Assembly (NCBI RefSeq): GCF_039655865.1
Contig: NZ_JBBYXL010000010.1
Coordinates: forward strand, 186,001-250,000
Direction: 5' to 3'
DNA length: 64,000 nucleotides
Source of the DNA: Prosthecobacter sp. SYSU 5D2
GTDB lineage: Bacteria > Verrucomicrobiota > Verrucomicrobiia > Verrucomicrobiales > Verrucomicrobiaceae
Every line of letters begins with the position of its first letter. The first letter of the stretch is position 1. Positions 1 through 64,000 of this stretch are shown in pieces. The notes under the pieces were generated by a model. It was not told the origin of the DNA. It was given only the letters and a program-made list of their open reading frames with translations, and ran no database searches. The position numbers and the translations under genes are program-made.

Positions 1-1060
1 AGCCGTTGGGAGCCAGCTCAGTGGACCACTTGGCGGACTGCTGGGCGGCACCCCAGGTGCCCAGCAGGGCGATCCCGGCCAGGGTTGCACCGATGAGGAG
101 GTTCTTGCCGATGGTGAGCTGGCTTTCGCGGGTGATGCTGTTGGCGGCCTGGGCACGCTGCAGATAGCGGCGCACGGGCAGCAGGTAACCCCAGACCACA
201 ACGGCAAAACCGACGACGGTAATCACGACCGCCATAAGGGAAGTCACGCCGGCCTCGATGCCCATGGGCGACCAGGACCAGATGATGCCGAGTGCGACGA
301 CGGCACCAATGAGCACGCCTTTAAGATCGGGGGTGCTCCAGAAGGAAGTCTTGCCAGCGGCTTTTTCATCCTCCCATTTGTCAGACTCGGGCACAAAGAT
401 CCGGATGAGGAAGATGATGCCAGCAGGCAGGGCACCGATGATCATGAGGAAGCGCCAGGCCTGGTTTTTCAAAAGATAGCCAGCCATAGATTCAGAGCCG
501 CCCATGGCCAGGATCCATTCGCGCATGGTATCAATGAAGGTGTTCATGCCGAGGCTGAGCGCGGCGACGAGGAGGTAGCCGAAGTTGGCCGCTGCACCGA
601 TGGCCCCGGCCACCAGAGCGCGGTTGCCTTTGGTCCAGAGTTCATTCACCAGGGCCACTCCCAAGGCCCACTCGCCGCCCATGCCGAGGGAGGCGATGAA
701 GCGCAGGATGGCCACGTGCCAGGCCTCGGTGGCGAAGCCGCACAGACCGGTGAAGATGGCATAGGTGAAGATGGAAAGGGACATGGCCTTGACGCGGCCG
801 ATGCGGTCGCCGAGCCAGCCAAAGAAGACGCCGCCAGTGGCTGCGCCAACGAGGAAGGTGGCAATGATGACGCTGAACCAGCGGTCCAGATGGCCGGACA
901 TGGCCTCCGGTGCGACGGTGGAAGCCAGCAGGTCCTGAAGCGCGGGTTTGCCGATCAGCGGAAACAGCCCCATCTCGAATCCGTCAAACATCCAGCCTAA
1001 AAAGGCGGCAATGAGTGCCATGTTGCGACCGGTGGAGGAGGGAGCTTTGGGAGAAGACAT
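1..1060 (-). CDS. MFS transporter (C-terminus cut by window edge)
   Basis: A proton- or solute-driven major facilitator superfamily permease of the inner membrane. Translating the minus strand from the ATG at 1060 gives about 353 residues without a stop, so the gene runs off the left edge. The N-terminus has a first membrane segment (ALIAAFLGWMFDGFEMG) with the Asp expected in metabolite:H+ symporters. The loop between helices 2 and 3 carries the MFS signature GWLGDRIGRVKAM at about residues 84-96. Further hydrophobic segments follow, then a cytoplasmic loop rich in charged residues (ESDKWEDEKAAG). The substrate cannot be read from the sequence; aromatic or organic acid and sugar symporters share these motifs. 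No operon partner is visible, since the CLC gene lies about 130 bases upstream in the same direction. Confidence 0.85.
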   Translation of the reverse strand, partial: MSSPKAPSSTGRNMALIAAFLGWMFDGFEMGLFPLIGKPALQDLLASTVAPEAMSGHLDRWFSVIIATFLVGAATGGVFFGWLGDRIGRVKAMSLSIFTYAIFTGLCGFATEAWHVAILRFIASLGMGGEWALGVALVNELWTKGNRALVAGAIGAAANFGYLLVAALSLGMNTFIDTMREWILAMGGSESMAGYLLKNQAWRFLMIIGALPAGIIFLIRIFVPESDKWEDEKAAGKTSFWSTPDLKGVLIGAVVALGIIWSWSPMGIEAGVTSLMAVVITVVGFAVVVWGYLLPVRRYLQRAQAANSITRESQLTIGKNLLIGATLAGIALLGTWGAAQQSAKWSTELAPNG

Positions 1061-1194
1061 GTGGCGTGGATCGGGAGAATGACTGAAAAACCGCAAAAGC
1101 GGTTAAAAAGAACGCAACCAGAAGGGACATTCTTCAAGGAGATGCAACGGCCTGGGAAGAACAAAATGCGATTTGTTTGTGACGCCGAAGAGGA

Positions 1195-2568
1195 TCAGGG
1201 ATCGCCTTTAGGTTCGGCAGGCTTTTCCTGAGGGGGCGGTTTGGGGGTGCGCAGGTCCCTGAGAGTCGCACCCGGTGGCAGCAATACGCGGCCATATTTG
1301 GAAACGGCCACGCGCTGGGCCAGGTAGATGCCGGTGTGGCCGCTGCACAGGTAGGCGATGAAACAGGCCACGGCGATGTACACGCCGTTGGCTGCGCCGA
1401 AGAGCTCGATGCCCATGATGGTGCAGGCCAGCGGGGTGTTGGTGGCTCCGGCAAAGATGGCGACAAAACCCAGGGCGGCGAAGAGGTCCAACGGAGCGCC
1501 GAGGAGTCCGGCGAGGGCATTGCCCAAAGCACCGCCGATGAAGAAAAGAGGTGTCACCTCCCCGCCTTTAAAACCTGCGCTTAATGTCACCACCGTGAAG
1601 ACCAGCTTCCACCACCAGGCGGTGGGATGCACCTCCTGGGTGGTGAAGAGGGAGGCGATAGTGACATGCTCAGGATCTGGCGAGGTGACGCCAAGGCCGA
1701 GATACTGGGTGGTGCCCAGGGCATAGACGAGGCCGATGACGAGCACTCCACCAATGGCAGGCCGCAATGGTGCATAAGGGCAGATTTTTTTATAGCCTGC
1801 CGAGGCGGCATGAGACAGTTCGGAGAACAGATAACTGGCCATGCCAAAAGCCACCGCCGCCAGGGCCACCTTGGCCAGCATCACTGCCTCCAGGTGGAAG
1901 AAGTGTGTGGGCACCATGCCATCACTCATGTAGCCCACATTGTAAAGCGTGTGGCCCACACCCCAGGCGTGGCAGGTCCAGTCGCCAATCATGGCGGAGG
2001 CCAGGCAGGCAGTGAGGGCATCATAACGCATCTGGCCGATGGCGAGCACCTCCAGGGCAAAGACGGCTCCGGCCAGCGGTGTGCCAAACACCGCGCCAAA
2101 ACCTGCGGCGATGCCGCCCATGAGAAGGATGCGCACGGCGTGTGCCTCCAGCCGGAAAAGCCGCGCCACACTGCTGGCGATGCTTCCGCCCATTTGCACG
2201 GCAGTGCCCTCTCGTCCAGCGGAGCCACCGAAGAGATGGGTGATGACGGTGCTGATGAGGATGAGCGGGGCCATCCGCTTCGGCACGCCGCAGCCCGGCT
2301 GGTGGATCTCCTCCATGATGAGGTTGTTGCCGCCTTCCGCCGGCTTGCCAAACCAGTGATAAGCATACCCCACGACGACGCCGGCGACGGGCAGCAGGAA
2401 AAGCAGCCAGGGATTGGCAAAGCGGGTCTCCGTCGCCCGGTCCAGGCTCCATAAAAAAAGAGCGCAGGCGGAGCCCACCGCCACGGCCATGGGCCCGATG
2501 ACGGCCAGCCACTTCAGTCCTGCCCAGGCCTGCTGGAGGAGCTCTTGGAGGTAGTGGCGGGGTGACAT
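1195..2568 (-). CDS. CLC-family anion transporter, possibly the fluoride type
   Basis: A 457-residue CLC membrane protein moving a halide, probably by exchange with protons. The pore motifs are visible in altered form: GCGVP (about residue 94, versus GSGIP), GREGT (about 119, versus GREGP, with the gating Glu kept) and GGEVTP (versus GKFSP). GREGT and GGEVTP, with no obvious pore tyrosine near the C-terminus, are the variants I associate with fluoride-exporting CLC-F proteins; that is recollection, not a search result. The protein ends in a Pro/Lys-rich tail. The ATG at 2568 lies 28 bases after the stop of the small gene downstream of bklc, so it could be the distal gene of the tubulin operon. 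No fluoride riboswitch was recognised upstream. Confidence 0.85.
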
Positions 2569-2596
2569 TCCGGGCGGCTGCTTTTCGCCGCCATGC

Positions 2597-2833
2597 CTAC
2601 GCTTCGTTTTCCAGATAGTCCAGCGCCTTGGTCAGGCTGGACTGGGTGAGGAAGTGGTTCAGCCGGGCGGGCAGCTGCGGCTTCAGGCGGGTGTGCTCGG
2701 CGGCCAGGGCTTCAGAGACGCGTTGCAGTTCAGCCAGGTGGGCGGCCGGGTCGCGATCACGAAAGGCGTGGTCGGCGATGGTCTCCAGCCGCTGGCGGAG
2801 GAGAATCTGGAGGGTGGAAAATTTTGGATTCAC
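2597..2833 (-). CDS. small helical protein coupled to bklc
   Basis: A 78-residue protein of unknown function. It starts at a GTG whose bases overlap the TGA stop of bklc (GTGA), an arrangement typical of translational coupling. It is predicted by eye to be almost entirely helical and charged ([36 protein letters not shown]), with no signal peptide or membrane segment, so it should be cytoplasmic. It could be an additional component of the bacterial tubulin system or an unrelated passenger. I do not recognise a family. Its position, phase and coding-like composition make it a plausible real gene, but the evidence is contextual. Confidence 0.6.
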
Positions 2834-3600
2834 AACGATTTGTCCATGAGCAGAGAGGCGGCGCGCCGCGGCTGCGGGTGGTAGCCATTCATGCCGGCAC
2901 GGATCTTCTTAGCATGTTCCACACAGGTTTCCGCTTTTTGAAAATCTCCAGAGGCTTTGTACACGGCACTGAGGTTGATGTAGGTTTGGGAAAGGTCGGC
3001 TTGGTCGGTGGCATCATTGGCCAGATTCTGCCGGATGCTGAGCGCATGTTCATGCATCTTCTGAGCATTCTCCACATCCAAGTTGGTATAATAAAGCACG
3101 CCGAGGTTGTTATAGACGCTGGCCACACGGGCGCTGTGGCTGCCGTCGGAGAGCAGAAAGAGGTCAAGCGCCTCGTTGTAATACTGCTCAGCCTTGGCGT
3201 AGTCGCGCAACTGCTTGAAGATCATGGCCAGATTGTTCTTGATCGTGGCCACTTTGTCACTGTCGGCGACTCCCCCTCGCACGGCCACATCGAGCGCCTT
3301 TTGATAGTGCTCCGCAGCCTGGTCCATGCGGCCCCAGCGGTCATAAAGATGGGCGATGAGGGACAGGATGCCCGTCAGCAGCTCCGCGTCCGGCTTGCGT
3401 GGCTCCAGGGCGCGTTGCAGCGCCTCACGGTAAAGAGATTCCGCCTTCCGAAAGTCCCCCTCCTTTTGGCGCAGGTCCGCCAGCACGCTGATCTGCTCCA
3501 CAAGCAGGCCGATGCGCGTTGCATCGCGGTAGGCCGCGCGCCGCGCCTCCTCGACGCTGCGGGAGGCGGCGGCAATCAGGCGCTCCAGGTTGGGGTCCAC
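2830..3600 (-). CDS. bklc: Bacterial kinesin light chain-like TPR protein (Bklc/BtubC)
   Basis: A 256-residue protein made almost wholly of TPR repeats, at about residues 31-64, 74-107, 116-149, 158-191 and 203-236. The middle three have the roughly 42-residue spacing and NNLAxIF/NNLGVLY/INLSAVY cores of kinesin-light-chain type TPRs. In Prosthecobacter this gene follows btubB, and its product (also called BtubC) has been reported to bind BtubA/B microtubules. There is no signal peptide, so it acts in the cytoplasm. The start chosen is a GTG at 3600, 32 bases after the btubB stop; the frame stays open a little upstream, so a slightly earlier start is possible. The stop overlaps the start of the next small gene. 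Family identity and operon order agree. Confidence 0.9.
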   Translation of the reverse strand: MDPNLERLIAAASRSVEEARRAAYRDATRIGLLVEQISVLADLRQKEGDFRKAESLYREALQRALEPRKPDAELLTGILSLIAHLYDRWGRMDQAAEHYQKALDVAVRGGVADSDKVATIKNNLAMIFKQLRDYAKAEQYYNEALDLFLLSDGSHSARVASVYNNLGVLYYTNLDVENAQKMHEHALSIRQNLANDATDQADLSQTYINLSAVYKASGDFQKAETCVEHAKKIRAGMNGYHPQPRRAASLLMDKSL

Positions 3601-3632
3601 AAAAGTGAAGTTGGTTAGGCCGCAGTTAGAGG

Positions 3633-4913
3633 TCAGCTCGCGTCGCGGTAGGACTGGGCCAGGTTGGCGATCTGATTGCGGGCCTCGGCCATCATGTCAC
3701 GGGACACGCCTGCATTTTCATACCAGTGCGTGTAGGCATGGTTGTCAAACATGATGTCAAACTGGGAGATGAGCCTCTCAAAGACAGCGGCGATGCCGGT
3801 GTGGTTGACCAGGGCCAGACCGCTGGAGGCAAACCCTTCCGGGGCGGTCTCCGCATAGCCCAGCTTCAGCCCGCCGGAGGCCGGCATGTAACTGGCATAG
3901 TTCAGCGACTTGCGGATGCTGGCCATGTTTTCATCCACATCCTTGGCCTTCACATCCCCGCGAAAGAGTGCGCTGGCGGCCAGGTAAACTCCCTGCTGCC
4001 AGTCAATGGCGGCGGTGAAATTGTCCTGCGAAAAAGTCTCGCGGGCGAGTTCGGGAAAATTCGTCCGCACCTGGCCTTCCTGGCCCAGGTTGCGCATCGG
4101 CGCAAAGCTGGCGGTCAGGAAATGGTTGCCGGGGAAGGGGACCAGATTGGTCACAAACTCGCTCAGGTCCGTGTTCAGCTTCCCGGGAAAACGCAGGGAA
4201 GCCGTCACCGAGCTGACGATGAGCGCGATGATGTTGTTGAGGTCCATGTAATTCGGGCTGCGGTTCAGCTTGGACTTGGCGATGCGGAACAGCGCCTCGT
4301 TATCCAGCAGCACCGCGCCATCCGCATGGTCAAGAATGCGCTGAAGGGTCAGGATGGCATTGTAGGGCTCCACGGCGGAATCCGAGATGAGCGGTGAAGG
4401 CACCACGGAGAAGGTGAAGATGCGCTTCTTCGGGTAGGCCTGCCGCAGACGCTCCAGGATGAGCGAGCCGAGGCCAGAGCCGGAGCCGCCGCCGATGGAG
4501 TGCGTCATCAGAAAACCCTGCAGGCCTTTGGTTTTTTCCACGGCGCTGTCAATGACGTTCATGATCTGGTCAATGACCCGGTCTCCCTCCACATGGTAAC
4601 CGCGCGCCCAGTTGTTGGCCGCGCCCGGGATCTTGCGGACGATGCTGCTTTCATCAAAAAGCTGGGACATGTCTCCGCCCTCAATACGGGCGATGACGCC
4701 CGGCTCCAGGTCCACCAGGACGGCGCGGGGGACGTATTTGCCATCCCGCACCTTGTGGAAGAAAACCTCCATGTTGCTGTTGGCGGCGGCATTGCTGCCT
4801 TCCTTGAGGGTGCCTGCCTCGGTGAGGCCGTGCTCGCGCAGGGCAAGCCTCCAAAAGCTGTCTGCAATCTGGTTGCCGCACTGTCCGACGTGAATGCTCA
4901 GGATCTCTCTCAC
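3633..4913 (-). CDS. btubB: Bacterial tubulin BtubB
   Basis: A 426-residue tubulin that pairs with BtubA to build bacterial microtubules in the cytoplasm. The N-terminus has the tubulin T1 region (HVGQCGNQIA). The nucleotide-binding T4 loop is GGGSGSG at residues 141-147, where eukaryotic tubulins normally have GGGTGSG. The T7 region reads LSEFVTNLVPFPGNHF, close to alpha-tubulin and with a Glu in the position that can activate the partner's GTPase. The length matches known BtubB. The start is a GTG preceded by GGAGGA at good distance. The gap from btubA is 61 bases and bklc follows after 32 bases, so the three are cotranscribed. There is no long acidic tail as in eukaryotic tubulins. It is far closer to eukaryotic tubulin than to FtsZ. 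Confidence 0.97.
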   Translation of the reverse strand: MREILSIHVGQCGNQIADSFWRLALREHGLTEAGTLKEGSNAAANSNMEVFFHKVRDGKYVPRAVLVDLEPGVIARIEGGDMSQLFDESSIVRKIPGAANNWARGYHVEGDRVIDQIMNVIDSAVEKTKGLQGFLMTHSIGGGSGSGLGSLILERLRQAYPKKRIFTFSVVPSPLISDSAVEPYNAILTLQRILDHADGAVLLDNEALFRIAKSKLNRSPNYMDLNNIIALIVSSVTASLRFPGKLNTDLSEFVTNLVPFPGNHFLTASFAPMRNLGQEGQVRTNFPELARETFSQDNFTAAIDWQQGVYLAASALFRGDVKAKDVDENMASIRKSLNYASYMPASGGLKLGYAETAPEGFASSGLALVNHTGIAAVFERLISQFDIMFDNHAYTHWYENAGVSRDMMAEARNQIANLAQSYRDAS

Positions 4914-4974
4914 TGTTTGTCCTCCGGGATGGTTCTTGGAATCATTTAGCTTTTAAGCGGGTGCAGGTGGAAAA

Positions 4975-6387
4975 TCAGCGGCGGCGGTCCACCAGGTCGC
5001 GCAGGCTCATGGAGCTGCGGGGATCCTCCATGCTGCTGGAGCGGGCGACGGTCTCGCCCGCAGTGTCCTGCACCTTCGCCTTGGCACCGCTTTCCTCAGC
5101 CACCTGGTAGCTCTGGATGAGCTCTTGGGCGGAGGCGCGCAGCCCGTTGATCTGCTCCTCGGTCATCCCTTCATTGAGGTACCAGTTGGCGAAGGCCTTG
5201 CGCTGCCAGAGCTTGTCAAAGTTGTGGCAGATGCGGTCCAGCACCCGGGCGATCTCGGTGTTGTTGGCCAGCAGCACCATGCTCTTGCGGTGGGAGGTGC
5301 CGGGCTGCTCCACGTATCCGATTTTAAAAGCGGTGGGAATCCAATACGTGAGCGGCAGCTTCTCCCGCATCGCGGCCAGCGCGGCATCCGCCTGCGGCTT
5401 GTCCTCCATGATGCCGCGATAAAGCACGGCCGTGCTCAGGAAGCGCCCTTCCATCGGCGAGCAGGCGGCAAAGACGGACCCATTGTCAAAGAGGGACTTG
5501 ATCATCTCCTCAATGCCCATTTCCTCGAACTTGCTGCGGTCGGGCGGCGTCAGCGGGGCAAAGGCGCACATGAGGAAATGCAGGGAGGGCTGCGGGACGA
5601 GATTGGTCAGCAGCTCGCGCAGGCTGATCTCCACCGTCAGAAAGCCGCTGAAGCGCATGGAGGCGGTGATGCCCGCCAGGGCCTCCGTGATGAGCAGGTT
5701 CAGGTCATCCACCGTGGGGCTTTCGATGTTCCACTTGCGGTGCGCCAGTTCAAAGAGCGCCTCATTGTCAAAGATCAGGCAGGCATCGGCCGCACGGCGC
5801 AGCGTGTTCATGGCAAAGACCGTATTGTAAGGCTCCGTCACCACCGAGGAAACCTGTGGGGACGGCAGCACGGCGCAGCTCAGCACGGGGAATTCGGGAT
5901 ACTTGTCCTTCAGCGTTTCAATGAGCAGACAGCCCAGGCCGGAGCCGGAGCCGCCGCCGATGGCATGCAGCACGATGATGCCGCCGACGTTGTCACAGCG
6001 GTCGATCTCATAATCCAGCCGGCCCATGACCTCCGGCAGCACCTCACGCCCCGCACCCATGTAACCGACGGCGAAGTTGCCCCCCGCCCCTTCGGTGCGG
6101 GAAATGAGGCTGGCGGGATTAAACAGGGAGCCGCTGGTGGCCTTCACATGTTCGATGACGCTTGGCTCCAGATCCACCATGATGGCGCGCGGCACATAGC
6201 TGCCGGAAGAAGACTCCCCAAGCTTGGAGAAAAACGAACTCCAGTTCCCCAGTGGTGCTGCGCCTGCAGCACACTGTCCGGTGAGCGGATCAATCCCGTG
6301 CTCCTGGCAGACCGTCTTCCAGAACGAAGAAGCGATTTGGTTGCCGGCCTGGCCGATCGAAACGACGATTGTGTTATTGACCTTCAT
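4975..6387 (-). CDS. btubA: Bacterial tubulin BtubA
   Basis: A 470-residue tubulin, the first gene of the btub operon. The T1 region is SIGQAGNQIAS at about residues 10-20 and the T4 loop GGGSGSG at 144-150. The T7-like segment is RELLTNLVPQPSLHF, also with a Glu. The C-terminal 40 residues are Ser/Arg-rich and charged (EDPRSSMSLRDLVDRRR), extending beyond the core fold. BtubA and BtubB form the heterodimer; each is known to carry mixed alpha- and beta-like features and to fold without eukaryotic chaperones. The start is an ATG with no clear Shine-Dalgarno in front, unlike btubB. A perfect 8-bp inverted repeat lies 42-72 bases upstream. The gene was probably acquired from a eukaryote-like tubulin lineage, which is inference from family knowledge. 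Confidence 0.97.
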   Translation of the reverse strand: MKVNNTIVVSIGQAGNQIASSFWKTVCQEHGIDPLTGQCAAGAAPLGNWSSFFSKLGESSSGSYVPRAIMVDLEPSVIEHVKATSGSLFNPASLISRTEGAGGNFAVGYMGAGREVLPEVMGRLDYEIDRCDNVGGIIVLHAIGGGSGSGLGCLLIETLKDKYPEFPVLSCAVLPSPQVSSVVTEPYNTVFAMNTLRRAADACLIFDNEALFELAHRKWNIESPTVDDLNLLITEALAGITASMRFSGFLTVEISLRELLTNLVPQPSLHFLMCAFAPLTPPDRSKFEEMGIEEMIKSLFDNGSVFAACSPMEGRFLSTAVLYRGIMEDKPQADAALAAMREKLPLTYWIPTAFKIGYVEQPGTSHRKSMVLLANNTEIARVLDRICHNFDKLWQRKAFANWYLNEGMTEEQINGLRASAQELIQSYQVAEESGAKAKVQDTAGETVARSSSMEDPRSSMSLRDLVDRRR

Positions 6388-6428
6388 TCAGTTGACGGGT
6401 GACTCTAGTTTCAAGCCTTCATCTCAGC

Positions 6429-6459
6429 TTTGAGAATATTTGCAGCGGTTGTTCTCAAA
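6429..6459. promoter_or_regulatory. Inverted repeat upstream of btubA (candidate operator or leader hairpin)
   Basis: TTTGAGAA and TTCTCAAA form a perfect 8-bp inverted repeat separated by 15 bases, 42 bases upstream of the btubA ATG and 230 bases from kdsA on the other strand. The two arms are two helical turns apart, which would suit a dimeric regulator; it could equally form a hairpin in the btub leader. The rest of the 302-base gap between btubA and kdsA has a weaker CCAAT/ATTGG pair at 6495-6510 and an AT-rich stretch at 6500-6530. No convincing -35/-10 pair was found. Confidence 0.35.
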
Positions 6460-6689
6460 ATTGGCGGCTCATGGGCTTGTTAGCAGGAATGATCCCAATT
6501 TTCAGATTGGTTTGAAAAAAGTGTAAAGTTACAAGCCGATGCGCTTTTTCCTGAGGTGCAGCGGCCGAGGCATGAAGAGCCGCATCGGCATGCAGTATCC
6601 TTGCACTTGCCTGTTGTCAGGACGGAGTCGGCTCGCTATCCTGCAAGTCGCAAGGTGGCACCCCGCCCACCTTCATTTTTTTCGTTCTC

Positions 6690-7520
6690 ATGCTCCCTCT
6701 CCCCGTTGTCAAGGTGGGTTCCGTGCCAGTGGATGGCACGCAGCCTTTGTTCATTCTCGGTCCCTGCGTCATCGAGAGCGAGGCCTTTATCTGGGAGGTG
6801 GCGGAGCGGCTGGGGGCCATTGCCAACAGCCTGCGGCTGAAGTGGGTCTTCAAAGCCTCCTATGACAAGGCCAACCGCAGCGCCATCAGCTCTTATCGCG
6901 GCCTGGGCGTGAAGGACGGCTGCCGGATTCTGGAGCAGATCGGCCAGAAACTGGGCGTGCCGGTGACCACGGATGTGCACTCCCCGGAGGAGGCCAAAAT
7001 CGCCGCAGAGCACGTAGACCTGCTGCAGATCCCGGCTTTTCTATGCCGCCAGACGGACCTCATCCTCACGGCCGGGGAGACCGGCCGGGCCGTTAATGTG
7101 AAGAAGGGCCAGTTCATGGCTCCGTGGGATGTCAAAAACATCGCCGAAAAACTGGCCAGCACCGGCTGCGAAAACTTTCTTTTTACTGAACGCGGAACGA
7201 CCTTTGGTTATCAAAACCTGGTAACGGATATGAGGTCGCTATACTGGATGCGGGAGCTGGGCTATCGGGTCATTTTTGACGCGACCCACTCGGTTCAACG
7301 GCCAGGCGGCCTGGGAACGACCACCGGCGGAGATGGCAAACTGGCCCCCGTGCTGGCACGGGCCGCCGTTGCGGCAGGATGTGACGGTGTGTTTATGGAG
7401 ACGCATCCCAATCCGGCGGAGGCCCTCTCTGACGGCCCTAACCAGGTGCCCATGTCAGACATCGCCCAGGTGGTGGAGAAATTGCGGCGTATTCACAGTC
7501 TTGTGACGGAGGATTCTTAA
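6690..7520 (+). CDS. kdsA: 3-deoxy-8-phosphooctulonate (KDO-8-P) synthase
   Basis: Condenses phosphoenolpyruvate with arabinose 5-phosphate to give KDO 8-phosphate, the first committed step to the KDO of the LPS inner core. The 276-residue cytoplasmic TIM barrel shows the family motifs GPCVIES (residues 24-30), KASYDKANRSA (55-65), VTTDVHS, DATHSVQ and METHPNP. The Cys in GPCVIES replaces the Asn of the E. coli enzyme and marks the metal-dependent class. The ATG at 6690 starts a full-length protein. The lptC-like gene begins one base after its stop, so kdsA heads an LPS synthesis and export operon. Confidence 0.95.
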   Translation: MLPLPVVKVGSVPVDGTQPLFILGPCVIESEAFIWEVAERLGAIANSLRLKWVFKASYDKANRSAISSYRGLGVKDGCRILEQIGQKLGVPVTTDVHSPEEAKIAAEHVDLLQIPAFLCRQTDLILTAGETGRAVNVKKGQFMAPWDVKNIAEKLASTGCENFLFTERGTTFGYQNLVTDMRSLYWMRELGYRVIFDATHSVQRPGGLGTTTGGDGKLAPVLARAAVAAGCDGVFMETHPNPAEALSDGPNQVPMSDIAQVVEKLRRIHSLVTEDS

Positions 7521-7521
7521 C

Positions 7522-8040
7522 ATGCGGCGGGTCAACACGCAGACATTTTACAGAGCCGGTCTTTCCCTGGGCATGCTGGCCCTGGCAGCCGTGGCGCTGG
7601 CCCAGACGGTGGCAGAGCCGGAGGAGGCCAAAGGCATGAACGCCTTTGGCAAAATGATCCCCCTGGGTTTCGTGAACAAGAACGTGGTGGTGCCTTCCTT
7701 TAAAGACGGCAAGCCTTCTTCCCTGCTCACGGCGGATACCCTGACCCGGCTGGATGAGGAGCTCCTTTCCGCTGTCAATGTGGTGGTGGAGGTTTATGCA
7801 GAAGATCCTGCGGCGACGCTGCGCGTGGATTTGAAAAGCGCGGTTTATAACATGCCGGACCAGATCATGCGCAGCGGTGAGCGCAGCCGCGTCAGCCGGG
7901 CCGATTTTGAAATGGAGGGTGACAGCATGGTGTTTGATACGGCCCATTCCATCGGCAGCATGAAAGGCCGTGTGCGAACATTGATCTTTGACATGAACCC
8001 TGCTCCGGGCAAAGCGGAGGGCAACCCAACCAACGAATGA
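7522..8040 (+). CDS. Probable LptC-like LPS export protein
   Basis: A 172-residue exported or membrane-anchored protein with an N-terminal hydrophobic segment (AGLSLGMLALAAVALAQ, about residues 12-28). The body contains alternating stretches such as LRVDLKSAVYNMPDQIMRS and SRADFEMEGDSMVFDTAHSIGSMKGRVRTLIFD, which read like the repeated beta strands of the LptC/LptA bridge. It lies between kdsA and an OstA/LptA-domain gene, with which its stop overlaps (ATGA), and lptB follows. The assignment rests mainly on this context, because the sequence is divergent; it may be an unnamed verrucomicrobial LPS-assembly protein that fills the LptC position. Confidence 0.55.
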   Translation: MRRVNTQTFYRAGLSLGMLALAAVALAQTVAEPEEAKGMNAFGKMIPLGFVNKNVVVPSFKDGKPSSLLTADTLTRLDEELLSAVNVVVEVYAEDPAATLRVDLKSAVYNMPDQIMRSGERSRVSRADFEMEGDSMVFDTAHSIGSMKGRVRTLIFDMNPAPGKAEGNPTNE

Positions 8041-9017
8041 CTATGAGAACGCTCGCCACCCTTGCCCTGCTCCTTGCCGGCATGATTCTGTCCGCCAGCG
8101 GGCAGGGTGCTTCACGCCCCGGCACACCAGCCGTGAGCGATGAGAAAAAACAGATCAGTGAAGCGGCTGAAAAACTGCGCCAGGCCCAGGCCAGCGGTGA
8201 GCTGGACAAGGCTAAAGCCACAGCCAAAGGCCTGATGGGAAACCTGCCCGGCAACCTGACCGATGCGGCGAAGGCCGCCATGCAATCCCCTGAAGTGAAA
8301 GCCCAGGCCGCAGCCGCCGCCAAATCGCTGCTGCCTGAGGCGCAAAAGATGCTGGATGCCCGCAGGCAGGCTGCAGAGGGCGCACCCCCTGCTGCTGCCG
8401 CAGGCACGACTGCTGCTGGAGACCAGCCACCGGCCCCGGAAGGCCCCAAGCCACAACTGCTGCAACCCATTGCCGATAGCCCGCCCACGGCTCCGGCGGC
8501 CCCGGGGTCAGCACCGGCCCGCAAACCCATGGTCGTGATCGAGGCGGACAACTCCGTCTTTGATCCCAATACCAACATCCTCATCTACACGGGCAGCGTG
8601 CGCGCCCGCCACCCGCAGTTTTACATCGAGTGTGAAGAGCTGGTCGTCCACCTGGAGGAGGAGAACGGGAAAAAGGAAACCAAGCCAGATCTCTCCAAAA
8701 AAGATCCGCTCCTGGCCGCGCCCAAGAAAAAAGGCCCGCAGGAGGAGGAAAACAACATGGTCAAAAAAGCCATCGCCTCCGGCCCCATGGTGCGCATCGA
8801 AAAGAAGGATCCTGAAGGCAAGGCGCAGCGTGCCTTCTGCCGCAATGCCGTCTATGACGGGGCCACGGGTCTCATCACCATGCGTGACAATCCCCAGGTG
8901 CAGACGGATAACGTGATGCAGACCTCCATCAGCCCGGACACCGTCATGACCTTTGACAAAAACGGCAAATTCAGTTCCAACCGCCCGACCCGCACCGTCA
9001 TCCTGTCCCAGGAATAA
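8037..9017 (+). CDS. LptA/OstA-domain LPS transport protein
   Basis: A 326-residue periplasmic protein. Residues 1-22 form a signal peptide (TLALLLAGMILSASGQG). Residues 25-150 are a low-complexity Ala/Pro/Gln-rich and helical linker. The OstA-type domain occupies about 165-320, beginning VVIEADNSVFDPNTNILIYTGSVRARHPQFYIECEEL, where successive strands describe a beta-jellyroll, and ending near VMTFDKNGKFSSNRPTRTVI. LptA links the inner-membrane LptBFGC transporter to the outer-membrane LptD. The length is well above the roughly 185 residues of E. coli LptA because of the linker and an inserted Lys-rich loop (about 205-245). Overlap with the preceding gene and lptB downstream support the role. 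Confidence 0.72.
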   Translation: MTMRTLATLALLLAGMILSASGQGASRPGTPAVSDEKKQISEAAEKLRQAQASGELDKAKATAKGLMGNLPGNLTDAAKAAMQSPEVKAQAAAAAKSLLPEAQKMLDARRQAAEGAPPAAAAGTTAAGDQPPAPEGPKPQLLQPIADSPPTAPAAPGSAPARKPMVVIEADNSVFDPNTNILIYTGSVRARHPQFYIECEELVVHLEEENGKKETKPDLSKKDPLLAAPKKKGPQEEENNMVKKAIASGPMVRIEKKDPEGKAQRAFCRNAVYDGATGLITMRDNPQVQTDNVMQTSISPDTVMTFDKNGKFSSNRPTRTVILSQE

Positions 9018-9178
9018 ACCAGCCAGCCCCGCAGCCCCCATTCTACCTTTCCAACGGCATGTCAGCCACCCGTCCTAAAAACTCGCGCAATTCCCAGGAC
9101 TCCTCCCGCATCTGGGAGGGGACGCCGGATGCCTCTTCTGCCGGGATGACCTCCGCTGAGGACCGGGAAGAACGGAGC

Positions 9179-9898
9179 ATGCTGCTGCACACGGAAGGCC
9201 TGAAAAAGGTCTATGACGGCCGTGCCGTGGTCAACGGTGTGGACATCGAGGTGAAGGCCGGGGAGATCGTCGGACTCCTGGGACCGAACGGCGCAGGCAA
9301 GACCACCACGTTCTACATGATCGTCGGTCTGGTGCGCCCCAACGGGGGCAAGGTTATCTTTAATGGCAATGACGCCACTGAACAGCCAATGTTTAAACGC
9401 GCCCGCCTGGGCATGGGTTACCTGCCGCAGGAAGAGTCCATCTTCCGCCGGCTGACCGTGAAGGAGAACATCCTGGCCGTCATGGAAACCCAGAGCTACA
9501 CCAAAAAGGAGCGCGAGGAGCAGTGCCAGCAGCTCATGGAAAAATTTGGCATTGACCATGTGGCGGATAATCTGGCCCTCACCCTTTCCGGCGGTGAAAA
9601 ACGCCGCCTCACCATCGCCCGCAGCCTCGTCACAGAACCCAAACTCCTGATGCTGGATGAGCCTTTCAGCGGCGTGGACCCCATCGCCGTCAGCGAGATC
9701 CAGGACATCATCCGCATGCTCCGGCAGGCCGGTCTGGCCATTCTGATCACCGATCACAATGTACGCGAAACACTGAACATTGTGGACCGTGCTTATCTCA
9801 TTTTCGAAGGCCAGGTACGGCGGCATGGTAGCAAGGAATTCCTTGTCAACGATCCCGAAGCCCGCCGGCTTTATCTTGGCGAAGACTTCTCCATGTAG
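9179..9898 (+). CDS. lptB: LPS export ABC transporter ATP-binding protein LptB
   Basis: ATPase that powers LPS extraction from the inner membrane. From the ATG at 9179 the protein has 239 residues, the usual LptB length. Walker A is GPNGAGKT (35-42), the Q-loop Gln is near 84, the signature LSGGEKRR is at 136-143, and Walker B LLMLDEP is at 156-162, followed by SGVDPIAVSEIQ and the H-loop ITDHNVRETL; these last are LptB hallmarks. An in-frame ATG at 9059 would add 40 Ser/Arg-rich residues but has no ribosome site, whereas 9179 is preceded by GGAAGAACGGAG. LptF/G are not in the window. Confidence 0.92.
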   Translation: MLLHTEGLKKVYDGRAVVNGVDIEVKAGEIVGLLGPNGAGKTTTFYMIVGLVRPNGGKVIFNGNDATEQPMFKRARLGMGYLPQEESIFRRLTVKENILAVMETQSYTKKEREEQCQQLMEKFGIDHVADNLALTLSGGEKRRLTIARSLVTEPKLLMLDEPFSGVDPIAVSEIQDIIRMLRQAGLAILITDHNVRETLNIVDRAYLIFEGQVRRHGSKEFLVNDPEARRLYLGEDFSM

Positions 9899-9966
9899 CA
9901 GCTTTTACCCCCGCATTTTTTTAACCAACCTTTTCTCAACCAACCCCAAATAGGAGGATACATACC

Positions 9967-10557
9967 ATGCAAAAACATAACGTGAACCTGCCCGTCGTCG
10001 TCACCGGCCGTCATATCGAGATCACCGACGCCATTCGCGAATACTCACACAAAAAGATCGAGAGCCTCCACCTGGACTACCCGCGCATCATTGAGGCGAA
10101 GATCATCCTGGATGTGGAGCACCACCGCCAGATCGCCGAGATCATCCTCTTCTGTGCCGACCACATTCACATCGAGGTCAAGAGCACCACGGAGGACATC
10201 TATGCCTCGATTGACGAGTCCATCTCCAAGATCGCCCGCAGGATGCGCAAGTTCAAAACCCGTCTGCTGAAGAGCCACCGCCCCCGCAAGGACGGCAGCA
10301 TCCGCCATCTGGAGCAGAAAGTATTTCATGCCGATGATTTGCACAGCGAGCTCGAAACCATCGAGCACTCCTACATCCACCAGGAGCAGTACAAAGTGCG
10401 TCCGCTGTATCCTGATGAAGCCATCATGGACCTCGAGATCAACGACCGCCCGTTCGTTGTCTTCCACAACCAGACCACTCACAAGCTGGCCATCATGTTC
10501 CGCCGCAAGGATGGCGAGTACGGCCTGATCGAGCCTGAAGACAAAGTCGCCGCCTGA
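9967..10557 (+). CDS. hpf: Long-form ribosome hibernation promoting factor
   Basis: Binds the small ribosomal subunit and drives 100S dimer formation in starved cells. The 196-residue protein has the N-terminal HPF/RaiA fold (residues 6-105, VVVTGRHIEITDAIREYSHKKIESL). After a basic linker comes a C-terminal dimerisation domain (about 135-192, VRPLYPDEAIMDLEINDRPFVVFHNQTTHKLAIMFRRKDGEYGLIEP), so it is the long form that dimerises ribosomes alone. A strong AGGAGG sits ten bases before the ATG. It follows lptB as in proteobacteria, but without rpoN between them. A strong terminator follows. Confidence 0.93.
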   Translation: MQKHNVNLPVVVTGRHIEITDAIREYSHKKIESLHLDYPRIIEAKIILDVEHHRQIAEIILFCADHIHIEVKSTTEDIYASIDESISKIARRMRKFKTRLLKSHRPRKDGSIRHLEQKVFHADDLHSELETIEHSYIHQEQYKVRPLYPDEAIMDLEINDRPFVVFHNQTTHKLAIMFRRKDGEYGLIEPEDKVAA

Positions 10558-10597
10558 GACTGGGCCGGCCAGGGGATGCCTGGCTGCTGAATTCAAG

Positions 10598-10630
10598 ACC
10601 CCAGACACATTTGTGTTTGGGGTTTTTTTA
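10598..10630 (+). terminator. Rho-independent terminator after hpf
   Basis: An 11-bp stem, ACCCCAGACAC / GTGTTTGGGGT (with one G-T pair), closes a four-base ATTT loop and is followed by a run of T. It ends the kdsA-lpt-hpf transcription unit. Confidence 0.9.
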
Positions 10631-10748
10631 TCCCGGATTCCGCGATCCAGCACAAGACTGCAGCAAAAAAGCCTGAGTTTCATACCCTTTTGCGCCACGG
10701 ACTGGCTGGATCCATCAAAGCAGGGCAGCCGACACGAAGTGACGAGTG

Positions 10749-11098
10749 ATGGAGCCCGCAGGGTTTCCGCAACCTCGCCTGAGCGCAGGCAAGCCTCTGT
10801 TTGGCCCGCTTTTTCTAGCCCGAAGGGCTAACCCATGAATAGCCGGAAGGTGACGCGAGCCTCGGCGAGCTAACCTCCGGTCAGGCAAGCGGGACCCGTC
10901 TAGAAGACCAACCCGCAGGGTTGCCCCATCACGTCGCAGCCAGAATGACCGGGGCGTGGCCGATGGGACTACTCCTTTGGAGTAGTCGGCACCGTGGAAA
11001 CATTGTCACCCGTTACCGGAGGTCCAGCTCGTCAAGACTCGCCTGACCTCCGGCTATTCATAGGCAGCCCTTCGGGCTGAGGGAGCCAAGCAAAGCTC
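10749..11098. repeat. REP/BIME-like structured intergenic element
   Basis: A gene-free stretch with dense secondary structure. The arms 10817-10850 and 11046-11078 are imperfect inverted copies sharing AGCCCGAAGGGCT and ATGAATAGCCGGA; an inner pair, GAGCTaACCTCCGG (10867-10880) and CCGGAGGTccAGCTC (11017-11030), continues the palindrome. Near the centre is a perfect 9-bp hairpin, GACTACTCC-TTT-GGAGTAGTC (10967-10987). Further small hairpins lie at 10778-10791 (GCCTG-AGCG-CAGGC). No reading frame with a family signal crosses it. The architecture, two inverted REP-like units around a spacer, is that of a BIME mobilised by a REP-associated transposase, but no transposase gene lies in the window. 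A structured RNA is the alternative. Confidence 0.6.
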
Positions 11099-11208
11099 AG
11101 CCGAATTTCGGACACTCTTTTTGGAAATCGGTATAGTGCCCATCAGTGGTTTTCAAAGCTTGAATTTTGATGCGCAAGCCCTGGGTAACCGGGGATTTCC
11201 AGCAGCGC

Positions 11209-11241
11209 AAAAAAAAGCACCCGGCCAAAATGGCCGGGTGC
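11209..11241 (-). terminator. Rho-independent terminator of the DUF1501 gene
   Basis: GCACCCGGCC and GGCCGGGTGC form a perfect 10-bp stem around ATTTT, followed on the minus strand by eight T. It lies about 50 bases beyond the DUF1501 stop codon. Confidence 0.9.
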
Positions 11242-11287
11242 CGGGTATCCAGATCGAGAAGAGCGGCGACCGGGATGATTTGCCAGA

Positions 11288-12586
11288 TCAGGCAAAGATG
11301 TCTGTAACAGGCACGCCCTTGTCCGCCACCGTGAAGGGACGGTTGGACGGGGACATGACCACTTCTTCCACAGGCAGGCCCATGGCATGGCCGATGGTGG
11401 CCAGGAAGTCCTGAGGGCTGGTCTGCTTGTCGGCAGGCCGGCGTCCTTCCTTGTCGGTGGCTCCGTAGGCAAAGCCGCGCTTGGTGCCACCGCCTGCAAA
11501 GACCGTGGAGTAAGCCAGCGGGTAATGGTCGCGACCGTCGTTTTCGTTGATGTCCGGTGTGCGGCCGAACTCGGAGCCGAGACAGACCAGGGTGGATTCC
11601 AGAAGGCCTTTGGCTTCCAAATCCAGCAGCAAGGCTGAGAAGGCTGTGTCCAGCGTATTGCCGTTGTTGGTCATGCCATTGTCAATGAGGTTGTGCATGT
11701 CCCAACCGCCCATCTGGACTTCGACGAAACGCACGCCGCTTTCGACGAGACGGCGGGCGAGGAGACAGCCCTGTCCGAAGTTGTTGCGACCGTATTTCTC
11801 ACGGGTCTCTGGGGATTCCTGGCTCAGATCGAAGGCTTTGAGGTCTTCGCTCTTCATCAGCTTCAGGGTCTCGTCGTAGAACTCGGTGTAAGCCTTCACA
11901 TCCTCCGTCTGGAACTTCTTCCGGAAGGAGGTGTCGAACTCGTTCATGAGGTCAATCCGCTTGCTGAACATGGATTCAGCCGTGGTCGGGCGGATGTTCT
12001 GCAGGCCGGTTTCCGGATTGGAAATCGGGATCGGGGACATGGCCGGCGGGAAGAAGCCGGCACCTGGATAGGCGCTGCCGCTGTTGACGATGACGCTGTC
12101 CGGCAGGGTCACATCCTTGATTTTGCCGAGGAAGTGAGTGGCCCAGACGCCCATGCAAGGATGGACGATCGTGGTGCGCGGCTCATAACCGGTCTTCATG
12201 ATGTAAGTGCCGGAATCATGCACGCCTGTCTTGGAGGACATGGAGCGGATGATGGACAGCTTGCTGGCGTTTTCGGCCAGCTTCGGCAGGTAGCTGCCCA
12301 GGTAGTCAATACCTTCCGCCTTGGCCTTGATCGGCTCACCCGGACCTTTGGTCGGGCCGGTTTTCGGGTCAAAGGTGTCCAGGTGGGTCATGCCACCGTT
12401 CATCCAGAGGTAGATCACGTGCTTGGCCTTGCCAAATCCAGGAGTGCCCGGACCGGTGTTCCCTGCGGCGGCGGCCATTTTGGAGGAGAGGCCGGACATC
12501 ACGCTGACGCCAAGAGCTGTCTTGGCAGTGTTCAGCATGAACTGACGGCGGCTGTGGTCGTTCAGGCGGAGTAATTCGGATTTCAT
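11288..12586 (-). CDS. DUF1501 family exported protein
   Basis: A 432-residue protein of the DUF1501 family, which has an alkaline-phosphatase/sulfatase-like fold and is abundant in Planctomycetota and Verrucomicrobiota. The N-terminus has a twin-arginine type leader (SRRQFMLNTAKTALGVSVMSGL), so a folded protein is probably exported. The family opening YLWMNGGMTHLDTFDPK is at about residues 59-75; later come GVHDSGTYIMKTGYEPR, VEVQMGGWDMHNLIDNG and CLGSEFGRTPDINENDGRDHYP, which carry likely metal ligands. The DUF1549/DUF1553 gene starts its downstream end 40 bases upstream in the same direction; these two families are almost always neighbours, so they should act together. The biochemical activity is unknown. 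Confidence 0.9.
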   Translation of the reverse strand: MKSELLRLNDHSRRQFMLNTAKTALGVSVMSGLSSKMAAAAGNTGPGTPGFGKAKHVIYLWMNGGMTHLDTFDPKTGPTKGPGEPIKAKAEGIDYLGSYLPKLAENASKLSIIRSMSSKTGVHDSGTYIMKTGYEPRTTIVHPCMGVWATHFLGKIKDVTLPDSVIVNSGSAYPGAGFFPPAMSPIPISNPETGLQNIRPTTAESMFSKRIDLMNEFDTSFRKKFQTEDVKAYTEFYDETLKLMKSEDLKAFDLSQESPETREKYGRNNFGQGCLLARRLVESGVRFVEVQMGGWDMHNLIDNGMTNNGNTLDTAFSALLLDLEAKGLLESTLVCLGSEFGRTPDINENDGRDHYPLAYSTVFAGGGTKRGFAYGATDKEGRRPADKQTSPQDFLATIGHAMGLPVEEVVMSPSNRPFTVADKGVPVTDIFA

Positions 12587-12625
12587 ATAAAAAGGTAAGT
12601 TCAGGTATCGTTTCGGTTATAATGA

Positions 12626-14851
12626 TTACTGGATGAACATGAACTCACGGGTGTTGATCAAAGCCCAGATCATGTTGGAATAGCCTTCTTCACCGCTGGC
12701 AGCGAGTGCGCGCTTGGCGATGTCCTTCTCCTGCATGGTGGGGCGGCGGTTCAGGATGGTCATGAACATGTGCTCCACTTTCTCAGGCTGGCTGTTGACC
12801 TTGTCCATCGTGCGGAAGACCAGGGAATCGCGGCTGGTGAGCATCTTCTGCGCCTTGCCGTTCATAATCGTCAGCACCTGCGGCACGTTGCCGATCCGGG
12901 TGCTGCCATCAATGATCATGCGGGGGGACTGGCCGAAATCAATCAGGAAGTGACCGCCAGGAGCAGGCTGCTGGATCTCAGCGGACCGCATCAGGCGCAT
13001 GCCTTCATAGGTGAGGATTTTGCCGGGACCATCAGCGGCCGCCACGGTTGCAGCATCCTTTTTGGAGGCCCCTCCGTCCATCATCATGCTGTCACCGCCG
13101 ACCATGTCCAGACCGCCGCCCATGAGGGCACGTTCTTTATTCTGCATGTCGCGGTAGGCGCTGTATTTGATGAGGGCAGTCTGGGCATCCACAGTCTCCA
13201 GGTTCATGTCAATGGAGCGGGCATACAGGTCCTGAAGGGGGGCCTTGTATTCATCAGGCTTGCCAAGCACCAGGGTCATGTAGGAATCCCAGGCCTGCTC
13301 GGCGCTCATGCGGCGCAGCATCGGCCCCTGGAAGTAATACAGTTCACCCAGGGCGATGTTTTCAGACGTGGCTTCCGACTGGTAGGCACGTGTGTTGTAA
13401 ACAATGCGCATGAACTCTTTGAGGTCAAACTTCACCCGCTTCATTTCCTGGGCCAGATGCATCAGGAGTTCCGGATTCACCGACTGCTCCGGATCATCAA
13501 TGTTGGTGACAGGCTCATTGACGGCTGCGCCAAAGGCACGCTTCCACATGCGGTTGGCGATGGTCATGGCAAACCGGGGATTTTCAGGATGCGTCATCCA
13601 GTTGGCGAAGGAAAGGCGGAGCTTCTCTTCGGTGCCTTTCTTCTGCTTGTAGGCAGGGTTGTTCTTGTCACCGGCGGACCAGGTCACAAATTTAGGGGCC
13701 ACAGGATCACCCGGCTTGCCGTCTTTATACTGGTAGTCATGTGGCAGCTTGGTGCTGTTCATGTCGCGGTCCTTGATGGCGGACGTGTTGGCGCGAAGGA
13801 AGTTCTGGATGCCATTGCGCTGGCGACGGAGGTCCTGGCCGGACTTTTCAATAATCGGCTCAATGCCTGCCATCAGACGGTCCACCGGGTTGGTGCCGCC
13901 AAAGTCTTTCGCATTCAGACGCGTGGTGGTGGCGCCGAAAAAGGCGGCCATCTCATAAAACTGCTTCTGGGTCCAGTCGGCGAACGGGTGGTCATGGCAT
14001 TGCGCGCAGGCCACGTCGGTGCCGAGAAACACGGTCAGAGTATTGGCCAGGTTGTCCAGAGGCATGCCGGCATCGCGAAGCAGGTAGCCAGCGGCGCCGT
14101 TGTAGCTGCCGTCAGGCAGTTTGTCCCACATTTTGCCAGTGGCGGTGACCATCTGGTAAACCATCTTGTCCCATTTTTCGTTTTTGGCGATCTGCTCCTT
14201 GAACCACTTGATGTAAGGGGTGCCGCGGACGTTGTCCTGCTCGAACTCGTCCTTGATGCGGAGCATTTCGGCAAAGTAGTTGTAAAGATGCGTCTTGTAA
14301 CCATCCGACTCCAAAAGCATGTCAATCAGATTGGCCCGCTTCTTCGGATCCTTGTTTTGGATGAATGAAGTGGCTTCTTCAAAGTTTGGGATGCGCCCGG
14401 CGATGTCCAGATACACACGGCGGACGAACTGCTCGTCATTAGCCATGGGATTAAAGCTCTTGATCGGGGCTTTGCCGATGCTGGCGCGAGTCGGATTCGC
14501 CTTGATGAGGCCGTTAGCCACCAGTTGGTCAATCTTCGCAGCTGCCTGGGCAACCGTGGCATTGGCCAGCATCTGCGGGGCCGCAGCTGCCGTGGCTGAT
14601 TCGGCCGGGGCGGCGGACTGGGCGGCCTTGGCTACAGCCTGGTCTTCCGCTGAAAGGCGGGCCAGAGGGAAGCGGTGCTGGGCACCATCTCCTGTCTGCA
14701 GAACGATGGCATCTCCATCAATCTGCACAAAGGTGGCGGAGACTTGGCGGCCCTCGACGTCCGTCCAGGTGCGAAGTTCTGCCGCTGTGGCGGAACCGCT
14801 CCCGAAACCGGCGATCAGGAGACCGGCGAGCATGTATTTGGTGGCTTTCAT
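12626..14851 (-). CDS. SHD1-DUF1549-DUF1553 exported protein
   Basis: A 741-residue protein. Residues 1-23 are a signal peptide. Residues 24-75 form an SHD1-like domain (RTWTDVEGRQVSATFVQIDGDAIVLQ). DUF1549 follows from about 115 to 320, with CAQCHDHPFADWTQKQFYEMAAFFG, which resembles a cytochrome-like CxxCH site. DUF1553 lies in the C-terminal part (about 400-740), with LSFANWMTHPENPRFAMTIANRMWKRAFG at its start. This family is paired with DUF1501 proteins in Planctomycetota and Verrucomicrobiota and is thought to take part in breakdown of complex substrates, but no activity is established. Presumed first gene of a two-gene unit with the DUF1501 gene. About 200 bases upstream hold no other gene. 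Confidence 0.88.
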   Translation of the reverse strand: MKATKYMLAGLLIAGFGSGSATAAELRTWTDVEGRQVSATFVQIDGDAIVLQTGDGAQHRFPLARLSAEDQAVAKAAQSAAPAESATAAAAPQMLANATVAQAAAKIDQLVANGLIKANPTRASIGKAPIKSFNPMANDEQFVRRVYLDIAGRIPNFEEATSFIQNKDPKKRANLIDMLLESDGYKTHLYNYFAEMLRIKDEFEQDNVRGTPYIKWFKEQIAKNEKWDKMVYQMVTATGKMWDKLPDGSYNGAAGYLLRDAGMPLDNLANTLTVFLGTDVACAQCHDHPFADWTQKQFYEMAAFFGATTTRLNAKDFGGTNPVDRLMAGIEPIIEKSGQDLRRQRNGIQNFLRANTSAIKDRDMNSTKLPHDYQYKDGKPGDPVAPKFVTWSAGDKNNPAYKQKKGTEEKLRLSFANWMTHPENPRFAMTIANRMWKRAFGAAVNEPVTNIDDPEQSVNPELLMHLAQEMKRVKFDLKEFMRIVYNTRAYQSEATSENIALGELYYFQGPMLRRMSAEQAWDSYMTLVLGKPDEYKAPLQDLYARSIDMNLETVDAQTALIKYSAYRDMQNKERALMGGGLDMVGGDSMMMDGGASKKDAATVAAADGPGKILTYEGMRLMRSAEIQQPAPGGHFLIDFGQSPRMIIDGSTRIGNVPQVLTIMNGKAQKMLTSRDSLVFRTMDKVNSQPEKVEHMFMTILNRRPTMQEKDIAKRALAASGEEGYSNMIWALINTREFMFIQ

Positions 14852-15047
14852 AGGTGGTGTTGGAGAATGGAGATCGAATCTCTGCGGCTGAAACGGGGCA
14901 GCCCCGTCTTCATTAGTGAAATTCTAACAAAATTGACCGGAAATCTCCATCGCGTACTTTGTTCACCCGCTAAAAAAGTCCGAAAACCCCCTTAAATGCC
15001 TCGGAACCGCTGCCCGCTGTCCCGGAAGCAGGCACAGGGCGGCAGTT

Positions 15048-16085
15048 TCAACGCATCAGTTCGGTCGCACGGGACTGGCACGCCAGGATGTTTTCCTCCT
15101 CCAGATTGAGCAGCGCCAGCTTGGAAAGCCCGCGCAGGTCCGGAAGTTTTTCTGCCTCATGCGCTTGCACCCAGGCCAGGGTACGGGCCAAGTCCAGTCC
15201 CGGCTTGTCTGGAAAGCTGGCCCAGTATGTCTCGCGCAGGCAGGGGATGTCCAGCGGCTCGCGGGTGATCATCTCCAGGTGCATCTGAATGCCAGGGACC
15301 GCTTTCCGCAGGATCTGGATCATTTTTGGCAGGTCCAGGCTGCCTGTGCCGAGGGGTACCTCGCTCATTCGAAACCCGTCTTCATACGCCCGCACCGCCA
15401 CATCCTTTAGATGAACCGTCACCGCATACGGTGCCAGTGCTTCCACCACTGCCAGCGGATCTTCCAGCAGCGCCAGGCTGTTGCCCGTATCCACACAGGC
15501 TCCTATGGATTCGCTGGACAGGCCTTTCAGGGCGTCCAGCAGCTCAGAAAGCTCCCAGTCCTTGTGGTTTTCAATGCCGATCTTTACCTGCACTTTTCGC
15601 GCTACGGGTTCGGCCAGGGCCATCGCTTTCAGTGCGCCGGTTTTCCACGCTTCGAAGTCTGCCCGCCGGGTGAAGAGTTCATAACGCCGCCCGCCCAGCG
15701 CGCTGCGAAGCACTGTCACGCCTGCCTCACGGGCCGTGCGCAGTTCCCGTTCAAAACGGCCGGCATCCGCCTCCGTCATCGGCAGCCGGATGCTGCCCTC
15801 AATGCCCATCCCGTAGGATTCACAGGTGCGCCGGATCTGCCGGGCCAGATCCAGCGTCCAGTCATTCACCGGCATCTGCAGGGAGCCAAATCCCAGGCCA
15901 CGAATGTGGTCCATGACATCCAGTGCATCTTTAAAAGGCGGTATCTTGAAGCTGGAATACTTGCCCCGCCAGCGATGCGTGTATGAGGCCAGCACCAGTC
16001 CCAGCCGCCCGGCGTCTGTCCTTTCCGCAGCCGGGAGCGGCAGCGCCGTAGCCAGCATGGCAGAAAAGAGACAGCGGCGGTTCAT
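15048..16085 (-). CDS. Sugar phosphate isomerase/epimerase-like TIM barrel protein
   Basis: A 345-residue exported protein of the xylose-isomerase-like TIM barrel superfamily. It has an N-terminal leader (MNRRCLFSAMLATALPLPAAE). Family features include LASYTHRW near the start, DVMDHIRGLGFGSLQMPVNDW, KIGIENHKDWELSELLDAL, CVDTGNSLALLEDP and TVHLKDVAV, which place Glu, His and Asp metal ligands on successive strands. Members act on sugars or inositol-like compounds; the substrate here cannot be told. It is cotranscribed with, or close downstream of, the PEP-hydrolase-family gene and may share the AraC regulator divergent to it. Confidence 0.8.
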   Translation of the reverse strand: MNRRCLFSAMLATALPLPAAERTDAGRLGLVLASYTHRWRGKYSSFKIPPFKDALDVMDHIRGLGFGSLQMPVNDWTLDLARQIRRTCESYGMGIEGSIRLPMTEADAGRFERELRTAREAGVTVLRSALGGRRYELFTRRADFEAWKTGALKAMALAEPVARKVQVKIGIENHKDWELSELLDALKGLSSESIGACVDTGNSLALLEDPLAVVEALAPYAVTVHLKDVAVRAYEDGFRMSEVPLGTGSLDLPKMIQILRKAVPGIQMHLEMITREPLDIPCLRETYWASFPDKPGLDLARTLAWVQAHEAEKLPDLRGLSKLALLNLEEENILACQSRATELMR

Positions 16086-16170
16086 GATCCACCCTTTCGT
16101 GCAAGGTCCGTGCCGTCAAACAGGATCATTGCCGCCGAAATTCGAATCCGGACCGCCAGAAATCCGGAAT

Positions 16171-17031
16171 CTAACCTCTCGATACCTTTTTAAATTCGCG
16201 CGTCAGCGTGGTCAGGGAGTCTTCGACGCCCATGCGCTCCAGGCTGCTGGCCCCGACGAAACCGTCGGCGGTGGTTTTGCTGAGGATGAATTCGACGTCT
16301 TTCGGCGTGTTGATGGGACCGCCGTGAGTGAGGGTGAAGACGTTGGGATTCACGCTTTTGGCGGCATCAATGATGTCCTGGGTGATTTTAACCGTGTGGT
16401 CCCAGCTCACCACGGCATTGGTGACGCCGATGCTGCCGCCGACTGTGGTGCCCACGTGGGCGATGATGGCATCGGCGCCGTTTTTGGCCATCTCGATGGC
16501 TTCTTCCGGTGTCGCCACATAGACGACGCTGAAGAGGTCCATCCGCGTGGCCAGGCCGACCATTTCAAATTCTTTCTGCACGCTCATGCCCGTCTCCTCC
16601 AGCACTCCCCGGAAATGGCCGTCCACGATGGTGTGGGTGGGGAAGTTGTTCACGCCGGAAAAGCCCATCTCCTTCACGCGGCCTAACCAATGCCACATGC
16701 GGCGACGGGGATCCGTGGCGTGGACGCCGCAGATGACGGGGATTTCTTTGACCACCGGGAGCACCTCGTATTCGCCGATCTCCATTGCGATGGCGTTGGC
16801 GTCTCCATAGGCCATGAGGCCGCAGGTGCTGCCATGGCCCATCATGCGGAAGCGGCCGCTGTTGTAGATGATAATAAGGTCCGCGCCGCCCTTTTCAATG
16901 AACTTGGCGCTGATGCCCGTGCCGGCGCCTGCGGCAATGATGGGCTCTCCTTTGGCCAGCGTGGCTTTGAGGCGGTCCACGACTTCCTGCTTCGTGTAGG
17001 GATTTCCGGTTCCGGTCCAGGGATTGGGCAT
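16171..17031 (-). CDS. Phosphoenolpyruvate hydrolase family (TIM-barrel signal transduction) protein
   Basis: A 286-residue cytoplasmic TIM barrel of the family annotated as TIM-barrel signal transduction protein or PEP hydrolase, related to the isocitrate lyase/PEP mutase fold and to Tm-1 resistance protein domains. Conserved stretches include PIIAAGAGTGISAKFIEKGGADLI, GDANAIAMEIGEYEVLPVV, PVICGVHATDPRRRMWHWL, GVNNFPTHTIVDG and THGGPINTPKDVEFIL. The frame is open to 17058, but that start falls inside a perfect inverted repeat; the ATG at 17031 gives the natural MPNPWTGTGNPY opening. The AraC-family gene diverges from the same control region, suggesting that it regulates this gene. Confidence 0.85.
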   Translation of the reverse strand: MPNPWTGTGNPYTKQEVVDRLKATLAKGEPIIAAGAGTGISAKFIEKGGADLIIIYNSGRFRMMGHGSTCGLMAYGDANAIAMEIGEYEVLPVVKEIPVICGVHATDPRRRMWHWLGRVKEMGFSGVNNFPTHTIVDGHFRGVLEETGMSVQKEFEMVGLATRMDLFSVVYVATPEEAIEMAKNGADAIIAHVGTTVGGSIGVTNAVVSWDHTVKITQDIIDAAKSVNPNVFTLTHGGPINTPKDVEFILSKTTADGFVGASSLERMGVEDSLTTLTREFKKVSRG

Positions 17032-17044
17032 AAAGGTGAGGGTA

Positions 17045-17132
17045 GCGGTTGTTTGCAATTGTTGGCGATTGTTTACAGTTGTTGTTTAAACCACTGCAAA
17101 CGTGCGAAGCATCAACAATTGCAAACAACCGC
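17045..17132. promoter_or_regulatory. Operator region: perfect 20-bp inverted repeat plus direct repeat
   Basis: GCGGTTGTTTGCAATTGTTG at 17045-17064 is repeated as its exact reverse complement at 17113-17132. A near copy of the core, TTGTTTaCAgTTGTTG, begins at 17070, 21 bases after the first, so the left side holds two same-phase sites two helical turns apart and the right side one inverted site. The region lies between the divergent PEP-hydrolase-family and AraC genes. Paired direct 16-base sites are the usual binding mode of AraC regulators. Confidence 0.7.
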
Positions 17133-17144
17133 AAACTTCCATTC

Positions 17145-18032
17145 ATGCACGGTCCTTCTTCCATCCTCGAACTATCTGAAACGCACACGCTGGGAGCGGA
17201 GACGGAATCCCGTGTGGTGCGGGCCAGCGAGGCGGACCGGCGCGCCTGGCTGCGCGGGGCGCCTGTTTGCGGGACGCTAAAAACGCACCGCATCTGCCAT
17301 GCGGGCGTGATGACGGCGCGGGCCCCTTACCGCGTGGTGCGCATGCACCAGAGCGGCCTGTATTTCCTGGCCTGCCTGGAGGGGGAGGGGCGGGTGCTGG
17401 TGGACGGGCGCTGGCAGAAATGCAGCGCGGGCATGGCCGTGGCGCTGCCGCCTTTCATGGTGAACGCCTTTGAGGCGGTGAAGGGGAAGGACTGGCGCTG
17501 CTGCTGGGTGCGCTACGAGCAGCAGCCGGAGCAGAAGCCCATTCTTAACAGCAGCTCCCCGCAGATGGCGGCCTTCCAGGGGCAGGCGCTTTGGAATGCC
17601 ATCGAGGGGCTCATTGAAGAAGCCGGTCACGAGGCGAAGCCGGCGGCGATGTTTCACTGGGTGGAGCTGATTCAGAGCTATGTGGAGCGCTTTGCCCAGC
17701 CCTGGCAGCAGGATGACCGCCTTTGGCGCGTGTGGGAAATGGTGGCCGCCGATGTGGGGCGTGACTGGACCCTGGATGAACTGGCCTTCCAGGCTCATGT
17801 GAGTGCCGAGCACCTGCGCCGCCTGTGCCGTCGTGCGCTGGGCCGCACGCCGATGCACCACGTCACCTGGCTGCGCATGAGAAAAGCCTGCGAGCTGCTG
17901 GCCACGACGAATCTGAAGGTGGAGACCGTGGCCCACACCGTTGGGTATCAAAATCCCTTTGTTTTCAGCAATACCTTCAAAAAATGGATCGGCTGGCGGC
18001 CAAGCGAGCACCGGTCAAAAATGGCGCATTGA
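17145..18032 (+). CDS. AraC family transcriptional regulator
   Basis: A 295-residue DNA-binding regulator. Residues 1-175 are a cupin-like ligand-sensing domain (RMHQSGLYFLACLEGEGRVLVDGRWQKCSAGMAVALPPFMVNAF). Residues 190-290 hold the two AraC helix-turn-helix motifs (WTLDELAFQAHVSAEHLRRLCRRALGRTP and LKVETVAHTVGYQNPFVFSNTFKKWIGWRPSEHR). The ATG at 17145 is chosen; a longer in-frame version from 17049 would translate the operator repeats and is unlikely. The cupin type suggests a sugar signal, which fits the sugar-isomerase-like and PEP-hydrolase-family genes opposite. It probably also controls its own expression, because the operator touches its start. Confidence 0.92.
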   Translation: MHGPSSILELSETHTLGAETESRVVRASEADRRAWLRGAPVCGTLKTHRICHAGVMTARAPYRVVRMHQSGLYFLACLEGEGRVLVDGRWQKCSAGMAVALPPFMVNAFEAVKGKDWRCCWVRYEQQPEQKPILNSSSPQMAAFQGQALWNAIEGLIEEAGHEAKPAAMFHWVELIQSYVERFAQPWQQDDRLWRVWEMVAADVGRDWTLDELAFQAHVSAEHLRRLCRRALGRTPMHHVTWLRMRKACELLATTNLKVETVAHTVGYQNPFVFSNTFKKWIGWRPSEHRSKMAH

Positions 18033-18116
18033 ATCTGAGGCATTGCAGATCAGGGCGATGAAGGGGTAGGCCTCTATTTCATCAGGAAAAACGAAAGGTT
18101 CGGATTTATTTAATTC

Positions 18117-18144
18117 TTGATTTTTATGATAATAACCATAATTA
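18117..18144 (+). promoter_or_regulatory. Candidate sigma-70 promoter of the secretion operon
   Basis: TTGATT and TAATTA are spaced by 16 bases in the only strongly AT-rich stretch before gspE. A short hairpin, CCAGAC/GTCTGG (18155-18174), follows in the presumed leader just before the ATG. Confidence 0.4.
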
Positions 18145-18178
18145 TTGGGTTGTGCCAGACGGTTTTGAGTCTGGATAA

Positions 18179-19939
<1,761 letters not shown>

Positions 19940-19948
19940 GGGGCACCG

Positions 19949-20163
19949 CTTTTTTTACAGGATTAACAGGATTTCATGATTAACACGATTTCAGAACGGG
20001 GAAGAATTAACCACAGATGACACAGATGAACACAGATACTCAGAAGGATGAATGCTGGATGTGGATGGGACTAACTGGAAGTTTGGAATGTTGGATGCCG
20101 AGAGCGTGCTGAAGAACCTAAAATCAAAATCCTGTTAATCGTGAAATCTTGTTAATCCTGTAT
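19949..20163. repeat. 215-bp intergenic repeat with terminal inverted repeats, copy A
   Basis: Fills most of the gspE-gspF gap. It begins TTTTTTTACAGGATTAACAGG and ends with the reverse complement, AATCTTGTTAATCCTGTA, giving TIRs of about 18 bp. Inside is a 12-base periodic stretch (CCACAGATGACACAGATGAACACAGAT at 20012-20038). A homologous full copy sits between gspJ and gspK (23953-24165), and a left-end fragment precedes gspH (22131-22172). There is no coding capacity, so it is MITE-like. Confidence 0.75.
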
Positions 20164-20190
20164 GAATCACCTCCTTTGACCCCTGGCCTG

Positions 20191-20230
20191 ACTTTGAACT
20201 TTGAACTGAGAACTTTGAACTTTGAACTGA
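20191..20230. repeat. Heptamer tandem repeat (AACTTTG) before gspF
   Basis: Two pairs of the 7-base unit AACTTTG, separated by ACTGAG, lie just ahead of the 51-bp palindromic repeat and the gspF start. Confidence 0.7.
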
Positions 20231-20233
20231 AGA

Positions 20234-20284
20234 GGGACGCTGCGCGTCCAGATTTTTAAATGCGGACAGGAGTGTCCGCGCTCC
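20234..20284. repeat. 51-bp double-hairpin repeat, copy 1
   Basis: Two hairpins in tandem: GGACGC-TGC-GCGTCC and GCGGAC-AGGAGT-GTCCGC, followed by GCTCC. Identical architecture and the same 51-bp length recur at 22803-22853 and 26993-27043. This copy ends 11 bases before the gspF ATG. Confidence 0.85.
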
Positions 20285-20295
20285 GCTTTAACACC

Positions 20296-21540
20296 ATGCC
20301 CACTTTTTCCTACAGCGCGCACAGTCCGTCCGGTGTCATCACCGGGGAGGTGGTGGCTGGGGACCGGGCGGAGGCGATGAGTTTGTTAGGCCGGCAGAGA
20401 TTGCAGCCGTTTAAGCTGGAGCAGGCGGGGGGAGCGGGGCGGGAGGTCTCGGCAGCGACGGCGCGGGGCAGTGCGGCGGCGGCGATGCCGGGAGGACCGA
20501 TCCGGCTGAAACTGGCGCAGGTGGTGCTGTTCACGGAGGAGCTTTCCGATCTGCTCGGCGCGGGGATTCAGCTGGAGCCGGCGCTGGCGACGATGGAAAG
20601 GCGGCGGGAGCTCTCCAGCGTGAAGACGCTGGCGACGGTGCTGCGGGCGAAGGTGCGGGACGGGATGCCGTTTTCAAAAGCGGTGGCATCGACGAGCCCC
20701 AGCTTCGGGCATCTGTTTTGCGCGCTGGCGGCGGCGGGGGAGGCGAGCGGATCGCTGCCGTCCATCCTGCGGCGGCAGGTGGTGTATCTGCGGTCGCTGG
20801 CGGCGCTGCGGGCGAAGGTGGCTTTCGCGCTGATTTATCCGGCCTTTCTGGTGACGGCGGCGGTGGCGGTGACGCTGCTGTTTGTGGTGTATTTGATCCC
20901 GAAACTGACGGAGCTGCTGGATTCCACGGGCGGCTCGCTGCCGCTGGGGGCGCTAATTATTTTGAAATTCAGCGAGGTGTTCAAGGCGACGTGGTGGATG
21001 CTTTTGCTGGGCGGGTTTGTGGTTTATCTGGCGGTGAAAGGGTGGCTGAAAAGGCCGGAATCGCAGGTGCCGTGGGCGCGGTTTTTGCTGCGGCTGCCGC
21101 TGTTTGGGAACATCCTGAAGGCGCGTTTTTATGTGCAGTTTTTGGAGACGATGTCCAATTTGTTAGGCAGCGGCCTGCCGATGGTGCAGGCGATGCAGCT
21201 CACGCATCAGGCGATCGAGAATCCGCATTTTCGCGTGGAGTTTGAAGGAGTGATGCGGCATGTGGGAGAGGGCGTGAGCCTGTCGCGCGCGCTGGATCGC
21301 AGCGGGCTGTTTCCGCCGCTGCTGCTGGACATGGTGAACGTGGGCGAGCAGACGGGCGACCTGTCCGGGGCGCTGTCGAAAGCGGCGGAGCGGTTCGACC
21401 GCGAGCTGGCGCAGAAGGTGGAAAAACTCAGCGCGATGGTGCAGCCGATGATCGTCTGCCTGATGGCGGGCATGGTGGGCATCATGGCGTATCTGATGAT
21501 CACGACGATCTTCCAGACGATCTCGGGGATGAGCGGGTAG
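20296..21540 (+). CDS. gspF: Type II secretion inner-membrane platform protein GspF
   Basis: Polytopic platform protein on which the pseudopilus is built. It has 414 residues from the ATG at 20296 (MPTFSYSAHSPSGVITGEVVAGDRAEA, the normal GspF opening). An upstream in-frame ATG at 20260 belongs to the repeat and is rejected. Two homologous T2SF domains are seen: the first around residues 70-190 (FTEELSDLLGAGIQLEPALATMERR), the second around 270-390 (FYVQFLETMSNLLGSGLPMVQAMQL). Membrane segments are near 160-185, 215-240 and 380-405. It works with GspE, GspL and GspM encoded in the same unit. Confidence 0.93.
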   Translation: MPTFSYSAHSPSGVITGEVVAGDRAEAMSLLGRQRLQPFKLEQAGGAGREVSAATARGSAAAAMPGGPIRLKLAQVVLFTEELSDLLGAGIQLEPALATMERRRELSSVKTLATVLRAKVRDGMPFSKAVASTSPSFGHLFCALAAAGEASGSLPSILRRQVVYLRSLAALRAKVAFALIYPAFLVTAAVAVTLLFVVYLIPKLTELLDSTGGSLPLGALIILKFSEVFKATWWMLLLGGFVVYLAVKGWLKRPESQVPWARFLLRLPLFGNILKARFYVQFLETMSNLLGSGLPMVQAMQLTHQAIENPHFRVEFEGVMRHVGEGVSLSRALDRSGLFPPLLLDMVNVGEQTGDLSGALSKAAERFDRELAQKVEKLSAMVQPMIVCLMAGMVGIMAYLMITTIFQTISGMSG

Positions 21541-21562
21541 GAGAAGAAAAAGCAGAAATTTT

Positions 21563-21588
21563 GAAAGCAGAAAGCAGAAAGCAGAAAG
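21563..21588. repeat. Heptamer tandem repeat (GCAGAAA) before gspG
   Basis: More than three tandem copies of the 7-base unit GCAGAAA within a purine-rich stretch (21541-21602) between gspF and gspG. A degenerate version of the same GAAAGNN unit lies after gspG at 22071-22100. Confidence 0.75.
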
Positions 21589-21617
21589 AAAAAGAAGAAA
21601 TTTAAAAAGTGACCCAC

Positions 21618-22064
21618 ATGAAGATAACAAATTATCAATCAAGAATCATCCATGGTAAGACCTCCGGCTTCACGCTGGTGGAGATGGTGCTGGTGCTGGG
21701 CATTGTGGCGCTGCTGGTGGGGGCGGGGATTGTGTCGCTGGTGGGGGTGCTGGATTCGGGGAAGAAGACGCGGGTGAAGGCGGACCTGAACACGCTGACG
21801 GCGGCGCTGCGCAGCTATGAGACGGACAACATGTTCCTGCCCAGCACGGAACAGGGGGTGATGGCGCTGGTGCAGAAACCTTCATCCCGCCCGGCCCCGA
21901 CGAACTACACGCCGAAGCTGAAGAAGCTGCTGCTGGATCCCTGGGGGAACCCGTATCACTACAAACGCCCAGGCCAGAAGGACAAGGGCGGGTTTGATGT
22001 GTACTCGGCCGGGCCGGATGGGGTGGCGGATACGGGGGATGACATTGGGAACTGGGACCTCTAA
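21618..22064 (+). CDS. gspG: Major pseudopilin GspG
   Basis: Main subunit of the periplasmic pseudopilus. It has 148 residues from the ATG at 21618; a GTG nine bases earlier is possible. The prepilin leader ends at the cleavage site SG/FTLVEMVLVLGIVALLVGAG, with Glu at +5, followed by the N-terminal helix. The GspG body is recognisable: LNTLTAALRSYETDNMFLPSTEQGVMALV, then LDPWGNPYHYK and the calcium-loop-like end DVYSAGPDGVADTGDDIGNW. It requires a prepilin peptidase (GspO/PilD), which is not in the window. The minor pseudopilins H, I and J follow. Confidence 0.95.
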   Translation: MKITNYQSRIIHGKTSGFTLVEMVLVLGIVALLVGAGIVSLVGVLDSGKKTRVKADLNTLTAALRSYETDNMFLPSTEQGVMALVQKPSSRPAPTNYTPKLKKLLLDPWGNPYHYKRPGQKDKGGFDVYSAGPDGVADTGDDIGNWDL

Positions 22065-22070
22065 AAAAGT

Positions 22071-22100
22071 AGAAAGGGGAAAGCTGAAAGCAGAAAGAGG
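22071..22100. repeat. Degenerate heptamer repeat after gspG
   Basis: Four imperfect 7-base units of the form GAAAGNN in the gap between gspG and gspH. Confidence 0.5.
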
Positions 22101-22130
22101 AAGGCGATAGAAGCGCGGGGCAGGGGAGCG

Positions 22131-22172
22131 GTTTTTTTAGACAGGATTACAGGATTGGCAGGATTTACAGGA
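22131..22172. repeat. Truncated left end of the TIR-bearing repeat, copy C
   Basis: The G-rich/T-run start and ACAGGATTNNCAGGATT motifs of the 215-bp element are present, but the body and right end are missing. It lies immediately before gspH. Confidence 0.6.
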
Positions 22173-22189
22173 AGGGATTTGGATAACTA

Positions 22190-22675
22190 ATGATGTGTTT
22201 AAAAGATAGCTTGAATTTGGATGGGCCGGGCAGGGGATTGAGATCTCCGGCGCGGGGCATTTGTTATTCGGGTTTCACTTTGATCGAGGTGTGTGTGGCG
22301 ATGGCGATTGGGGTGCTGATTTTGGGGGTGGCAACGCTGAGCATGGCGGGGGTGCAGGGGGAGGCGCGGCTGAAAAAGATGGCGGCGCAGGTGGAAGCGC
22401 GGGCGCGTGGATCGCTGCTGGAGGCGGTGATGGAGCAAAGGGCAGTGCGGGTGGACCTGGCGGGCGGGCTGGGCGTGGACGGTCGCGTGCAGGTGCGGCG
22501 GGTGGGGGAGCGGGCGTTCCGGAATCCGCAGAAGGGGGAGGTGTGGGACTTTAGCCCGACGGGGGTGTGTGAGCCGGTGTCGGTAAGGGTGAGCAATGAG
22601 GCGGGGGAGATTGAGCTGGAGTTTGATCCGCTGACGGGTGTGGCGGTGAGGAAGGAGGTGCGGGTGAAGTCATGA
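22190..22675 (+). CDS. gspH: Minor pseudopilin, GspH-like
   Basis: A 161-residue pseudopilin. The leader is long (27 residues) and ends in the cleavage motif SG/FTLIEVCVAMAIGVLILGVATLSM, with Glu at +5 and a hydrophobic helix. The body is beta-rich and charged (VRVDLAGGLGVDGRVQVRRVGERAF, EIELEFDPLTGVAVRKEV). Position between gspG and gspI suggests GspH, a minor subunit near the pseudopilus tip. The stop overlaps the first candidate start of gspI. Sequence similarity among minor pseudopilins is confined to the N-terminus, so the letter is inferred from order. Confidence 0.8.
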   Translation: MMCLKDSLNLDGPGRGLRSPARGICYSGFTLIEVCVAMAIGVLILGVATLSMAGVQGEARLKKMAAQVEARARGSLLEAVMEQRAVRVDLAGGLGVDGRVQVRRVGERAFRNPQKGEVWDFSPTGVCEPVSVRVSNEAGEIELEFDPLTGVAVRKEVRVKS

Positions 22676-23250
22676 AGATGGTTTTTTCAAAATGTGGCCT
22701 AACGAGAAGGAGGGGAAGTCTTTTGCATTTGGGTAATTGCCGGAATGTGGAGGTGAATGCGCGGGTGGGGAGTGGGCGATCCATGGGAGAGGGAGAGGAA
22801 GTGGGACGCTGCGCGTCCGGGTTTTCGATGGCGGACAGGAGTGTCCGCGCTCCTCTCTCTGTGGCTGCGCAGGGCTTTGCGCTGCTGGAGATTGTGCTCG
22901 CCATCGCATTATTTTCGATTGTGGCGGTGGGGATGACGCGGGCGCTGGACCAGATTGCGCAGACGTCGAAGCAGTCGCGGCAGGAGGCGCAGGTGCTGCG
23001 GGTGCTGGAATCGGTGCTGGCGGAGGTGGCGCATCAGCCGGCGCTGAAGGAGACGACGGTGAACTTTCCCAAAAGCGCGGACGGGGTGGATGCACGCGCG
23101 AGCATTGTGAAAGTGAAGCTCATCACGAAGGACAAGACGGAGCTGGACAGCATGTTTAAAGTGGAGGCGGAGGCGTGGCTGGAGACGGGGTTCAATCGGT
23201 CGCTGAAGAGGCGCATGGAAACGTATGTTTATTCACCGCACAGTCCGTAG
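22672..23250 (+). CDS. gspI: Minor pseudopilin, GspI-like, carrying a palindromic repeat in its 5' end
   Basis: Pseudopilin with cleavage site QG/FALLEIVLAIALFSIVAVGMTRAL and a body beginning QIAQTSKQSRQEAQVLRVLESVLAEVAHQP, as in GspI. The full open frame from 22672 gives 192 residues but a 69-residue leader, far too long. The 51-bp repeat at 22803-22853 is read in phase through this leader (GRCASG...ADRSVRAPL), and its internal ATG at 22828 would give a normal 17-residue leader ending QG. The start is therefore uncertain, and the repeat may supply it. The 3' end overlaps gspJ by 26 bases. GspI, J and K form the tip complex. Confidence 0.85.
   Translation: MKMVFSKCGLTRRRGSLLHLGNCRNVEVNARVGSGRSMGEGEEVGRCASGFSMADRSVRAPLSVAAQGFALLEIVLAIALFSIVAVGMTRALDQIAQTSKQSRQEAQVLRVLESVLAEVAHQPALKETTVNFPKSADGVDARASIVKVKLITKDKTELDSMFKVEAEAWLETGFNRSLKRRMETYVYSPHSP
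22803..22853. repeat. 51-bp double-hairpin repeat, copy 2, inside gspI
   Basis: Same two palindromes as copy 1. It is exactly 17 codons long, without a stop in the gspI frame, and encodes GRCASGFSMADRSVRAP. Confidence 0.88.
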
Positions 23251-23881
23251 CCGAAAGGCGTGGAAGGGGTTCACCCTGCTGGAGGTCATCGCCGCGCTGG
23301 CGCTGATCTCGCTCATCATTGGTGGGGTGTATGGGGTGGCGGATGGGGCGCTGAAGCTGAGTGCTTCCATGAGCCGCGCGCGGACGGCGGAGCTGCGGGT
23401 GAGCAACTTCGTGCATCAATGGCGCGACTGGTTGGAATCTGTGCCGCCCACGATCCGCCTGAGCTCGGGCCTGGAAAAGGTGAAGCGCGGTGCGGCGGGC
23501 ACGCTGCTGGTGGAGGGCGGGCCGTCACCGTTCGCCTGGACGCCATCGGTGCAGCGGGCGGATGCGGTGGAGTTCGCGACGGTGAAGGGGGACAAGCCGA
23601 AGTCGTTGATGCTGCTGGTGCGCCATTTGAAGAAGCTGGAGAAACCGACGGCGCTGGATGATTACGAGGAGATCGCGGCGCTGCCGCTGCTGACGGGGCT
23701 GCGGGAGTTCAAGACATCTTTTTATGATCCGGTGGAGAAGCGCTGGTACACGAGCTGGGATGCGAAGAAGCGTGAGAAACCGCCGCTGTTTATGAAGCTG
23801 GAGTTTTCCTTTTTAGAGGATCCGCGAGAACATGAGGCGACGTTTTGGGTGGCGGATGATCTGGCGGTGCCGAGTGGGTGA
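23225..23881 (+). CDS. gspJ: Minor pseudopilin GspJ
   Basis: A 218-residue pseudopilin with a 15-residue basic leader and cleavage site KG/FTLLEVIAALALISLIIGGVYGV. The large beta-rich C-terminal part (TGLREFKTSFYDPVEKRWYTSWDAKKREKPPLFMKLEFSF) with a tryptophan-rich strand is typical of GspJ, where it packs on GspI and GspK. It overlaps the end of gspI, indicating translational coupling. A 346-base repeat-rich gap separates it from gspK. Confidence 0.88.
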   Translation: MFIHRTVRSRKAWKGFTLLEVIAALALISLIIGGVYGVADGALKLSASMSRARTAELRVSNFVHQWRDWLESVPPTIRLSSGLEKVKRGAAGTLLVEGGPSPFAWTPSVQRADAVEFATVKGDKPKSLMLLVRHLKKLEKPTALDDYEEIAALPLLTGLREFKTSFYDPVEKRWYTSWDAKKREKPPLFMKLEFSFLEDPREHEATFWVADDLAVPSG

Positions 23882-23886
23882 CAAAT

Positions 23887-23906
23887 AATGACGAATGACG
23901 AATGAT
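23887..23906. repeat. Heptamer tandem repeat (AATGACG) after gspJ
   Basis: AATGACG is repeated twice perfectly and once partly, and recurs after a GCATGCGGG-type palindrome at 23921-23930. Confidence 0.65.
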
Positions 23907-23952
23907 CCCGCATGCGGGAACGAATGACGGAATGGGCGTGGGGCAGGGGGGC

Positions 23953-24165
23953 GTTTTTTTTGACAGGATTAACAGGATTGCAGGATTAACAAGATTTCAG
24001 ACGGGGAAGGATTAACCAGATGACACAGATTTACACAGATATTTAGAAGGATGAATTTTGATCAGGATTGGGACTAACTAGAAGTGTGAAATAACGGATG
24101 CAGAGAATGTGCTGAAGGCTTGAAATCAAAATCCTGTTAATCCTGAAATCTTGTTAATCCTGTAT
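23953..24165. repeat. 213-bp intergenic repeat with terminal inverted repeats, copy B
   Basis: Homologous over its whole length to 19949-20163, including the T-run, GACAGGATTAACAGGATT left end, the CAGATGACACAGAT core, AGAAGGATGAAT, GGGACTAACT, and the right end AATCTTGTTAATCCTGTA. Differences are scattered substitutions and small indels, so the copies have diverged for some time. Confidence 0.78.
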
Positions 24166-24196
24166 AAGAGAACCTGCCCGCACTCCTGACTTCTGA

Positions 24197-24219
24197 GCAC
24201 TGAATACTGAATACTGAAC
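24197..24219. repeat. Heptamer tandem repeat (ACTGAAT) before gspK
   Basis: Three successive copies of the 7-base unit ACTGAAT/ACTGAAC, ending nine bases before the gspK ATG. Confidence 0.7.
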
Positions 24220-24227
24220 CCCGCCCC

Positions 24228-25157
24228 ATGATCCTCCACTCCATCACTCCCCGTCGCCAGGGCTCTGCGTTGATCGCGGTGTTCTGGATGATCGCGGTGC
24301 TGGGGCTGGTGATCTATGCGGGGGCGAAGGCGCTGGAGGCGGACTCGGCGTATGCGCGGCAGATGCGGGGGCGGACGTATGCGAAGCGGATGGCGCACAT
24401 GGGACTGGAGATCGGGCGGCATCCGGGGCTGCCGTTGCATGATCCGTTGCTGCGCTACACGAGCGCTGAAGGGGGCTGGTATGAGGTCAAGATTGTGGCA
24501 GAAGAGGCGCGGCTGAACATCAATGTGCTGATGCAAATGGATGACCGGGTTTTGCTGCCGAGGCTTTTTGCCGCCTGGGGGCTGGAGCCAGACTTTGCGG
24601 CGGGACTGCGGGATGCGCTGAAGGACTGGGTGGATGCGGACTCGCACATCAGCCTGAACGGGGCGGAGTCGCGGGAGTATGAAAAGGCGGGGCTGGAGGG
24701 GATGCCTTTTAACCGGCCGTTTCAGGCGGTGGAGGAGATGCGGCTGGTGCGCGGCATGGCGGAGCTGGACGCGCTGAGGCCGGACTGGCGGGAGTGGTTC
24801 ACGGTGTATGGGGACGGGCGTGTGGATGTGAATGATGCGCGCCCGGAGCTGATCGCGCTGCTGGCGAATGTGCCGATGGAAAGGGTGGGGCCGCTGCTCA
24901 CACTGCGGGCCGGTTTGGACGGGATGCAGGGCACGGAGGATGATGTGAAACTGGCCTCGGTGCCGCAGGTGGCGCAGCTTTTGGGGGTGTTTCAGCCGCT
25001 CATCGTGGAGCAACTCACGCAGTGGATTCAGTTCAACGGACCGATACGGCGCATTGAAAGTAGTGGCCAGTTCGGTGATATTCGGCGTCGTTGGGTGCTC
25101 ATCACTCAAAATCAGAAAGCGCTCTGGCGCGGCGAGATTCCCCCTCATGGCCTCTAA
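24228..25157 (+). CDS. gspK: Pseudopilus tip protein GspK
   Basis: A 309-residue minor pseudopilin capping the GspI/J/K tip. The leader is QGSALIAVFWMIAVLGLVIYAGAKALE, without the Glu at +5, as is normal for GspK. The body carries the GspK pattern: AEEARLNINVLMQMDD, the helical FAAGLRDALKDWVDADSHISLNGAES, EKAGLEGMPFNRPFQAVEEMRLVRGM and VDVNDARPELIALLANVP. The ATG at 24228 follows a heptamer repeat. The 3' end overlaps the next gene by 11 bases. Confidence 0.9.
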   Translation: MILHSITPRRQGSALIAVFWMIAVLGLVIYAGAKALEADSAYARQMRGRTYAKRMAHMGLEIGRHPGLPLHDPLLRYTSAEGGWYEVKIVAEEARLNINVLMQMDDRVLLPRLFAAWGLEPDFAAGLRDALKDWVDADSHISLNGAESREYEKAGLEGMPFNRPFQAVEEMRLVRGMAELDALRPDWREWFTVYGDGRVDVNDARPELIALLANVPMERVGPLLTLRAGLDGMQGTEDDVKLASVPQVAQLLGVFQPLIVEQLTQWIQFNGPIRRIESSGQFGDIRRRWVLITQNQKALWRGEIPPHGL

Positions 25158-26373
25158 ACCCCGAAAATCCACCCAAGACCTGCTGATGCCGGGCGCTGCT
25201 GGCTGGGAACGCTGGACGGCCCCGGCGGGCGGGGTGTGCACGCGGGTGGCGGAGTATGGGCCGGGCGTGGCGGGGGGGTTTGGCAAGGAAATGATGACGC
25301 GTCTGCTGGCGCTGCCTTTGGGTCATGTGTGGGTGCTGCCCGCCTGGCTGCAGGGGGCGGAGGCGCATCTGCGGGACATGGCGGCGCTGCATCTGGAGCG
25401 GCTGGGCGTGACGGTGACGGATCTGCCAAACGGCCTGCAAGTGCGGCCTGTGGCGCAGCGGGATGGCGCTTTTCTGGTGTGCATGACGGCGCTGAAGGAG
25501 GGCCATGCGCCGCTTTGGGACACGGGGCGGCTGCCGGATGAGGTGCTGCTAAGCGCGGACTGCCTGCCGCTGCCACCGGATGCGATGGTGATCTATCGCG
25601 AACTGGGCAAACTGGTGCTGGTGATCACGAACGGCAGCGAGATGGTCTATGCAAGCCCGCTTTCGTCTCATGATCTGGATGAGCATGCGCTGGGGGAGGT
25701 GAACCACCTGTGCCTGCAGCTCGGTTTTCAAGGTGTGCTGGGGCAGGTGCAAAACATCATCCTGTGGCTGGAGGAGGAGGGGAATCTGGAGCAGGTGAAA
25801 AAGGTGACGGGTCTGCCTGCGCTGCGGATACCGAGGCCTGCGCCGCTGATGCCGAAGCCGGGCCGCAGCACGCTGGTGCCGCCGGAGATCCTGAAGGCGC
25901 GCGAGCAGGCAGCACGGTCCGCGCGCACGCGGATGCTGGCGCTGACGGCGGGCTTTGCCGTGGCGGCGGCGGTGGCGGTGATGGCGGTGCTCATTGCCCT
26001 GGCCACGCAGGAGCGGGACCTGCTGCGCGAGCGCGTGGCGGAGCTGACGCCGGCGGCTTCTCAGGTGCTGGATCACAAACGCAGCTGGCTGGAGGCGGCG
26101 CCCGCCGTGGACCCGGCGCACTTCCCCATGCAGGTGCTGCTGGAGTGCCAGGTGCCGAAGGCGGCCGGGGAGGTCTCCATGACACATTTTGAATGGCAGC
26201 CAGACCAGGTGCTGCTGCGCGGGCGCACGCCATCGCCCTCGATGGCGCTGCAGTATGCGCAGGAGATCCAGGCCGTGAACGGGCTGATGTTTTACACTTG
26301 GGAGACTCCTGCGCCCACCATTGCCAGTGACAACAGCGCCACCTTTGAGCTGAAGGGAGGCGTGAAACCCTAG
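25147..26373 (+). CDS. GspL-like assembly platform protein
   Basis: A 408-residue bitopic inner-membrane protein. The cytoplasmic half (residues 1-255) resembles the actin-like domain of GspL/PilM, which docks on GspE (MTRLLALPLGHVWVLPAWL, LLSADCLPLPPDAMVIYRELGKLVLVITNG). A single membrane helix, MLALTAGFAVAAAVAVMAVLIALA, lies near 263-286. A periplasmic ferredoxin-like domain follows (VSMTHFEWQPDQVLLRGRTPSPSMALQYAQEIQAV). The ATG at 25147 (MASKPRKS) is chosen; the longer open frame would overlap gspK by more than 100 bases. The name rests on topology and position. Confidence 0.75.
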   Translation: MASKPRKSTQDLLMPGAAGWERWTAPAGGVCTRVAEYGPGVAGGFGKEMMTRLLALPLGHVWVLPAWLQGAEAHLRDMAALHLERLGVTVTDLPNGLQVRPVAQRDGAFLVCMTALKEGHAPLWDTGRLPDEVLLSADCLPLPPDAMVIYRELGKLVLVITNGSEMVYASPLSSHDLDEHALGEVNHLCLQLGFQGVLGQVQNIILWLEEEGNLEQVKKVTGLPALRIPRPAPLMPKPGRSTLVPPEILKAREQAARSARTRMLALTAGFAVAAAVAVMAVLIALATQERDLLRERVAELTPAASQVLDHKRSWLEAAPAVDPAHFPMQVLLECQVPKAAGEVSMTHFEWQPDQVLLRGRTPSPSMALQYAQEIQAVNGLMFYTWETPAPTIASDNSATFELKGGVKP

Positions 26374-26376
26374 GCC

Positions 26377-26967
26377 ATGAAACGGAGTGAACGCATTTTG
26401 TTAGGCCTCTTTGCCCTGCTCTTCCTCGTCATCGTGGGCGGTGGCGGGCTGGCCTTTGGCCTGCGGCATTACCAGGGCATCACGGAGGAGACGGACCGCC
26501 TGCGGGACCGCCTGGTGGAGATGAACATGGCCATCACCCAGGGGGCGGACTGGCAGCGCAAGAGCGAGTGGCTGGACGCGAATGCGCCCGCCTTTGCCTC
26601 CCGCCAGGAGGCCTCCACGCGCCTGCTGGAGGTGATCCAGCGCGAGGCGGAGAAAGCCGGTCTGACCCTGGCCGGGCGCGAGTTCATGGAGACCCAGCGG
26701 GAGATGGGGCCGGACGGCCTGCCGGTGGAGGAAGCCAGCGGTTTCTTCGATACGGCGACGGTACGCCTAACCATCAATCTGGCCAAAGAGAAGGCGTTTT
26801 TCACCTGGATGCACGCGGTGCAGCAGCCGGGCAGTTTCCTGGGCGTGACGCGCCTTTTGATGAACCCCAGCGGTAAGGACAAGACGATCAATGCCGAGGT
26901 GGAAGTGACGCAGTTTTATCGTGAGGCTCCGGTGAAGATAACGGGGATGAAAGGGGGGGAGGGATGA
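26377..26967 (+). CDS. GspM/PilO-like assembly protein
   Basis: A 196-residue protein with an N-terminal membrane anchor (ILLGLFALLFLVIVGGGGLAFGL), a coiled-coil-prone stretch (ITEETDRLRDRLVEMNMAITQGADWQRKSEWLD) and a C-terminal ferredoxin-like domain (TATVRLTINLAKEKAFFTWMHAVQQP). That is the layout of GspM and PilO, partners of GspL and PilN in the inner-membrane platform. It starts three bases after the GspL-like gene, and its stop overlaps the next ATG (ATGA). Confidence 0.75.
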   Translation: MKRSERILLGLFALLFLVIVGGGGLAFGLRHYQGITEETDRLRDRLVEMNMAITQGADWQRKSEWLDANAPAFASRQEASTRLLEVIQREAEKAGLTLAGREFMETQREMGPDGLPVEEASGFFDTATVRLTINLAKEKAFFTWMHAVQQPGSFLGVTRLLMNPSGKDKTINAEVEVTQFYREAPVKITGMKGGEG

Positions 26968-27632
26968 GGGCGCGCTCCAGAGATGAGAAAATGGGACGCT
27001 GCGCGTCCGGTTTGTTCGATGCGGACAGGAGTGTCCGCGCTCCTCTCGTTCGCTGTGCTCTGGGAACTGAGCTCAGAGCACTGCGCGATTTGCAATTCTT
27101 TTTGTTAGGCCTTGCTGCTCTGGTCACTTCCTTTCTGGCCGCCCAGGAGCCAGCACCTGCTCCTCCTCCCGTTCCATTTCCAGACCTCACGCATTATGCG
27201 CCGCTGTGGGAGAAGTCCCTTTTCACCACGCGTGATCTGCCTTCGCCGGATGCGCCTGCTGGACCCATTTTCACGGACTCGCTTTCCCTCACGGGCATCT
27301 ATGAGCTGGATGGTAAAACGGTGGCCGTGCTGGTGGACAAGGCCACGTCGCTGATCTCCGAGGCGCGCTTTGACGAGGAGAACGAGGCGGGCATCAAGAT
27401 CCGCAAGGTCACCCCTGGAGCCTCCATGGACAAGACGCGGGTGCAGCTGCAAAAGGGCGACCAGGCCGGCTGGGTAAGCTTTGGCGAAGTGGCCCCGGCA
27501 CCCGCGCCGCCCGCGTCTGCGCTGGAGACGCGGGTGCCGCCGGGGGCTGCCGGACCGCCCCCTGGCGGGGTGACCTCTCCCCTTTTGCCCCCGCCGGCAC
27601 CACCCGGAGACGTGCCGCTGCCGCCGCCGTGA
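26964..27632 (+). CDS. GspC/PilP-like periplasmic protein with inserted repeat
   Basis: A 222-residue protein. Residues 1-50 include the in-frame 51-bp repeat (GRCASGLFDADRSVRAPL at about 11-28) followed by a hydrophobic anchor (LQFFLLGLAALVTSFLAAQE). A Pro-rich linker leads to a small domain, PLWEKSLFTTRDLPSP...DSLSLTGIYELDGKTVAVLVDKATSLI, the pattern of the GspC homology region and PilP, which contact the secretin. The C-terminal 45 residues are Pro-rich (PPPGGVTSPLLPPPAPPGDVPLPPP) and may be disordered. It is the last gene of the gsp unit. The assignment is structural by eye. No GspD is encoded in the window. Confidence 0.6.
   Translation: MRARSRDEKMGRCASGLFDADRSVRAPLVRCALGTELRALRDLQFFLLGLAALVTSFLAAQEPAPAPPPVPFPDLTHYAPLWEKSLFTTRDLPSPDAPAGPIFTDSLSLTGIYELDGKTVAVLVDKATSLISEARFDEENEAGIKIRKVTPGASMDKTRVQLQKGDQAGWVSFGEVAPAPAPPASALETRVPPGAAGPPPGGVTSPLLPPPAPPGDVPLPPP
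26993..27043. repeat. 51-bp double-hairpin repeat, copy 3, inside the GspC/PilP-like gene
   Basis: Both palindromes are intact. It is 17 codons long and read in the same codon phase as copy 2, with only the central spacer changed. Confidence 0.88.
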
Positions 27633-27684
27633 AGGCTTGATTTTCAGGTTGCCAGCGCGCGGGGGAGGGTGAAAATTGTTCGTC

Positions 27685-28074
27685 ATGTTTGAACTCGTGG
27701 AGTTTCCCCCACTCGAATGGCTGAGCGCACTGAAAGTGCTGTTTGCCCTCTGCATCGGCCACGCAGTGGCCGACTTTCCCTTGCAGGGCGAGTATCTGGC
27801 CACGGGCAAGAACCGGCGCTTTCTGATCCGGATGCAGGATCCCGCGCGCCCGCAGAGCATCTGGGTGGTGTGCATGACGGTGCACTGCCTCATCCATGCG
27901 GGGGCCGTCTGGCTCATCACCGGTTCAGCGCTGCTGGGGGCGGTGGAGTTTGTCATTCACTGGGCCATTGACGTGGCCAAGTGCGAAGGACTGACCACAT
28001 TTAACCAGGACCAGGTCCTGCATGTCCTGTGCAAGATGGCCTATGTTGGCATCGCCTGGGCAGGCATGCTCTGA
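27685..28074 (+). CDS. DUF3307 membrane protein
   Basis: A 129-residue integral membrane protein of the DUF3307 family. Conserved polar residues in membrane segments are visible: GHAVADFPLQGEYLATGKN, then MTVHCLIHAGAVWLI and FVIHWAIDVAKCEG, the H-x3-H and H-x3-D-x2-K pattern of this family. Its biochemical role is not established. The ATG at 27685 is preferred over a TTG nine bases earlier. It stands alone between the gsp operon and dapL. Confidence 0.82.
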   Translation: MFELVEFPPLEWLSALKVLFALCIGHAVADFPLQGEYLATGKNRRFLIRMQDPARPQSIWVVCMTVHCLIHAGAVWLITGSALLGAVEFVIHWAIDVAKCEGLTTFNQDQVLHVLCKMAYVGIAWAGML

Positions 28075-28136
28075 GGCTCTCTTCGCCGTTGCATCGGCGT
28101 GGTGGCTCGCCACAATAACGCCCCCTTTTCATCGCC

Positions 28137-29369
28137 ATGGCCTACCTCAACGAAAATTACCTCAAGCTCAAAGCCGGATACCTGTTCCCAGAAATCGCCC
28201 GCCGGGTGAAGGCCTTTACCGAGGCCAATGCTGATGCTGCCAAGCGCCTGATCCGGTGCGGGATTGGCGATGTGACTGAGGCGCTGCCTGAGGCGGTGCG
28301 TGCCGCCATGCACCAGGCGGTGGATGAACTGGGCGACCGGAACAGCTTCCGCGGCTACGGCCCGGAGCAGGGGTATGACTTCCTGCGCAATGCCATCGCC
28401 GATAACGACTACAAGGCCCGCGGCATCCATGTGGAGGCGGATGAGATCTTCATCTCAGACGGCAGCAAGTGTGATACTGGCAACATCCTGGACATCTTCG
28501 GAGCAGGCAACAAAATCGCCATCACGGACCCGGTTTATCCTGTTTATGTGGACACCAACGTCATGGCCGGCAACACCGGCGAGGCGGATGAATCCGGTGC
28601 CTATGAGGGTCTGCATTACCTGAAGTGCACGGCTGAAAACGGCTTTGTGCCGGAGATCCCAAGCGAGCCTGTGGACTTGGTCTATCTCTGCTATCCTAAC
28701 AATCCCACCGGTGCCACCGCCACCCGCGCGCAGCTTGAGGCCTGGGTGCAGTATGCCCGCGCCAACGGCACGATCATTCTTTATGATGCCGCCTATGAGG
28801 CCTTCATTCAGGACCCGGAAGTGCCGCGGAGCATCTTTGAGATCGAAGGGGCGCGCGACTGCGCCATCGAGTTCCGCAGCTTTTCCAAGAATGGCGGGTT
28901 TACCGGCGTGCGCTGCGCCATCGTGGTGATCCCGAAAGGTCTGATGGGCAAGAAGAAGGACGGAACGAAACTGGCCGTGCATCCCCTGTGGAGCCGCCGC
29001 CACAGCACCAAGTTTAACGGCGTCAGCTACATCGTCCAGCGAGGAGCCGAGGCCATCTACAGCGCCGAGGGCAAGGCCCAGGTGGCCGCCCTCATCGAGC
29101 ATTACATGGGCAATGCGAAGCTGCTGGTGGAAGCCTGCCAGAATGCCGGGCTGACCGTCTTTGGCGGTGTGAACGCCCCTTATGTCTGGGTGCGCTGCCC
29201 GGAGGGCGTGACGAGCTGGCAGATGTTCGACAAGATGCTCCATGAAGCCAATGTGGTTATCACTCCTGGCAGTGGTTTCGGCAGTGCTGGCGAAGGATTC
29301 TTCCGCATCAGCGCCTTTAACAGCCGTGCCAATGTGGAGGAAGTCTGCCGCCGGATCGCGGTGCTGTAA
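28137..29369 (+). CDS. dapL: LL-diaminopimelate aminotransferase
   Basis: PLP enzyme converting tetrahydrodipicolinate directly to LL-diaminopimelate, bypassing DapD/C/E in lysine and peptidoglycan precursor synthesis. The 410 residues match the family length. It begins [22 protein letters not shown], typical of DapL. Also seen are [57 protein letters not shown] and the PLP-lysine motif [12 protein letters not shown] (Lys near 251). DapL is known from Chlamydiae, Verrucomicrobia, plants and cyanobacteria, which agrees with the rest of the window. It is a single gene. Confidence 0.95.
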
Positions 29370-29464
29370 GTGGGGGAAGCAGCGGTCTCAGAGATTGATA
29401 CAAGCCACTCGGGCAGGCTTCGGTCTGCCCGAGGAGGTCGTGGAATGTCGCCGCAGTTTGAGCT

Positions 29465-30643
29465 TCATTGGTCATCCAGGCCTGATTTGCGCACGCTGGC
29501 CACGATTTCGAGCAGGCTTTTGGCCAGAGGGGCAGTCAAATACCAATGGACGTTTTCCAGGTAGGGACGTGATGCATACGCCTGGAGGGAGACCGTGCCA
29601 GGGCATTCTCCTGGGCCGTGCGGCAAGAACATCTGCGGTTGATTGAAGAGTACGGTTTTGATCATCTTGACCCCCCGGCCAGCATCCACAATCTGGTAAG
29701 GAACACAGTTGCCGGAGCTGCCGTTGTAGCGGTCTTCAATGTAGTTGTAATAAGGTTCCAAAATGCCATTGGGGCCGGGCGATGGCCAGTTGACTGTTTT
29801 GGGGCTGGTTTCGACAAGCTGAATGCCAATGACACAGCTTTCCGTGTCGCATATGAAGCTGAGGTATTTGAAACGGTTGCAATGGTCTTCAAATACCACC
29901 CGGCCGTCCATTGCCATGGTGGTGATATGCAGGGAATCCCGGGGGAAAGCCAGATTGGCCATGCGCATTTCGCGGTGTCTGCGGGCACCGGCAGGGAGGA
30001 GTTTCATCGCATCCCGCAGCGGCATCCGCCAGGCGATGGGCCCCCAGATTTTGTCCGGGATCGCGGGTTCGGCAGCGGCGTTCCCGCCCAGCACCGCCAG
30101 ACTGTAGAACTCCAGGTTGTTCAGAAGAATCTTTCGCACATGGATGTTATGAGGCACCCAGTTTTTAGAAAGCTTCATTTGGGCAGGGTCGCCAGCTGGC
30201 GGAGCGGCAGCGGGAGAATTTGCGGCCGGTGGATTGCCCGTTACGACGGTTCTGAGCTGTCCGCGCTGGCCGGAAATGACCGTTCCTTGGCCGCCCGTTT
30301 GCGCAAATGCCATCAAATCGGGAGTGAACCTGAGATCAATGCTCTGTTGGGTGGGAAAAGTCACCCGGACGGTTTGGGGATCAAGGGATGTCCACTGGCT
30401 CACTTTTCTCTCCCTCGTCATCAAGGTGCCATCTGGCTGAAAAACGACCAAAGTTTCAAACTCGTTGCCTTTCCAAGTCCAGTAATACTGTGGAAGAGCT
30501 TGCTGAAGCTTTGTTTGTTCTTCACCGCAGGCGGTGTGGACTGTCAGCAAAGTGATCGCCAGCCATTTGCTGAAGCTTAAGAAATAAAAATATCCTACGA
30601 CGAAAGGAGTAAGTTGAGTTCTTGATGGCATGCGATCATGCAA
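29465..30643 (-). CDS. Secreted protein of unknown function
   Basis: A 392-residue protein with an N-terminal hydrophobic signal (FVVGYFYFLSFSKWLAITLLTVHTACGEE). It then has a small WxWxGN...VVFQPDGTLMTRERKVSQW segment that resembles the beta-sheet modules used in these bacteria to test substrate or cell-wall contact. A Pro/Ala linker lies near 140-160. A 230-residue C-terminal domain has several Cys (about 268, 272, 313, 340) that could form disulfides. No family was recognised. There is an in-frame ATG four codons in. It is convergent with dapL; the 95-base gap between them holds a hairpin-like TCGGGCAG/CTGCCCGA pair at 29409-29432 that could terminate both. Confidence 0.6.
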   Translation of the reverse strand: MHDRMPSRTQLTPFVVGYFYFLSFSKWLAITLLTVHTACGEEQTKLQQALPQYYWTWKGNEFETLVVFQPDGTLMTRERKVSQWTSLDPQTVRVTFPTQQSIDLRFTPDLMAFAQTGGQGTVISGQRGQLRTVVTGNPPAANSPAAAPPAGDPAQMKLSKNWVPHNIHVRKILLNNLEFYSLAVLGGNAAAEPAIPDKIWGPIAWRMPLRDAMKLLPAGARRHREMRMANLAFPRDSLHITTMAMDGRVVFEDHCNRFKYLSFICDTESCVIGIQLVETSPKTVNWPSPGPNGILEPYYNYIEDRYNGSSGNCVPYQIVDAGRGVKMIKTVLFNQPQMFLPHGPGECPGTVSLQAYASRPYLENVHWYLTAPLAKSLLEIVASVRKSGLDDQ

Positions 30644-30731
30644 TTCGCAAACAAGTCCCCATTTTCAAGATAAAAGACATGTTATTTCACCCTATCCACC
30701 TATGTCTTTTTGTGCCTTCCGGCTTCTCGGC

Positions 30732-30760
30732 TTGGGTGCCAAGTGCCATAACGGTATATG
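30732..30760 (+). promoter_or_regulatory. Candidate sigma-70 promoter of the Ser/Thr kinase gene
   Basis: TTGGGT and TATATG are separated by 17 bases, about 100 bases before the kinase ATG. The -35 overlaps a CTTGG/CCAAG dyad. This is the only AT-rich promoter-like site in the divergent gap. Confidence 0.35.
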
Positions 30761-30856
30761 ATAGGATAAAAACTCAAGAATAAATACATGATCATGCAGG
30801 GGAAGGTCCCGTCTTGACGACTTGCCGAATTGAATGCTTGTTGGAATGAAGAACGC

Positions 30857-33358
30857 ATGAGTCACGCTAATCCTCCAGCTACGGCTTCATCGGATCTGCT
30901 GATCCCGCCGACGCATAACGCGCTGGCGATGCTGGATTTGGCCCTGGATGCTGGTGCTGATGGCCTGTCTGAGGGGCTGCTGGAGCAGCCTGGGGATGTG
31001 ATTGGCCCCTACACCTTGGGAGAAAAGCTGGGCGAAGGCGGTTTTGGCATTGTCTGGCAGGCAGAGCAAAGCGAGCCTATCCGGCGGTCGGTGGCCATGA
31101 AGGTGATCCGGCCGGGCATGGATTCGCTTGCGGTACTGGCGCGCTTCCGTGCGGAAAGGCGGGCTCTGGAGCGGATGTCGCATCCTAATATTGCGGTGGT
31201 GCTGGATGCGGGCAGCACTCCGCTAGGGCGTCCCTATTTCGTGCTGGAACTGGTGCGGGGGCGGCCCATCACGGCCTTTTGCGAGGAGGCGGGCCTGGAC
31301 CGCCGCCAGCGGATGCGGCTTTTTCTGGATGTCTGCCGCGCGGTGCAGCATGCACATCAGCGCGCGGTGCTGCACCGGGACCTGAAGCCTTCCAACATTC
31401 TGGTGGCCAAGGGGGACGATGGCCCGGTGGCCAAGATCATTGACTTTGGCATTGCCAAGGCATTGACGGAGGATTCCGGCCTGGCGGAGAGCATGGCCTG
31501 CACGATGCGGGGCATGGTCATAGGCACACCGGAATACATGGCACCGGAGCAGGCGGCACTGGGCGGGGAGGTGGTGGATGTGCGCGTGGATGTTTATTCC
31601 CTGGGGGCCATTTTATATGAAATGCTGACTGGCGCCGCCCCGCTGGAGCCGGATACGGCAGGGCCAAAGTCCTCGCTCACCGCCATGCTGCAGCGGATTT
31701 ATGAGGTGGAGCCTGTACGGCCCAGCCTGCGGGCACGTCAGCGGCAGGCCCTGGGCAAGCATTCCCCCTGCAAGCAGGAGGAGCTGGCCGGGGACCTGGA
31801 CTGGATCATCACCCGGGCCCTGGAAAAGAATCCAGAGCGGCGTTATGACTCCGCCACGGCGCTGGCGGATGACATCCAGCGTCATCTGGATGACGAGCCG
31901 GTGAGCGCGGGGCCGCCGGACCGCTGGTACCGTTTTCAAAAGCTGGTCAGGCGCAACCGCACCGCCTTTGCCCTGGGCACGGTCATCGGGGTCAATCTGG
32001 TCATGCTCGCCGGGGTGAGCACCTATGCTTTCATGCAGGAATCCCGCGCACGCCGTGATGCGCAGCGGCTGCAAACCGTAGCGGAGGCCCAGTCTCACAA
32101 GGCCCAGGCGCTGACCGATTATTTGACCCGGCTTTTGAGCCAGGCTGGCGATTTTGTCAGCAAAGGGAAAAACCCGGAAGCACTCAGGCTGGCACTGAAC
32201 GAAAGCGTCCACGAAGTGGAGAATCTCAATGCCGATCCCGCTCTGCAGATTGATCTGCTGGGGCGGCTCACGGAGGTGATGATGGCCATGGGGGACAACC
32301 GCAGCGGCTTGCCGCTGGTCAGGCGGCAGCATGAGCTGGCCGCCGGTCTCTATGGGGAAAAAGATCCGCGTACGCTCGCTGCCGGGCAGCTCATGGCACG
32401 GGCCTATTCCAGCATCGGGGACAAGGATGAGGCGGTCCGCATCTACCGGTCCCTGGACCAGATCTGGAAGTCCCTGGGCAGTGCTTATACGGAGCAACGC
32501 CAGGAGACCCTGCGCTTCCAGGCCCGGGAGCTGGCCCGCCAGGGACGGAAACGTGAGGTCATGGATCTGATGCGCAGTGAACTGGTGGCCGCGCCGGCGA
32601 AAGATGCCCGTCAGAAAGCGCTGAATTTCCTTTTTGTGGCTGATCTGCAATTGAGCATTGGCGAAAGCGAAGAGGCGGAAATGAATCTGCAAAAAGCCCT
32701 CAAGATTCTGCCTCCCACGGATGGTACCCGCAGTCTGCTGCTGCGTTCCTATTCCCGTGTCAAAGCCAAGCAGAAGGACTATGTGAAAGCCGCCTCACTG
32801 CTGGAGGAGTGCATCCAGATCAATACCAGCCGGCAGGGGGGCGATCAGTACTCCCTGATTGACCGCTGGATGGAGGTGGCCAATCATTACATCAAGACGG
32901 ACCGCGTCCAGGATGCCTTCCGCGCCACGGATGAGGCCATCCTCATCAGCCGCAGCCAGGGCAACGACCAGCGGCTTCCGCGCGCCCTGCGGGCAGCGGC
33001 GGAGATCCGGGAAAAGGCTGGCTACCTGGACGGTGCGCTGGCCTACCGGCGGGAGTGCATGGAGAAGGAGCGGCTGTTTAACACGGACCGTGGCAAGTGG
33101 CTCTATGAGCTTTCCCAGATTGTCCGGCTGGAGTCCGCCCTGGGCCTGCATGCGGATGTCCTGCGGGATGCGGAACTGCTCTGGGAGCATTCCCAGAATG
33201 AGCCTGCCGTGACCAGTGACCCGCCCTTCATGCGGTCCATCTGCCGCATTTTAACAGCCGCGTGTGAAAAATGGCAGAAAGCCACAGGCGAACTGGCCTT
33301 TCAGGACGATATCCTGGAGTGGAAGACCATCACAGCCCAGGGCGTGGTGCAAAAGTAA
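30857..33358 (+). CDS. Membrane Ser/Thr protein kinase with C-terminal TPR region
   Basis: An 833-residue eukaryotic-like kinase. The kinase domain spans about residues 48-350: glycine loop GEGGFGIVW (58), catalytic Lys in VAMKVIRPG (about 83), HRDLKPSN (about 173), DFG (about 195) and [11 protein letters not shown] membrane helix ([23 protein letters not shown], about 367-390) follows. The outer part, about 400-830, is helical and TPR-like ([55 protein letters not shown]). Such kinases are numerous in Planctomycetota and Verrucomicrobiota; targets are unknown. The ATG at 30857 is preferred over a TTG 27 bases earlier. Confidence 0.92.
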
Positions 33359-33424
33359 TCAGGCCCGCTTTGTGCTAGCTGGTGGTTGACCCGGCCAACC
33401 TCCGTCCTATCCGTCCCGCACATC

Positions 33425-34963
33425 ATGTTTTCCATCCCGCGTTCCAGTGGCATCCTCCTGCATCCAACATCACTGCCCGGGAGGTTCGGCATCGGGGAGA
33501 TCGGGCCGGAGGCCCATGAGTGGCTGGACCGCCTGCACCGCATGGGGCAGAAGCTCTGGCAGATGCTCCCCCTCGGCCCCACCGGTTATGGAGCGTCACC
33601 CTACCAAAGCCTGTCCAGTTTTGCAGGAAATCCGTTGATGATCAGCTTTGATGCGCTGCGCCAGGACGGGGTGCTGAAACCGGAAGACCTGGCCATGATT
33701 CCGGCGTTTCCAGACCACAAGGTCAATTTCATTGCCACGGAGGAAGTGCGCAGCGCCTTTTTGAAGCTCGCCTGTCAGCGCTTCCTGGCCCAGTGCGGTG
33801 CCAGTCCTTTGTTAAAGCATGCCTTTGAAGCCTTTTGTGAGCGGGAGGCTGACTGGCTGGAGGATTATGCCATGTTCATTGCCATCAAAGGCGAGAACGG
33901 TGGCCGGCCCTGGAATGAATGGCCCAGGGAGCTGGCCATGCGGAATCCGGAGGCCATCGCCGGGGCGATGGTGCGGCTGGAGGAGAGTATCGAGGAAGTG
34001 AAGGCGCAGCAGTTCTTCTTCTTCCGCCAGTGGCAGAAGCTGCATGCGCGGGCGCAGGAGCTGGGCATCAGCCTCATCGGGGACATCCCCATCTTCACTG
34101 CGCATGACAGTGCGGATGTCTGGGCACGCCCGGACCTCTTTGAGCTGGATGAGCATGGAGGCCCGGTCACCGTCGCCGGTGTGCCGCCTGATTACTTCAG
34201 TGCCACCGGCCAGCGCTGGGGGAACCCTCTGTATAAATGGAGCGCGCACGAAGCGGAAGGCTTCGCTTGGTGGAAGTCCCGCTTGCGCAAGACGCTGGAG
34301 ATGGTGGACATCGTCCGCATTGACCACTTTCGCGGTTTTGCCGCCTACTGGGAGATCCCGGCCAGTGAACCCACGGCAGTCAATGGCCGCTGGGTGGGTG
34401 CCCCCGGAGACGCCTTGTTTGAGGCACTGAAGGGAGAGATGGGAGACCATGTCCCGGTCATCGCTGAGGATCTGGGCATCATCACCCCGGACGTCACCGA
34501 GCTGCGGTTGCGCCATGGGTTTCCTGGCATGAAAGTCATGCAGTTCGCTTTTGGCGCGGATACGCTTTCTGAAGACTACATCCCGGAGAACTATCCGGAT
34601 GAATGCGTGGCCTATACCGGCACGCATGACAATGACACCGTGCAGGGGCTCTTTAACAGCGGTGTGGGGGAGGATACCACCCGCACTGCCGAGCAGGTGG
34701 AGGCCGAGCGCCGCACCATCCTGGGCTATACGGGCACGGATGGCAATGACCTGCACTGGGACTTCATTCATGCTGTCTGGAAATCCCGTGCACGCATGGC
34801 CGTGGCCCCTCTTCAGGACCTCATGGGCCTGGGCAGTGAGTCGCGCATGAACACCCCTGGCAAGATGGGGGATTTCTGGAGCTGGCGGTTCACCTGGGAC
34901 CAGCTCAGCCCGGAGATGGAAGCCCGCATGCTCGCCATCACCCAGGAATCCGGCAGGCAGTAA
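33425..34963 (+). CDS. malQ: 4-alpha-glucanotransferase (amylomaltase, GH77)
   Basis: Transfers alpha-1,4-glucan segments in maltodextrin and glycogen metabolism in the cytoplasm. The 512 residues match the bacterial MalQ length. The opening SSGILLHPTSLPGRFGIGEIG and PLGPTGYGASPYQ are family signatures. Catalytic motifs: RIDHFRGF (nucleophile Asp near 300), AEDLGIITPDV (acid/base Glu near 346) and THDNDT (Asp near 401). The ATG at 33425 gives the natural N-terminus; an upstream TTG is rejected. It stands alone after the kinase gene, with no glycogen genes in the window. Confidence 0.95.
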   Translation: MFSIPRSSGILLHPTSLPGRFGIGEIGPEAHEWLDRLHRMGQKLWQMLPLGPTGYGASPYQSLSSFAGNPLMISFDALRQDGVLKPEDLAMIPAFPDHKVNFIATEEVRSAFLKLACQRFLAQCGASPLLKHAFEAFCEREADWLEDYAMFIAIKGENGGRPWNEWPRELAMRNPEAIAGAMVRLEESIEEVKAQQFFFFRQWQKLHARAQELGISLIGDIPIFTAHDSADVWARPDLFELDEHGGPVTVAGVPPDYFSATGQRWGNPLYKWSAHEAEGFAWWKSRLRKTLEMVDIVRIDHFRGFAAYWEIPASEPTAVNGRWVGAPGDALFEALKGEMGDHVPVIAEDLGIITPDVTELRLRHGFPGMKVMQFAFGADTLSEDYIPENYPDECVAYTGTHDNDTVQGLFNSGVGEDTTRTAEQVEAERRTILGYTGTDGNDLHWDFIHAVWKSRARMAVAPLQDLMGLGSESRMNTPGKMGDFWSWRFTWDQLSPEMEARMLAITQESGRQ

Positions 34964-35192
34964 ACACCGCCATCCGTCCGATCTGAGGCCTCACTCCTTA
35001 TCACGTCATGAGACGGTTTGGGGACCTGAAGCAGCGGAAGCAGGGCTGCACCCATTCCTACACCGGGGGTCATTTTGATGACATCCGGGAGGTTGAAGTC
35101 TGGGCGAAAATCAAGGATATTTTTTGCGGTGACAAAAATTACCATAATCCAATGATTTTTTGACCGACTGCGTTCCAGTGAAATCCGCCACT

Positions 35193-38060
35193 ATGATTCC
35201 AAGGAATCCACTGCCTCTTTCCTCTGGGTGGCAGTCTTCCATTCTGGATGCCCTGCCCGCCCACATCGCGCTGCTGGACAGGCGGGGAATTGTTTTGGCC
35301 GTGAATGAATCCTGGCGCCGGTTTGCTGCGGACAATGGTATGCAGGCGCAAGGATATGGCGTGGGCATGAACTACCTGGAGGTGAGTGACCATGCCTGCG
35401 GAGCCCATGCTGAAGAGGCGGCCGAAACCGCAGAGGGCATCCGCCGGGTTCTTAGTGGGGATCTGCCAGAATTCAGCATCGAATATCCCTGCCACTCACC
35501 GGATCAAAGGCGCTGGTTCCGGCTGACGGCGACCCCTTTGAATGAGCAGCGGCACCGGAGGGCGGTGGTGATGCATGTGGACGTGACTGAACGCAGGCTG
35601 GCGGAAAACCGCCTGAAGGAGAGTGAAGAGAGGTTCCGGGCCACCTTTGAACAGTCAGCCGTGGGCATGGCCCATGTGGCCATGAACGGAGGCTTTCTCC
35701 GGGTTAACCAAAAGCTCTGTGATATCACTGGATACTCCAGCCAGGAAATGCTTGGGCTGACGTTCCAGGATCTGACCCTGCCAGAGGAACAAACCGGGAG
35801 CGAGGAGGCCAGAAAGGCAATGCTGAAGGGGGAAATGCCGGTCTTTTCAGTTGAGAAGCGCTACCGGCGCAAAGATGGCCGGCTAGTCTGGGTCAATCTG
35901 GTCGCCACCCTGGCGAAGGATGTCATCGCGGAGGAGAAGTATTTTATTTCCGTCTTTGAAGACATCACCGCCCGCAAGCTCGCCGAATTTCGTCTGCACC
36001 GCATGAACCGGCTTTATGCGGTGCTCAGCAAGATCGCCGAGGCGATCGTAAGGGCGGAGCAGTTGCAGCCGCTGTATGATGAAGCCTGCCGCATCCTGGT
36101 GGAGGACGGGCTGCTGAAGATGGCCATGGTGGTGCATGTGGAGGGTGAATCCGGCAGCATAAGGACCGTGGCCAGCTACGGGCAGAAGGGGGATTATTTG
36201 GAAGGTCTCACGATCACCTCCAGGGATGAGCCGATGGGCCACGGGACCATCGGCACCTCCATCCGCAATGGCCGGTACAATGTCTGCAATGACTTCAGCT
36301 CTGACCCCCGCATGGCGCCCTGGCGTGATGCGGCTCTCCGGCATGGCTTCCAGGCCACGGCCTCATTTCCGCTGAAAACTGCTGGTGAGACGGTGGGAGC
36401 GCTTGTCGTCTTTGCCGATGAAGCGGGGTATTTTAAAGAAGATGAAGTCCGGCTTCTGGTGACTGTGGCGCATGACCTTTCCTTCGCCATTGAGGCGCTG
36501 GAAAAGGAGGCGAAGAGGCTGAGCGCAGAGGACGCCCGCCGGGAAAGTGAAGAAAAATTCACCCAACTGGTGGAAAACATGACGGATGTGTTTTGGATCA
36601 CCTCCCCAGAAGGGACGCTGCAGTATGTAAGTGCGGCCTATGAACAGATCTGGGGACAGGAGGCGGCAGCGCTGTATGGGAAAGTCGGGCAGTGGCAGGA
36701 ATCCATCTTGCCGGAGGACCGGCAGCGGGTGGCGGTCCAGTTTGCCAGCCTGGCCAGTGACGAGCCAAAGATCAGCATGGAATACCGGATCACCCGGCCG
36801 GACGGCTCCATGCGCTGGATCTATGACCGGGGTTTTCAGATCCGGGATGAGGCTGGGGGCCTGGTGAGACTGGCCGGCATTGCCACGGACATCACTGAGC
36901 GTAAAAACCTGGAGCAGCAGTTTCTCCGTGCCCAGCGCATGGAGAGCATTGGAACGCTGGCGGGCGGCATCGCCCATGACCTTAACAATGCTCTGACCCC
37001 CATCCTGATGTCCATTGAGCTTCTGAAGCTGACTGAGACAGATGACACGCGGATGAACGTGCTGAATACCATTGCAAAGAGCACCCAGCGGGGGGCGGAC
37101 ATGGTGAAGCAGGTGCTGAGCTTTGCACGCGGTGTGGAGGGGGAGCAACTGGAGCTGGACATGCTGCCGCTGCTCAAAGAAGTGGAGAAAATGTGCAACG
37201 AAACCTTCCTGAAAAACATCCAGGTCCGCAGTGAGATCGCGGCGGACTTGTGGCAGGTGAAGGGGGACGCCACGCAGCTTCACCAGGTGCTGGTGAATCT
37301 CTGCGTGAATGCCAGGGATGCGATGGCTTATGGCGGTACGCTGACGATCTCGGGTAAGAATGTGGAACTGGATGAGCACTACGCGGCGATGCACCTGGAG
37401 GCCACCCCTGGCCGCTATGTGCAGATTCTGGTGGAAGACACCGGAGAGGGCATGAAGGCCTCGGTGCTGGAGCGGATCTTTGAGCCCTTTTATACCACCA
37501 AGGAACTGGGCAAGGGCACGGGGCTCGGCCTTTCCACGGCGCTGGCCATCGTCAAGAGTCATGGCGGTTTCATGCAGGTCCAGAGTGAGCCCGGCGTGGG
37601 TACGCGCTTTCTGCTGCATCTGCCCGCTGTGAGCTCATCCGCCCAGCGGCTCCCGACCCTTGATATATCAGCACCCCTGCCGCGCGGCCAGGGGGAACTG
37701 ATCCTGGTGGTGGATGATGAAGCCGCCGTGCGGGAGATCACCCAGCAGACGCTGCTGGCTTTTGGCTACCGTGTGCTGACGGCCACCGACGGGGCGGAGG
37801 CCATCGCCATCTACGCGATGCACAAAGCTGAGGTGGCCGTGGTGCTCACAGACATGATGATGCCCATCATGGACGGTCCCACGATGATCCCGGTCCTCCT
37901 TCGCATGAATCCGGGCGTCTGCATCATTGCCGCCAGCGGCCTGAATGCGAACGGCATGGTGGCCAAGGCCGCGAATGCCGGTGTGAAGCATTTTATCCCG
38001 AAGCCCTACACCGCCGAAGTTCTCCTGAAAACCCTGCGCGAGGTGATTGCCAAACGGTAA
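35193..38060 (+). CDS. Hybrid sensor histidine kinase/response regulator
   Basis: A soluble two-component sensor of about 955 residues. Domains in order: PAS (about 15-130), PAS (about 145-270, FRATFEQSAVGMAHV), GAF (about 285-430), PAS (about 450-575, FTQLVENMTDVFWITSPEG), HisKA with the phospho-accepting His in GGIAHDLNNAL (near 594), HATPase (NLCVNARDAM, EDTGEGM, GTGLGLST) and a C-terminal receiver (about 835-950) with the acceptor Asp in LTDMMMP (near 887). No membrane helix is seen, so the signal is intracellular or diffusible. The frame is open eleven codons upstream to a TTG; the ATG at 35193 is a choice. No output regulator is adjacent. Confidence 0.93.
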   Translation: MIPRNPLPLSSGWQSSILDALPAHIALLDRRGIVLAVNESWRRFAADNGMQAQGYGVGMNYLEVSDHACGAHAEEAAETAEGIRRVLSGDLPEFSIEYPCHSPDQRRWFRLTATPLNEQRHRRAVVMHVDVTERRLAENRLKESEERFRATFEQSAVGMAHVAMNGGFLRVNQKLCDITGYSSQEMLGLTFQDLTLPEEQTGSEEARKAMLKGEMPVFSVEKRYRRKDGRLVWVNLVATLAKDVIAEEKYFISVFEDITARKLAEFRLHRMNRLYAVLSKIAEAIVRAEQLQPLYDEACRILVEDGLLKMAMVVHVEGESGSIRTVASYGQKGDYLEGLTITSRDEPMGHGTIGTSIRNGRYNVCNDFSSDPRMAPWRDAALRHGFQATASFPLKTAGETVGALVVFADEAGYFKEDEVRLLVTVAHDLSFAIEALEKEAKRLSAEDARRESEEKFTQLVENMTDVFWITSPEGTLQYVSAAYEQIWGQEAAALYGKVGQWQESILPEDRQRVAVQFASLASDEPKISMEYRITRPDGSMRWIYDRGFQIRDEAGGLVRLAGIATDITERKNLEQQFLRAQRMESIGTLAGGIAHDLNNALTPILMSIELLKLTETDDTRMNVLNTIAKSTQRGADMVKQVLSFARGVEGEQLELDMLPLLKEVEKMCNETFLKNIQVRSEIAADLWQVKGDATQLHQVLVNLCVNARDAMAYGGTLTISGKNVELDEHYAAMHLEATPGRYVQILVEDTGEGMKASVLERIFEPFYTTKELGKGTGLGLSTALAIVKSHGGFMQVQSEPGVGTRFLLHLPAVSSSAQRLPTLDISAPLPRGQGELILVVDDEAAVREITQQTLLAFGYRVLTATDGAEAIAIYAMHKAEVAVVLTDMMMPIMDGPTMIPVLLRMNPGVCIIAASGLNANGMVAKAANAGVKHFIPKPYTAEVLLKTLREVIAKR

Positions 38061-38085
38061 CCGGTCTGCGCGGTTTCTCTTCAGA

Positions 38086-38688
38086 CTAAAACGTATTTTC
38101 GATCACCACCTCGTCATAGCTTAGCTGACCAGGCTTCGGCCAGGCCGGCTGGGTGCCTTTGCCAATGGCGATCATGAAGGAGATGACATGGTCGTCCGGC
38201 AGCTTGATCAGCTTGGCGACAGCATCGAAGTCAAATCCGTCCATCGGGCAGGAGTCGTAGCCCATGGCCTTCGCCGCCAGCATGAGCGTCATCCCTGCCA
38301 GGCCGGTGGAGCGCATGCACTCATCCCGCTGGACCTGGGGGCGGTCTTTGTAATAACCGTCAATGGCGGGGACGAGGATGTCCTGCACGGGCTGGGGGGC
38401 GTCTTTCCAGTAGCGGGCGGCGTCTCTTTTCCAGGCGGAGAGGTCGGCACACAGGATGAGAAGCAAAGAGGCATCCGTGACCTGCGCCTGGTCCCAGGCC
38501 ACCGCCCGGATCTGTTTGCGCAGTTCCGGATCGGTGACGTTGACGAAGCGCCAGTGCTGGATGTTGAAGGCCGTGGGGGCCTGCATGGCAGCCTGAAGAA
38601 GCTGACGGGTCTCGTCCTCTGTCAGGCGGTGGGTGGGGTCGTAATGCTTGATGGCGCGGCGGGCGGCGATGGCTTCGAGAGTGTTCAT
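38086..38688 (-). CDS. Nitroreductase family oxidoreductase
   Basis: A 200-residue flavoprotein using NAD(P)H. The opening AIAARRAIKHYDPTHRLTEDE contains the FMN-binding Arg pair; AAMQAPTAFNIQHWRFVNVTD, AGMTLMLAAKAMGYDSCPMDGFD and MIAIGKGTQPAWPKPGQLSYDEVV follow the family pattern. It has the usual short length and forms dimers in the cytoplasm. The physiological substrate is unknown; nitroaromatic or quinone reduction is typical. It converges with the histidine kinase gene, 25 bases apart. Confidence 0.9.
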   Translation of the reverse strand: MNTLEAIAARRAIKHYDPTHRLTEDETRQLLQAAMQAPTAFNIQHWRFVNVTDPELRKQIRAVAWDQAQVTDASLLLILCADLSAWKRDAARYWKDAPQPVQDILVPAIDGYYKDRPQVQRDECMRSTGLAGMTLMLAAKAMGYDSCPMDGFDFDAVAKLIKLPDDHVISFMIAIGKGTQPAWPKPGQLSYDEVVIENTF

Positions 38689-38763
38689 GGGAGATGGGTG
38701 AGCGGAGTGTTTTACGCCGGTGGCAGACGTTTGGGAATGGTGAAATGATCGGATTGGGGCATG

Positions 38764-38801
38764 AAAAAGCCGCCATCTCCGAGAGTTCGAAGGCTGGCGG
38801 C
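38764..38801 (-). terminator. Terminator of pckG
   Basis: On the minus strand GCCGCCA and TGGCGGC form a 7-bp stem followed by five T, directly after the pckG stop. Confidence 0.7.
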
Positions 38802-38817
38802 GAGGTGGTAAATCTTG

Positions 38818-40602
38818 TTAGACTCGTCCAGCCAGCAGCTCGCGCTGGTAGTAGAGTTCCTTGGGCATGTCGTCGTAGAGGTCGAGGTACAGTTCTTCGG
38901 TGCTGAGGAGTTCCTGGCGGAATTCGCGGTTGTCGAAGTGCATGAGCTCATTCCACTGCTCGCGGGTGAATTCGAGGCCGGTCCAGTTGATTTCGGAGTA
39001 GCGGGGCATCCAGCCGAGCTCGGTCTCGTGCCCGCGGGCCTCGCCCCGGCACCGTTTGACGACCCATTCGAGGACGCGCATGTTTTCGCCAAAGCCGGGC
39101 CAGAGGAACTTGCCCTCGGCGCTTTTGCGGAACCAGTTCACATGGAAGATGCGGGGCGGCTCTTTGATGTTTTTGCGCATGTGCAGCCAGTGGGCAAAGT
39201 AGTCGCCCATGTTATACCCGCAGAAGGGGAGCATGGCCATGGGGTCGCGGCGGACCTTGCCGACGGTGCCGGCTGCAGCGGCAGTGGTCTCGCTGCCCAT
39301 GTTGGCACCGAGGAAGACGCCGTGGGTCCAGTTAAAGGACTGAAACACGAGAGGGAAGGTGGTGGCGCGACGGCCGCCAAAGATGATGGCGGAGATGGGG
39401 ACGCCTTCGGGTTTTTCCCAATCGGGGTCAATGGTGGGGCACTGAGCAGCGGGGGCGGTAAAGCGGCTGTTAGGGTGGGAGGAGGGGCGGCCGCAATCCG
39501 GCTCCCACATCTCGCCGCGCCAGTCAGTGAGATAGGCGGGCGGCTCCTTGGTCATGCCTTCCCACCACACATCGCCATCGTCGGTCAGGGCGACGTTGGT
39601 GAAGATGGTGTTTTCCTTGCAGGAGGCCATGGCGTTGGGGTTGGAATCCCAGGAGGTGCCCGGGGCGACGCCGAAGTAGCCGGCCTCCGGGTTGGTGGCC
39701 CAAAGCTGGCCATCGGGGCCGGGACGGAGCCAGGCGATGTCATCACCTACTACAGTGACCTTCCAGCCCTGCTCCAGGTAGGAGGCGGGCGGGACGAGCA
39801 TGGCGAAGTTGGTCTTGCCGCAGGCGCTGGGGAAGGCGGCGGCGACGTAGTTTTTCCGCCCGTCCGGGCTTTCAACGCCGCAGATGAGCATGTGCTCCGC
39901 CATCCAGCCGTCATCCCGGCCCATGACGCTGGCGATGCGCAGGGCGAGGCATTTTTTACCGAGGAGGGCATTGCCGCCGTAGCCGCTGCCGTAGCTCCAG
40001 ATGCTGCGCTCTTCCGGGAAATGGACGATGTATTTGGTGTCGCTGCAAGGCCAGGACACATCCGCCTCACCGGGAGCGAGAGGCTTGCCGACGCTGTGGA
40101 GGCAAGGGACAAAGGTGCCGGAATCCCCGAGCTGGTCCAGAACGGGCTGGCCCATGCGGGTCATGATGCGCATGGAAACGACGACGTAAGGGGAATCGGT
40201 GATTTCCACGCCGATGACGGAGAAGGGGGAGCCAAGGGGACCCATGCAAAAGGGGACGACGTACATCGTGCGGCCCTTCATGCAGCCGGTGAAGAGGGCG
40301 GTCAGCTTCGCTTTCATCTCCGCTGGCGGCATCCAGTTGTTGGTCGGACCAGCGTCTATTTTCCGGGTGCTGCAAATGTAGGTGCGGTCTTCCACGCGGG
40401 CCACATCGTTAGGGTCTGACCAGGCGAGGTAGGAATTGGGGCGCTTCTTTTCGTTGAGCTTTTTGAAGGTGCCGTTGGTGACGAGGAGGGCGCAGAGTTC
40501 GTCGTATTCAGCCTGGGAGCCATTGCACAGGCGGACATCATCCGGCTGGCAGAGGGTGCGGATCTCTTCGATCCACGATGTAAGTTTCGTGTTAGCAGTC
40601 AT
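38818..40602 (-). CDS. pckG: GTP-dependent phosphoenolpyruvate carboxykinase
   Basis: Interconverts oxaloacetate and phosphoenolpyruvate with GTP, controlling gluconeogenesis. The 594 residues are of standard length. Motifs: [13 protein letters not shown] near the N-terminus, [27 protein letters not shown], the P-loop [12 protein letters not shown] with the conserved Cys, [39 protein letters not shown] and [12 protein letters not shown]. The ATG at 40602 is natural. Monocistronic, with a terminator behind it. Confidence 0.96.
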
Positions 40603-40729
40603 ATTGGGGTTGGGGCCAGCTTATCACGCAGGGGTCGTGCCGAAATCGCTTTGTATGTGCCGTTGTTGTGATTGGGATAAAACAGGGACGGAAGTTGATT
40701 CTCACAAGGCCGGTGGTATGTTCTGGACT

Positions 40730-40966
40730 ATGGCTGCAACGATTGACAGCATTTTTGAAGAAGCTCTCCACCTCAGTGAAGATTCCCGAATGAATCTTGT
40801 GGAACGTCTCATTGTCAGCGCGTCCACTTATCAACAGGTTGAGGAGGAACAGGTGCAGGAAGCCAGATGCCGCCTCTATGAGATGCGGTCCGGGGCGATC
40901 AAGGGGGTCCCTGTGGAAGATGCGTTTCGGCGAGTTCGGGAATCCTTGATAACCATCCAGGAATGA
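40730..40966 (+). CDS. Antitoxin, addiction module component family
   Basis: A 78-residue acidic helical protein (ATIDSIFEEALHLSEDSRMNLVERLIVSA), matching the pattern of the putative addiction module antitoxins (LSxxxRxxLxExLxxS). The ATG at 40730 is chosen; another lies four codons upstream. Its stop overlaps the start of the RelE/ParE-type gene (ATGA), so the two are translationally coupled as in other toxin-antitoxin pairs. The protein should bind and neutralise the toxin and repress the operon. Confidence 0.8.
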   Translation: MAATIDSIFEEALHLSEDSRMNLVERLIVSASTYQQVEEEQVQEARCRLYEMRSGAIKGVPVEDAFRRVRESLITIQE

Positions 40967-41274
40967 CGCGAGATCTCCATCCGAAGGCGGAGGAAGAACT
41001 TCACGACAGCGCTCATTGGTATGGAGAACGCAGCCTTTTTGCGGCAGAGAGGTTTCTGGTTGCGATGGAGAATGCCATGGACACCGTGATGAAAGATCCC
41101 GTGCGATATCAACCCGTTGGCGACGGCGTCAGGGTTTACCGGCTGGACCGGTTCCCCTACAAGCTTTATTATGAGCATGATGAAAGCCGCCAGCATGTGA
41201 GTTTTTTGTGCATCATGCATCACAAACGGCGTCCTGAATATTGGCGAGACAGGGTGACGGGATGGTCTGAGTAA
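40963..41274 (+). CDS. RelE/ParE family toxin
   Basis: A 103-residue basic protein of the RelE/ParE superfamily. The pattern HPKAEEELHDSAHWYGERS...AAERFLVAMENAMDTVMKDPVRYQPVGDGVRVYRLDRFPYKLYYEHDESRQHVSFLCIMHHKRRPEYWRDR shows the usual two helices, the RxxPYxxxY strand and the C-terminal strand ending in a R-x-P-x-Y-W motif. Whether it cuts mRNA or poisons gyrase cannot be read. It is coupled to the antitoxin and converges on the ABC transporter gene. Confidence 0.85.
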   Translation: MTRDLHPKAEEELHDSAHWYGERSLFAAERFLVAMENAMDTVMKDPVRYQPVGDGVRVYRLDRFPYKLYYEHDESRQHVSFLCIMHHKRRPEYWRDRVTGWSE

Positions 41275-41280
41275 AAGATT

Positions 41281-43041
41281 TCACTGTGTCTTCTTCAGAC
41301 CGCGCAGGGCGAGCAGCACGCCGAGGCCGAAATGAACAAGCAGGACGCCAGCCGCCAGTGCAGGGGAGGCAAACCAGGTGCGCACGAACAGCGTGAGAGG
41401 TTCAAAAAAAGGCGTGCCCTGAAGCGTTTCCATGCCGCCGGACCAGCCGTAATACGCCGTCACCAGCGGCTGCAGCACCCCGCCCAGCACCCGGGGAAAG
41501 CCGAGCAGAGCACCGCAAAGAAAGAGATTGGCAAAGGCCAGCATCCAGGCCTGGCTGTGCGCCCGCTCCGCGCTGCGGCAGTGGGCGGAGATGGCCAGGC
41601 ACAGGCTGCTGAAGGCCACGCCCGTGAGACAGAGCAGGGCCAGCCGCATGAGGGCAAAGCCCGGCAGTCCGCCGGTCAGGATCTCCACCACTATGCCTAA
41701 CATAAAGGTCTGAAAAAGGACCGCAGGCAGCACATACCCCAGCTTGCCCAGCAGGTAGGCCAGGGGCCGCAGCCCGCCCGCCCGCTCACGCCGGTAAAGC
41801 GCCCGCTCTCCCGCGATCTCCCGCGCCCCGGTGCGGACACTGAAGACCAGCACCAGCATGATTTGCAGGAGCCAGCCCATGGCACAGGTGTAGGCCGCCG
41901 GCCAGAGCACTTCCGGTGAAGTGTCGCCGGAGGTCACTTCGCTCAGATAATGGTCATTGGGAAGCATCATCATCGCTGCTCCCAGCGGTGCCAGCACTGT
42001 CAGCATCAGTTGCGCTGTCCACTGGCGCTGCGTCCGTTTTAAGAGGGTCCAACGCCGCAGGCTGAGATGCCGCGCCTGGGAAAGCAGGCCGGGCAGGGGA
42101 GGGGCGGCTGGCGGTGGCAGTGTTTCGGATTCCGGATCAGCCTTTTCGGGTTTTTCATTTGCCGGGAGCGTGATGCGCTGAGGGTCCGCCGCTTCATCCC
42201 CCTCTTCCCTGGCTTTCAGGGACTCGCCGGAACTGCCCAGCTTAAACGCATCGTAATATGAATCGCGATGCCGCATCCAGGATTCCCCCCAGCGGGCGGC
42301 AGGCCGTTTGGCCAGGCGGGGGTACAGTTCCTCAATGGCCTGGATGCTGAAATAATGGGTCACGGCGCGGGAAGGGCCGTGAAAGCACACATGCCCTTCA
42401 TGCAGGATGACCACGGTGTCATACACCGCCAGGTTGGCTGCCGTCTGGGTGGCGTGGATGACCACCCGGGAGGGGTGGTCGGTGGTGATGAATTTCAGCA
42501 GCGCCGCCATCTCGCTCTGAGATTTCGCATCCAGACCGTCGGTAAATTCATCGCAGATGACCAGTCCTGGATCGCTAACGAGAGCCACCGCCAGTTTTAA
42601 CCGTCGTTTCTGGGTGCTGCTGAGGGTGCCGACCGGCTGGCTGGCCACATTTTCCAGTCCCGCTCCCACCAAAAGATGAGAAGCCCGGTCCACGCGCTCC
42701 TCGCTGGTCTGGCCGCCCACGCGCAGCATCAGTGCGCTCATCACACTTTCACGTACGGTCAGAACATCTGAAAGCACATCGTCCTCCGCAGGTACATAGC
42801 CGATGTCATTGGCGTGCAGCGGGGCCTGGGAAACGTCCTTGCCACGAAACAGCACGCTGCCGCCTTCCGGTGGTTGCAGCCCCGCCAGCATTTGCAGCAG
42901 GGTGCTTTTGCCGCTGCCTGCCGCGCCGATGACCGCCAGCAAATGTCCTGCGGGGACACTGAAGCTCACATGATCCAGGGCCTTCAGGGCTTCCTGCGCG
43001 GGCCGTGTGAAAATGTGCGAGACGCTGATGAGTTCGAGCAT
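41281..43041 (-). CDS. ABC transporter, fused ATPase and permease (ABCG-like half-transporter)
   Basis: About 586 residues. The ATPase comes first (residues 1-230): Walker A GAAGSGKST, a signature variant LSSTQKRRLKLA in place of LSGGQ, and Walker B LVICDEFTDGLD. A Glu/Pro-rich linker (about 265-320) follows, then an ABC-2 permease with six hydrophobic segments (LMLTVLAPLGAAMMML ... LAAGVLLVHFGLGVLLALRG). ATPase-before-permease order is that of ABCG transporters. The ATG at 43041 (MLELISVSHIF) is chosen because longer versions would overlap the dxr stop. The substrate is unknown. It sits downstream of dxr and cdsA in the same direction. Confidence 0.85.
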   Translation of the reverse strand: MLELISVSHIFTRPAQEALKALDHVSFSVPAGHLLAVIGAAGSGKSTLLQMLAGLQPPEGGSVLFRGKDVSQAPLHANDIGYVPAEDDVLSDVLTVRESVMSALMLRVGGQTSEERVDRASHLLVGAGLENVASQPVGTLSSTQKRRLKLAVALVSDPGLVICDEFTDGLDAKSQSEMAALLKFITTDHPSRVVIHATQTAANLAVYDTVVILHEGHVCFHGPSRAVTHYFSIQAIEELYPRLAKRPAARWGESWMRHRDSYYDAFKLGSSGESLKAREEGDEAADPQRITLPANEKPEKADPESETLPPPAAPPLPGLLSQARHLSLRRWTLLKRTQRQWTAQLMLTVLAPLGAAMMMLPNDHYLSEVTSGDTSPEVLWPAAYTCAMGWLLQIMLVLVFSVRTGAREIAGERALYRRERAGGLRPLAYLLGKLGYVLPAVLFQTFMLGIVVEILTGGLPGFALMRLALLCLTGVAFSSLCLAISAHCRSAERAHSQAWMLAFANLFLCGALLGFPRVLGGVLQPLVTAYYGWSGGMETLQGTPFFEPLTLFVRTWFASPALAAGVLLVHFGLGVLLALRGLKKTQ

Positions 43042-43133
43042 GCGCCGATGAAAGCGGGAAACGCGCCGCATACAACTCGCAAAAATTAGCGGGCCGTCTG
43101 GTTCCGGTAAGAAATGCGAAAAGGCCGGCTGTT

Positions 43134-44294
43134 TCAGCAAGCGGCTTCCCGGCGTGCCCAGGCATCGGCTTCAATGAGCGTTTCCAGGTCCGGATGCTGG
43201 ATGACCTGATGTTTTTCCATGACACGGGCGACGGTCTGCCAGATGGCGGGAAAGGGGGTGCGTTCGTTTAAAAAGGCCTCCACGGCCACTTCATTGGCGG
43301 CGTTTAAAACGGCGGGCAGGGTGCCGCCGACCTCTCCGGCTTGCCGGGCAAGGTCCAGGGCGGGGAAGTCCTGGGTGCGGGGGGCCTCGAAGTGCAGGGA
43401 GGCGAGCTGGGCGAAATCCAGCGGGCGCAGGTTGTTGGACACGCGGTCCGGCCAGGTGACGGCGTACTGGATGGGAAAGCACATGTCGCTGTGGCTGAGC
43501 TGGGCGATGACGCTGTTGTCCACAAACTCCACCATGCTGTGGACGATGCTCTGCGGATGCACGACGACCTCGATCTGGCTCATGGGGACATCAAAGAGCC
43601 AGCGCGCCTCGATCATCTCCAGGCCCTTGTTAAAGAGCGTGGCGGAATCAATGGTGATCTTGCGGCCCATGCTCCAGGTAGGGTGCTTAAGTGCCTGGGC
43701 GACGGTGACGTGGGGGAGATGGTCTGCGGGAAGCTGACGGAAGGGCCCGCCGCTGGCGGTGACGAGCAGACGGCGCACATCGGTGGAGCGGTGGCCTTCC
43801 AGGCACTGGAAGATGGCGTTGTGCTCGCTGTCCACAGGCAGGACGTGCACGCCTTTGCGGCGGGCGGCTTCCATGACGGCCTCGCCCGCCATGACGAGGA
43901 TCTCTTTGCTGGCCACGGCCAGGTGCTTGCCCTCCTCAATGGCAGCGAGGGCGGGAGCCAGGCCGGCGACGCCGACGATGGCCACGAGCACCATGTCTGC
44001 ATCGCTGGCACGCACGAGGTCCACCAGGCCCTGGCTGCCGACGTGCAGGCTGACATCCGCAGGCAAAAGCGGGCGGGCTCTGGCAGCGGCGGCTTCATCC
44101 GAAAGGGCGACCTGCTTGACGCCCGTGGCATGGACCTGGGCGACGAGGGCCTCCACACTGCGGGCGGCGGCCAGGCCGACGATCTCCATGCGGTCAGGGA
44201 TGTCCTGGGCCACTTTGAGGGCACTGGTGCCGATGGAGCCGGTGGAGCCGAGGAGGAGAACTTTGCGTCGGGATGCCATGCTGCTGATTTCCAT
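43134..44294 (-). CDS. dxr: 1-deoxy-D-xylulose 5-phosphate reductoisomerase
   Basis: Second enzyme of the non-mevalonate (MEP) isoprenoid pathway, converting DXP to MEP with NADPH. The 386 residues are of normal length. Visible motifs: the NADPH loop LLGSTGSIGTSALKV, LAVASKEILVMAGE, PVDSEHNAIFQCL, TASGGPF, HPTWSMGRKITIDSATLFNKGLEMIEARWLF and VHPQSIVHSMVEFVDNSVIAQL. An in-frame ATG five codons downstream is an alternative start. It begins three bases after the cdsA stop, so both are cotranscribed, linking isoprenoid and phospholipid synthesis. Confidence 0.96.
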   Translation of the reverse strand: MEISSMASRRKVLLLGSTGSIGTSALKVAQDIPDRMEIVGLAAARSVEALVAQVHATGVKQVALSDEAAAARARPLLPADVSLHVGSQGLVDLVRASDADMVLVAIVGVAGLAPALAAIEEGKHLAVASKEILVMAGEAVMEAARRKGVHVLPVDSEHNAIFQCLEGHRSTDVRRLLVTASGGPFRQLPADHLPHVTVAQALKHPTWSMGRKITIDSATLFNKGLEMIEARWLFDVPMSQIEVVVHPQSIVHSMVEFVDNSVIAQLSHSDMCFPIQYAVTWPDRVSNNLRPLDFAQLASLHFEAPRTQDFPALDLARQAGEVGGTLPAVLNAANEVAVEAFLNERTPFPAIWQTVARVMEKHQVIQHPDLETLIEADAWARREAAC

Positions 44295-44297
44295 GCC

Positions 44298-45194
44298 TCA
44301 AGCCGCGATGGCTTCCAGGTAAAAATAAAAGACCGGGGCGGTGAACAGCAGGCTGTCAGTGAGGTCCAGGATGCCGCCGATGCCGGGGAAGGCATGGCCG
44401 GAGTCCTTGATGGAAGTGCAGCGTTTGATGACGGATTCCGCCAGATCCCCGGTGATGCCGGCAGCGCAGAGGACCGGTGCCAGGATGAGGCCGTGCAGCC
44501 AGGTCAACGGCAGGAGCTCCACAGGTTTCCACCACAGCATGATCACGGCCCCCGCAAAGGAGGTAATGAAGGCACCAGCCAGGCCTTCCCAGGATTTGGC
44601 CGGGCTGATGTGGGGGATCATCTTATGCTTCCCAAACACGACCCCAAAGGCATAGGCACCCATGTCGCTGAACTTGGTGACCATGACCAGGTAGATGACC
44701 AGAAACATGCCGGTGGCGGATTCGCCATCGCCTTTGAAATACATGAGGCGGGCGATGAAGCCGAAAAAGATGACCGTATAGACGACCCCGAAGACGGTGG
44801 AAAAAATGCGCTGGAGGGTGGCGGCGCCCTCGAGCTGATGGCGATAGCAGAGGAGGAAGGCCCCGTGTACACTGGCCGTCAGGGCGGCCAGTTCCAGCCA
44901 CATGGGCGGTGCCTGTTTATGGTTCATCACCCACCAGGTCATCGTGGCCCAGTAGGCCAGGCAGATGCCAAGGCCCAGCATGTTAAAGGAACGCGCGTGC
45001 TTTTCTGAACGCAGGAGGCGGAAGTATTCCACAGCACCTGCCACGCCAAAGAAACCGGTCAGCGCGATGAGCAGCCAGTCACTCTTCCATTTGAAGGCCA
45101 GCGTCAGGATGCCCCAGAGGATGAGGGTGCTGAAAAGCCGGGACGCAAAAACACGGCGCTTGCTGGCGGGAGGGGCGGCGGTTTCTTGGCTCAT
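44298..45194 (-). CDS. cdsA: Phosphatidate cytidylyltransferase
   Basis: Inner-membrane enzyme making CDP-diacylglycerol from phosphatidate and CTP. The 298-residue protein has about eight membrane segments and the core motifs GAYAFGVVFGKHKMIPHISPAKSWEG and GDLAESVIKRCTSIKDSGHAFPGIGGILDLTDS near the C-terminus. In the canonical signature the last part reads P-x-H-G-G-x-x-D-R-x-D; here the His is Ile and the Arg is Leu. The Asp residues that bind metal are kept. uppS, often next to cdsA, is not found here. The gene is probably the first of a cdsA-dxr unit. Confidence 0.9.
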   Translation of the reverse strand: MSQETAAPPASKRRVFASRLFSTLILWGILTLAFKWKSDWLLIALTGFFGVAGAVEYFRLLRSEKHARSFNMLGLGICLAYWATMTWWVMNHKQAPPMWLELAALTASVHGAFLLCYRHQLEGAATLQRIFSTVFGVVYTVIFFGFIARLMYFKGDGESATGMFLVIYLVMVTKFSDMGAYAFGVVFGKHKMIPHISPAKSWEGLAGAFITSFAGAVIMLWWKPVELLPLTWLHGLILAPVLCAAGITGDLAESVIKRCTSIKDSGHAFPGIGGILDLTDSLLFTAPVFYFYLEAIAA

Positions 45195-45342
45195 GCGGTC
45201 AGGGTCAAGGGGAGGAGGATGAAACCACTAGAAGCAGGTGAGAGGAAAACTGCAATCATCATTCCAGCAGGCGGCGTATCTCTTCGTGCCAAGCAGGGGG
45301 AAGCAAGCCTGTCAGATCCTGATAAAAAATGATATTTAAACT

Positions 45343-45358
45343 TGGCACGGATTTGGCT
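45343..45358 (+). promoter_or_regulatory. Sigma-54 (-24/-12) promoter of the PII gene
   Basis: TGGCAC, five bases, then TGGCT: this keeps the invariant GG and GC dinucleotides at the right spacing, with one mismatch (T to G) to the consensus TGGCAC-N5-TTGCT. It lies 96 bases before the ATG. Nitrogen-regulated sigma-54 control of PII genes is common. Confidence 0.6.
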
Positions 45359-45402
45359 TAGACAGGGTTTTACGATCTACGATGAAGAAAAATCACAAAT
45401 GA

Positions 45403-45801
<399 letters not shown>

Positions 45802-45831
45802 ATTTTTCCTCCAGAACCATCACTCAAGCAT

Positions 45832-45868
45832 ACCCGCCCGGTCCCGCCGAGGCGGGTTTTGCTTTTTT
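45832..45868 (+). terminator. Terminator of the PII gene
   Basis: CCCGCC and GGCGGG can pair (two alternative registers), followed by TTTTGCTTTTTT, 30 bases after the PII stop. The rest of the 314-base gap before the PhoH-family gene holds a further dyad, ACCTGGC/GCCAGGT, at 46041-46065, and no gene. Confidence 0.75.
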
Positions 45869-46115
45869 GGGGGCAGACCTGGAGGCAAGAACGGGAGGTC
45901 ACATCATCGGCACGTAAAAGTTCTTCACAAAAAAGAAATCATTGTGAACAAATGGCTTGTTGGATGCTCTACATTTTGAGAGCCTTTAATCAGCCCGTGA
46001 TTCATTCCACAAAATCACACAGCGGAGAGAGAGACCTGGCATTCCCAATGCGCCAGGTGAAAAAAGCCACCCCCACAGAGCAAGTCCACGCCCCTAACCC
46101 AACAACCCAACCTAC

Positions 46116-47672
46116 ATGGACCGCGACGATCATCCTGCCACCCTCGCCCCAACCCTGATCGAAAACCTGGACCTGGGCTCTGTGCCGCCTGGTCTGCGAT
46201 CTCCCTCTGCAAGGAAGCGGAAGTCTCCCACCAGCCACCGCCAATCCATGAGCCGGGTGGGTACCAAGACCTTTATCCTGGACACCAATGTCCTGCTGCA
46301 TGACCCGGCCTGCATCCACCGCTTTGCCGAGCACCACATCTGCATCCCGGTGGATGTGCTGAGCGAGCTGGACCGTTTTAAGAATGAAATGACGGAGCGC
46401 GGGGCCAATGCCCGTGAGGTACATCGTGCGCTGATGAAGACCTTTTCCGCACCGGATGCCTCCGTGACCGACGGGGTGAAGACAGCCGGCGGCGGCAACA
46501 TCCGCGTCGTGATCTATGACCCGGAGGCGGCCAAGCGCGTGCCCAGTGTGCAGGAGTTTGAGCGCATTTTTCCCAATATCGAAAAGGTGGACCACCGCAT
46601 CCTGGCCTGTGCCCTGTGGCTGCGGGAACAGATCAGCCCGCCGGTCATCCTGGTCAGCAAGGACCTGAACATGCAGCTCAAGGCTCGCGCGGTGGGCATT
46701 GAGTGTGAAGATTATCTGCATGACAAGGTGGAGCCGCGTGAGGTGTCCAACTTTGACATCGCCCGCCTGGACATCAGTTCTCATGAGATGCAGCGCTTCG
46801 CCAGCAGCGGGCGGCTGACGATTTCCGCCACGCGTATTGGCGACAATGTGGCCAATGATTATGTGCTGCTGATGTCGGGGGAAAAGGCCTCCATGCCGGC
46901 CAAGCTCAATGCCCAGGGGGAACTGGTGAGGCTGCTGCACACGCCGGAATCCATCAAGGTGGGCCAGGGCCGCAGCATCAAGCCGATGAATCTGGGCCAG
47001 GCCTGCCTGCTGGATGCGCTGCTGGATCCAGAGATCAGCCTGGTCACCTGCTATGGGCAGGCAGGCACCGGGAAAACGCTGCTCGCCGTGGCGGCGGGGC
47101 TTTCGCAAGTGTTTGGCCGCACCTATAATGGCCTCACCGTCAGCCGGCCCATCGTGGCCATGGGACAGACGGTCGGGTTTCTGCCCGGATCGCTTCAGGA
47201 AAAAATGCGCCCCTGGCTGCAGCCGGTCTATGATGCGCTGGATCTGCTGATGCGGCCGGTGGACAGCCAGCAGGGCCCGCAGCGGAAAAAGAACCGTTTC
47301 CTGCCGGAGAAACCGCCCGCGCACCCGGAAACCAGCGCCCCGTATGACGGGCTGATCCAACAGGGAGTGATCGAGATCGAGGCCCTGTGCTACATCCGTG
47401 GCCGCAGCATCCCGGACCGCTTTTTTATCCTGGACGAGGCGCAGCAGCTCACGCCGCTGGAGGCGAAGACCGTGGTTACCCGTATGTCGCGCGGCTCCAA
47501 GCTCGTGCTGGTGGGGGATCCGGCGCAGATTGACAACCCCTATGTGGACAGCCGCTCCAACGGCCTGGTTTACACCCGGCAGCGCATGCGCGGCCAGTCC
47601 TTCGCCGCTCATGTACCCCTGGCCAAGGGTGAAAGGAGCCCTCTGGCGGAGGCTGGCGCGCGGCTGCTTTAA
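46116..47672 (+). CDS. PhoH family protein with PIN domain
   Basis: A 518-residue cytoplasmic protein joining a PIN nuclease domain (residues 50-200, KTFILDTNVLLHDP and later Asp residues VSKDLNMQLKARA) to a PhoH-type P-loop domain (280-515). Walker A is GQAGTGKT near 314; QTVGFLPGSLQEKMRPWLQPVYDAL and FFILDEAQQLTPLEAKTVVTRMSRGSKLVLVGDPAQID are PhoH hallmarks. Proteins of this PIN-PhoH type act as RNA-unwinding nucleases or in stress. An internal ATG at 46248, just before the PIN domain, is an alternative start; the first 44 residues are Pro/Ser-rich. Confidence 0.92.
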   Translation: MDRDDHPATLAPTLIENLDLGSVPPGLRSPSARKRKSPTSHRQSMSRVGTKTFILDTNVLLHDPACIHRFAEHHICIPVDVLSELDRFKNEMTERGANAREVHRALMKTFSAPDASVTDGVKTAGGGNIRVVIYDPEAAKRVPSVQEFERIFPNIEKVDHRILACALWLREQISPPVILVSKDLNMQLKARAVGIECEDYLHDKVEPREVSNFDIARLDISSHEMQRFASSGRLTISATRIGDNVANDYVLLMSGEKASMPAKLNAQGELVRLLHTPESIKVGQGRSIKPMNLGQACLLDALLDPEISLVTCYGQAGTGKTLLAVAAGLSQVFGRTYNGLTVSRPIVAMGQTVGFLPGSLQEKMRPWLQPVYDALDLLMRPVDSQQGPQRKKNRFLPEKPPAHPETSAPYDGLIQQGVIEIEALCYIRGRSIPDRFFILDEAQQLTPLEAKTVVTRMSRGSKLVLVGDPAQIDNPYVDSRSNGLVYTRQRMRGQSFAAHVPLAKGERSPLAEAGARLL

Positions 47673-47794
47673 TGGAAAAGCGCTGTTTCTAGAAAAAATA
47701 ACTGAAACTGTGTGCAAGGCTCCGCGTTTAATGGCGCGCAGGGATCGTTGATCTCAACCCCCTTTGCCAAACCAAACAGAACAAACGAACAATC

Positions 47795-48082
47795 ATGAAA
47801 GCGATCGCCACGATCCTCTCCGTGCTGGCCCTTGCCAGCTTCACCGCCAACGCCGCCGAAGAAGGCGCCAAGAAAAAGGCTGATCCAGCCAAGGCATTCG
47901 CCAAGATGGACGCCAACAGCGACGGCTCCCTCAGCAAGGAAGAATTCATGGCCTCCCCACAGGCCAAGAAAGACGCTGCCAAGGCTGAAAAAGGCTTCGG
48001 CATGAAGGACAAGGACAAGGACGGCAAGCTCAGCAAGGAAGAGTTCACCGCCGCTCCGAAGAAAAAGAAGAAGGACGCCTGA
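47795..48082 (+). CDS. Exported EF-hand protein
   Basis: A 95-residue protein with a signal peptide (MKAIATILSVLALASFTANA) and two EF-hand loops, DANSDGSLSKEEF and DKDKDGKLSKEEF, each with the D-x-D/N-x-D-G spacing needed for calcium. The rest is Lys/Ala-rich. Small Lys-rich EF-hand proteins are frequent in Planctomycetota and Verrucomicrobiota; the role is presumably calcium binding in the periplasm. A terminator follows, so it is a single-gene unit. Confidence 0.85.
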   Translation: MKAIATILSVLALASFTANAAEEGAKKKADPAKAFAKMDANSDGSLSKEEFMASPQAKKDAAKAEKGFGMKDKDKDGKLSKEEFTAAPKKKKKDA

Positions 48083-48126
48083 TTCACTTTGAGGGTGGCG
48101 ACCCAACCCCGCCACTTTCAATACCG

Positions 48127-48158
48127 AGCCGTACCCACCAACCTGGGTGCGGCTTTTT
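48127..48158 (+). terminator. Terminator of the EF-hand gene
   Basis: AGCCG-t-ACCCA pairs with TGGGT-g-CGGCT around a six-base loop, followed by a T-run. It ends about 75 bases after the stop codon. Confidence 0.8.
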
Positions 48159-48217
48159 CCGTTTTGCACCCGTTTCTGAAAGCCTGTGCACCCACGGGAC
48201 GAAATAGTTTTTCTACC

Positions 48218-50545
48218 ATGCGCCTGCCCCTCCTTTTTCTGACAGCTTTTTCTTCCTCTCTCCTGGGGGCGGTGGATTACAGCACAGAGATCAAACCGCT
48301 GCTGCAAATCCACTGCGTGAAGTGCCATGGAGCCACCACGCAGAAGGCGAAGCTGCGGCTGGACACTGCCGCCGCTGCGATCCACGGGGGAGGGCGGGGA
48401 GCCGCCGTGCTGCCCGGCAAGGCGGAGGCCAGTCTGCTGTTTCAAGCCGTGGCAGGCACGCACGATGAAATTTCCCAGATGCCGTATAAGCGGGGGCCGC
48501 TGGATTCGGTGCAGATGGGGCTGATCCGGCAATGGATCGCCGAAGGTGCCCAGGCGCCGGAGGATGAAAAACCCAGCGATGACCGGCACTGGGCCTACAT
48601 CTCCCCGCAAAAGCCGGAAGCGGCTCCGCCGAAAGGCATGCATCCCATTGACCATTTTATCCGCGCCCGGCTGCACCAGGAGGGCCTGGAGCCATCCCCC
48701 GCTGCAGATCCGGAAACGCTGATCCGAAGGCTGCATCTGGACCTCACCGGGCTGCCGCCTTCGCCAAAGGAAGTGCAGGCCTTTGTCAAAAAATTCGCCA
48801 GTACGCCCAAAGCCTATGCCGCAGAAGTGAACAAGCTGCTCAGCAGCCCGCACTACGGGGAGCGCTGGGGCCGCTGGTGGCTGGACCAGGCGCGGTATGC
48901 GGACAGCAACGGCTACAGTATTGACGCGCCGCGCAGCATCTGGCCGTATCGTGACTGGGTCATCAACGCGCTGAATGCGGACATGCCTTTTGACCAGTTT
49001 AGCATTGAGCAGCTTGCCGGTGACATGCTGCCGGAGCCGACGGAGAGCCAGCGCATCGCCACCGGGTTCCATCGCAATACGCAGATTAACGGGGAAGGGG
49101 GCATTGATAAGGAGCAGTTCCGCATTGAGTCCGTCTTTGACCGGGTGGCCACCACCGGCACGGTCTGGCTGGGCCTGACCATCGGTTGTGCGCAGTGCCA
49201 CGATCACAAATTCGATGCCATCAGCCATGAGGAGTATTTTCAATTTTTCGCCTTCCTGAACAACCAGGAAGAGCCCACGATGAAGGTTGCTGATCCTTCA
49301 TTGAATGTTGAAAAGCTGGAGGCCGAACAAAAAGTTCTTCAAGAAAAAATCGCCGCCCACATTGCCGCGCATCAGGCGGAGTTCAGCGAGTGGGAGACGG
49401 AGCTTTCTGATGCAGCGCGCTCGCAGCTTCCTAAAGACCGCCAGTCCACCCTGAAGCGCCCGGTGAAAGACCGCAGTCTCACGCAACAGCGCCTGCTCTT
49501 TGCCAGCGGCCCCGGCGCGGCGGACCAGGTGTTCCGCTCCTTCAATGAGCGCTACATGGAAATCACCGGTCTGCTGACTAAAGGCACCACCACCATGGTC
49601 ATGAAAGAGCTGCCGGAGCCGCGCAAGACCACGCTGTTTATCAAAGGAGACTTCACCCGCCCTGCTGCGGAGCAAAAGCCCGCCGTGCCTGCGGTGTTGC
49701 ATGATCTGGATGTGCCCAATCCGGACCGTCTGGACCTGGCCAGATGGCTGGTCAGCCGTGACAATCCGCTGACGGCGCGGGTCATCGTCAACCGCATCTG
49801 GCAGCAGTACTTCGGCGGCGGCCTGGTGGATACGGAGAATGATTTCGGCACCATGGGCAGTCTGCCCACGCACCCGGAACTGCTGGACTGGCTGGCGGTG
49901 GAATTCATGGAAAGCGGCTGGAGCCTCAAGCACATGCACCGCCTCATCGTCACCAGCCAGACGTATCAGCAGACGAGTTCCCTGCCTGCGGACCGTTCAT
50001 CCAAGGCCCTGGCCGTGGACGTGAACAACCAGCTTCTCTGGCGGCAAAACCGGCTGCGCCTGGATGCGGAGATCGTCCGCGATGTCTGTCTGACAGCCAG
50101 CGGTCTGCTGGAGCCGAAGCTCGGCGGCCCGCCGGTGTATCCGCCCATTCCGGAAGGAGTACTGAGCCTGGGACAGGTGAAGCGTACCTGGCCGCTGAGC
50201 AAGGGAGCGGATCGCTACCGGCGTGGTCTTTACACCTTTGTTTTCCGTGCCACCCCGCCGCCTGGACTGAGCGTCTTTGATGCGCCGGACGGTTTCAGCA
50301 CCTGCACCCGCAGGCTGCGCAGCAACACGCCGCTGCAAGCCCTGACCCTCCTCAATGACAGCTCCTTTGTGGAGTTCGCGCAGGCATTGGAAAAGATCGT
50401 GAAAACGGACGGCCTGGATGCGGCTTTTCAACGCTGCACGGCGCGGCTGCCGACCGCTGATGAACGCGCCACATTGAGCCGACTCCAGCCGCAGGAAATC
50501 GCCCGTGTGCTGCTGAATCTGGATGAGACGATCACGCGGGAATGA
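48218..50545 (+). CDS. Exported planctomycete-type cytochrome/DUF1549/DUF1553 protein
   Basis: A 775-residue periplasmic protein. It has a signal peptide ([17 protein letters not shown]), then a planctomycete-type cytochrome c domain (about 20-110) with heme site CVKCH, DUF1549 (about 130-330, with [38 protein letters not shown] and [10 protein letters not shown]), a helical linker, and DUF1553 (about 500-760, [27 protein letters not shown]). The ATG at 48218 matches the signal peptide; the open frame upstream crosses the terminator of the previous gene. Normally the partner is a DUF1501 gene, but none is adjacent. A Gfo/Idh/MocA and a DUF1080 gene lie nearby, suggesting polysaccharide or sugar catabolism. 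Confidence 0.92.
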
Positions 50546-50579
50546 CTGGACGTGACAACGTTTCTGGTTAGACTGAGGC

Positions 50580-50813
50580 ATGCGCCAAGTTCGTCGTTAT
50601 CTTCTTTTGCTTTGGCTGGCCGCAGAAAGTGCGCTGGCCGGATTGGGATTTTTTGTCCTGGCCAAGAGCTTGTTCAGCGCTGAAATCTTGCCCAAGAACC
50701 AGGTGACGGCCACTGTGGTCTGTATGCTGCTGCTTTGTGTGGTGTTCGGTTCACTTTGGAGCCACGCGCGGGCGGAGAAACCTGAACGGCGGATTTCTGC
50801 GGAGCGGGAGTAA
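50580..50813 (+). CDS. Small membrane protein of unknown function
   Basis: A 77-residue protein with two hydrophobic segments (YLLLLWLAAESALAGLGFFVLA and VTATVVCMLLLCVVFGSLW) and a charged C-terminal tail. No family was recognised. It starts 34 bases after the preceding gene and may be cotranscribed with it. The call rests on the hydrophobic pattern and the lack of any competing frame. Confidence 0.5.
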   Translation: MRQVRRYLLLLWLAAESALAGLGFFVLAKSLFSAEILPKNQVTATVVCMLLLCVVFGSLWSHARAEKPERRISAERE

Positions 50814-50888
50814 GCGGTGCTGCCAAGGCAAAGACTTGAGTCTTGCCCCTCTGTACCGCACTCCATGACGCTCCGCGACTTCCCTGCC

Positions 50889-52340
50889 TTACACAGATTC
50901 CGGGACGGCAAACCCTTCACGGTACTCGCGCTTCAGCAGGGCCAGGGCTTCGGGGGTGGCGGACTCACCGATGAAGGTTTCTTTTTCGGTATCAATCTCC
51001 AGGATGGGGCCGACGCGGACGTCACCGTCTTTCAAGGTCACCTCATTGGCCTTGAGATGAGCGGGCAGGTCTTCGATGACTTCCTGCCAGGGCTGGAAGT
51101 CTTTGAGACGGGACTTGGCCAGATCCAGATCGCCTGACTGGCCGAGCCTGTAGGAGATGTTGCCCAGATGGCACCAGGCGCTGGAGAAGTGGATCTGCTC
51201 GATCTCGGCCTTGAGGTCGCTGGTTTTGCGGGAGCGTACGGCGGAGATGAAATTGGCCGCGTGGGTGCTGCCGCCGTCGCCTTTAAATTTCTGGATGACC
51301 TTGCCCTCCGGATCATGGGCAGAGCCGCCGCCACGCCCGCCGGCGTAGTAGCCGCCCTCGCACTCGATGACGAGGAAGGCGCTGGTGCGGCGGCGGAGAT
51401 AGACGTCCGGCGCTTTCATGCCTTTCTGGCGGGGCAGGTTATGAACGTCCATGATGACGGGCACCACGCCGGTGTCATAATAGAGGAAGTGGGTATTGGG
51501 TGTCTCGCCAGCATCGTTCCAGCCATAACGTCCGCCGCCTGCCAGCACGCGCTTGGGCAGGGTGACCTTGTCGCGGAAGACCACGTTGCGCAGGTCATCC
51601 AGAATATGGGGGCCCCAGTTGCCCAGCTCCCCGTTGCCGGTGTTCCAGTTCCAGTGCCAGTCGTAGTGGAATTTTTCCCGCAGGATGGGCTCGTCCTGGG
51701 CCGGGCCTAACCAGAGATTGTAGTCCACAGTCGTGGGCGGTGTGAGCGGGGTGTCGCGCTTGCCGATGGTGGCGCGCATGCCGTAGTGGTTGCAGCGGAC
51801 ATACTTCATCTTGCCCAATGCGCCGGTGTCCAGATAGGCCTTCAGCTCGTCATGAAATGGGTCGCTCCGCTGCTGCGTGCCGCCCTGGACGATGCGGTTG
51901 TATTTGCGCGCAGCCGCCACGAGCTGGCGGCCTTCCCAGATGTTATGGGAAATGGGTTTTTCCACATAGACATCCTTGCCTGCCTGGCAGGCCCAGATGG
52001 ATGCCAGCACATGCCAGTGGTTGCCGGTGGAGACGATGACGGCATCAATGCTTTTGTCATCCATCACATGGCGCAGGTCCTGGGTGGTCTTCGCATTGGG
52101 AAAGGCCTGCTTGGCGCGGTCCAGCGCCACGGTATCAGGATCACAAACATACGCGATTTCCACTCCGGGTACCTTGGCGAACCGTTTGGCATTGCCCGTG
52201 CCCTGGCCGCCGACGCCGATGGCGGCCACGCGGACCGTTTCATTGGCCCCCAGAACCCGCGAGGCGGAAAGGGCGGTGGCGGCAAGCGCCGTGTGACGGA
52301 GAAATGTACGACGGCTCGTGAAGGCGGGTTGGCGGTTCAT
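50889..52340 (-). CDS. Tat-exported Gfo/Idh/MocA family oxidoreductase
   Basis: A 483-residue NAD(P)-dependent sugar oxidoreductase with a twin-arginine leader (TSRRTFLRHTALAATALSASRVLGA). The Rossmann motif VAAIGVGGQGTGNAKRF is at about 36-52, followed by AYVCDPD and the family motif VYVEKPISHNIWEGRQLVAAAR with the catalytic-site Lys. The C-terminal GFO_IDH_MocA-like half (GNWGPHILDDLRNVVF, SAFLVIECEGGYYAGGRGGG) fits the long exported subfamily of Planctomycetota and Verrucomicrobiota. These often oxidise sugars to keto-sugars, which the neighbouring DUF1080 (3-keto-disaccharide hydrolase) family can then cleave. Confidence 0.92.
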   Translation of the reverse strand: MNRQPAFTSRRTFLRHTALAATALSASRVLGANETVRVAAIGVGGQGTGNAKRFAKVPGVEIAYVCDPDTVALDRAKQAFPNAKTTQDLRHVMDDKSIDAVIVSTGNHWHVLASIWACQAGKDVYVEKPISHNIWEGRQLVAAARKYNRIVQGGTQQRSDPFHDELKAYLDTGALGKMKYVRCNHYGMRATIGKRDTPLTPPTTVDYNLWLGPAQDEPILREKFHYDWHWNWNTGNGELGNWGPHILDDLRNVVFRDKVTLPKRVLAGGGRYGWNDAGETPNTHFLYYDTGVVPVIMDVHNLPRQKGMKAPDVYLRRRTSAFLVIECEGGYYAGGRGGGSAHDPEGKVIQKFKGDGGSTHAANFISAVRSRKTSDLKAEIEQIHFSSAWCHLGNISYRLGQSGDLDLAKSRLKDFQPWQEVIEDLPAHLKANEVTLKDGDVRVGPILEIDTEKETFIGESATPEALALLKREYREGFAVPESV

Positions 52341-52378
52341 GGTGGTTTTCTTTTATGAAACTCCGCTTCCCGCTTCAA

Positions 52379-52412
52379 CAAAAAAAAGCCCGCCCTGGAT
52401 TCCAGGGCGGGC
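52379..52412 (-). terminator. Terminator of the DUF1080 gene
   Basis: GCCCGCCCTGG and CCAGGGCGGGC form a perfect 11-bp stem with a three-base loop. On the minus strand it is followed by nine or more T; on the plus strand a short T-run also follows. Confidence 0.9.
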
Positions 52413-52451
52413 CGATTTTTAAGGGGCCAAATTGCGGCCAGGAGGCAAGTT

Positions 52452-53888
52452 CTACAGCTTCTTTACGCGGAAGCTGCGGAAGCCGACGGGGTCATTGTGA
52501 CCGGCGAAGCCGATGAAGCCGCTCTTCTTGTCCAGGCCTTTTGGGGTCTGCTTGGGGTCCAGCTTGCTGCGGTCCACTTCGTCCAGATTGGCATCCAGGA
52601 TCTTCGTGCCGTTCAGGGTCACGGTGATGTGGTTGCCTTTGACGGTGACTTCCTGGTAGTTCCATTCGCCGACGGGGCGGAGGTAGCCGTGCTTGGCACC
52701 GATGAGGTGATAAATGGAGCCGTGATACTGGTATTCCTTGAGGCCGGGTTTGCCTGCGGCAGCCATTTTGGCGTTGTAGCCGTCGCTATCAATGACCTGG
52801 ATCTCCAGGCCGCCGGCGGCTGCATTGCCTTCCAGGCCGGTGCGCAGGGCGATGCCGTTGTTGCCGGCTGGCGGGAGGATGAATTCGGTGCGGATGACGC
52901 AGTCGCCGAATTCTTCCTTGCTCAGCAGGTTGCCGCCTTTGCCGGATTTGCAGTAGATGGCGCCGTCCTTCATCTCATAGTTTTCCACGGAACCCTGCCA
53001 GTTGCTCAGGTCCTTGCCGTTGACCATTTCGGTGAAACCTTCCTCATCGGCGGCCAGGGCTTTGTTAGCCTCCTCAGGGCTGATTTCACGGATGAAAACA
53101 TTGCGCCAGCGGATCTCGCTGCCGTGCGTCTGGAGCTGGATAGGGCCTTTGGCGAAGGCGGGGTCCTTCATGAATCCGGCGGGTTTTGGCGGAGCCACTT
53201 CGCCTTCCTTCGGCTTCACGTAGGCCAGGTAACCGGCCTTTTTGTTGGCGAAGAAGTTTTCCAGCACGGCATTGTCCACCACCTTTTCACCATTGAAGAT
53301 GATGGTCACGCGCTCGCCGATCATGGTGATTTTGAAGCTGTTCCACTCGCCCAGCGGCTTGTCCATTTTCTTGCTCGGGTCCTTGCCAGGAGCTCCGGAG
53401 CTGTTGTTCCAGAGACCGCCTGAGCCCTTGGCGCGGCCGAGGCCTTTGGGATCTTCTTCATTCGGATCCCAGATCTGCACCTGGGGAATGCCGCGCAGGT
53501 AAACGCCGCTGTCACCCAGGGGCAGCGCCTTGTATTCCAGCAGCAGTTCAAAGTCGCCGTAGTCCTTGTCGGTGGTCAGGTACAGGCCTTTGCCATCATT
53601 GACCAGCTCGCCGTTGTCCACGGACCAGTGGGCGTTGATGTGGTCTTCGGCAGGGTTGCCCTTTTTGTCCAAGGCACCGCCTTCGACAGATTTCTTTTTG
53701 TAGTCCGCCTGCTCCTCAGGCGACATGGCCCAGAGCTCGCTAGGATCACGGGTGCCCCAGCCATACCAGCCGGAGAGGTCCTTGCCGTTAAAAAGGGCCG
53801 TGAAACCCTCCGGTGGAACATTGTTTTCAGCACGCAACCCGGCCATGGCGGCCAGGGCTAGCAAAGAGGTAAAAAACGGTACTTTCAT
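52452..53888 (-). CDS. Exported protein with two DUF1080 (3-keto-disaccharide hydrolase) domains
   Basis: A 478-residue secreted protein. After a signal peptide (FFTSLLALAAMAGLRAE) come two related concanavalin-like domains: residues 24-275 (GFTALFNGKDLSGWYGWG ... LYLTTDKDYGDFELLLEYKALPLGDSGVYLRG) and 283-478 (GFTEMVNGKDLSNWQG ... GGNLLSKEEFGDCVIRTEFILPPAGNNGIALRTG). The repeated NGKDLSxW and GDFxLxxEY strands show internal duplication. The family hydrolyses 3-keto sugars made by Gfo/Idh/MocA enzymes, one of which is encoded next door in the same direction beyond a terminator. Confidence 0.92.
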   Translation of the reverse strand: MKVPFFTSLLALAAMAGLRAENNVPPEGFTALFNGKDLSGWYGWGTRDPSELWAMSPEEQADYKKKSVEGGALDKKGNPAEDHINAHWSVDNGELVNDGKGLYLTTDKDYGDFELLLEYKALPLGDSGVYLRGIPQVQIWDPNEEDPKGLGRAKGSGGLWNNSSGAPGKDPSKKMDKPLGEWNSFKITMIGERVTIIFNGEKVVDNAVLENFFANKKAGYLAYVKPKEGEVAPPKPAGFMKDPAFAKGPIQLQTHGSEIRWRNVFIREISPEEANKALAADEEGFTEMVNGKDLSNWQGSVENYEMKDGAIYCKSGKGGNLLSKEEFGDCVIRTEFILPPAGNNGIALRTGLEGNAAAGGLEIQVIDSDGYNAKMAAAGKPGLKEYQYHGSIYHLIGAKHGYLRPVGEWNYQEVTVKGNHITVTLNGTKILDANLDEVDRSKLDPKQTPKGLDKKSGFIGFAGHNDPVGFRSFRVKKL

Positions 53889-53925
53889 GTGGAAGAAGGG
53901 AGTCGGGCGCTGGGAGGGCGATCTT

Positions 53926-54708
53926 TCAAGGCGTCTGCGTGTCCGTGAAGCGCCTTTCGATACTTTCGAGACGCAGCCTCATCTGCCGCATCTCATTCAG
54001 CAGTTCCTTCATTTCGCCGTCGTCCCGCTTCAACTCCGGCTCCACAAAGAACCGGGCGAACAAACCCGTCAGCACACCGAACAATCCCACGCCGGTGATC
54101 ATCAGGATCATGGCTACAAACCGGCCCTCCACCGTCACGGGAAAGTGGTCGCCATAGCCCACGGTCGTCATCGTCGTGATCCCCCACCACAGTGCATCCA
54201 TGGGAGATTTGATGTTGGAATTCGGCTCGTTCTCAACGACGAGAATTGAGATCATGGAGAACAACAGAAGCACAATGGCCATGAGCACCGTCGTTCCTGC
54301 CATGCTGCGTGCCCGCTGCTTGTGCAAGTAGCACATGATGGCCCGTGCCGAGCGGAAGGCCCTCAGGATGCGTAAGATCTGGACAATGCGAACCGCCCGT
54401 CCCAGTGAAAAAAGACCGGCAGGGATACAGGACAGCAGATCTATCCAGCCCCATTGCATGAAGGTCGTTTTAGATTCTGCACGGCGAAAGCGGATGGCAA
54501 AGTCACTGAAGAATACCGCGCAGACAACAAGGTCGAGAATGTCCATGAGTTCTCGTACATTGGCTTCCAGCGGAACCAGACGATCAATCAGCAGGGCCAG
54601 AATCGCATAAATGGAAAGCAGCAGAACCAGGGCATCCAGAAAACGCAGGCGGGGTGGATTCATAGTAGGTGAAGCTGGAGGGTTGGACTGAATTTTGTTA
54701 GCGTTCAA
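53926..54708 (-). CDS. Voltage-gated-type potassium channel
   Basis: A 260-residue inner-membrane ion channel with six segments. Segments 1-3 lie at about residues 24-105. The S4 voltage sensor GRAVRIVQILRILRAFRSARA (about 103-123) has an Arg at nearly every third position. The pore helix and filter TTVGYGD lie near 184-190, with S5 and S6 around it. A C-terminal coiled coil (KELLNEMRQMRLRLESIERR) probably holds the tetramer together. The filter is that of potassium channels. There is an in-frame ATG at residue 16. It is a single gene upstream of the DUF1080 gene. Confidence 0.93.
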   Translation of the reverse strand: MNANKIQSNPPASPTMNPPRLRFLDALVLLLSIYAILALLIDRLVPLEANVRELMDILDLVVCAVFFSDFAIRFRRAESKTTFMQWGWIDLLSCIPAGLFSLGRAVRIVQILRILRAFRSARAIMCYLHKQRARSMAGTTVLMAIVLLLFSMISILVVENEPNSNIKSPMDALWWGITTMTTVGYGDHFPVTVEGRFVAMILMITGVGLFGVLTGLFARFFVEPELKRDDGEMKELLNEMRQMRLRLESIERRFTDTQTP

Positions 54709-54846
54709 AAAAGCAGGTTTAGCGAGACAAGGACAAGGGCCGCACTTGCGTTATATCAGAGGCGTATCATTTTTCCACCTTCAGGGGTCGTCCGCCTTTG
54801 TCTATCTGTCCGGGCGCATCAATTGCACAAACGATCGTTCTTTCTC

Positions 54847-57027
54847 ATGCGCACCCTTCTTTGCCTGTTCCTGCTTGCACTCCCTGTAGCCGCCGCTCCC
54901 ACCAAATCGGTGGAGGAAATCGCGGCGGAGATCAAGCCCTCGGTGGTGAAGGTCATGCAGGTGGGAAGAGACGGCATGGACGGGTTGGGGGCGGGATTTG
55001 TCGTCAGTGAGGACGGCCTCATCGCCACCAACATGCATGTCATTGGCGAAGCGCGCCGTCTAGAAGTGGAAATGGCCAATGGCGACAAACACGAAGTCGT
55101 CGAAGTCACCGCCACCGATGCCCATTGGGATCTGGCGCTGCTTCGAGTGGCCAAAAAGGGCCTCAAACCGCTGCCCCTGGCCGATAGCGAAACCATCCGT
55201 CAGGGCCAGCCCATCGTTGCCATGGGAAATCCGGCGGGCCTCGCCTTCAGCGTCGTGGACGGTGTCGTGTCCGAGTATCCGGACGTGGTCAACGACATCA
55301 CCATGATCCGCCTGGCCGTGCCCATTGAAAAAGGCAACAGCGGCGGCCCGTTGCTGGACCGTCAGGGGCAGGTGCTAGGCATCCTGACCCTCAAGTCCGC
55401 CCGCACGGAGAATCTGGGTTTTGCCATGCCAGTGAATGAGCTGAAGCGGCTCATTGAAAAACCCAACCCCGTGCCCATGTCCCGCTGGCTGACCATTGGG
55501 GTATTGAACCCCAAGCTCTGGAAGCCTCTGCTCGGCGCCCGCTGGACGCAGCACGCGGGCATCATCAAGGCCGCCACGCCGGGTGCTGGATTCGGCGGCC
55601 GCTCTCTCTGCCTCTGGTCACCGGAGACGCCGGCGGAGACGTTTGAGGTGGCTGTGAATGTGAAGATGGAGGAGGAATCTGGCGCTGCCGGGCTGGTCTT
55701 TTGCTCCGATGGTGGCGACGCGCATTACGGTTTTTACCCCTCCGCAGGCAAGCTCCGGCTGACCCGCTTCGAAGGGGCGGATGTGTACTCCTGGACCATC
55801 CTGGCCGATGTCGCCACGGAGGCCTATCGCCCCAACGACTGGAACCACCTGCGGGTGCGCGTGGACCCGGAGCAGATCACCTGCTGGGTGAACGGCCAGC
55901 GGGTGCTGGTGCAGGACGATGACGGCCTGCGTGGTGGCAAGGCGGGGCTATGCAAATTCCGCAACACGGTGGCCGAATTTCGCGGCTTCCGCGTCGGGAC
56001 CGACCTCGCAGAGAAACCTGTTCCCAAAGCCCTCGCCGCTAGCATTCAGTCTGCCATGGATGCCTTTACCCAAAAGGGTGCGGCTAAAAAAGACACCCTC
56101 AAGCAACTGGTGGAGAAGCCCGCCGCCAGCCGCCGCCTCCTGGTGGAAAAACGCCGCCAGCTGGAGCAGGAAGCCACCGCCCTGCGCGAGCTGGAGCAGG
56201 ACCTCCACCGCCACGCAGTGACCCAGGAACTGGCTGCCGAACTGGCCAAACCGGAAGACAAAATTGACCTCATCCGCGCCACCCTTTTGCTGGCCCGGCA
56301 TGACAACCCCGAAGTGGAAATCGGCCAGTATTTGCAAAGCTTCGCCCGCATGGTGGACGACCTGAAAAAGGACCCCGAAATCATCAAAGGCACCTTGCCC
56401 GCTGTGAAGCGGCTGAACCGCTACCTCTTTGAAGAAGGCGGCTTCCACGGCAGCCGGCATGATTACAGCAGCAAGTCCAACAGTTACATGAATGAGCTGC
56501 TGGACGACCGCGAAGGCCTGCCCATCACCCTTTCCGTTCTCTACATCGAGCTCGCATCACGCCTCGGCGTGAAAGGCGTGCATGGCATCCCCCTGCCCGG
56601 AAAATTCATGGTCGGTTATCGTGAAGGCCCGGAGGGCGAGCTGATGCTGGTGGATGTCTTCGAGCGTGGCAAAACCGTCTCTGTCATGCAGGCCGCCATG
56701 GAGCTGACCGAGCGGGGCGAGTTTGCCGAAGAATCCCTCGAGCCCTCCAGCAAACGCTCCATCATCCTGCGCATGCTGAACAACCTGCTCAGCACCACCC
56801 TGGACGATGCCACCGCCATCAAGGACACCATGCCTTACCTGGACCTCTCCATCGCCCTGGACCCGGACGCCGCCGTGCAGCGCATCAACCGCGCCCGCAT
56901 GAAAGAGCGCCTTGGCCAGCGGCAGGAAGCGGCCGAAGACGTCCGCTGGCTCACCGAGCACTTCCCCGAAGACGGCCCTGGTGAAATCCGCAGCCAGCTC
57001 ATGCAGTGGCTGGAGTCTTTGGAGTGA
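54847..57027 (+). CDS. Trypsin-like protease / concanavalin-like / SirB1 fusion
   Basis: An exported protein of 726 residues with a three-part architecture. After a signal peptide (LLCLFLLALPVAAAP) comes a trypsin-like domain (20-205) with the triad His in TNMHVIG (near 63), Asp in HWDLALLRV (near 95) and Ser in GNSGGP (near 166). No PDZ domain follows; instead residues 215-385 form a jelly-roll with ETFEVAVNVKMEEESGAAGLVF and WNHLRVRVDPEQITCWVNGQRV, like DUF1080 domains. A coiled-coil stretch (405-460) leads to a SirB1/transglutaminase-like domain and TPR-like end (470-726; YSSKSNSYMNELLDDREGLPITLSVLYIELASRLGVKGVHGIPLPGKFMV). The ATG at 54847 gives a clean signal peptide. Confidence 0.88.
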   Translation: MRTLLCLFLLALPVAAAPTKSVEEIAAEIKPSVVKVMQVGRDGMDGLGAGFVVSEDGLIATNMHVIGEARRLEVEMANGDKHEVVEVTATDAHWDLALLRVAKKGLKPLPLADSETIRQGQPIVAMGNPAGLAFSVVDGVVSEYPDVVNDITMIRLAVPIEKGNSGGPLLDRQGQVLGILTLKSARTENLGFAMPVNELKRLIEKPNPVPMSRWLTIGVLNPKLWKPLLGARWTQHAGIIKAATPGAGFGGRSLCLWSPETPAETFEVAVNVKMEEESGAAGLVFCSDGGDAHYGFYPSAGKLRLTRFEGADVYSWTILADVATEAYRPNDWNHLRVRVDPEQITCWVNGQRVLVQDDDGLRGGKAGLCKFRNTVAEFRGFRVGTDLAEKPVPKALAASIQSAMDAFTQKGAAKKDTLKQLVEKPAASRRLLVEKRRQLEQEATALRELEQDLHRHAVTQELAAELAKPEDKIDLIRATLLLARHDNPEVEIGQYLQSFARMVDDLKKDPEIIKGTLPAVKRLNRYLFEEGGFHGSRHDYSSKSNSYMNELLDDREGLPITLSVLYIELASRLGVKGVHGIPLPGKFMVGYREGPEGELMLVDVFERGKTVSVMQAAMELTERGEFAEESLEPSSKRSIILRMLNNLLSTTLDDATAIKDTMPYLDLSIALDPDAAVQRINRARMKERLGQRQEAAEDVRWLTEHFPEDGPGEIRSQLMQWLESLE

Positions 57028-57190
57028 GAGGGCGAGCTCTAAGCATGCAAAGCATTCTTGGTGGCCCAAGGTTGTCAGGTCGGTTCATATCCCCTTAGCT
57101 CGTAAAAAAGTAGTGACCGTGGCGTCAGATTTGTCTTTATTTCTTCCCTAGATCCAGCAAGGCAGTTAAAAGCTGATAAGTTTTATCGCC

Positions 57191-58447
57191 ATGAATACAA
57201 ACTGCATGACTCCTCTTCTCCGCACGATGCTGTCTGGGATGATGGTGCTGTGCCTCCTGCCTGCTCTTCTTGCTGCCCAGACTGCCGCCCGTGTGTGGAC
57301 TAACCAGGAGGGCCGCAGTGTCACGGCTGCTTTGGTGGGGGTGGCGGGAACCCACGTGGTCATTCAGCTTGCCGATGGCACCCGCAGCAATGTTCCTGTG
57401 GACACACTTTCAGCGGCGGATCAGGCTTTTCTTAAGTCACTCCAGATTGGCACTCCTGCTCCCGCAGGCTCAGTGCCTCTTCCTGCCCCAGGTGCGCTGA
57501 CCTGGCCTAAAGACATCCTGACGGTGGACCCAAAATCCATCGTGGTCAGGGAAGGGCTCCAGGACAAGGCGAACAACCGGTATCACTACGAGACGGAAAG
57601 TTTTGAGTTCATTTCCACTGCGCCGCTGGCAGGCTCGGTCATGGCTGATGTGGCGGCCGATTTCATCCTGACGCAGAAGTTTTTCATTGTTCAGCCTTGG
57701 GACTGGACGCCCCGGCCTAAAAGCGGCAACCTCTTTATCGTCCTCATGGCCGAGACGGATGAAGACTACATCGCCCTGGGGGGCAAGGACGGCAATGCGT
57801 CCGAGATGGTCAACGACAGCTGTCTCATCCGGTTCCGCGCCCTGGGCCTAAAAAAGGTGGGGGCCCGTTATCAGTATGACTCCCGGGAGAAGGAGCCGGG
57901 CCGCGTCACCAGCATTGTGGCTTATGGAATGCTGAGCGATGTCGGCGGCTGGCTCCAGTCCTGGACCTCTCTTGGGATGACCAATTTTGTGCGCTTCGTC
58001 GCCTATCAAAACAATGGCAGCATCCGCTTTTCGGATCTGGGGGCGTCTGTGCGCAAGGCGGTGAAAGAGGCGGCTGAGAAAAACAAAATTTATCCTGATC
58101 TGAACCGCATGCTGAAATACATGCGCCCGTCCAAGGAAGCACGGGGGACGGATACCCGTTCAAGGCTGGAGCAGCAGATGGACGGATACCTGCTGAATTA
58201 TTACTTCGGTTTCCTGGATGGTGACGGCAGTGGCGCGGCGTTGCATCAATACTACCGCAATGTGTTCGCACGTTCCAAAAGAAGCCGCTCGCCCGATGCG
58301 GCAGCAGCCATGCTTGCTGCCAGCGGAATGGAAAAGGCTTCCCCGGAGGATATGCTGGACAAAATCCTGGCCGGTCGTGACGATGCCATCCTGGGGGCTG
58401 AAATGACGGAGAAATTCAAAAGCATCGGCATCCGCTTCGACCCGTGA
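57191..58447 (+). CDS. Exported SHD1-domain protein of unknown function
   Basis: A 418-residue protein with a signal peptide (MLSGMMVLCLLPALLAAQT) and an SHD1-like domain (about 33-85, RVWTNQEGRSVTAALVGVAGTHVVIQLADGTRSNVPVDTLSAADQAFL). The 330-residue remainder has no family I recognise. It includes RYHYETESFEFISTAPLAGSVMADVAADF, a strand-rich middle and a helical C-terminus with a FLDGDGSGAALHQYY segment. The SHD1 module is the same type as in the DUF1549/DUF1553 protein at 12626-14851 and in many secreted verrucomicrobial proteins, where it may bind a surface partner. Confidence 0.7.
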   Translation: MNTNCMTPLLRTMLSGMMVLCLLPALLAAQTAARVWTNQEGRSVTAALVGVAGTHVVIQLADGTRSNVPVDTLSAADQAFLKSLQIGTPAPAGSVPLPAPGALTWPKDILTVDPKSIVVREGLQDKANNRYHYETESFEFISTAPLAGSVMADVAADFILTQKFFIVQPWDWTPRPKSGNLFIVLMAETDEDYIALGGKDGNASEMVNDSCLIRFRALGLKKVGARYQYDSREKEPGRVTSIVAYGMLSDVGGWLQSWTSLGMTNFVRFVAYQNNGSIRFSDLGASVRKAVKEAAEKNKIYPDLNRMLKYMRPSKEARGTDTRSRLEQQMDGYLLNYYFGFLDGDGSGAALHQYYRNVFARSKRSRSPDAAAAMLAASGMEKASPEDMLDKILAGRDDAILGAEMTEKFKSIGIRFDP

Positions 58448-58542
58448 GCAGCAGGGAGGCACCCCCTATGGCGGTCATCTGTCCTGCTCAGCCATTACTT
58501 CATCTTGACGCCATGCGCCTGCATGGCACGTAACGGTTGTTC

Positions 58543-59829
58543 ATGAAGATCATTCGCCACACCGACCCCACCTGGCAGGAGACCGCTGCCGCCCTGAACC
58601 GCCGTGCTGAGGCGAGTGATGCTGTGCAGGAGGTCGTGTCCGGGGTGATCAAAGAGGTGCGCAGCCGGGGCAATGCTGCGGTTCTGGACTTCACCGAGCG
58701 TTTTGACGGGGTCCGCCTGACGCCGGAAAGCCTGGCCATCTCCCCGGATGAGCTGGCCGGGGCCTGGAATGTGACGGACGCTAAGCTGAAGGACGCGCTC
58801 ATTGCCTCCCATCGAAACGTGTACTCCTTTGCCAAAAAAAGCCTCCGCCAAAACTGGTCCGGCAGCAATGAGCAGGGGGCGGAGGTGGGAGAGGTTTATC
58901 ACCCTTTTGAGCGTGTAGGCTGCTACGTGCCGGGCGGCTCCGCGCCCTTGGTTTCCACGGCCATCATGACTGTCACGCTGGCCTCCGCCGCTGGAGTGCC
59001 GGAGATCGTCGTCTGCACACCCTGTGGCAAGGATGGCCAGGTGAATCCCGGCCTGCTGGCCGCGCTGAAGCTGGCTGGTGCCACGGAGGTGTATAAAATC
59101 GGCGGTGCCCAGGCCATCGCCGCCATGGCTTATGGCACGGAGACCATCCGCCCGGTGACCAAGATCTTCGGCCCGGGCAACAGCTATGTCGTGGAGGCCA
59201 AACGCCAGGCTTTTGGCGTCGTTTCCATTGATCTCCTGCCCGGCCCCAGCGAGGTGCTGATCCTGGCGGACAAGTCCGGCAATCCTTCCTTCATCGCCGC
59301 TGACATCCTGGCCCAGGCCGAGCATGGCAAGGACAGCCAGGCCGGGTTCATCACCGATGATGCCGGCCTGCTGGAAAAGGTGGCTGCCGAGGTGGACCGC
59401 CAGTGCGCCAAGCTGAGCCGCCAGGAGCAATTGAAACCTGTTTTGGACAAAGGCGTCTTCCTCCTCCTGGCCCCCACGATGGAGGAAGGGGCCGCTTTGG
59501 TGAATGCCTATGCGCCGGAGCACTTAACTCTCATCACTGAGCGGGAAGGGGACATCTTGCCCCTCATCCGCACCGCCGGGGCCATCTTCCTGGGCAATGA
59601 CTCCCCTGTGGCTGTGGGGGATTTCCTAGCCGGTCCCAGCCATACCCTGCCCACGGGCGGTGCGGGCAAATCTTTCCCCGGCCTCACCGTGGACATGTTC
59701 CAGCGCCGCACCAGCATCATCCGCCTGGACAAAGCCAGCGTCACCCAGTCCGAGCCCATCGTGCGTGCCTTTGCCGCTGTCGAAGGTCTGGATGCCCATG
59801 GTGAATCCGTGGCGATTCGGGCGCGGTAG
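58543..59829 (+). CDS. hisD: Histidinol dehydrogenase
   Basis: Last enzyme of histidine synthesis: oxidises L-histidinol to histidine with two NAD+, zinc-dependent. 428 residues. Motifs: NAAVLDFTERFDGV, GEVYHPFERVGCYVPGGSAPLVSTAIMTVTLASAAGVPEIVVCTPC, KIGGAQAIAAMAYGTETI, FGPGNSYVVEAKR, LPGPSEVLI, AQAEHGKDSQ (zinc-binding His) and YAPEHLTLIT with the catalytic Glu-His. A start two codons upstream is possible; the ATG at 58543 is chosen. The other his genes are not adjacent. Confidence 0.96.
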   Translation: MKIIRHTDPTWQETAAALNRRAEASDAVQEVVSGVIKEVRSRGNAAVLDFTERFDGVRLTPESLAISPDELAGAWNVTDAKLKDALIASHRNVYSFAKKSLRQNWSGSNEQGAEVGEVYHPFERVGCYVPGGSAPLVSTAIMTVTLASAAGVPEIVVCTPCGKDGQVNPGLLAALKLAGATEVYKIGGAQAIAAMAYGTETIRPVTKIFGPGNSYVVEAKRQAFGVVSIDLLPGPSEVLILADKSGNPSFIAADILAQAEHGKDSQAGFITDDAGLLEKVAAEVDRQCAKLSRQEQLKPVLDKGVFLLLAPTMEEGAALVNAYAPEHLTLITEREGDILPLIRTAGAIFLGNDSPVAVGDFLAGPSHTLPTGGAGKSFPGLTVDMFQRRTSIIRLDKASVTQSEPIVRAFAAVEGLDAHGESVAIRAR

Positions 59830-59830
59830 G

Positions 59831-59984
59831 TACAGTATTCATCACTCTCCGAGTGATGCGATCCAGAGCCAGCGGTACCCTCTTCCAAACCATCCGCCAA
59901 CATCCAAATATGGGCAGTCTGCGAGGGGACAAAAGGGGGGGCTTCGTGCCCAATCCCCTCACTCGGAGAGTGAGGAATACTGTA
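59831..59984. repeat. 154-bp MITE/REP-pair element with 26-bp terminal inverted repeats
   Basis: The left end, TACAGTATTCATCACTCTCC..., and the right end are reverse complements at 25 of 26 positions (59831-59856 and 59959-59984). Each end also contains its own hairpin, TCACTC-tcc-GAGTGA and its inverse. The interior has no gene. It begins two bases after the hisD stop. Confidence 0.8.
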
Positions 59985-60015
59985 CTCTGAGGGATGCAAT
60001 ATCCTCTCAGTACAA
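59982..60015. terminator. Imperfect hairpin between hisD and the convergent gene
   Basis: TGTACTCTGAGG and CCTCTCAGTACA nearly pair around a ten-base loop. The stem overlaps the stop of the minus-strand gene. It could terminate convergent transcripts, but lacks a good T-run. Confidence 0.35.
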
Positions 60016-60459
60016 CAAAATGTTGATCTCGGAATCGGTCAGGAGGGACGTGTCGTGCACGGCCAGGAGATCACCCACCTGCTCCAGGTTTTTCCATTCG
60101 GTTTCAAACTCGGGGATCAGCGGGAAATCCATCTCGGTGGAGGCCACCTCAAAGGGTGTTTCCATCGTCTCCGGCACCGGAGCTATGATCACCATCTGCG
60201 GTGATGTGCCACCCTCTTCCGGCTGATAAACGACGGCGGCTGCGCCCAGCGCAAGTGCAGCGACGGCTGCCCAGGCGAGTCCTGCCGGGACCGGGTCCCT
60301 TTCCTGCCACCAACCTTTGAGCCGGGCCATCCAGCCGCGTTCCTGCGGGGTCTGGCGGGCCAGGCGGACCATGTTTTGGGTGAAATTAGGGCGTGGCTCG
60401 ACCGTCTTGGCCTGGCCAAGCACTTTCCAAAGCGGATCGTTAGGGGTGAGCGGTTCCAT
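60007..60459 (-). CDS. Single-pass membrane protein of unknown function
   Basis: About 150 residues from the ATG at 60459 (MEPLTPNDPLWKVLGQAKTVEPRPNFTQNMVR). It has a cytoplasmic N-terminal segment ending in basic residues, one membrane helix (GLAWAAVAALALGAAAVVYQ, about 80-99) and an acidic outer tail (ETMETPFEVASTEMDFPLIPEFETEWKNLEQVG). This layout is seen in small anti-sigma-like or regulatory membrane proteins that accompany ECF sigma factors in Verrucomicrobiota, but no sigma factor gene is next to it here. An in-frame start eight codons upstream is possible. Confidence 0.6.
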   Translation of the reverse strand: MEPLTPNDPLWKVLGQAKTVEPRPNFTQNMVRLARQTPQERGWMARLKGWWQERDPVPAGLAWAAVAALALGAAAVVYQPEEGGTSPQMVIIAPVPETMETPFEVASTEMDFPLIPEFETEWKNLEQVGDLLAVHDTSLLTDSEINILLY

Positions 60460-60540
60460 AGTCGTTGCAGGGGCATAAAACATCACCCCGGACGGATAGT
60501 TGCGCCAGTGGCAGAAGTTTTCTGATTTTTCTAGCCGGGT

Positions 60541-60894
60541 TTAACCCGGAGGCCAGGTCAGGTCACGGCCAGCCAGCAGGTGAACGTGCAGATGCGGCAC
60601 TGTCTCGCCCCCGTCACGGCCGTGATTGATCACCAGCCGGAAGCCTTTGCTGCGGTCTTTGACGCCCAGCTTTTCGGCGATTTTTCCTGCGGCCAGCAGC
60701 AGGGCGCCCAGGGTGGCCTGGTCTTCCGCCTCCGCCTCTCCCACACGAGGAATGACTTTCTTCGGCACGATCAGCACATGGATGGGTGCCTGTGGAGCGA
60801 TGTCGTTGAAGGCGGCCACCAGGTCGTCTTCATACACCAGCGGGGCCGGGATCTCGCGGTCCACGATCTTTTGGAAAATGGTTTTTTCGGACAT
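60541..60894 (-). CDS. HIT family nucleotide-binding hydrolase
   Basis: A 117-residue cytoplasmic protein of the histidine triad family (HinT-like), hydrolysing purine nucleoside phosphoramidates or related nucleotides. The opening EKTIFQKIVDREIPAPLVYEDDLVAAFNDIAPQAPIHVLIVPKKVI and the closing GETVPHLHVHLLAGR with the H-x-H-x-H triad are typical. The ATG at 60894 gives the usual HinT length; the longer frame to 61095 runs through the NrdR gene in another phase and is rejected. Confidence 0.94.
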   Translation of the reverse strand: MSEKTIFQKIVDREIPAPLVYEDDLVAAFNDIAPQAPIHVLIVPKKVIPRVGEAEAEDQATLGALLLAAGKIAEKLGVKDRSKGFRLVINHGRDGGETVPHLHVHLLAGRDLTWPPG

Positions 60895-60961
60895 GCGGCA
60901 AAGTGGTGCGGGCACTCCTGCCTGCAAGGGAAAGGTGGATGCTCCCGCTCGGGGTGAGGCG

Positions 60962-61450
60962 TCAATGAAACAGCTCTTCCTGGCTGGTATCCCGCCCTCG
61001 GCGGCTGTCCAGTGACTTGATCTCATCAATGAATTCACCCACATCTTCAAACTGGCGATAAACGGAGGCATATCGCACATAGGCCACGTGATCAATGGCC
61101 TCCAGGCGGCGCATCACCTTGGCGCCGATGACGGTGGAGGGGATCTCCCGGTAGCCTTCTTCCTCCAGCTCATTGGCGATGTCATCCGCTAGCTGCTCCA
61201 GCTGCTCCATCTTGACCGGGCGTTTTTCACAGGCCTTGCGCAGGCCGGACATCAGCTTTTCCCGGTCGAAGCTCTGGCGCGCGCCATTGCGCTTCACCAC
61301 CCGCAACTCTTCACGCTCCACGATTTCATAGGTCGTGAAACGGAAGCTGCATTTCATGCACTCGCGGCGGCGACGGATGGCGTGGCCCTCGCGTGCTTCG
61401 CGGGAGTCAATGACCTTGTCTTGGGAGCTACCGCATTTGGGACAGCGCAT
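60962..61450 (-). CDS. nrdR: Transcriptional repressor NrdR
   Basis: Represses ribonucleotide reductase genes according to ATP/dATP level. The 162 residues show the zinc ribbon MRCPKCGSSQDKVIDSREAREGHAIRRRRECMKCSFRFTTYE (CxxC near 3-6 and 31-34) and the ATP-cone (LRVVKRNGARQSFDREKLMSGLRKACEKRPV ... VYRQFEDVGEF). The length is standard. It lies between the rhomboid-like and HIT genes, all in the same direction with short gaps, so they may be cotranscribed. No NrdR box was identified within the window. Confidence 0.96.
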   Translation of the reverse strand: MRCPKCGSSQDKVIDSREAREGHAIRRRRECMKCSFRFTTYEIVEREELRVVKRNGARQSFDREKLMSGLRKACEKRPVKMEQLEQLADDIANELEEEGYREIPSTVIGAKVMRRLEAIDHVAYVRYASVYRQFEDVGEFIDEIKSLDSRRGRDTSQEELFH

Positions 61451-61505
61451 AGGAGGGGCCTATAAGGTGCCATCTTGCAACCACTTGGCAAGAGCGGCCT
61501 GCCTC

Positions 61506-62279
61506 TCAGCTTGATTTTCGGCAGGATGAGCAGATTTCGTCCCCATCATCCGTCACCCGGAAGTTCAGCGTGCGGTCATCCACCTCGGTTTTCCCGCAGA
61601 CTTTGCACTGGTGGAAAAAGGCCGCTCCCGCTGTTGCCTCCGCAAAACGCGCCTTGCGGTTCCCGGTCTTCGCCGCCTGGAGCTGGCCTTTGACAAAGTC
61701 CGGCCCGAAGGTGACAGCGTAGTTAAGCAGGGCGAAAAACATGGGGATCAGGGCCATGGGATTGAGAAGTACCGAAAGTCCCAGCATCACGGCCGTGAAG
61801 ATGGCCACCCATTTGATCTTCACCGGCAGGATGAAAAACAGCAGGATTTCCTCATTCGGATAAATTGAGGCAAAGGCAAAAAGGGCCGTCAGATAAAGCC
61901 ACATCGCTGTGGGTTCATAGCCAAAAAACACCGCGCCAATGGCCAGTGAAATCATGCCGCCGATGACATACAAATTCACCCGGAAGGCTCCCCACGCCTC
62001 ATCCAGCCCCCGTCCAAGCCACATCATGAACAGGGCCCCGATGACCGCAAAAAGCATCGTGCTGCTGGGAATGAAAATGTACGTGAAAAGCCGCCACACC
62101 TGCCCTTGCAACACCAGGTCCGGCCGCATCCGGAGAAATTCCTCATAGGGTTCCCGGGCATTGACGTCCAGAAACATGAAAATCAGCAGCGTAAAAAGCT
62201 GCAGGATGGCAATGGCCTGCAGGATGCCTGGGATGGCAAAACGGCCCAGTTTGGATTCAAGTCGGTCAATCAGTGGCAT
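61506..62279 (-). CDS. Rhomboid-like membrane protein with C-terminal zinc ribbon
   Basis: A 257-residue polytopic protein with six hydrophobic segments between about 15 and 190. RPDLVLQGQVWRLFTYIFIP and MMWLGRGLDEAWGAFRVNLYVIGGM match the L1 loop and segments 2-3 of rhomboid proteases. The catalytic GxSG of segment 4 is missing (the region reads EPTAMWLYLTALFAFASIYP), and no His follows in segment 6, so it is probably proteolytically inactive. The C-terminus carries a zinc ribbon-like tail, CKVCGK...CSSCRK, with two CxxC pairs. The function is unknown; inactive rhomboids may hold or sort membrane proteins. Confidence 0.78.
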   Translation of the reverse strand: MPLIDRLESKLGRFAIPGILQAIAILQLFTLLIFMFLDVNAREPYEEFLRMRPDLVLQGQVWRLFTYIFIPSSTMLFAVIGALFMMWLGRGLDEAWGAFRVNLYVIGGMISLAIGAVFFGYEPTAMWLYLTALFAFASIYPNEEILLFFILPVKIKWVAIFTAVMLGLSVLLNPMALIPMFFALLNYAVTFGPDFVKGQLQAAKTGNRKARFAEATAGAAFFHQCKVCGKTEVDDRTLNFRVTDDGDEICSSCRKSS

Positions 62280-62335
62280 GTGGGGAATCCTATACGTCTA
62301 GCACCACCCAGCTGCGAATGCGAAAGCGGATTTCT

Positions 62336-63277
62336 TCACGGCTCCTCCAGCCAGATGACGCGCAGGCCCAGCCTGGCTGCCGCCTTTCTCCCCTCCTCTG
62401 GACCCAGCACCATGAGTGCCGTGGCGTAGCCGTCCGCCAGCAGACAGCTCGGGTGAATGACTGAGACGGACACCAGCTTATGCTCCACCGGGCGGCCAGT
62501 GCGCGGGTCCACGATGTGGCTATATGTCCGGCCCTCTTTTTCATGCCGGTGCCGGTAGCTGCCGCTGGTGGCGATGCAGGCATCCTTGAGAGGTATATGT
62601 TCCAGGGTTTCCCCGGGTGCTCCGTCCGGGGCCTGAATACCCACCTGCCACGGCCCTCCGCCCGGTGCATGACCCACCGCCACCACCTCCCCGCCGACCT
62701 CTAGGAGGAAGTCCGTCAGCCCCTCCTCCTTCAGCCTGCTCACCAGTTCATTCATGACAAATCCCTCGACCACAGCCGCGACATGTATGCGCAGGCCCGG
62801 ATCATCCTTCTTCAGCGCCGGGGGTGCTTCACGCCACTTAAGATGCCCCCATCCAATCCTGTTTTGCAGTCCCGGTTTTAGTCCGTCTCCTCCAAGCATT
62901 CCAAACCCCAGTGCCTCCACCGCTCCCCCCACGGTAACATCCAGCGCTCCCGCCGTTTCCAGGCTCATATCATGCGTTGCCTTCGCCACAGCCACGAGTT
63001 CCTCGGGTACCGGAAACCAGTCCGTGCTCTGGCTGTCATTAAATTGCGACAGGGGCGAATCCGCCTTCCAATGCGAAAACACCGCCTCCCGCTGGTCCAG
63101 GTGCGTTTGAATCATCCGCCTCGTCTCCTCTTTCCCGCCTGCCGCCTGTAAACTCCAGGTCGTGCCCATCGTCGGACCACCCAGGCTCACGGGCTTTTCC
63201 CGGTTGCAGGCCGGGAATGTCATCATCAGCACGAACAATGCGAACCGGCGGATCGTCGGCTGCAAAGTCGTGTTCAT
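62336..63277 (-). CDS. apbE: FAD:protein FMN transferase, ApbE family lipoprotein
   Basis: Periplasmic enzyme that attaches FMN to Thr of target flavoproteins such as NqrB/C and RnfD/G. About 313 residues. The signal ends at a Cys (FVLMMTFPACN), indicating a lipoprotein. ApbE motifs: GGPTMGTTWSLQA near the mature N-terminus, LSQFNDSQST, ALDVTVGGAVEALGFG, LLEVGGEVVAVGHAPGGGPWQVGIQ and SGSYRHRHEKEGRTYSHIVDPRTGRPVEHKLVSVSV with the metal-binding residues, then ADGYATALMVLG. The ATG at 63277 is preferred over a GTG upstream because it gives a compact lipoprotein signal. Confidence 0.93.
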   Translation of the reverse strand: MNTTLQPTIRRFALFVLMMTFPACNREKPVSLGGPTMGTTWSLQAAGGKEETRRMIQTHLDQREAVFSHWKADSPLSQFNDSQSTDWFPVPEELVAVAKATHDMSLETAGALDVTVGGAVEALGFGMLGGDGLKPGLQNRIGWGHLKWREAPPALKKDDPGLRIHVAAVVEGFVMNELVSRLKEEGLTDFLLEVGGEVVAVGHAPGGGPWQVGIQAPDGAPGETLEHIPLKDACIATSGSYRHRHEKEGRTYSHIVDPRTGRPVEHKLVSVSVIHPSCLLADGYATALMVLGPEEGRKAAARLGLRVIWLEEP

Positions 63278-63311
63278 AAGGCCTGTCGGCTGTCCGCCGG
63301 GCACAATCCCA

Positions 63312-64000
63312 TCACACCACCACGCTATGCAGACGGCTGATGCCTTCGATGGCCTCCAATTCGCCGAGGACGGACTGGCTGGGGGTGGAGTCCAGGGTCA
63401 GGAGGGTCAGCGCGGTGCCACCTTCCTTGTTCCGGCTAAGGGACATGTCGGCGATGTTAATCTTGTGCTTGCCCAGGATGGTGGAATAAGCGGCGATCAT
63501 GCCGGGGCGGTCCTGGTTTTCAATCAGCAGCAGTGTACCTTCAGGACGGGTCTCGATGTGGCGGCCGTTCACCTTCACGATGCGCGGCTCCCCGGCAAAG
63601 AAGGTGCCCGCGATGCTGGCGGTCTCCGTGCCGTTGCTGGCCTGGACTTCGATGAGGTCGGTGAATTCGCTGGCATCCGGCACGCGACTTTCCGTGGTGC
63701 GCAGGCCCAGGTTTTCAGCCACGCCGTTGGCGTTGATGTAGTTTACCTGCTCGGCCCCGACGGCGCGCTCCAGGAAGCCTTTCAGCACGGAACGGGAAAT
63801 GAGGGTGGTATCGCCGGTGCCCACTTTGCCGCTGTAATTGATGCGCACCACATTGGAACGCTGCGGGGCGAACTGGGAGAGCAGGCGGCCCAAAAGCTCG
63901 CCAAATTTCAGGAACGGGCCCAAATCGGCGAGGGTCTTCGGGTCCACGTTTGGCATGTTCACCGCGTTCACCACGGTGCCCTGGAGAAGGTGCGCCTTGA
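63312..64000 (-). CDS. serA: D-3-phosphoglycerate dehydrogenase, C-terminal part (cut by window edge)
   Basis: First enzyme of serine synthesis. Only the C-terminal 229 or so residues are inside the window; the frame remains open to the right edge, with AHLLQGTVVNAVNMPN at the junction, a SerA hallmark. Then come the intervening domain (LGRLLSQFAPQRSNVVRINYSGKVGTGDTTLISRSVLKGFL) and the C-terminal ACT domain (GTLLLIENQDRPGMIAAYSTILGKHKINIADMSLSRNKEGGTALTLLTLD). It is the long form with both regulatory domains, so serine feedback is possible. The catalytic domains lie outside the window. Confidence 0.93.
   Translation of the reverse strand, partial: KAHLLQGTVVNAVNMPNVDPKTLADLGPFLKFGELLGRLLSQFAPQRSNVVRINYSGKVGTGDTTLISRSVLKGFLERAVGAEQVNYINANGVAENLGLRTTESRVPDASEFTDLIEVQASNGTETASIAGTFFAGEPRIVKVNGRHIETRPEGTLLLIENQDRPGMIAAYSTILGKHKINIADMSLSRNKEGGTALTLLTLDSTPSQSVLGELEAIEGISRLHSVVV

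Follow-up and report, generated by a model that had tools for sequence, protein, structure and literature searches.

The 64-kb stretch of DNA analysed here (the window; C10:186001-250000, from a genome of 5.87 Mb that is 99.98% complete) carries the known bacterial-tubulin operon btubA-btubB-bklc in one more Prosthecobacter species. We consider it likely that this operon of a further species goes back to an ancestral family unit P-btubA-btubB-bklc, the product of the additional gene, P, tethering or regulating the tubulin filaments. The genes, their relatives, their linkage and their co-occurrence are observations, from which we infer the function of P.

The btubA-btubB-bklc locus

The earlier note on this DNA had described two tubulins with a GGGSGSG loop and a kinesin-light-chain-like TPR gene. 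These were found where it had placed them, all on the minus strand (Table 1), and the GGGSGSG motif is present in both BtubA and BtubB. BtubA matched the Pfam families Tubulin (E 5.9e-52) and Tubulin_C (E 3.7e-22), BtubB the same two families (E 5.8e-57 and E 3.7e-19, respectively) and Bklc matched TPR_12 (E 1.3e-31). When compared with the PDB by phmmer, the best match of BtubA was 2bto (E 8.3e-291), those of BtubB were 7quq (E 9.3e-278) and 2btq (E 2.2e-277), and that of Bklc was 5o01 (E 1.7e-115). For both tubulins the Btub entries ranked first, followed by Asgard and eukaryotic tubulins. The naming of the locus as btubA-btubB-bklc is borne out by these domains and best matches.

Table 1. 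Features of the btub locus and its surroundings (positions in the window)
Feature	Positions	Strand	Description
btubA	6387-4975	minus	470 aa, ATG start; beta-like partner of the pair; 92% aa identity to the P. dejongeii gene
btubB	4913-3633	minus	426 aa, GTG start; alpha-like partner of the pair; 97% identity to P. dejongeii
bklc	3600-2830	minus	256 aa TPR protein, GTG start; 84% identity to P. dejongeii
SM, small helical protein	2833-2597	minus	78 aa, GTG start; 4-bp overlap with the stop of bklc
ClC-type channel gene	2568-1195	minus	PF00654 E 4.6e-66; 28 bp after SM; neighbour outside the system
btubA/kdsA-type divergent intergenic region	6388-6689	no strand	expected promoter place

The idea that the two proteins are of FtsZ, TubZ or PhuZ type, with which they have the GTPase domain in common, is refuted. 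The earlier note would have been refuted by best matches of these types; the search against the PDB returned BtubA/BtubB on top, so that the tubulin identity stands. Tubulin_C is present, and BtubB reached only 26 bits with the NCBIfam ftsZ model, the cut-off of which is 295. In addition, an ftsZ-type gene is encoded separately on contig C1 of this genome (C1:578071-578541, PF00091 132.8 bits); it scored 271 bits with the NCBIfam model, slightly below the same cut-off, a shortfall observed in 15/15 genomes tested.

The bklc gene lies directly downstream of the tubulin genes, in the same direction, and the intergenic gaps are 61 bp (btubA-btubB) and 32 bp (btubB-bklc). This spacing and the common strand of the three genes are consistent with an operon. 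Scans for promoters and terminators gave results close to those from shuffled sequence (promoter-like matches in positions 1000-7000: 3 found against 1.3 expected), and neither tRNA genes nor Rfam families were detected in the 64-kb window. Compared with P. dejongeii (G017), dN/dS was 0.02 for btubB, 0.04 for btubA and 0.08 for bklc.

G017 encodes a BtubA with 100% identity to 2bto, presumably the P. dejongeii protein, and this genome is taken as P. dejongeii on that assumption; the Bklc encoded by G059 shows 99.6% identity to 5o01, which we take to be the P. vanneervenii protein, and G059 is assigned to that species in the same way. The window's BtubA and Bklc do not have these identities. 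P. debontii is reported to carry two btub operons, like genome G014, in which two were found. With identities of 92%, 97% and 84% to the P. dejongeii genes, the window therefore belongs to a further species within that GTDB genus, distinct from P. dejongeii, P. vanneervenii and P. debontii. The window shares gene order, lengths and domains with the published Prosthecobacter operon (PDB 2bto, 2btq, 5o01, 5o09) but has a kdsA-type gene upstream and SM and the ClC channel gene downstream. In the portions of its published descriptions available, the operon consists of three genes, with no mention of P or SM.

BtubA and BtubB group with Asgard tubulins

A tree of 26 rows was built without a root. 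In it BtubA, a third tubulin (BtubX, see below) and Loki AtubA were separated from BtubB, Loki AtubB, Heim-alpha and two eukaryotic rows with support of 100/98. This tree leaves out FtsZ, five tubulin domains of family f4 and the BtubB proteins of G100 and G203; its outside rows are few and the root gains no independent weight. A first tubulin tree that included FtsZ and the divergent f4 proteins was set aside, long branches having ruled it. The unrooted 26-row tree groups BtubA and BtubB with the Asgard AtubA and AtubB tubulins. The latter are likewise paired A and B tubulins, AtubA grouping with BtubA and AtubB with BtubB, and their identity to the window's proteins is far below that within Verrucomicrobia. 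PMC13394414, a paper of 2026, derives BtubA/BtubB from Asgard AtubA/AtubB and obtains the same grouping with 477 sequences.

Both BtubA and BtubB are far nearer to eukaryotic tubulin than to FtsZ, as a recent transfer from a eukaryote would have it. Such a transfer is nevertheless highly improbable, as judged by the best non-Btub matches, which are Asgard tubulins, and by the placement, with the support given above, of BtubA with Loki AtubA and of BtubB with AtubB and Heim-alpha in the unrooted tree, with which PMC13394414 agrees.

Distribution of btub genes

Matches to btubB were found in 43 of the 68 genomes of the window's family, in 7 of its 11 genera, Brevifollis gellanilyticus (L084) being among the bearers; the other 25/68 had no match. 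The 43 include G043, where nothing but decayed, stop-containing pieces of btubB is left next to a bklc frame that is intact. A TAG codon interrupts the btubB frame of G055, and G022 and G034 each have a split btubA. The family scan covers every available genome (68), while those of the order (386 genomes) and the phylum (387) are samples. In the order, 48/386 genomes matched: the 43 of the family, G100, G177 and G203 of family f3, G092 of family f4, and G349. In the phylum sample 4/387 genomes matched, all from the window's family. The tubulins of G349 (family f2) are alpha-tubulin-like and lie on two contigs, one of them beside an ion-channel-like frame; on visual inspection they were taken for probable eukaryotic contamination, and they were kept in the trees only as a eukaryotic row. 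Searching plasmid records with btubB and the f4 fusion protein described below gave no match, and no relative was confirmed in viral contigs.

The earlier note had restricted this kind of tubulin to Prosthecobacter and close relatives and had taken the locus to identify the organism. The first statement is too narrow, given the 7/11 genera and the three genomes of family f3, and with this spread the locus points to the family only. In 2026, PMC13394414 had already placed additional sequences from Verrucomicrobia within the clades of BtubA and BtubB.

SM and the ClC channel gene

The earlier note gave no strand for the operon and did not mention the small frame overlapping bklc, referred to here as SM. 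The same 4-bp overlap occurs in 10/44 bklc loci, and also in G037 on split contigs. It prompted the idea that SM, translationally coupled to bklc, could be a fourth dedicated Btub component, an idea with which the occurrence of the SM-coupled four-gene set in at least 6 different upstream contexts and the strong purifying selection on SM would agree. It is nonetheless very unlikely. SM is present as a single copy in 67/68 family genomes, with or without btub (E <= 5.4e-18), the sole genome lacking a clear SM being G022 (E 0.24), and it adjoins a dnaA-type gene (named by eye) in 17 genomes, all from other genera. Moreover, in G015 an intact SM lies directly behind a decayed bklc. The presence in 67/68 genomes and the G015 case led us to reject the candidate. 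SM is in all likelihood a passenger whose coupling to bklc arose within one Prosthecobacter lineage, the four genes being found in the different upstream contexts thereafter. Its AlphaFold2 model has a pLDDT of 93.2; the 40 matches of this predicted fold in the PDB included none at E <= 0.001. As for the ClC-type channel gene, a ClC match beside btub genes was absent in 46/46 other large loci.

Protein P is linked to and co-occurs with btub

Thirty loci (some genomes counted twice) have one upstream context, in which the gene directly before btubA encodes P, about 730-870 aa long. This context is not shared by the window or by the other loci in which SM is coupled to bklc. Since most of the family keeps this one context, the shifting surroundings of the operon among cultured Prosthecobacter arose late and locally. 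The P gene of the window's genome was found at C1:593096-595735, on the minus strand, and encodes 879 aa.

We counted P from strong matches (>= 657 bits), leaving out paralogues (<= 558 bits). Of the 68 genomes, 39 have P and btub, 3 btub only, 5 P only and 21 neither (Fisher p 5e-10, kinship ignored); P is thus present in 39/42 btub genomes compared with 5/26 others. As read from the match coordinates, P lies beside btubA, on the same strand and with its match ending no more than 1 kb away, in 25 of the 39 genomes having both and away from it in 12 (G000, G013, G014, G017, G018, G020, G032, G036, G037, G039, G040 and G041), while in the remaining two, G022 and G030, contig ends hide the linkage. 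The distance from the P stop to the btubA start is 25-345 bp in 20/21 loci measured; it is often 130-345 bp, and P may therefore have its own transcript. P also occurs within 9-16 kb of ftsZ in G000, G013, G014 and G018; the remaining 11 of the 15 genomes examined showed no such closeness.

The exceptions to co-occurrence are of two kinds. P is found without intact btub in G015, G016, G029, G043 and G054, with decayed btub or bklc pieces in G015 and G043 and no trace of them in the other three. Conversely, btub occurs without P in G001, G019 and G038, the only firm case being G019 (Brevifollis, 99% complete). On an rpoB tree of 58/68 genomes (the other ten having no usable rpoB), 10 independent pairs differing in btub were compared: on average P differed the same way in 6.7, the opposite way in 0.2 and not at all in 3.1. 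The support from the sign test is modest, with a median p of 0.031 and a range of 0.008-0.22, part of which is not significant. This test overstates the functional tie of P to btub, because one deletion can remove adjacent genes together, and the clearest co-loss of unlinked P and btub is a single pair, G020 versus G044.

The reading of the three-gene operon as the whole system, with P an ordinary neighbour and its co-occurrence resulting from shared descent and joint deletion, is less probable than not. Bklc alone binds both Btub polymer and lipid vesicles (PMC5372463), 12 btub genomes have P away from the operon, 5 genomes have P but no intact btub, and the pairs test reaches p values as high as 0.22. 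The same 12 genomes also speak against P as a mere neighbour, P having been retained in them after linkage was lost, as does a P relative at the same place in a second family. In G177 this relative, which is shorter than P, sits immediately before btubA; a model built without the G177 sequence detected it with E 1.6e-45, and the best of 500 shuffles scored about 0 bits. On balance, we judge a functional link of P to Btub more probable than not. P as a Btub partner was not found in the literature searched, PMC13394414 and PMC9871819 included; Pilhofer 2007 (operons) and Deng 2017 (mini microtubules) may mention it.

P is a probable pseudokinase

Pfam gave weak kinase matches for P, two of three below the cut-off. 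The AlphaFold2 model of residues 1-600 (pLDDT 77.9) contains two kinase folds: in this predicted structure residues 4-246 aligned with PknB (Z 19.6, rmsd 3.0, 221 aligned) and residues 286-551 with Aurora A (Z 17.2, rmsd 3.3, 218 aligned; among the 50 matches listed). Both cytoplasmic halves are thus predicted to have the fold of PknB-group Hanks-type kinases and of the Rv3910 kinase-homology domain. P differs from Hanks-type kinases in its tandem domains and in two motifs located by eye: an invariant histidine (H47 and H320) stands in the alignment where the beta-3 lysine is expected in both halves, and the second half has no DFG. Because this histidine replaces the usual lysine in both halves, P is a probable pseudokinase, and catalysis appears doubtful. 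After the kinase-like part come a conserved segment around ESxGSVSDF, then one hydrophobic stretch and finally a tail rich in proline.

A third tubulin, BtubX, next to an XRE gene

In G177 (family f3) one contig carries, in this order, an XRE gene, BtubX, the P relative and btubA, and btubB and bklc are found at the end of another contig. In G100, of the same genus, the series is the XRE gene, BtubX, a broken P relative, a btubB that lacks its beginning, and bklc, with no btubA found between these genes. HTH_3 was above the cut-off in the XRE genes of both genomes, directly before BtubX.

BtubX is 33% identical to BtubA, which is also its best PDB match. It falls on the BtubA side with support of 100/97, and grouping with BtubB was rejected (p 7.6e-5). 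Its T4 loop is intact (GGGSGSG); its T7 region lacks the acidic residues of BtubA/BtubB, as judged by eye. Between G100 and G177 the XRE and BtubX genes differ mostly at silent sites (pN 0.23 and 0.19 compared with pS 0.76 and 0.81, respectively).

BtubX-type tubulins occur in 8/386 genomes of the order and in none of the phylum sample. In family f4 a BtubX-related tubulin is present in 6/13 genomes, where it stands alone, no BtubA/BtubB being found in these genomes. An XRE-like N-terminus in the same frame was detected in G092 (above the Pfam cut-off), in G086 (below it) and in G077 (by alignment only); the frames of G083 and G101 are without it and that of G104 is cut by the contig. Some of the f4 tubulins have degenerate T4 loops.

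A helix-turn-helix protein and an adjacent tubulin-family GTPase make up the TubR-TubZ plasmid partition system, and XRE-BtubX shares this arrangement. Unlike TubZ, BtubX belongs with the tubulins on the side of BtubA, and the fused f4 protein and BtubB match no plasmid record. We found no description of XRE-BtubX in the literature searched, including PMC13394414 and PMC9871819.

Discussion

Our results suggest the following scheme. BtubA and BtubB would form GTP-dependent heterodimers that assemble into mini microtubules of few protofilaments, as may be expected from the 84-97% identity to the P. dejongeii genes; for other species, heterodimers forming four- or five-protofilament tubes are described in PMC3232192. 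Bklc, by the same identity, would bind the polymer and membrane lipid as published for other species. The ancestral unit in the family would also have included P, a membrane protein with a tandem of kinase-fold domains on the cytoplasmic side, the conserved segment, a single membrane-spanning helix and an outer tail rich in proline. In the window's lineage the operon would have moved off from P, which was kept elsewhere (contig C1). P itself may be a membrane tether or regulator of Btub filaments, probably as a pseudokinase scaffold.

More tentatively, with the odds slightly against it, a larger Btub system can be envisaged, in which the ancestral pseudokinase P stands ahead of the tubulins and holds the tubes to the membrane, joined in a sister family by the DNA-binding protein XRE and by BtubX, which retains the GTP-binding T4 loop and has lost acidic residues in the catalytic T7 loop. 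XRE-BtubX would then sit on DNA as a tubulin able to cap, seed or sense either tubes or unpolymerised tubulin, found alone in f4 and sometimes as one polypeptide. If this reading is true, the window's species has an unlinked Btub member on contig C1.

The btub genes were discovered more than twenty years ago. The window alone adds one species to a known system, and the interest lies in the two companions, P and XRE-BtubX. P could account for Btub tubes running along the membrane, a location reported in PMC3232192, and XRE-BtubX is a tubulin tied to a DNA-binding protein. Together they open the role of Btub to direct binding and deletion tests, and correct the view of the btub unit as always three genes.

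Surroundings of the btub operon

The 3-deoxy-8-phosphooctulonate synthase gene divergent from btubA was identified by NCBIfam (3.9e-114); 46 further large loci showed no kdsA match next to their btub genes. By eye, the frames following it resemble lipopolysaccharide-export genes. On the other side, the family of the small protein SM is present in 67 of 68 genomes and its gene adjoins dnaA in 17, all of other genera. SM has no family in Pfam or NCBIfam, and its predicted fold gave no match against the PDB at E 0.001.

In the window genome (G000), P, the proposed membrane partner of Btub filaments, has a single membrane helix in addition to two domains of kinase fold. It is unlinked to btub there, but in 25 other genomes it sits immediately upstream of btubA. 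Among 15 genomes tested, an ftsZ-type gene was found 9-16 kb from P in four (G000, G013, G014 and G018); P. dejongeii (G017) showed no such proximity.

Positions of the features (G, genome; C, contig of G000; L, locus with own coordinates; f2-f4, other families of the order)
Feature	Position	Strand	Remark
SM	window 2597-2833	minus	78-aa helical protein
3-deoxy-8-phosphooctulonate synthase gene and further frames	window 6690-9898		divergent from btubA
P	G000:C1:593096-595735 (= L309:1097-3736)	minus	879 aa, outside window
XRE helix-turn-helix gene, then third tubulin BtubX	L172:12535-14546; L174:3473-5648		expanded btub operon, two f3 genomes
Tubulin-domain proteins	L178:6793-8727; L192:5622-7556; L195:6149-7933; L194:5887-7656; L193:1756-3534; L196:3-1097		f4
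Alpha-tubulin-like genes	L176; L177		two contigs of G349 (f2)
bklc, intact-looking	L048:5403-6682		G043, beside btubB pieces with stops
bklc remnant, decayed	L106:5607-6107		G015, directly before intact SM gene

Divergent tubulins and decayed loci

The f4 tubulin-domain proteins measure about 590-644 aa; in three, the N-terminus encoded by the same frame is XRE-like, and the GTP-binding loops are degenerate in some. Neither BtubA nor BtubB was found in the genomes carrying them. The alpha-tubulin-like genes of G349 are probably eukaryotic contamination.

Genome G043 keeps P at another place. In G015, the operon was lost in place: a decayed bklc precedes an intact SM gene, and btubA and btubB are both absent.
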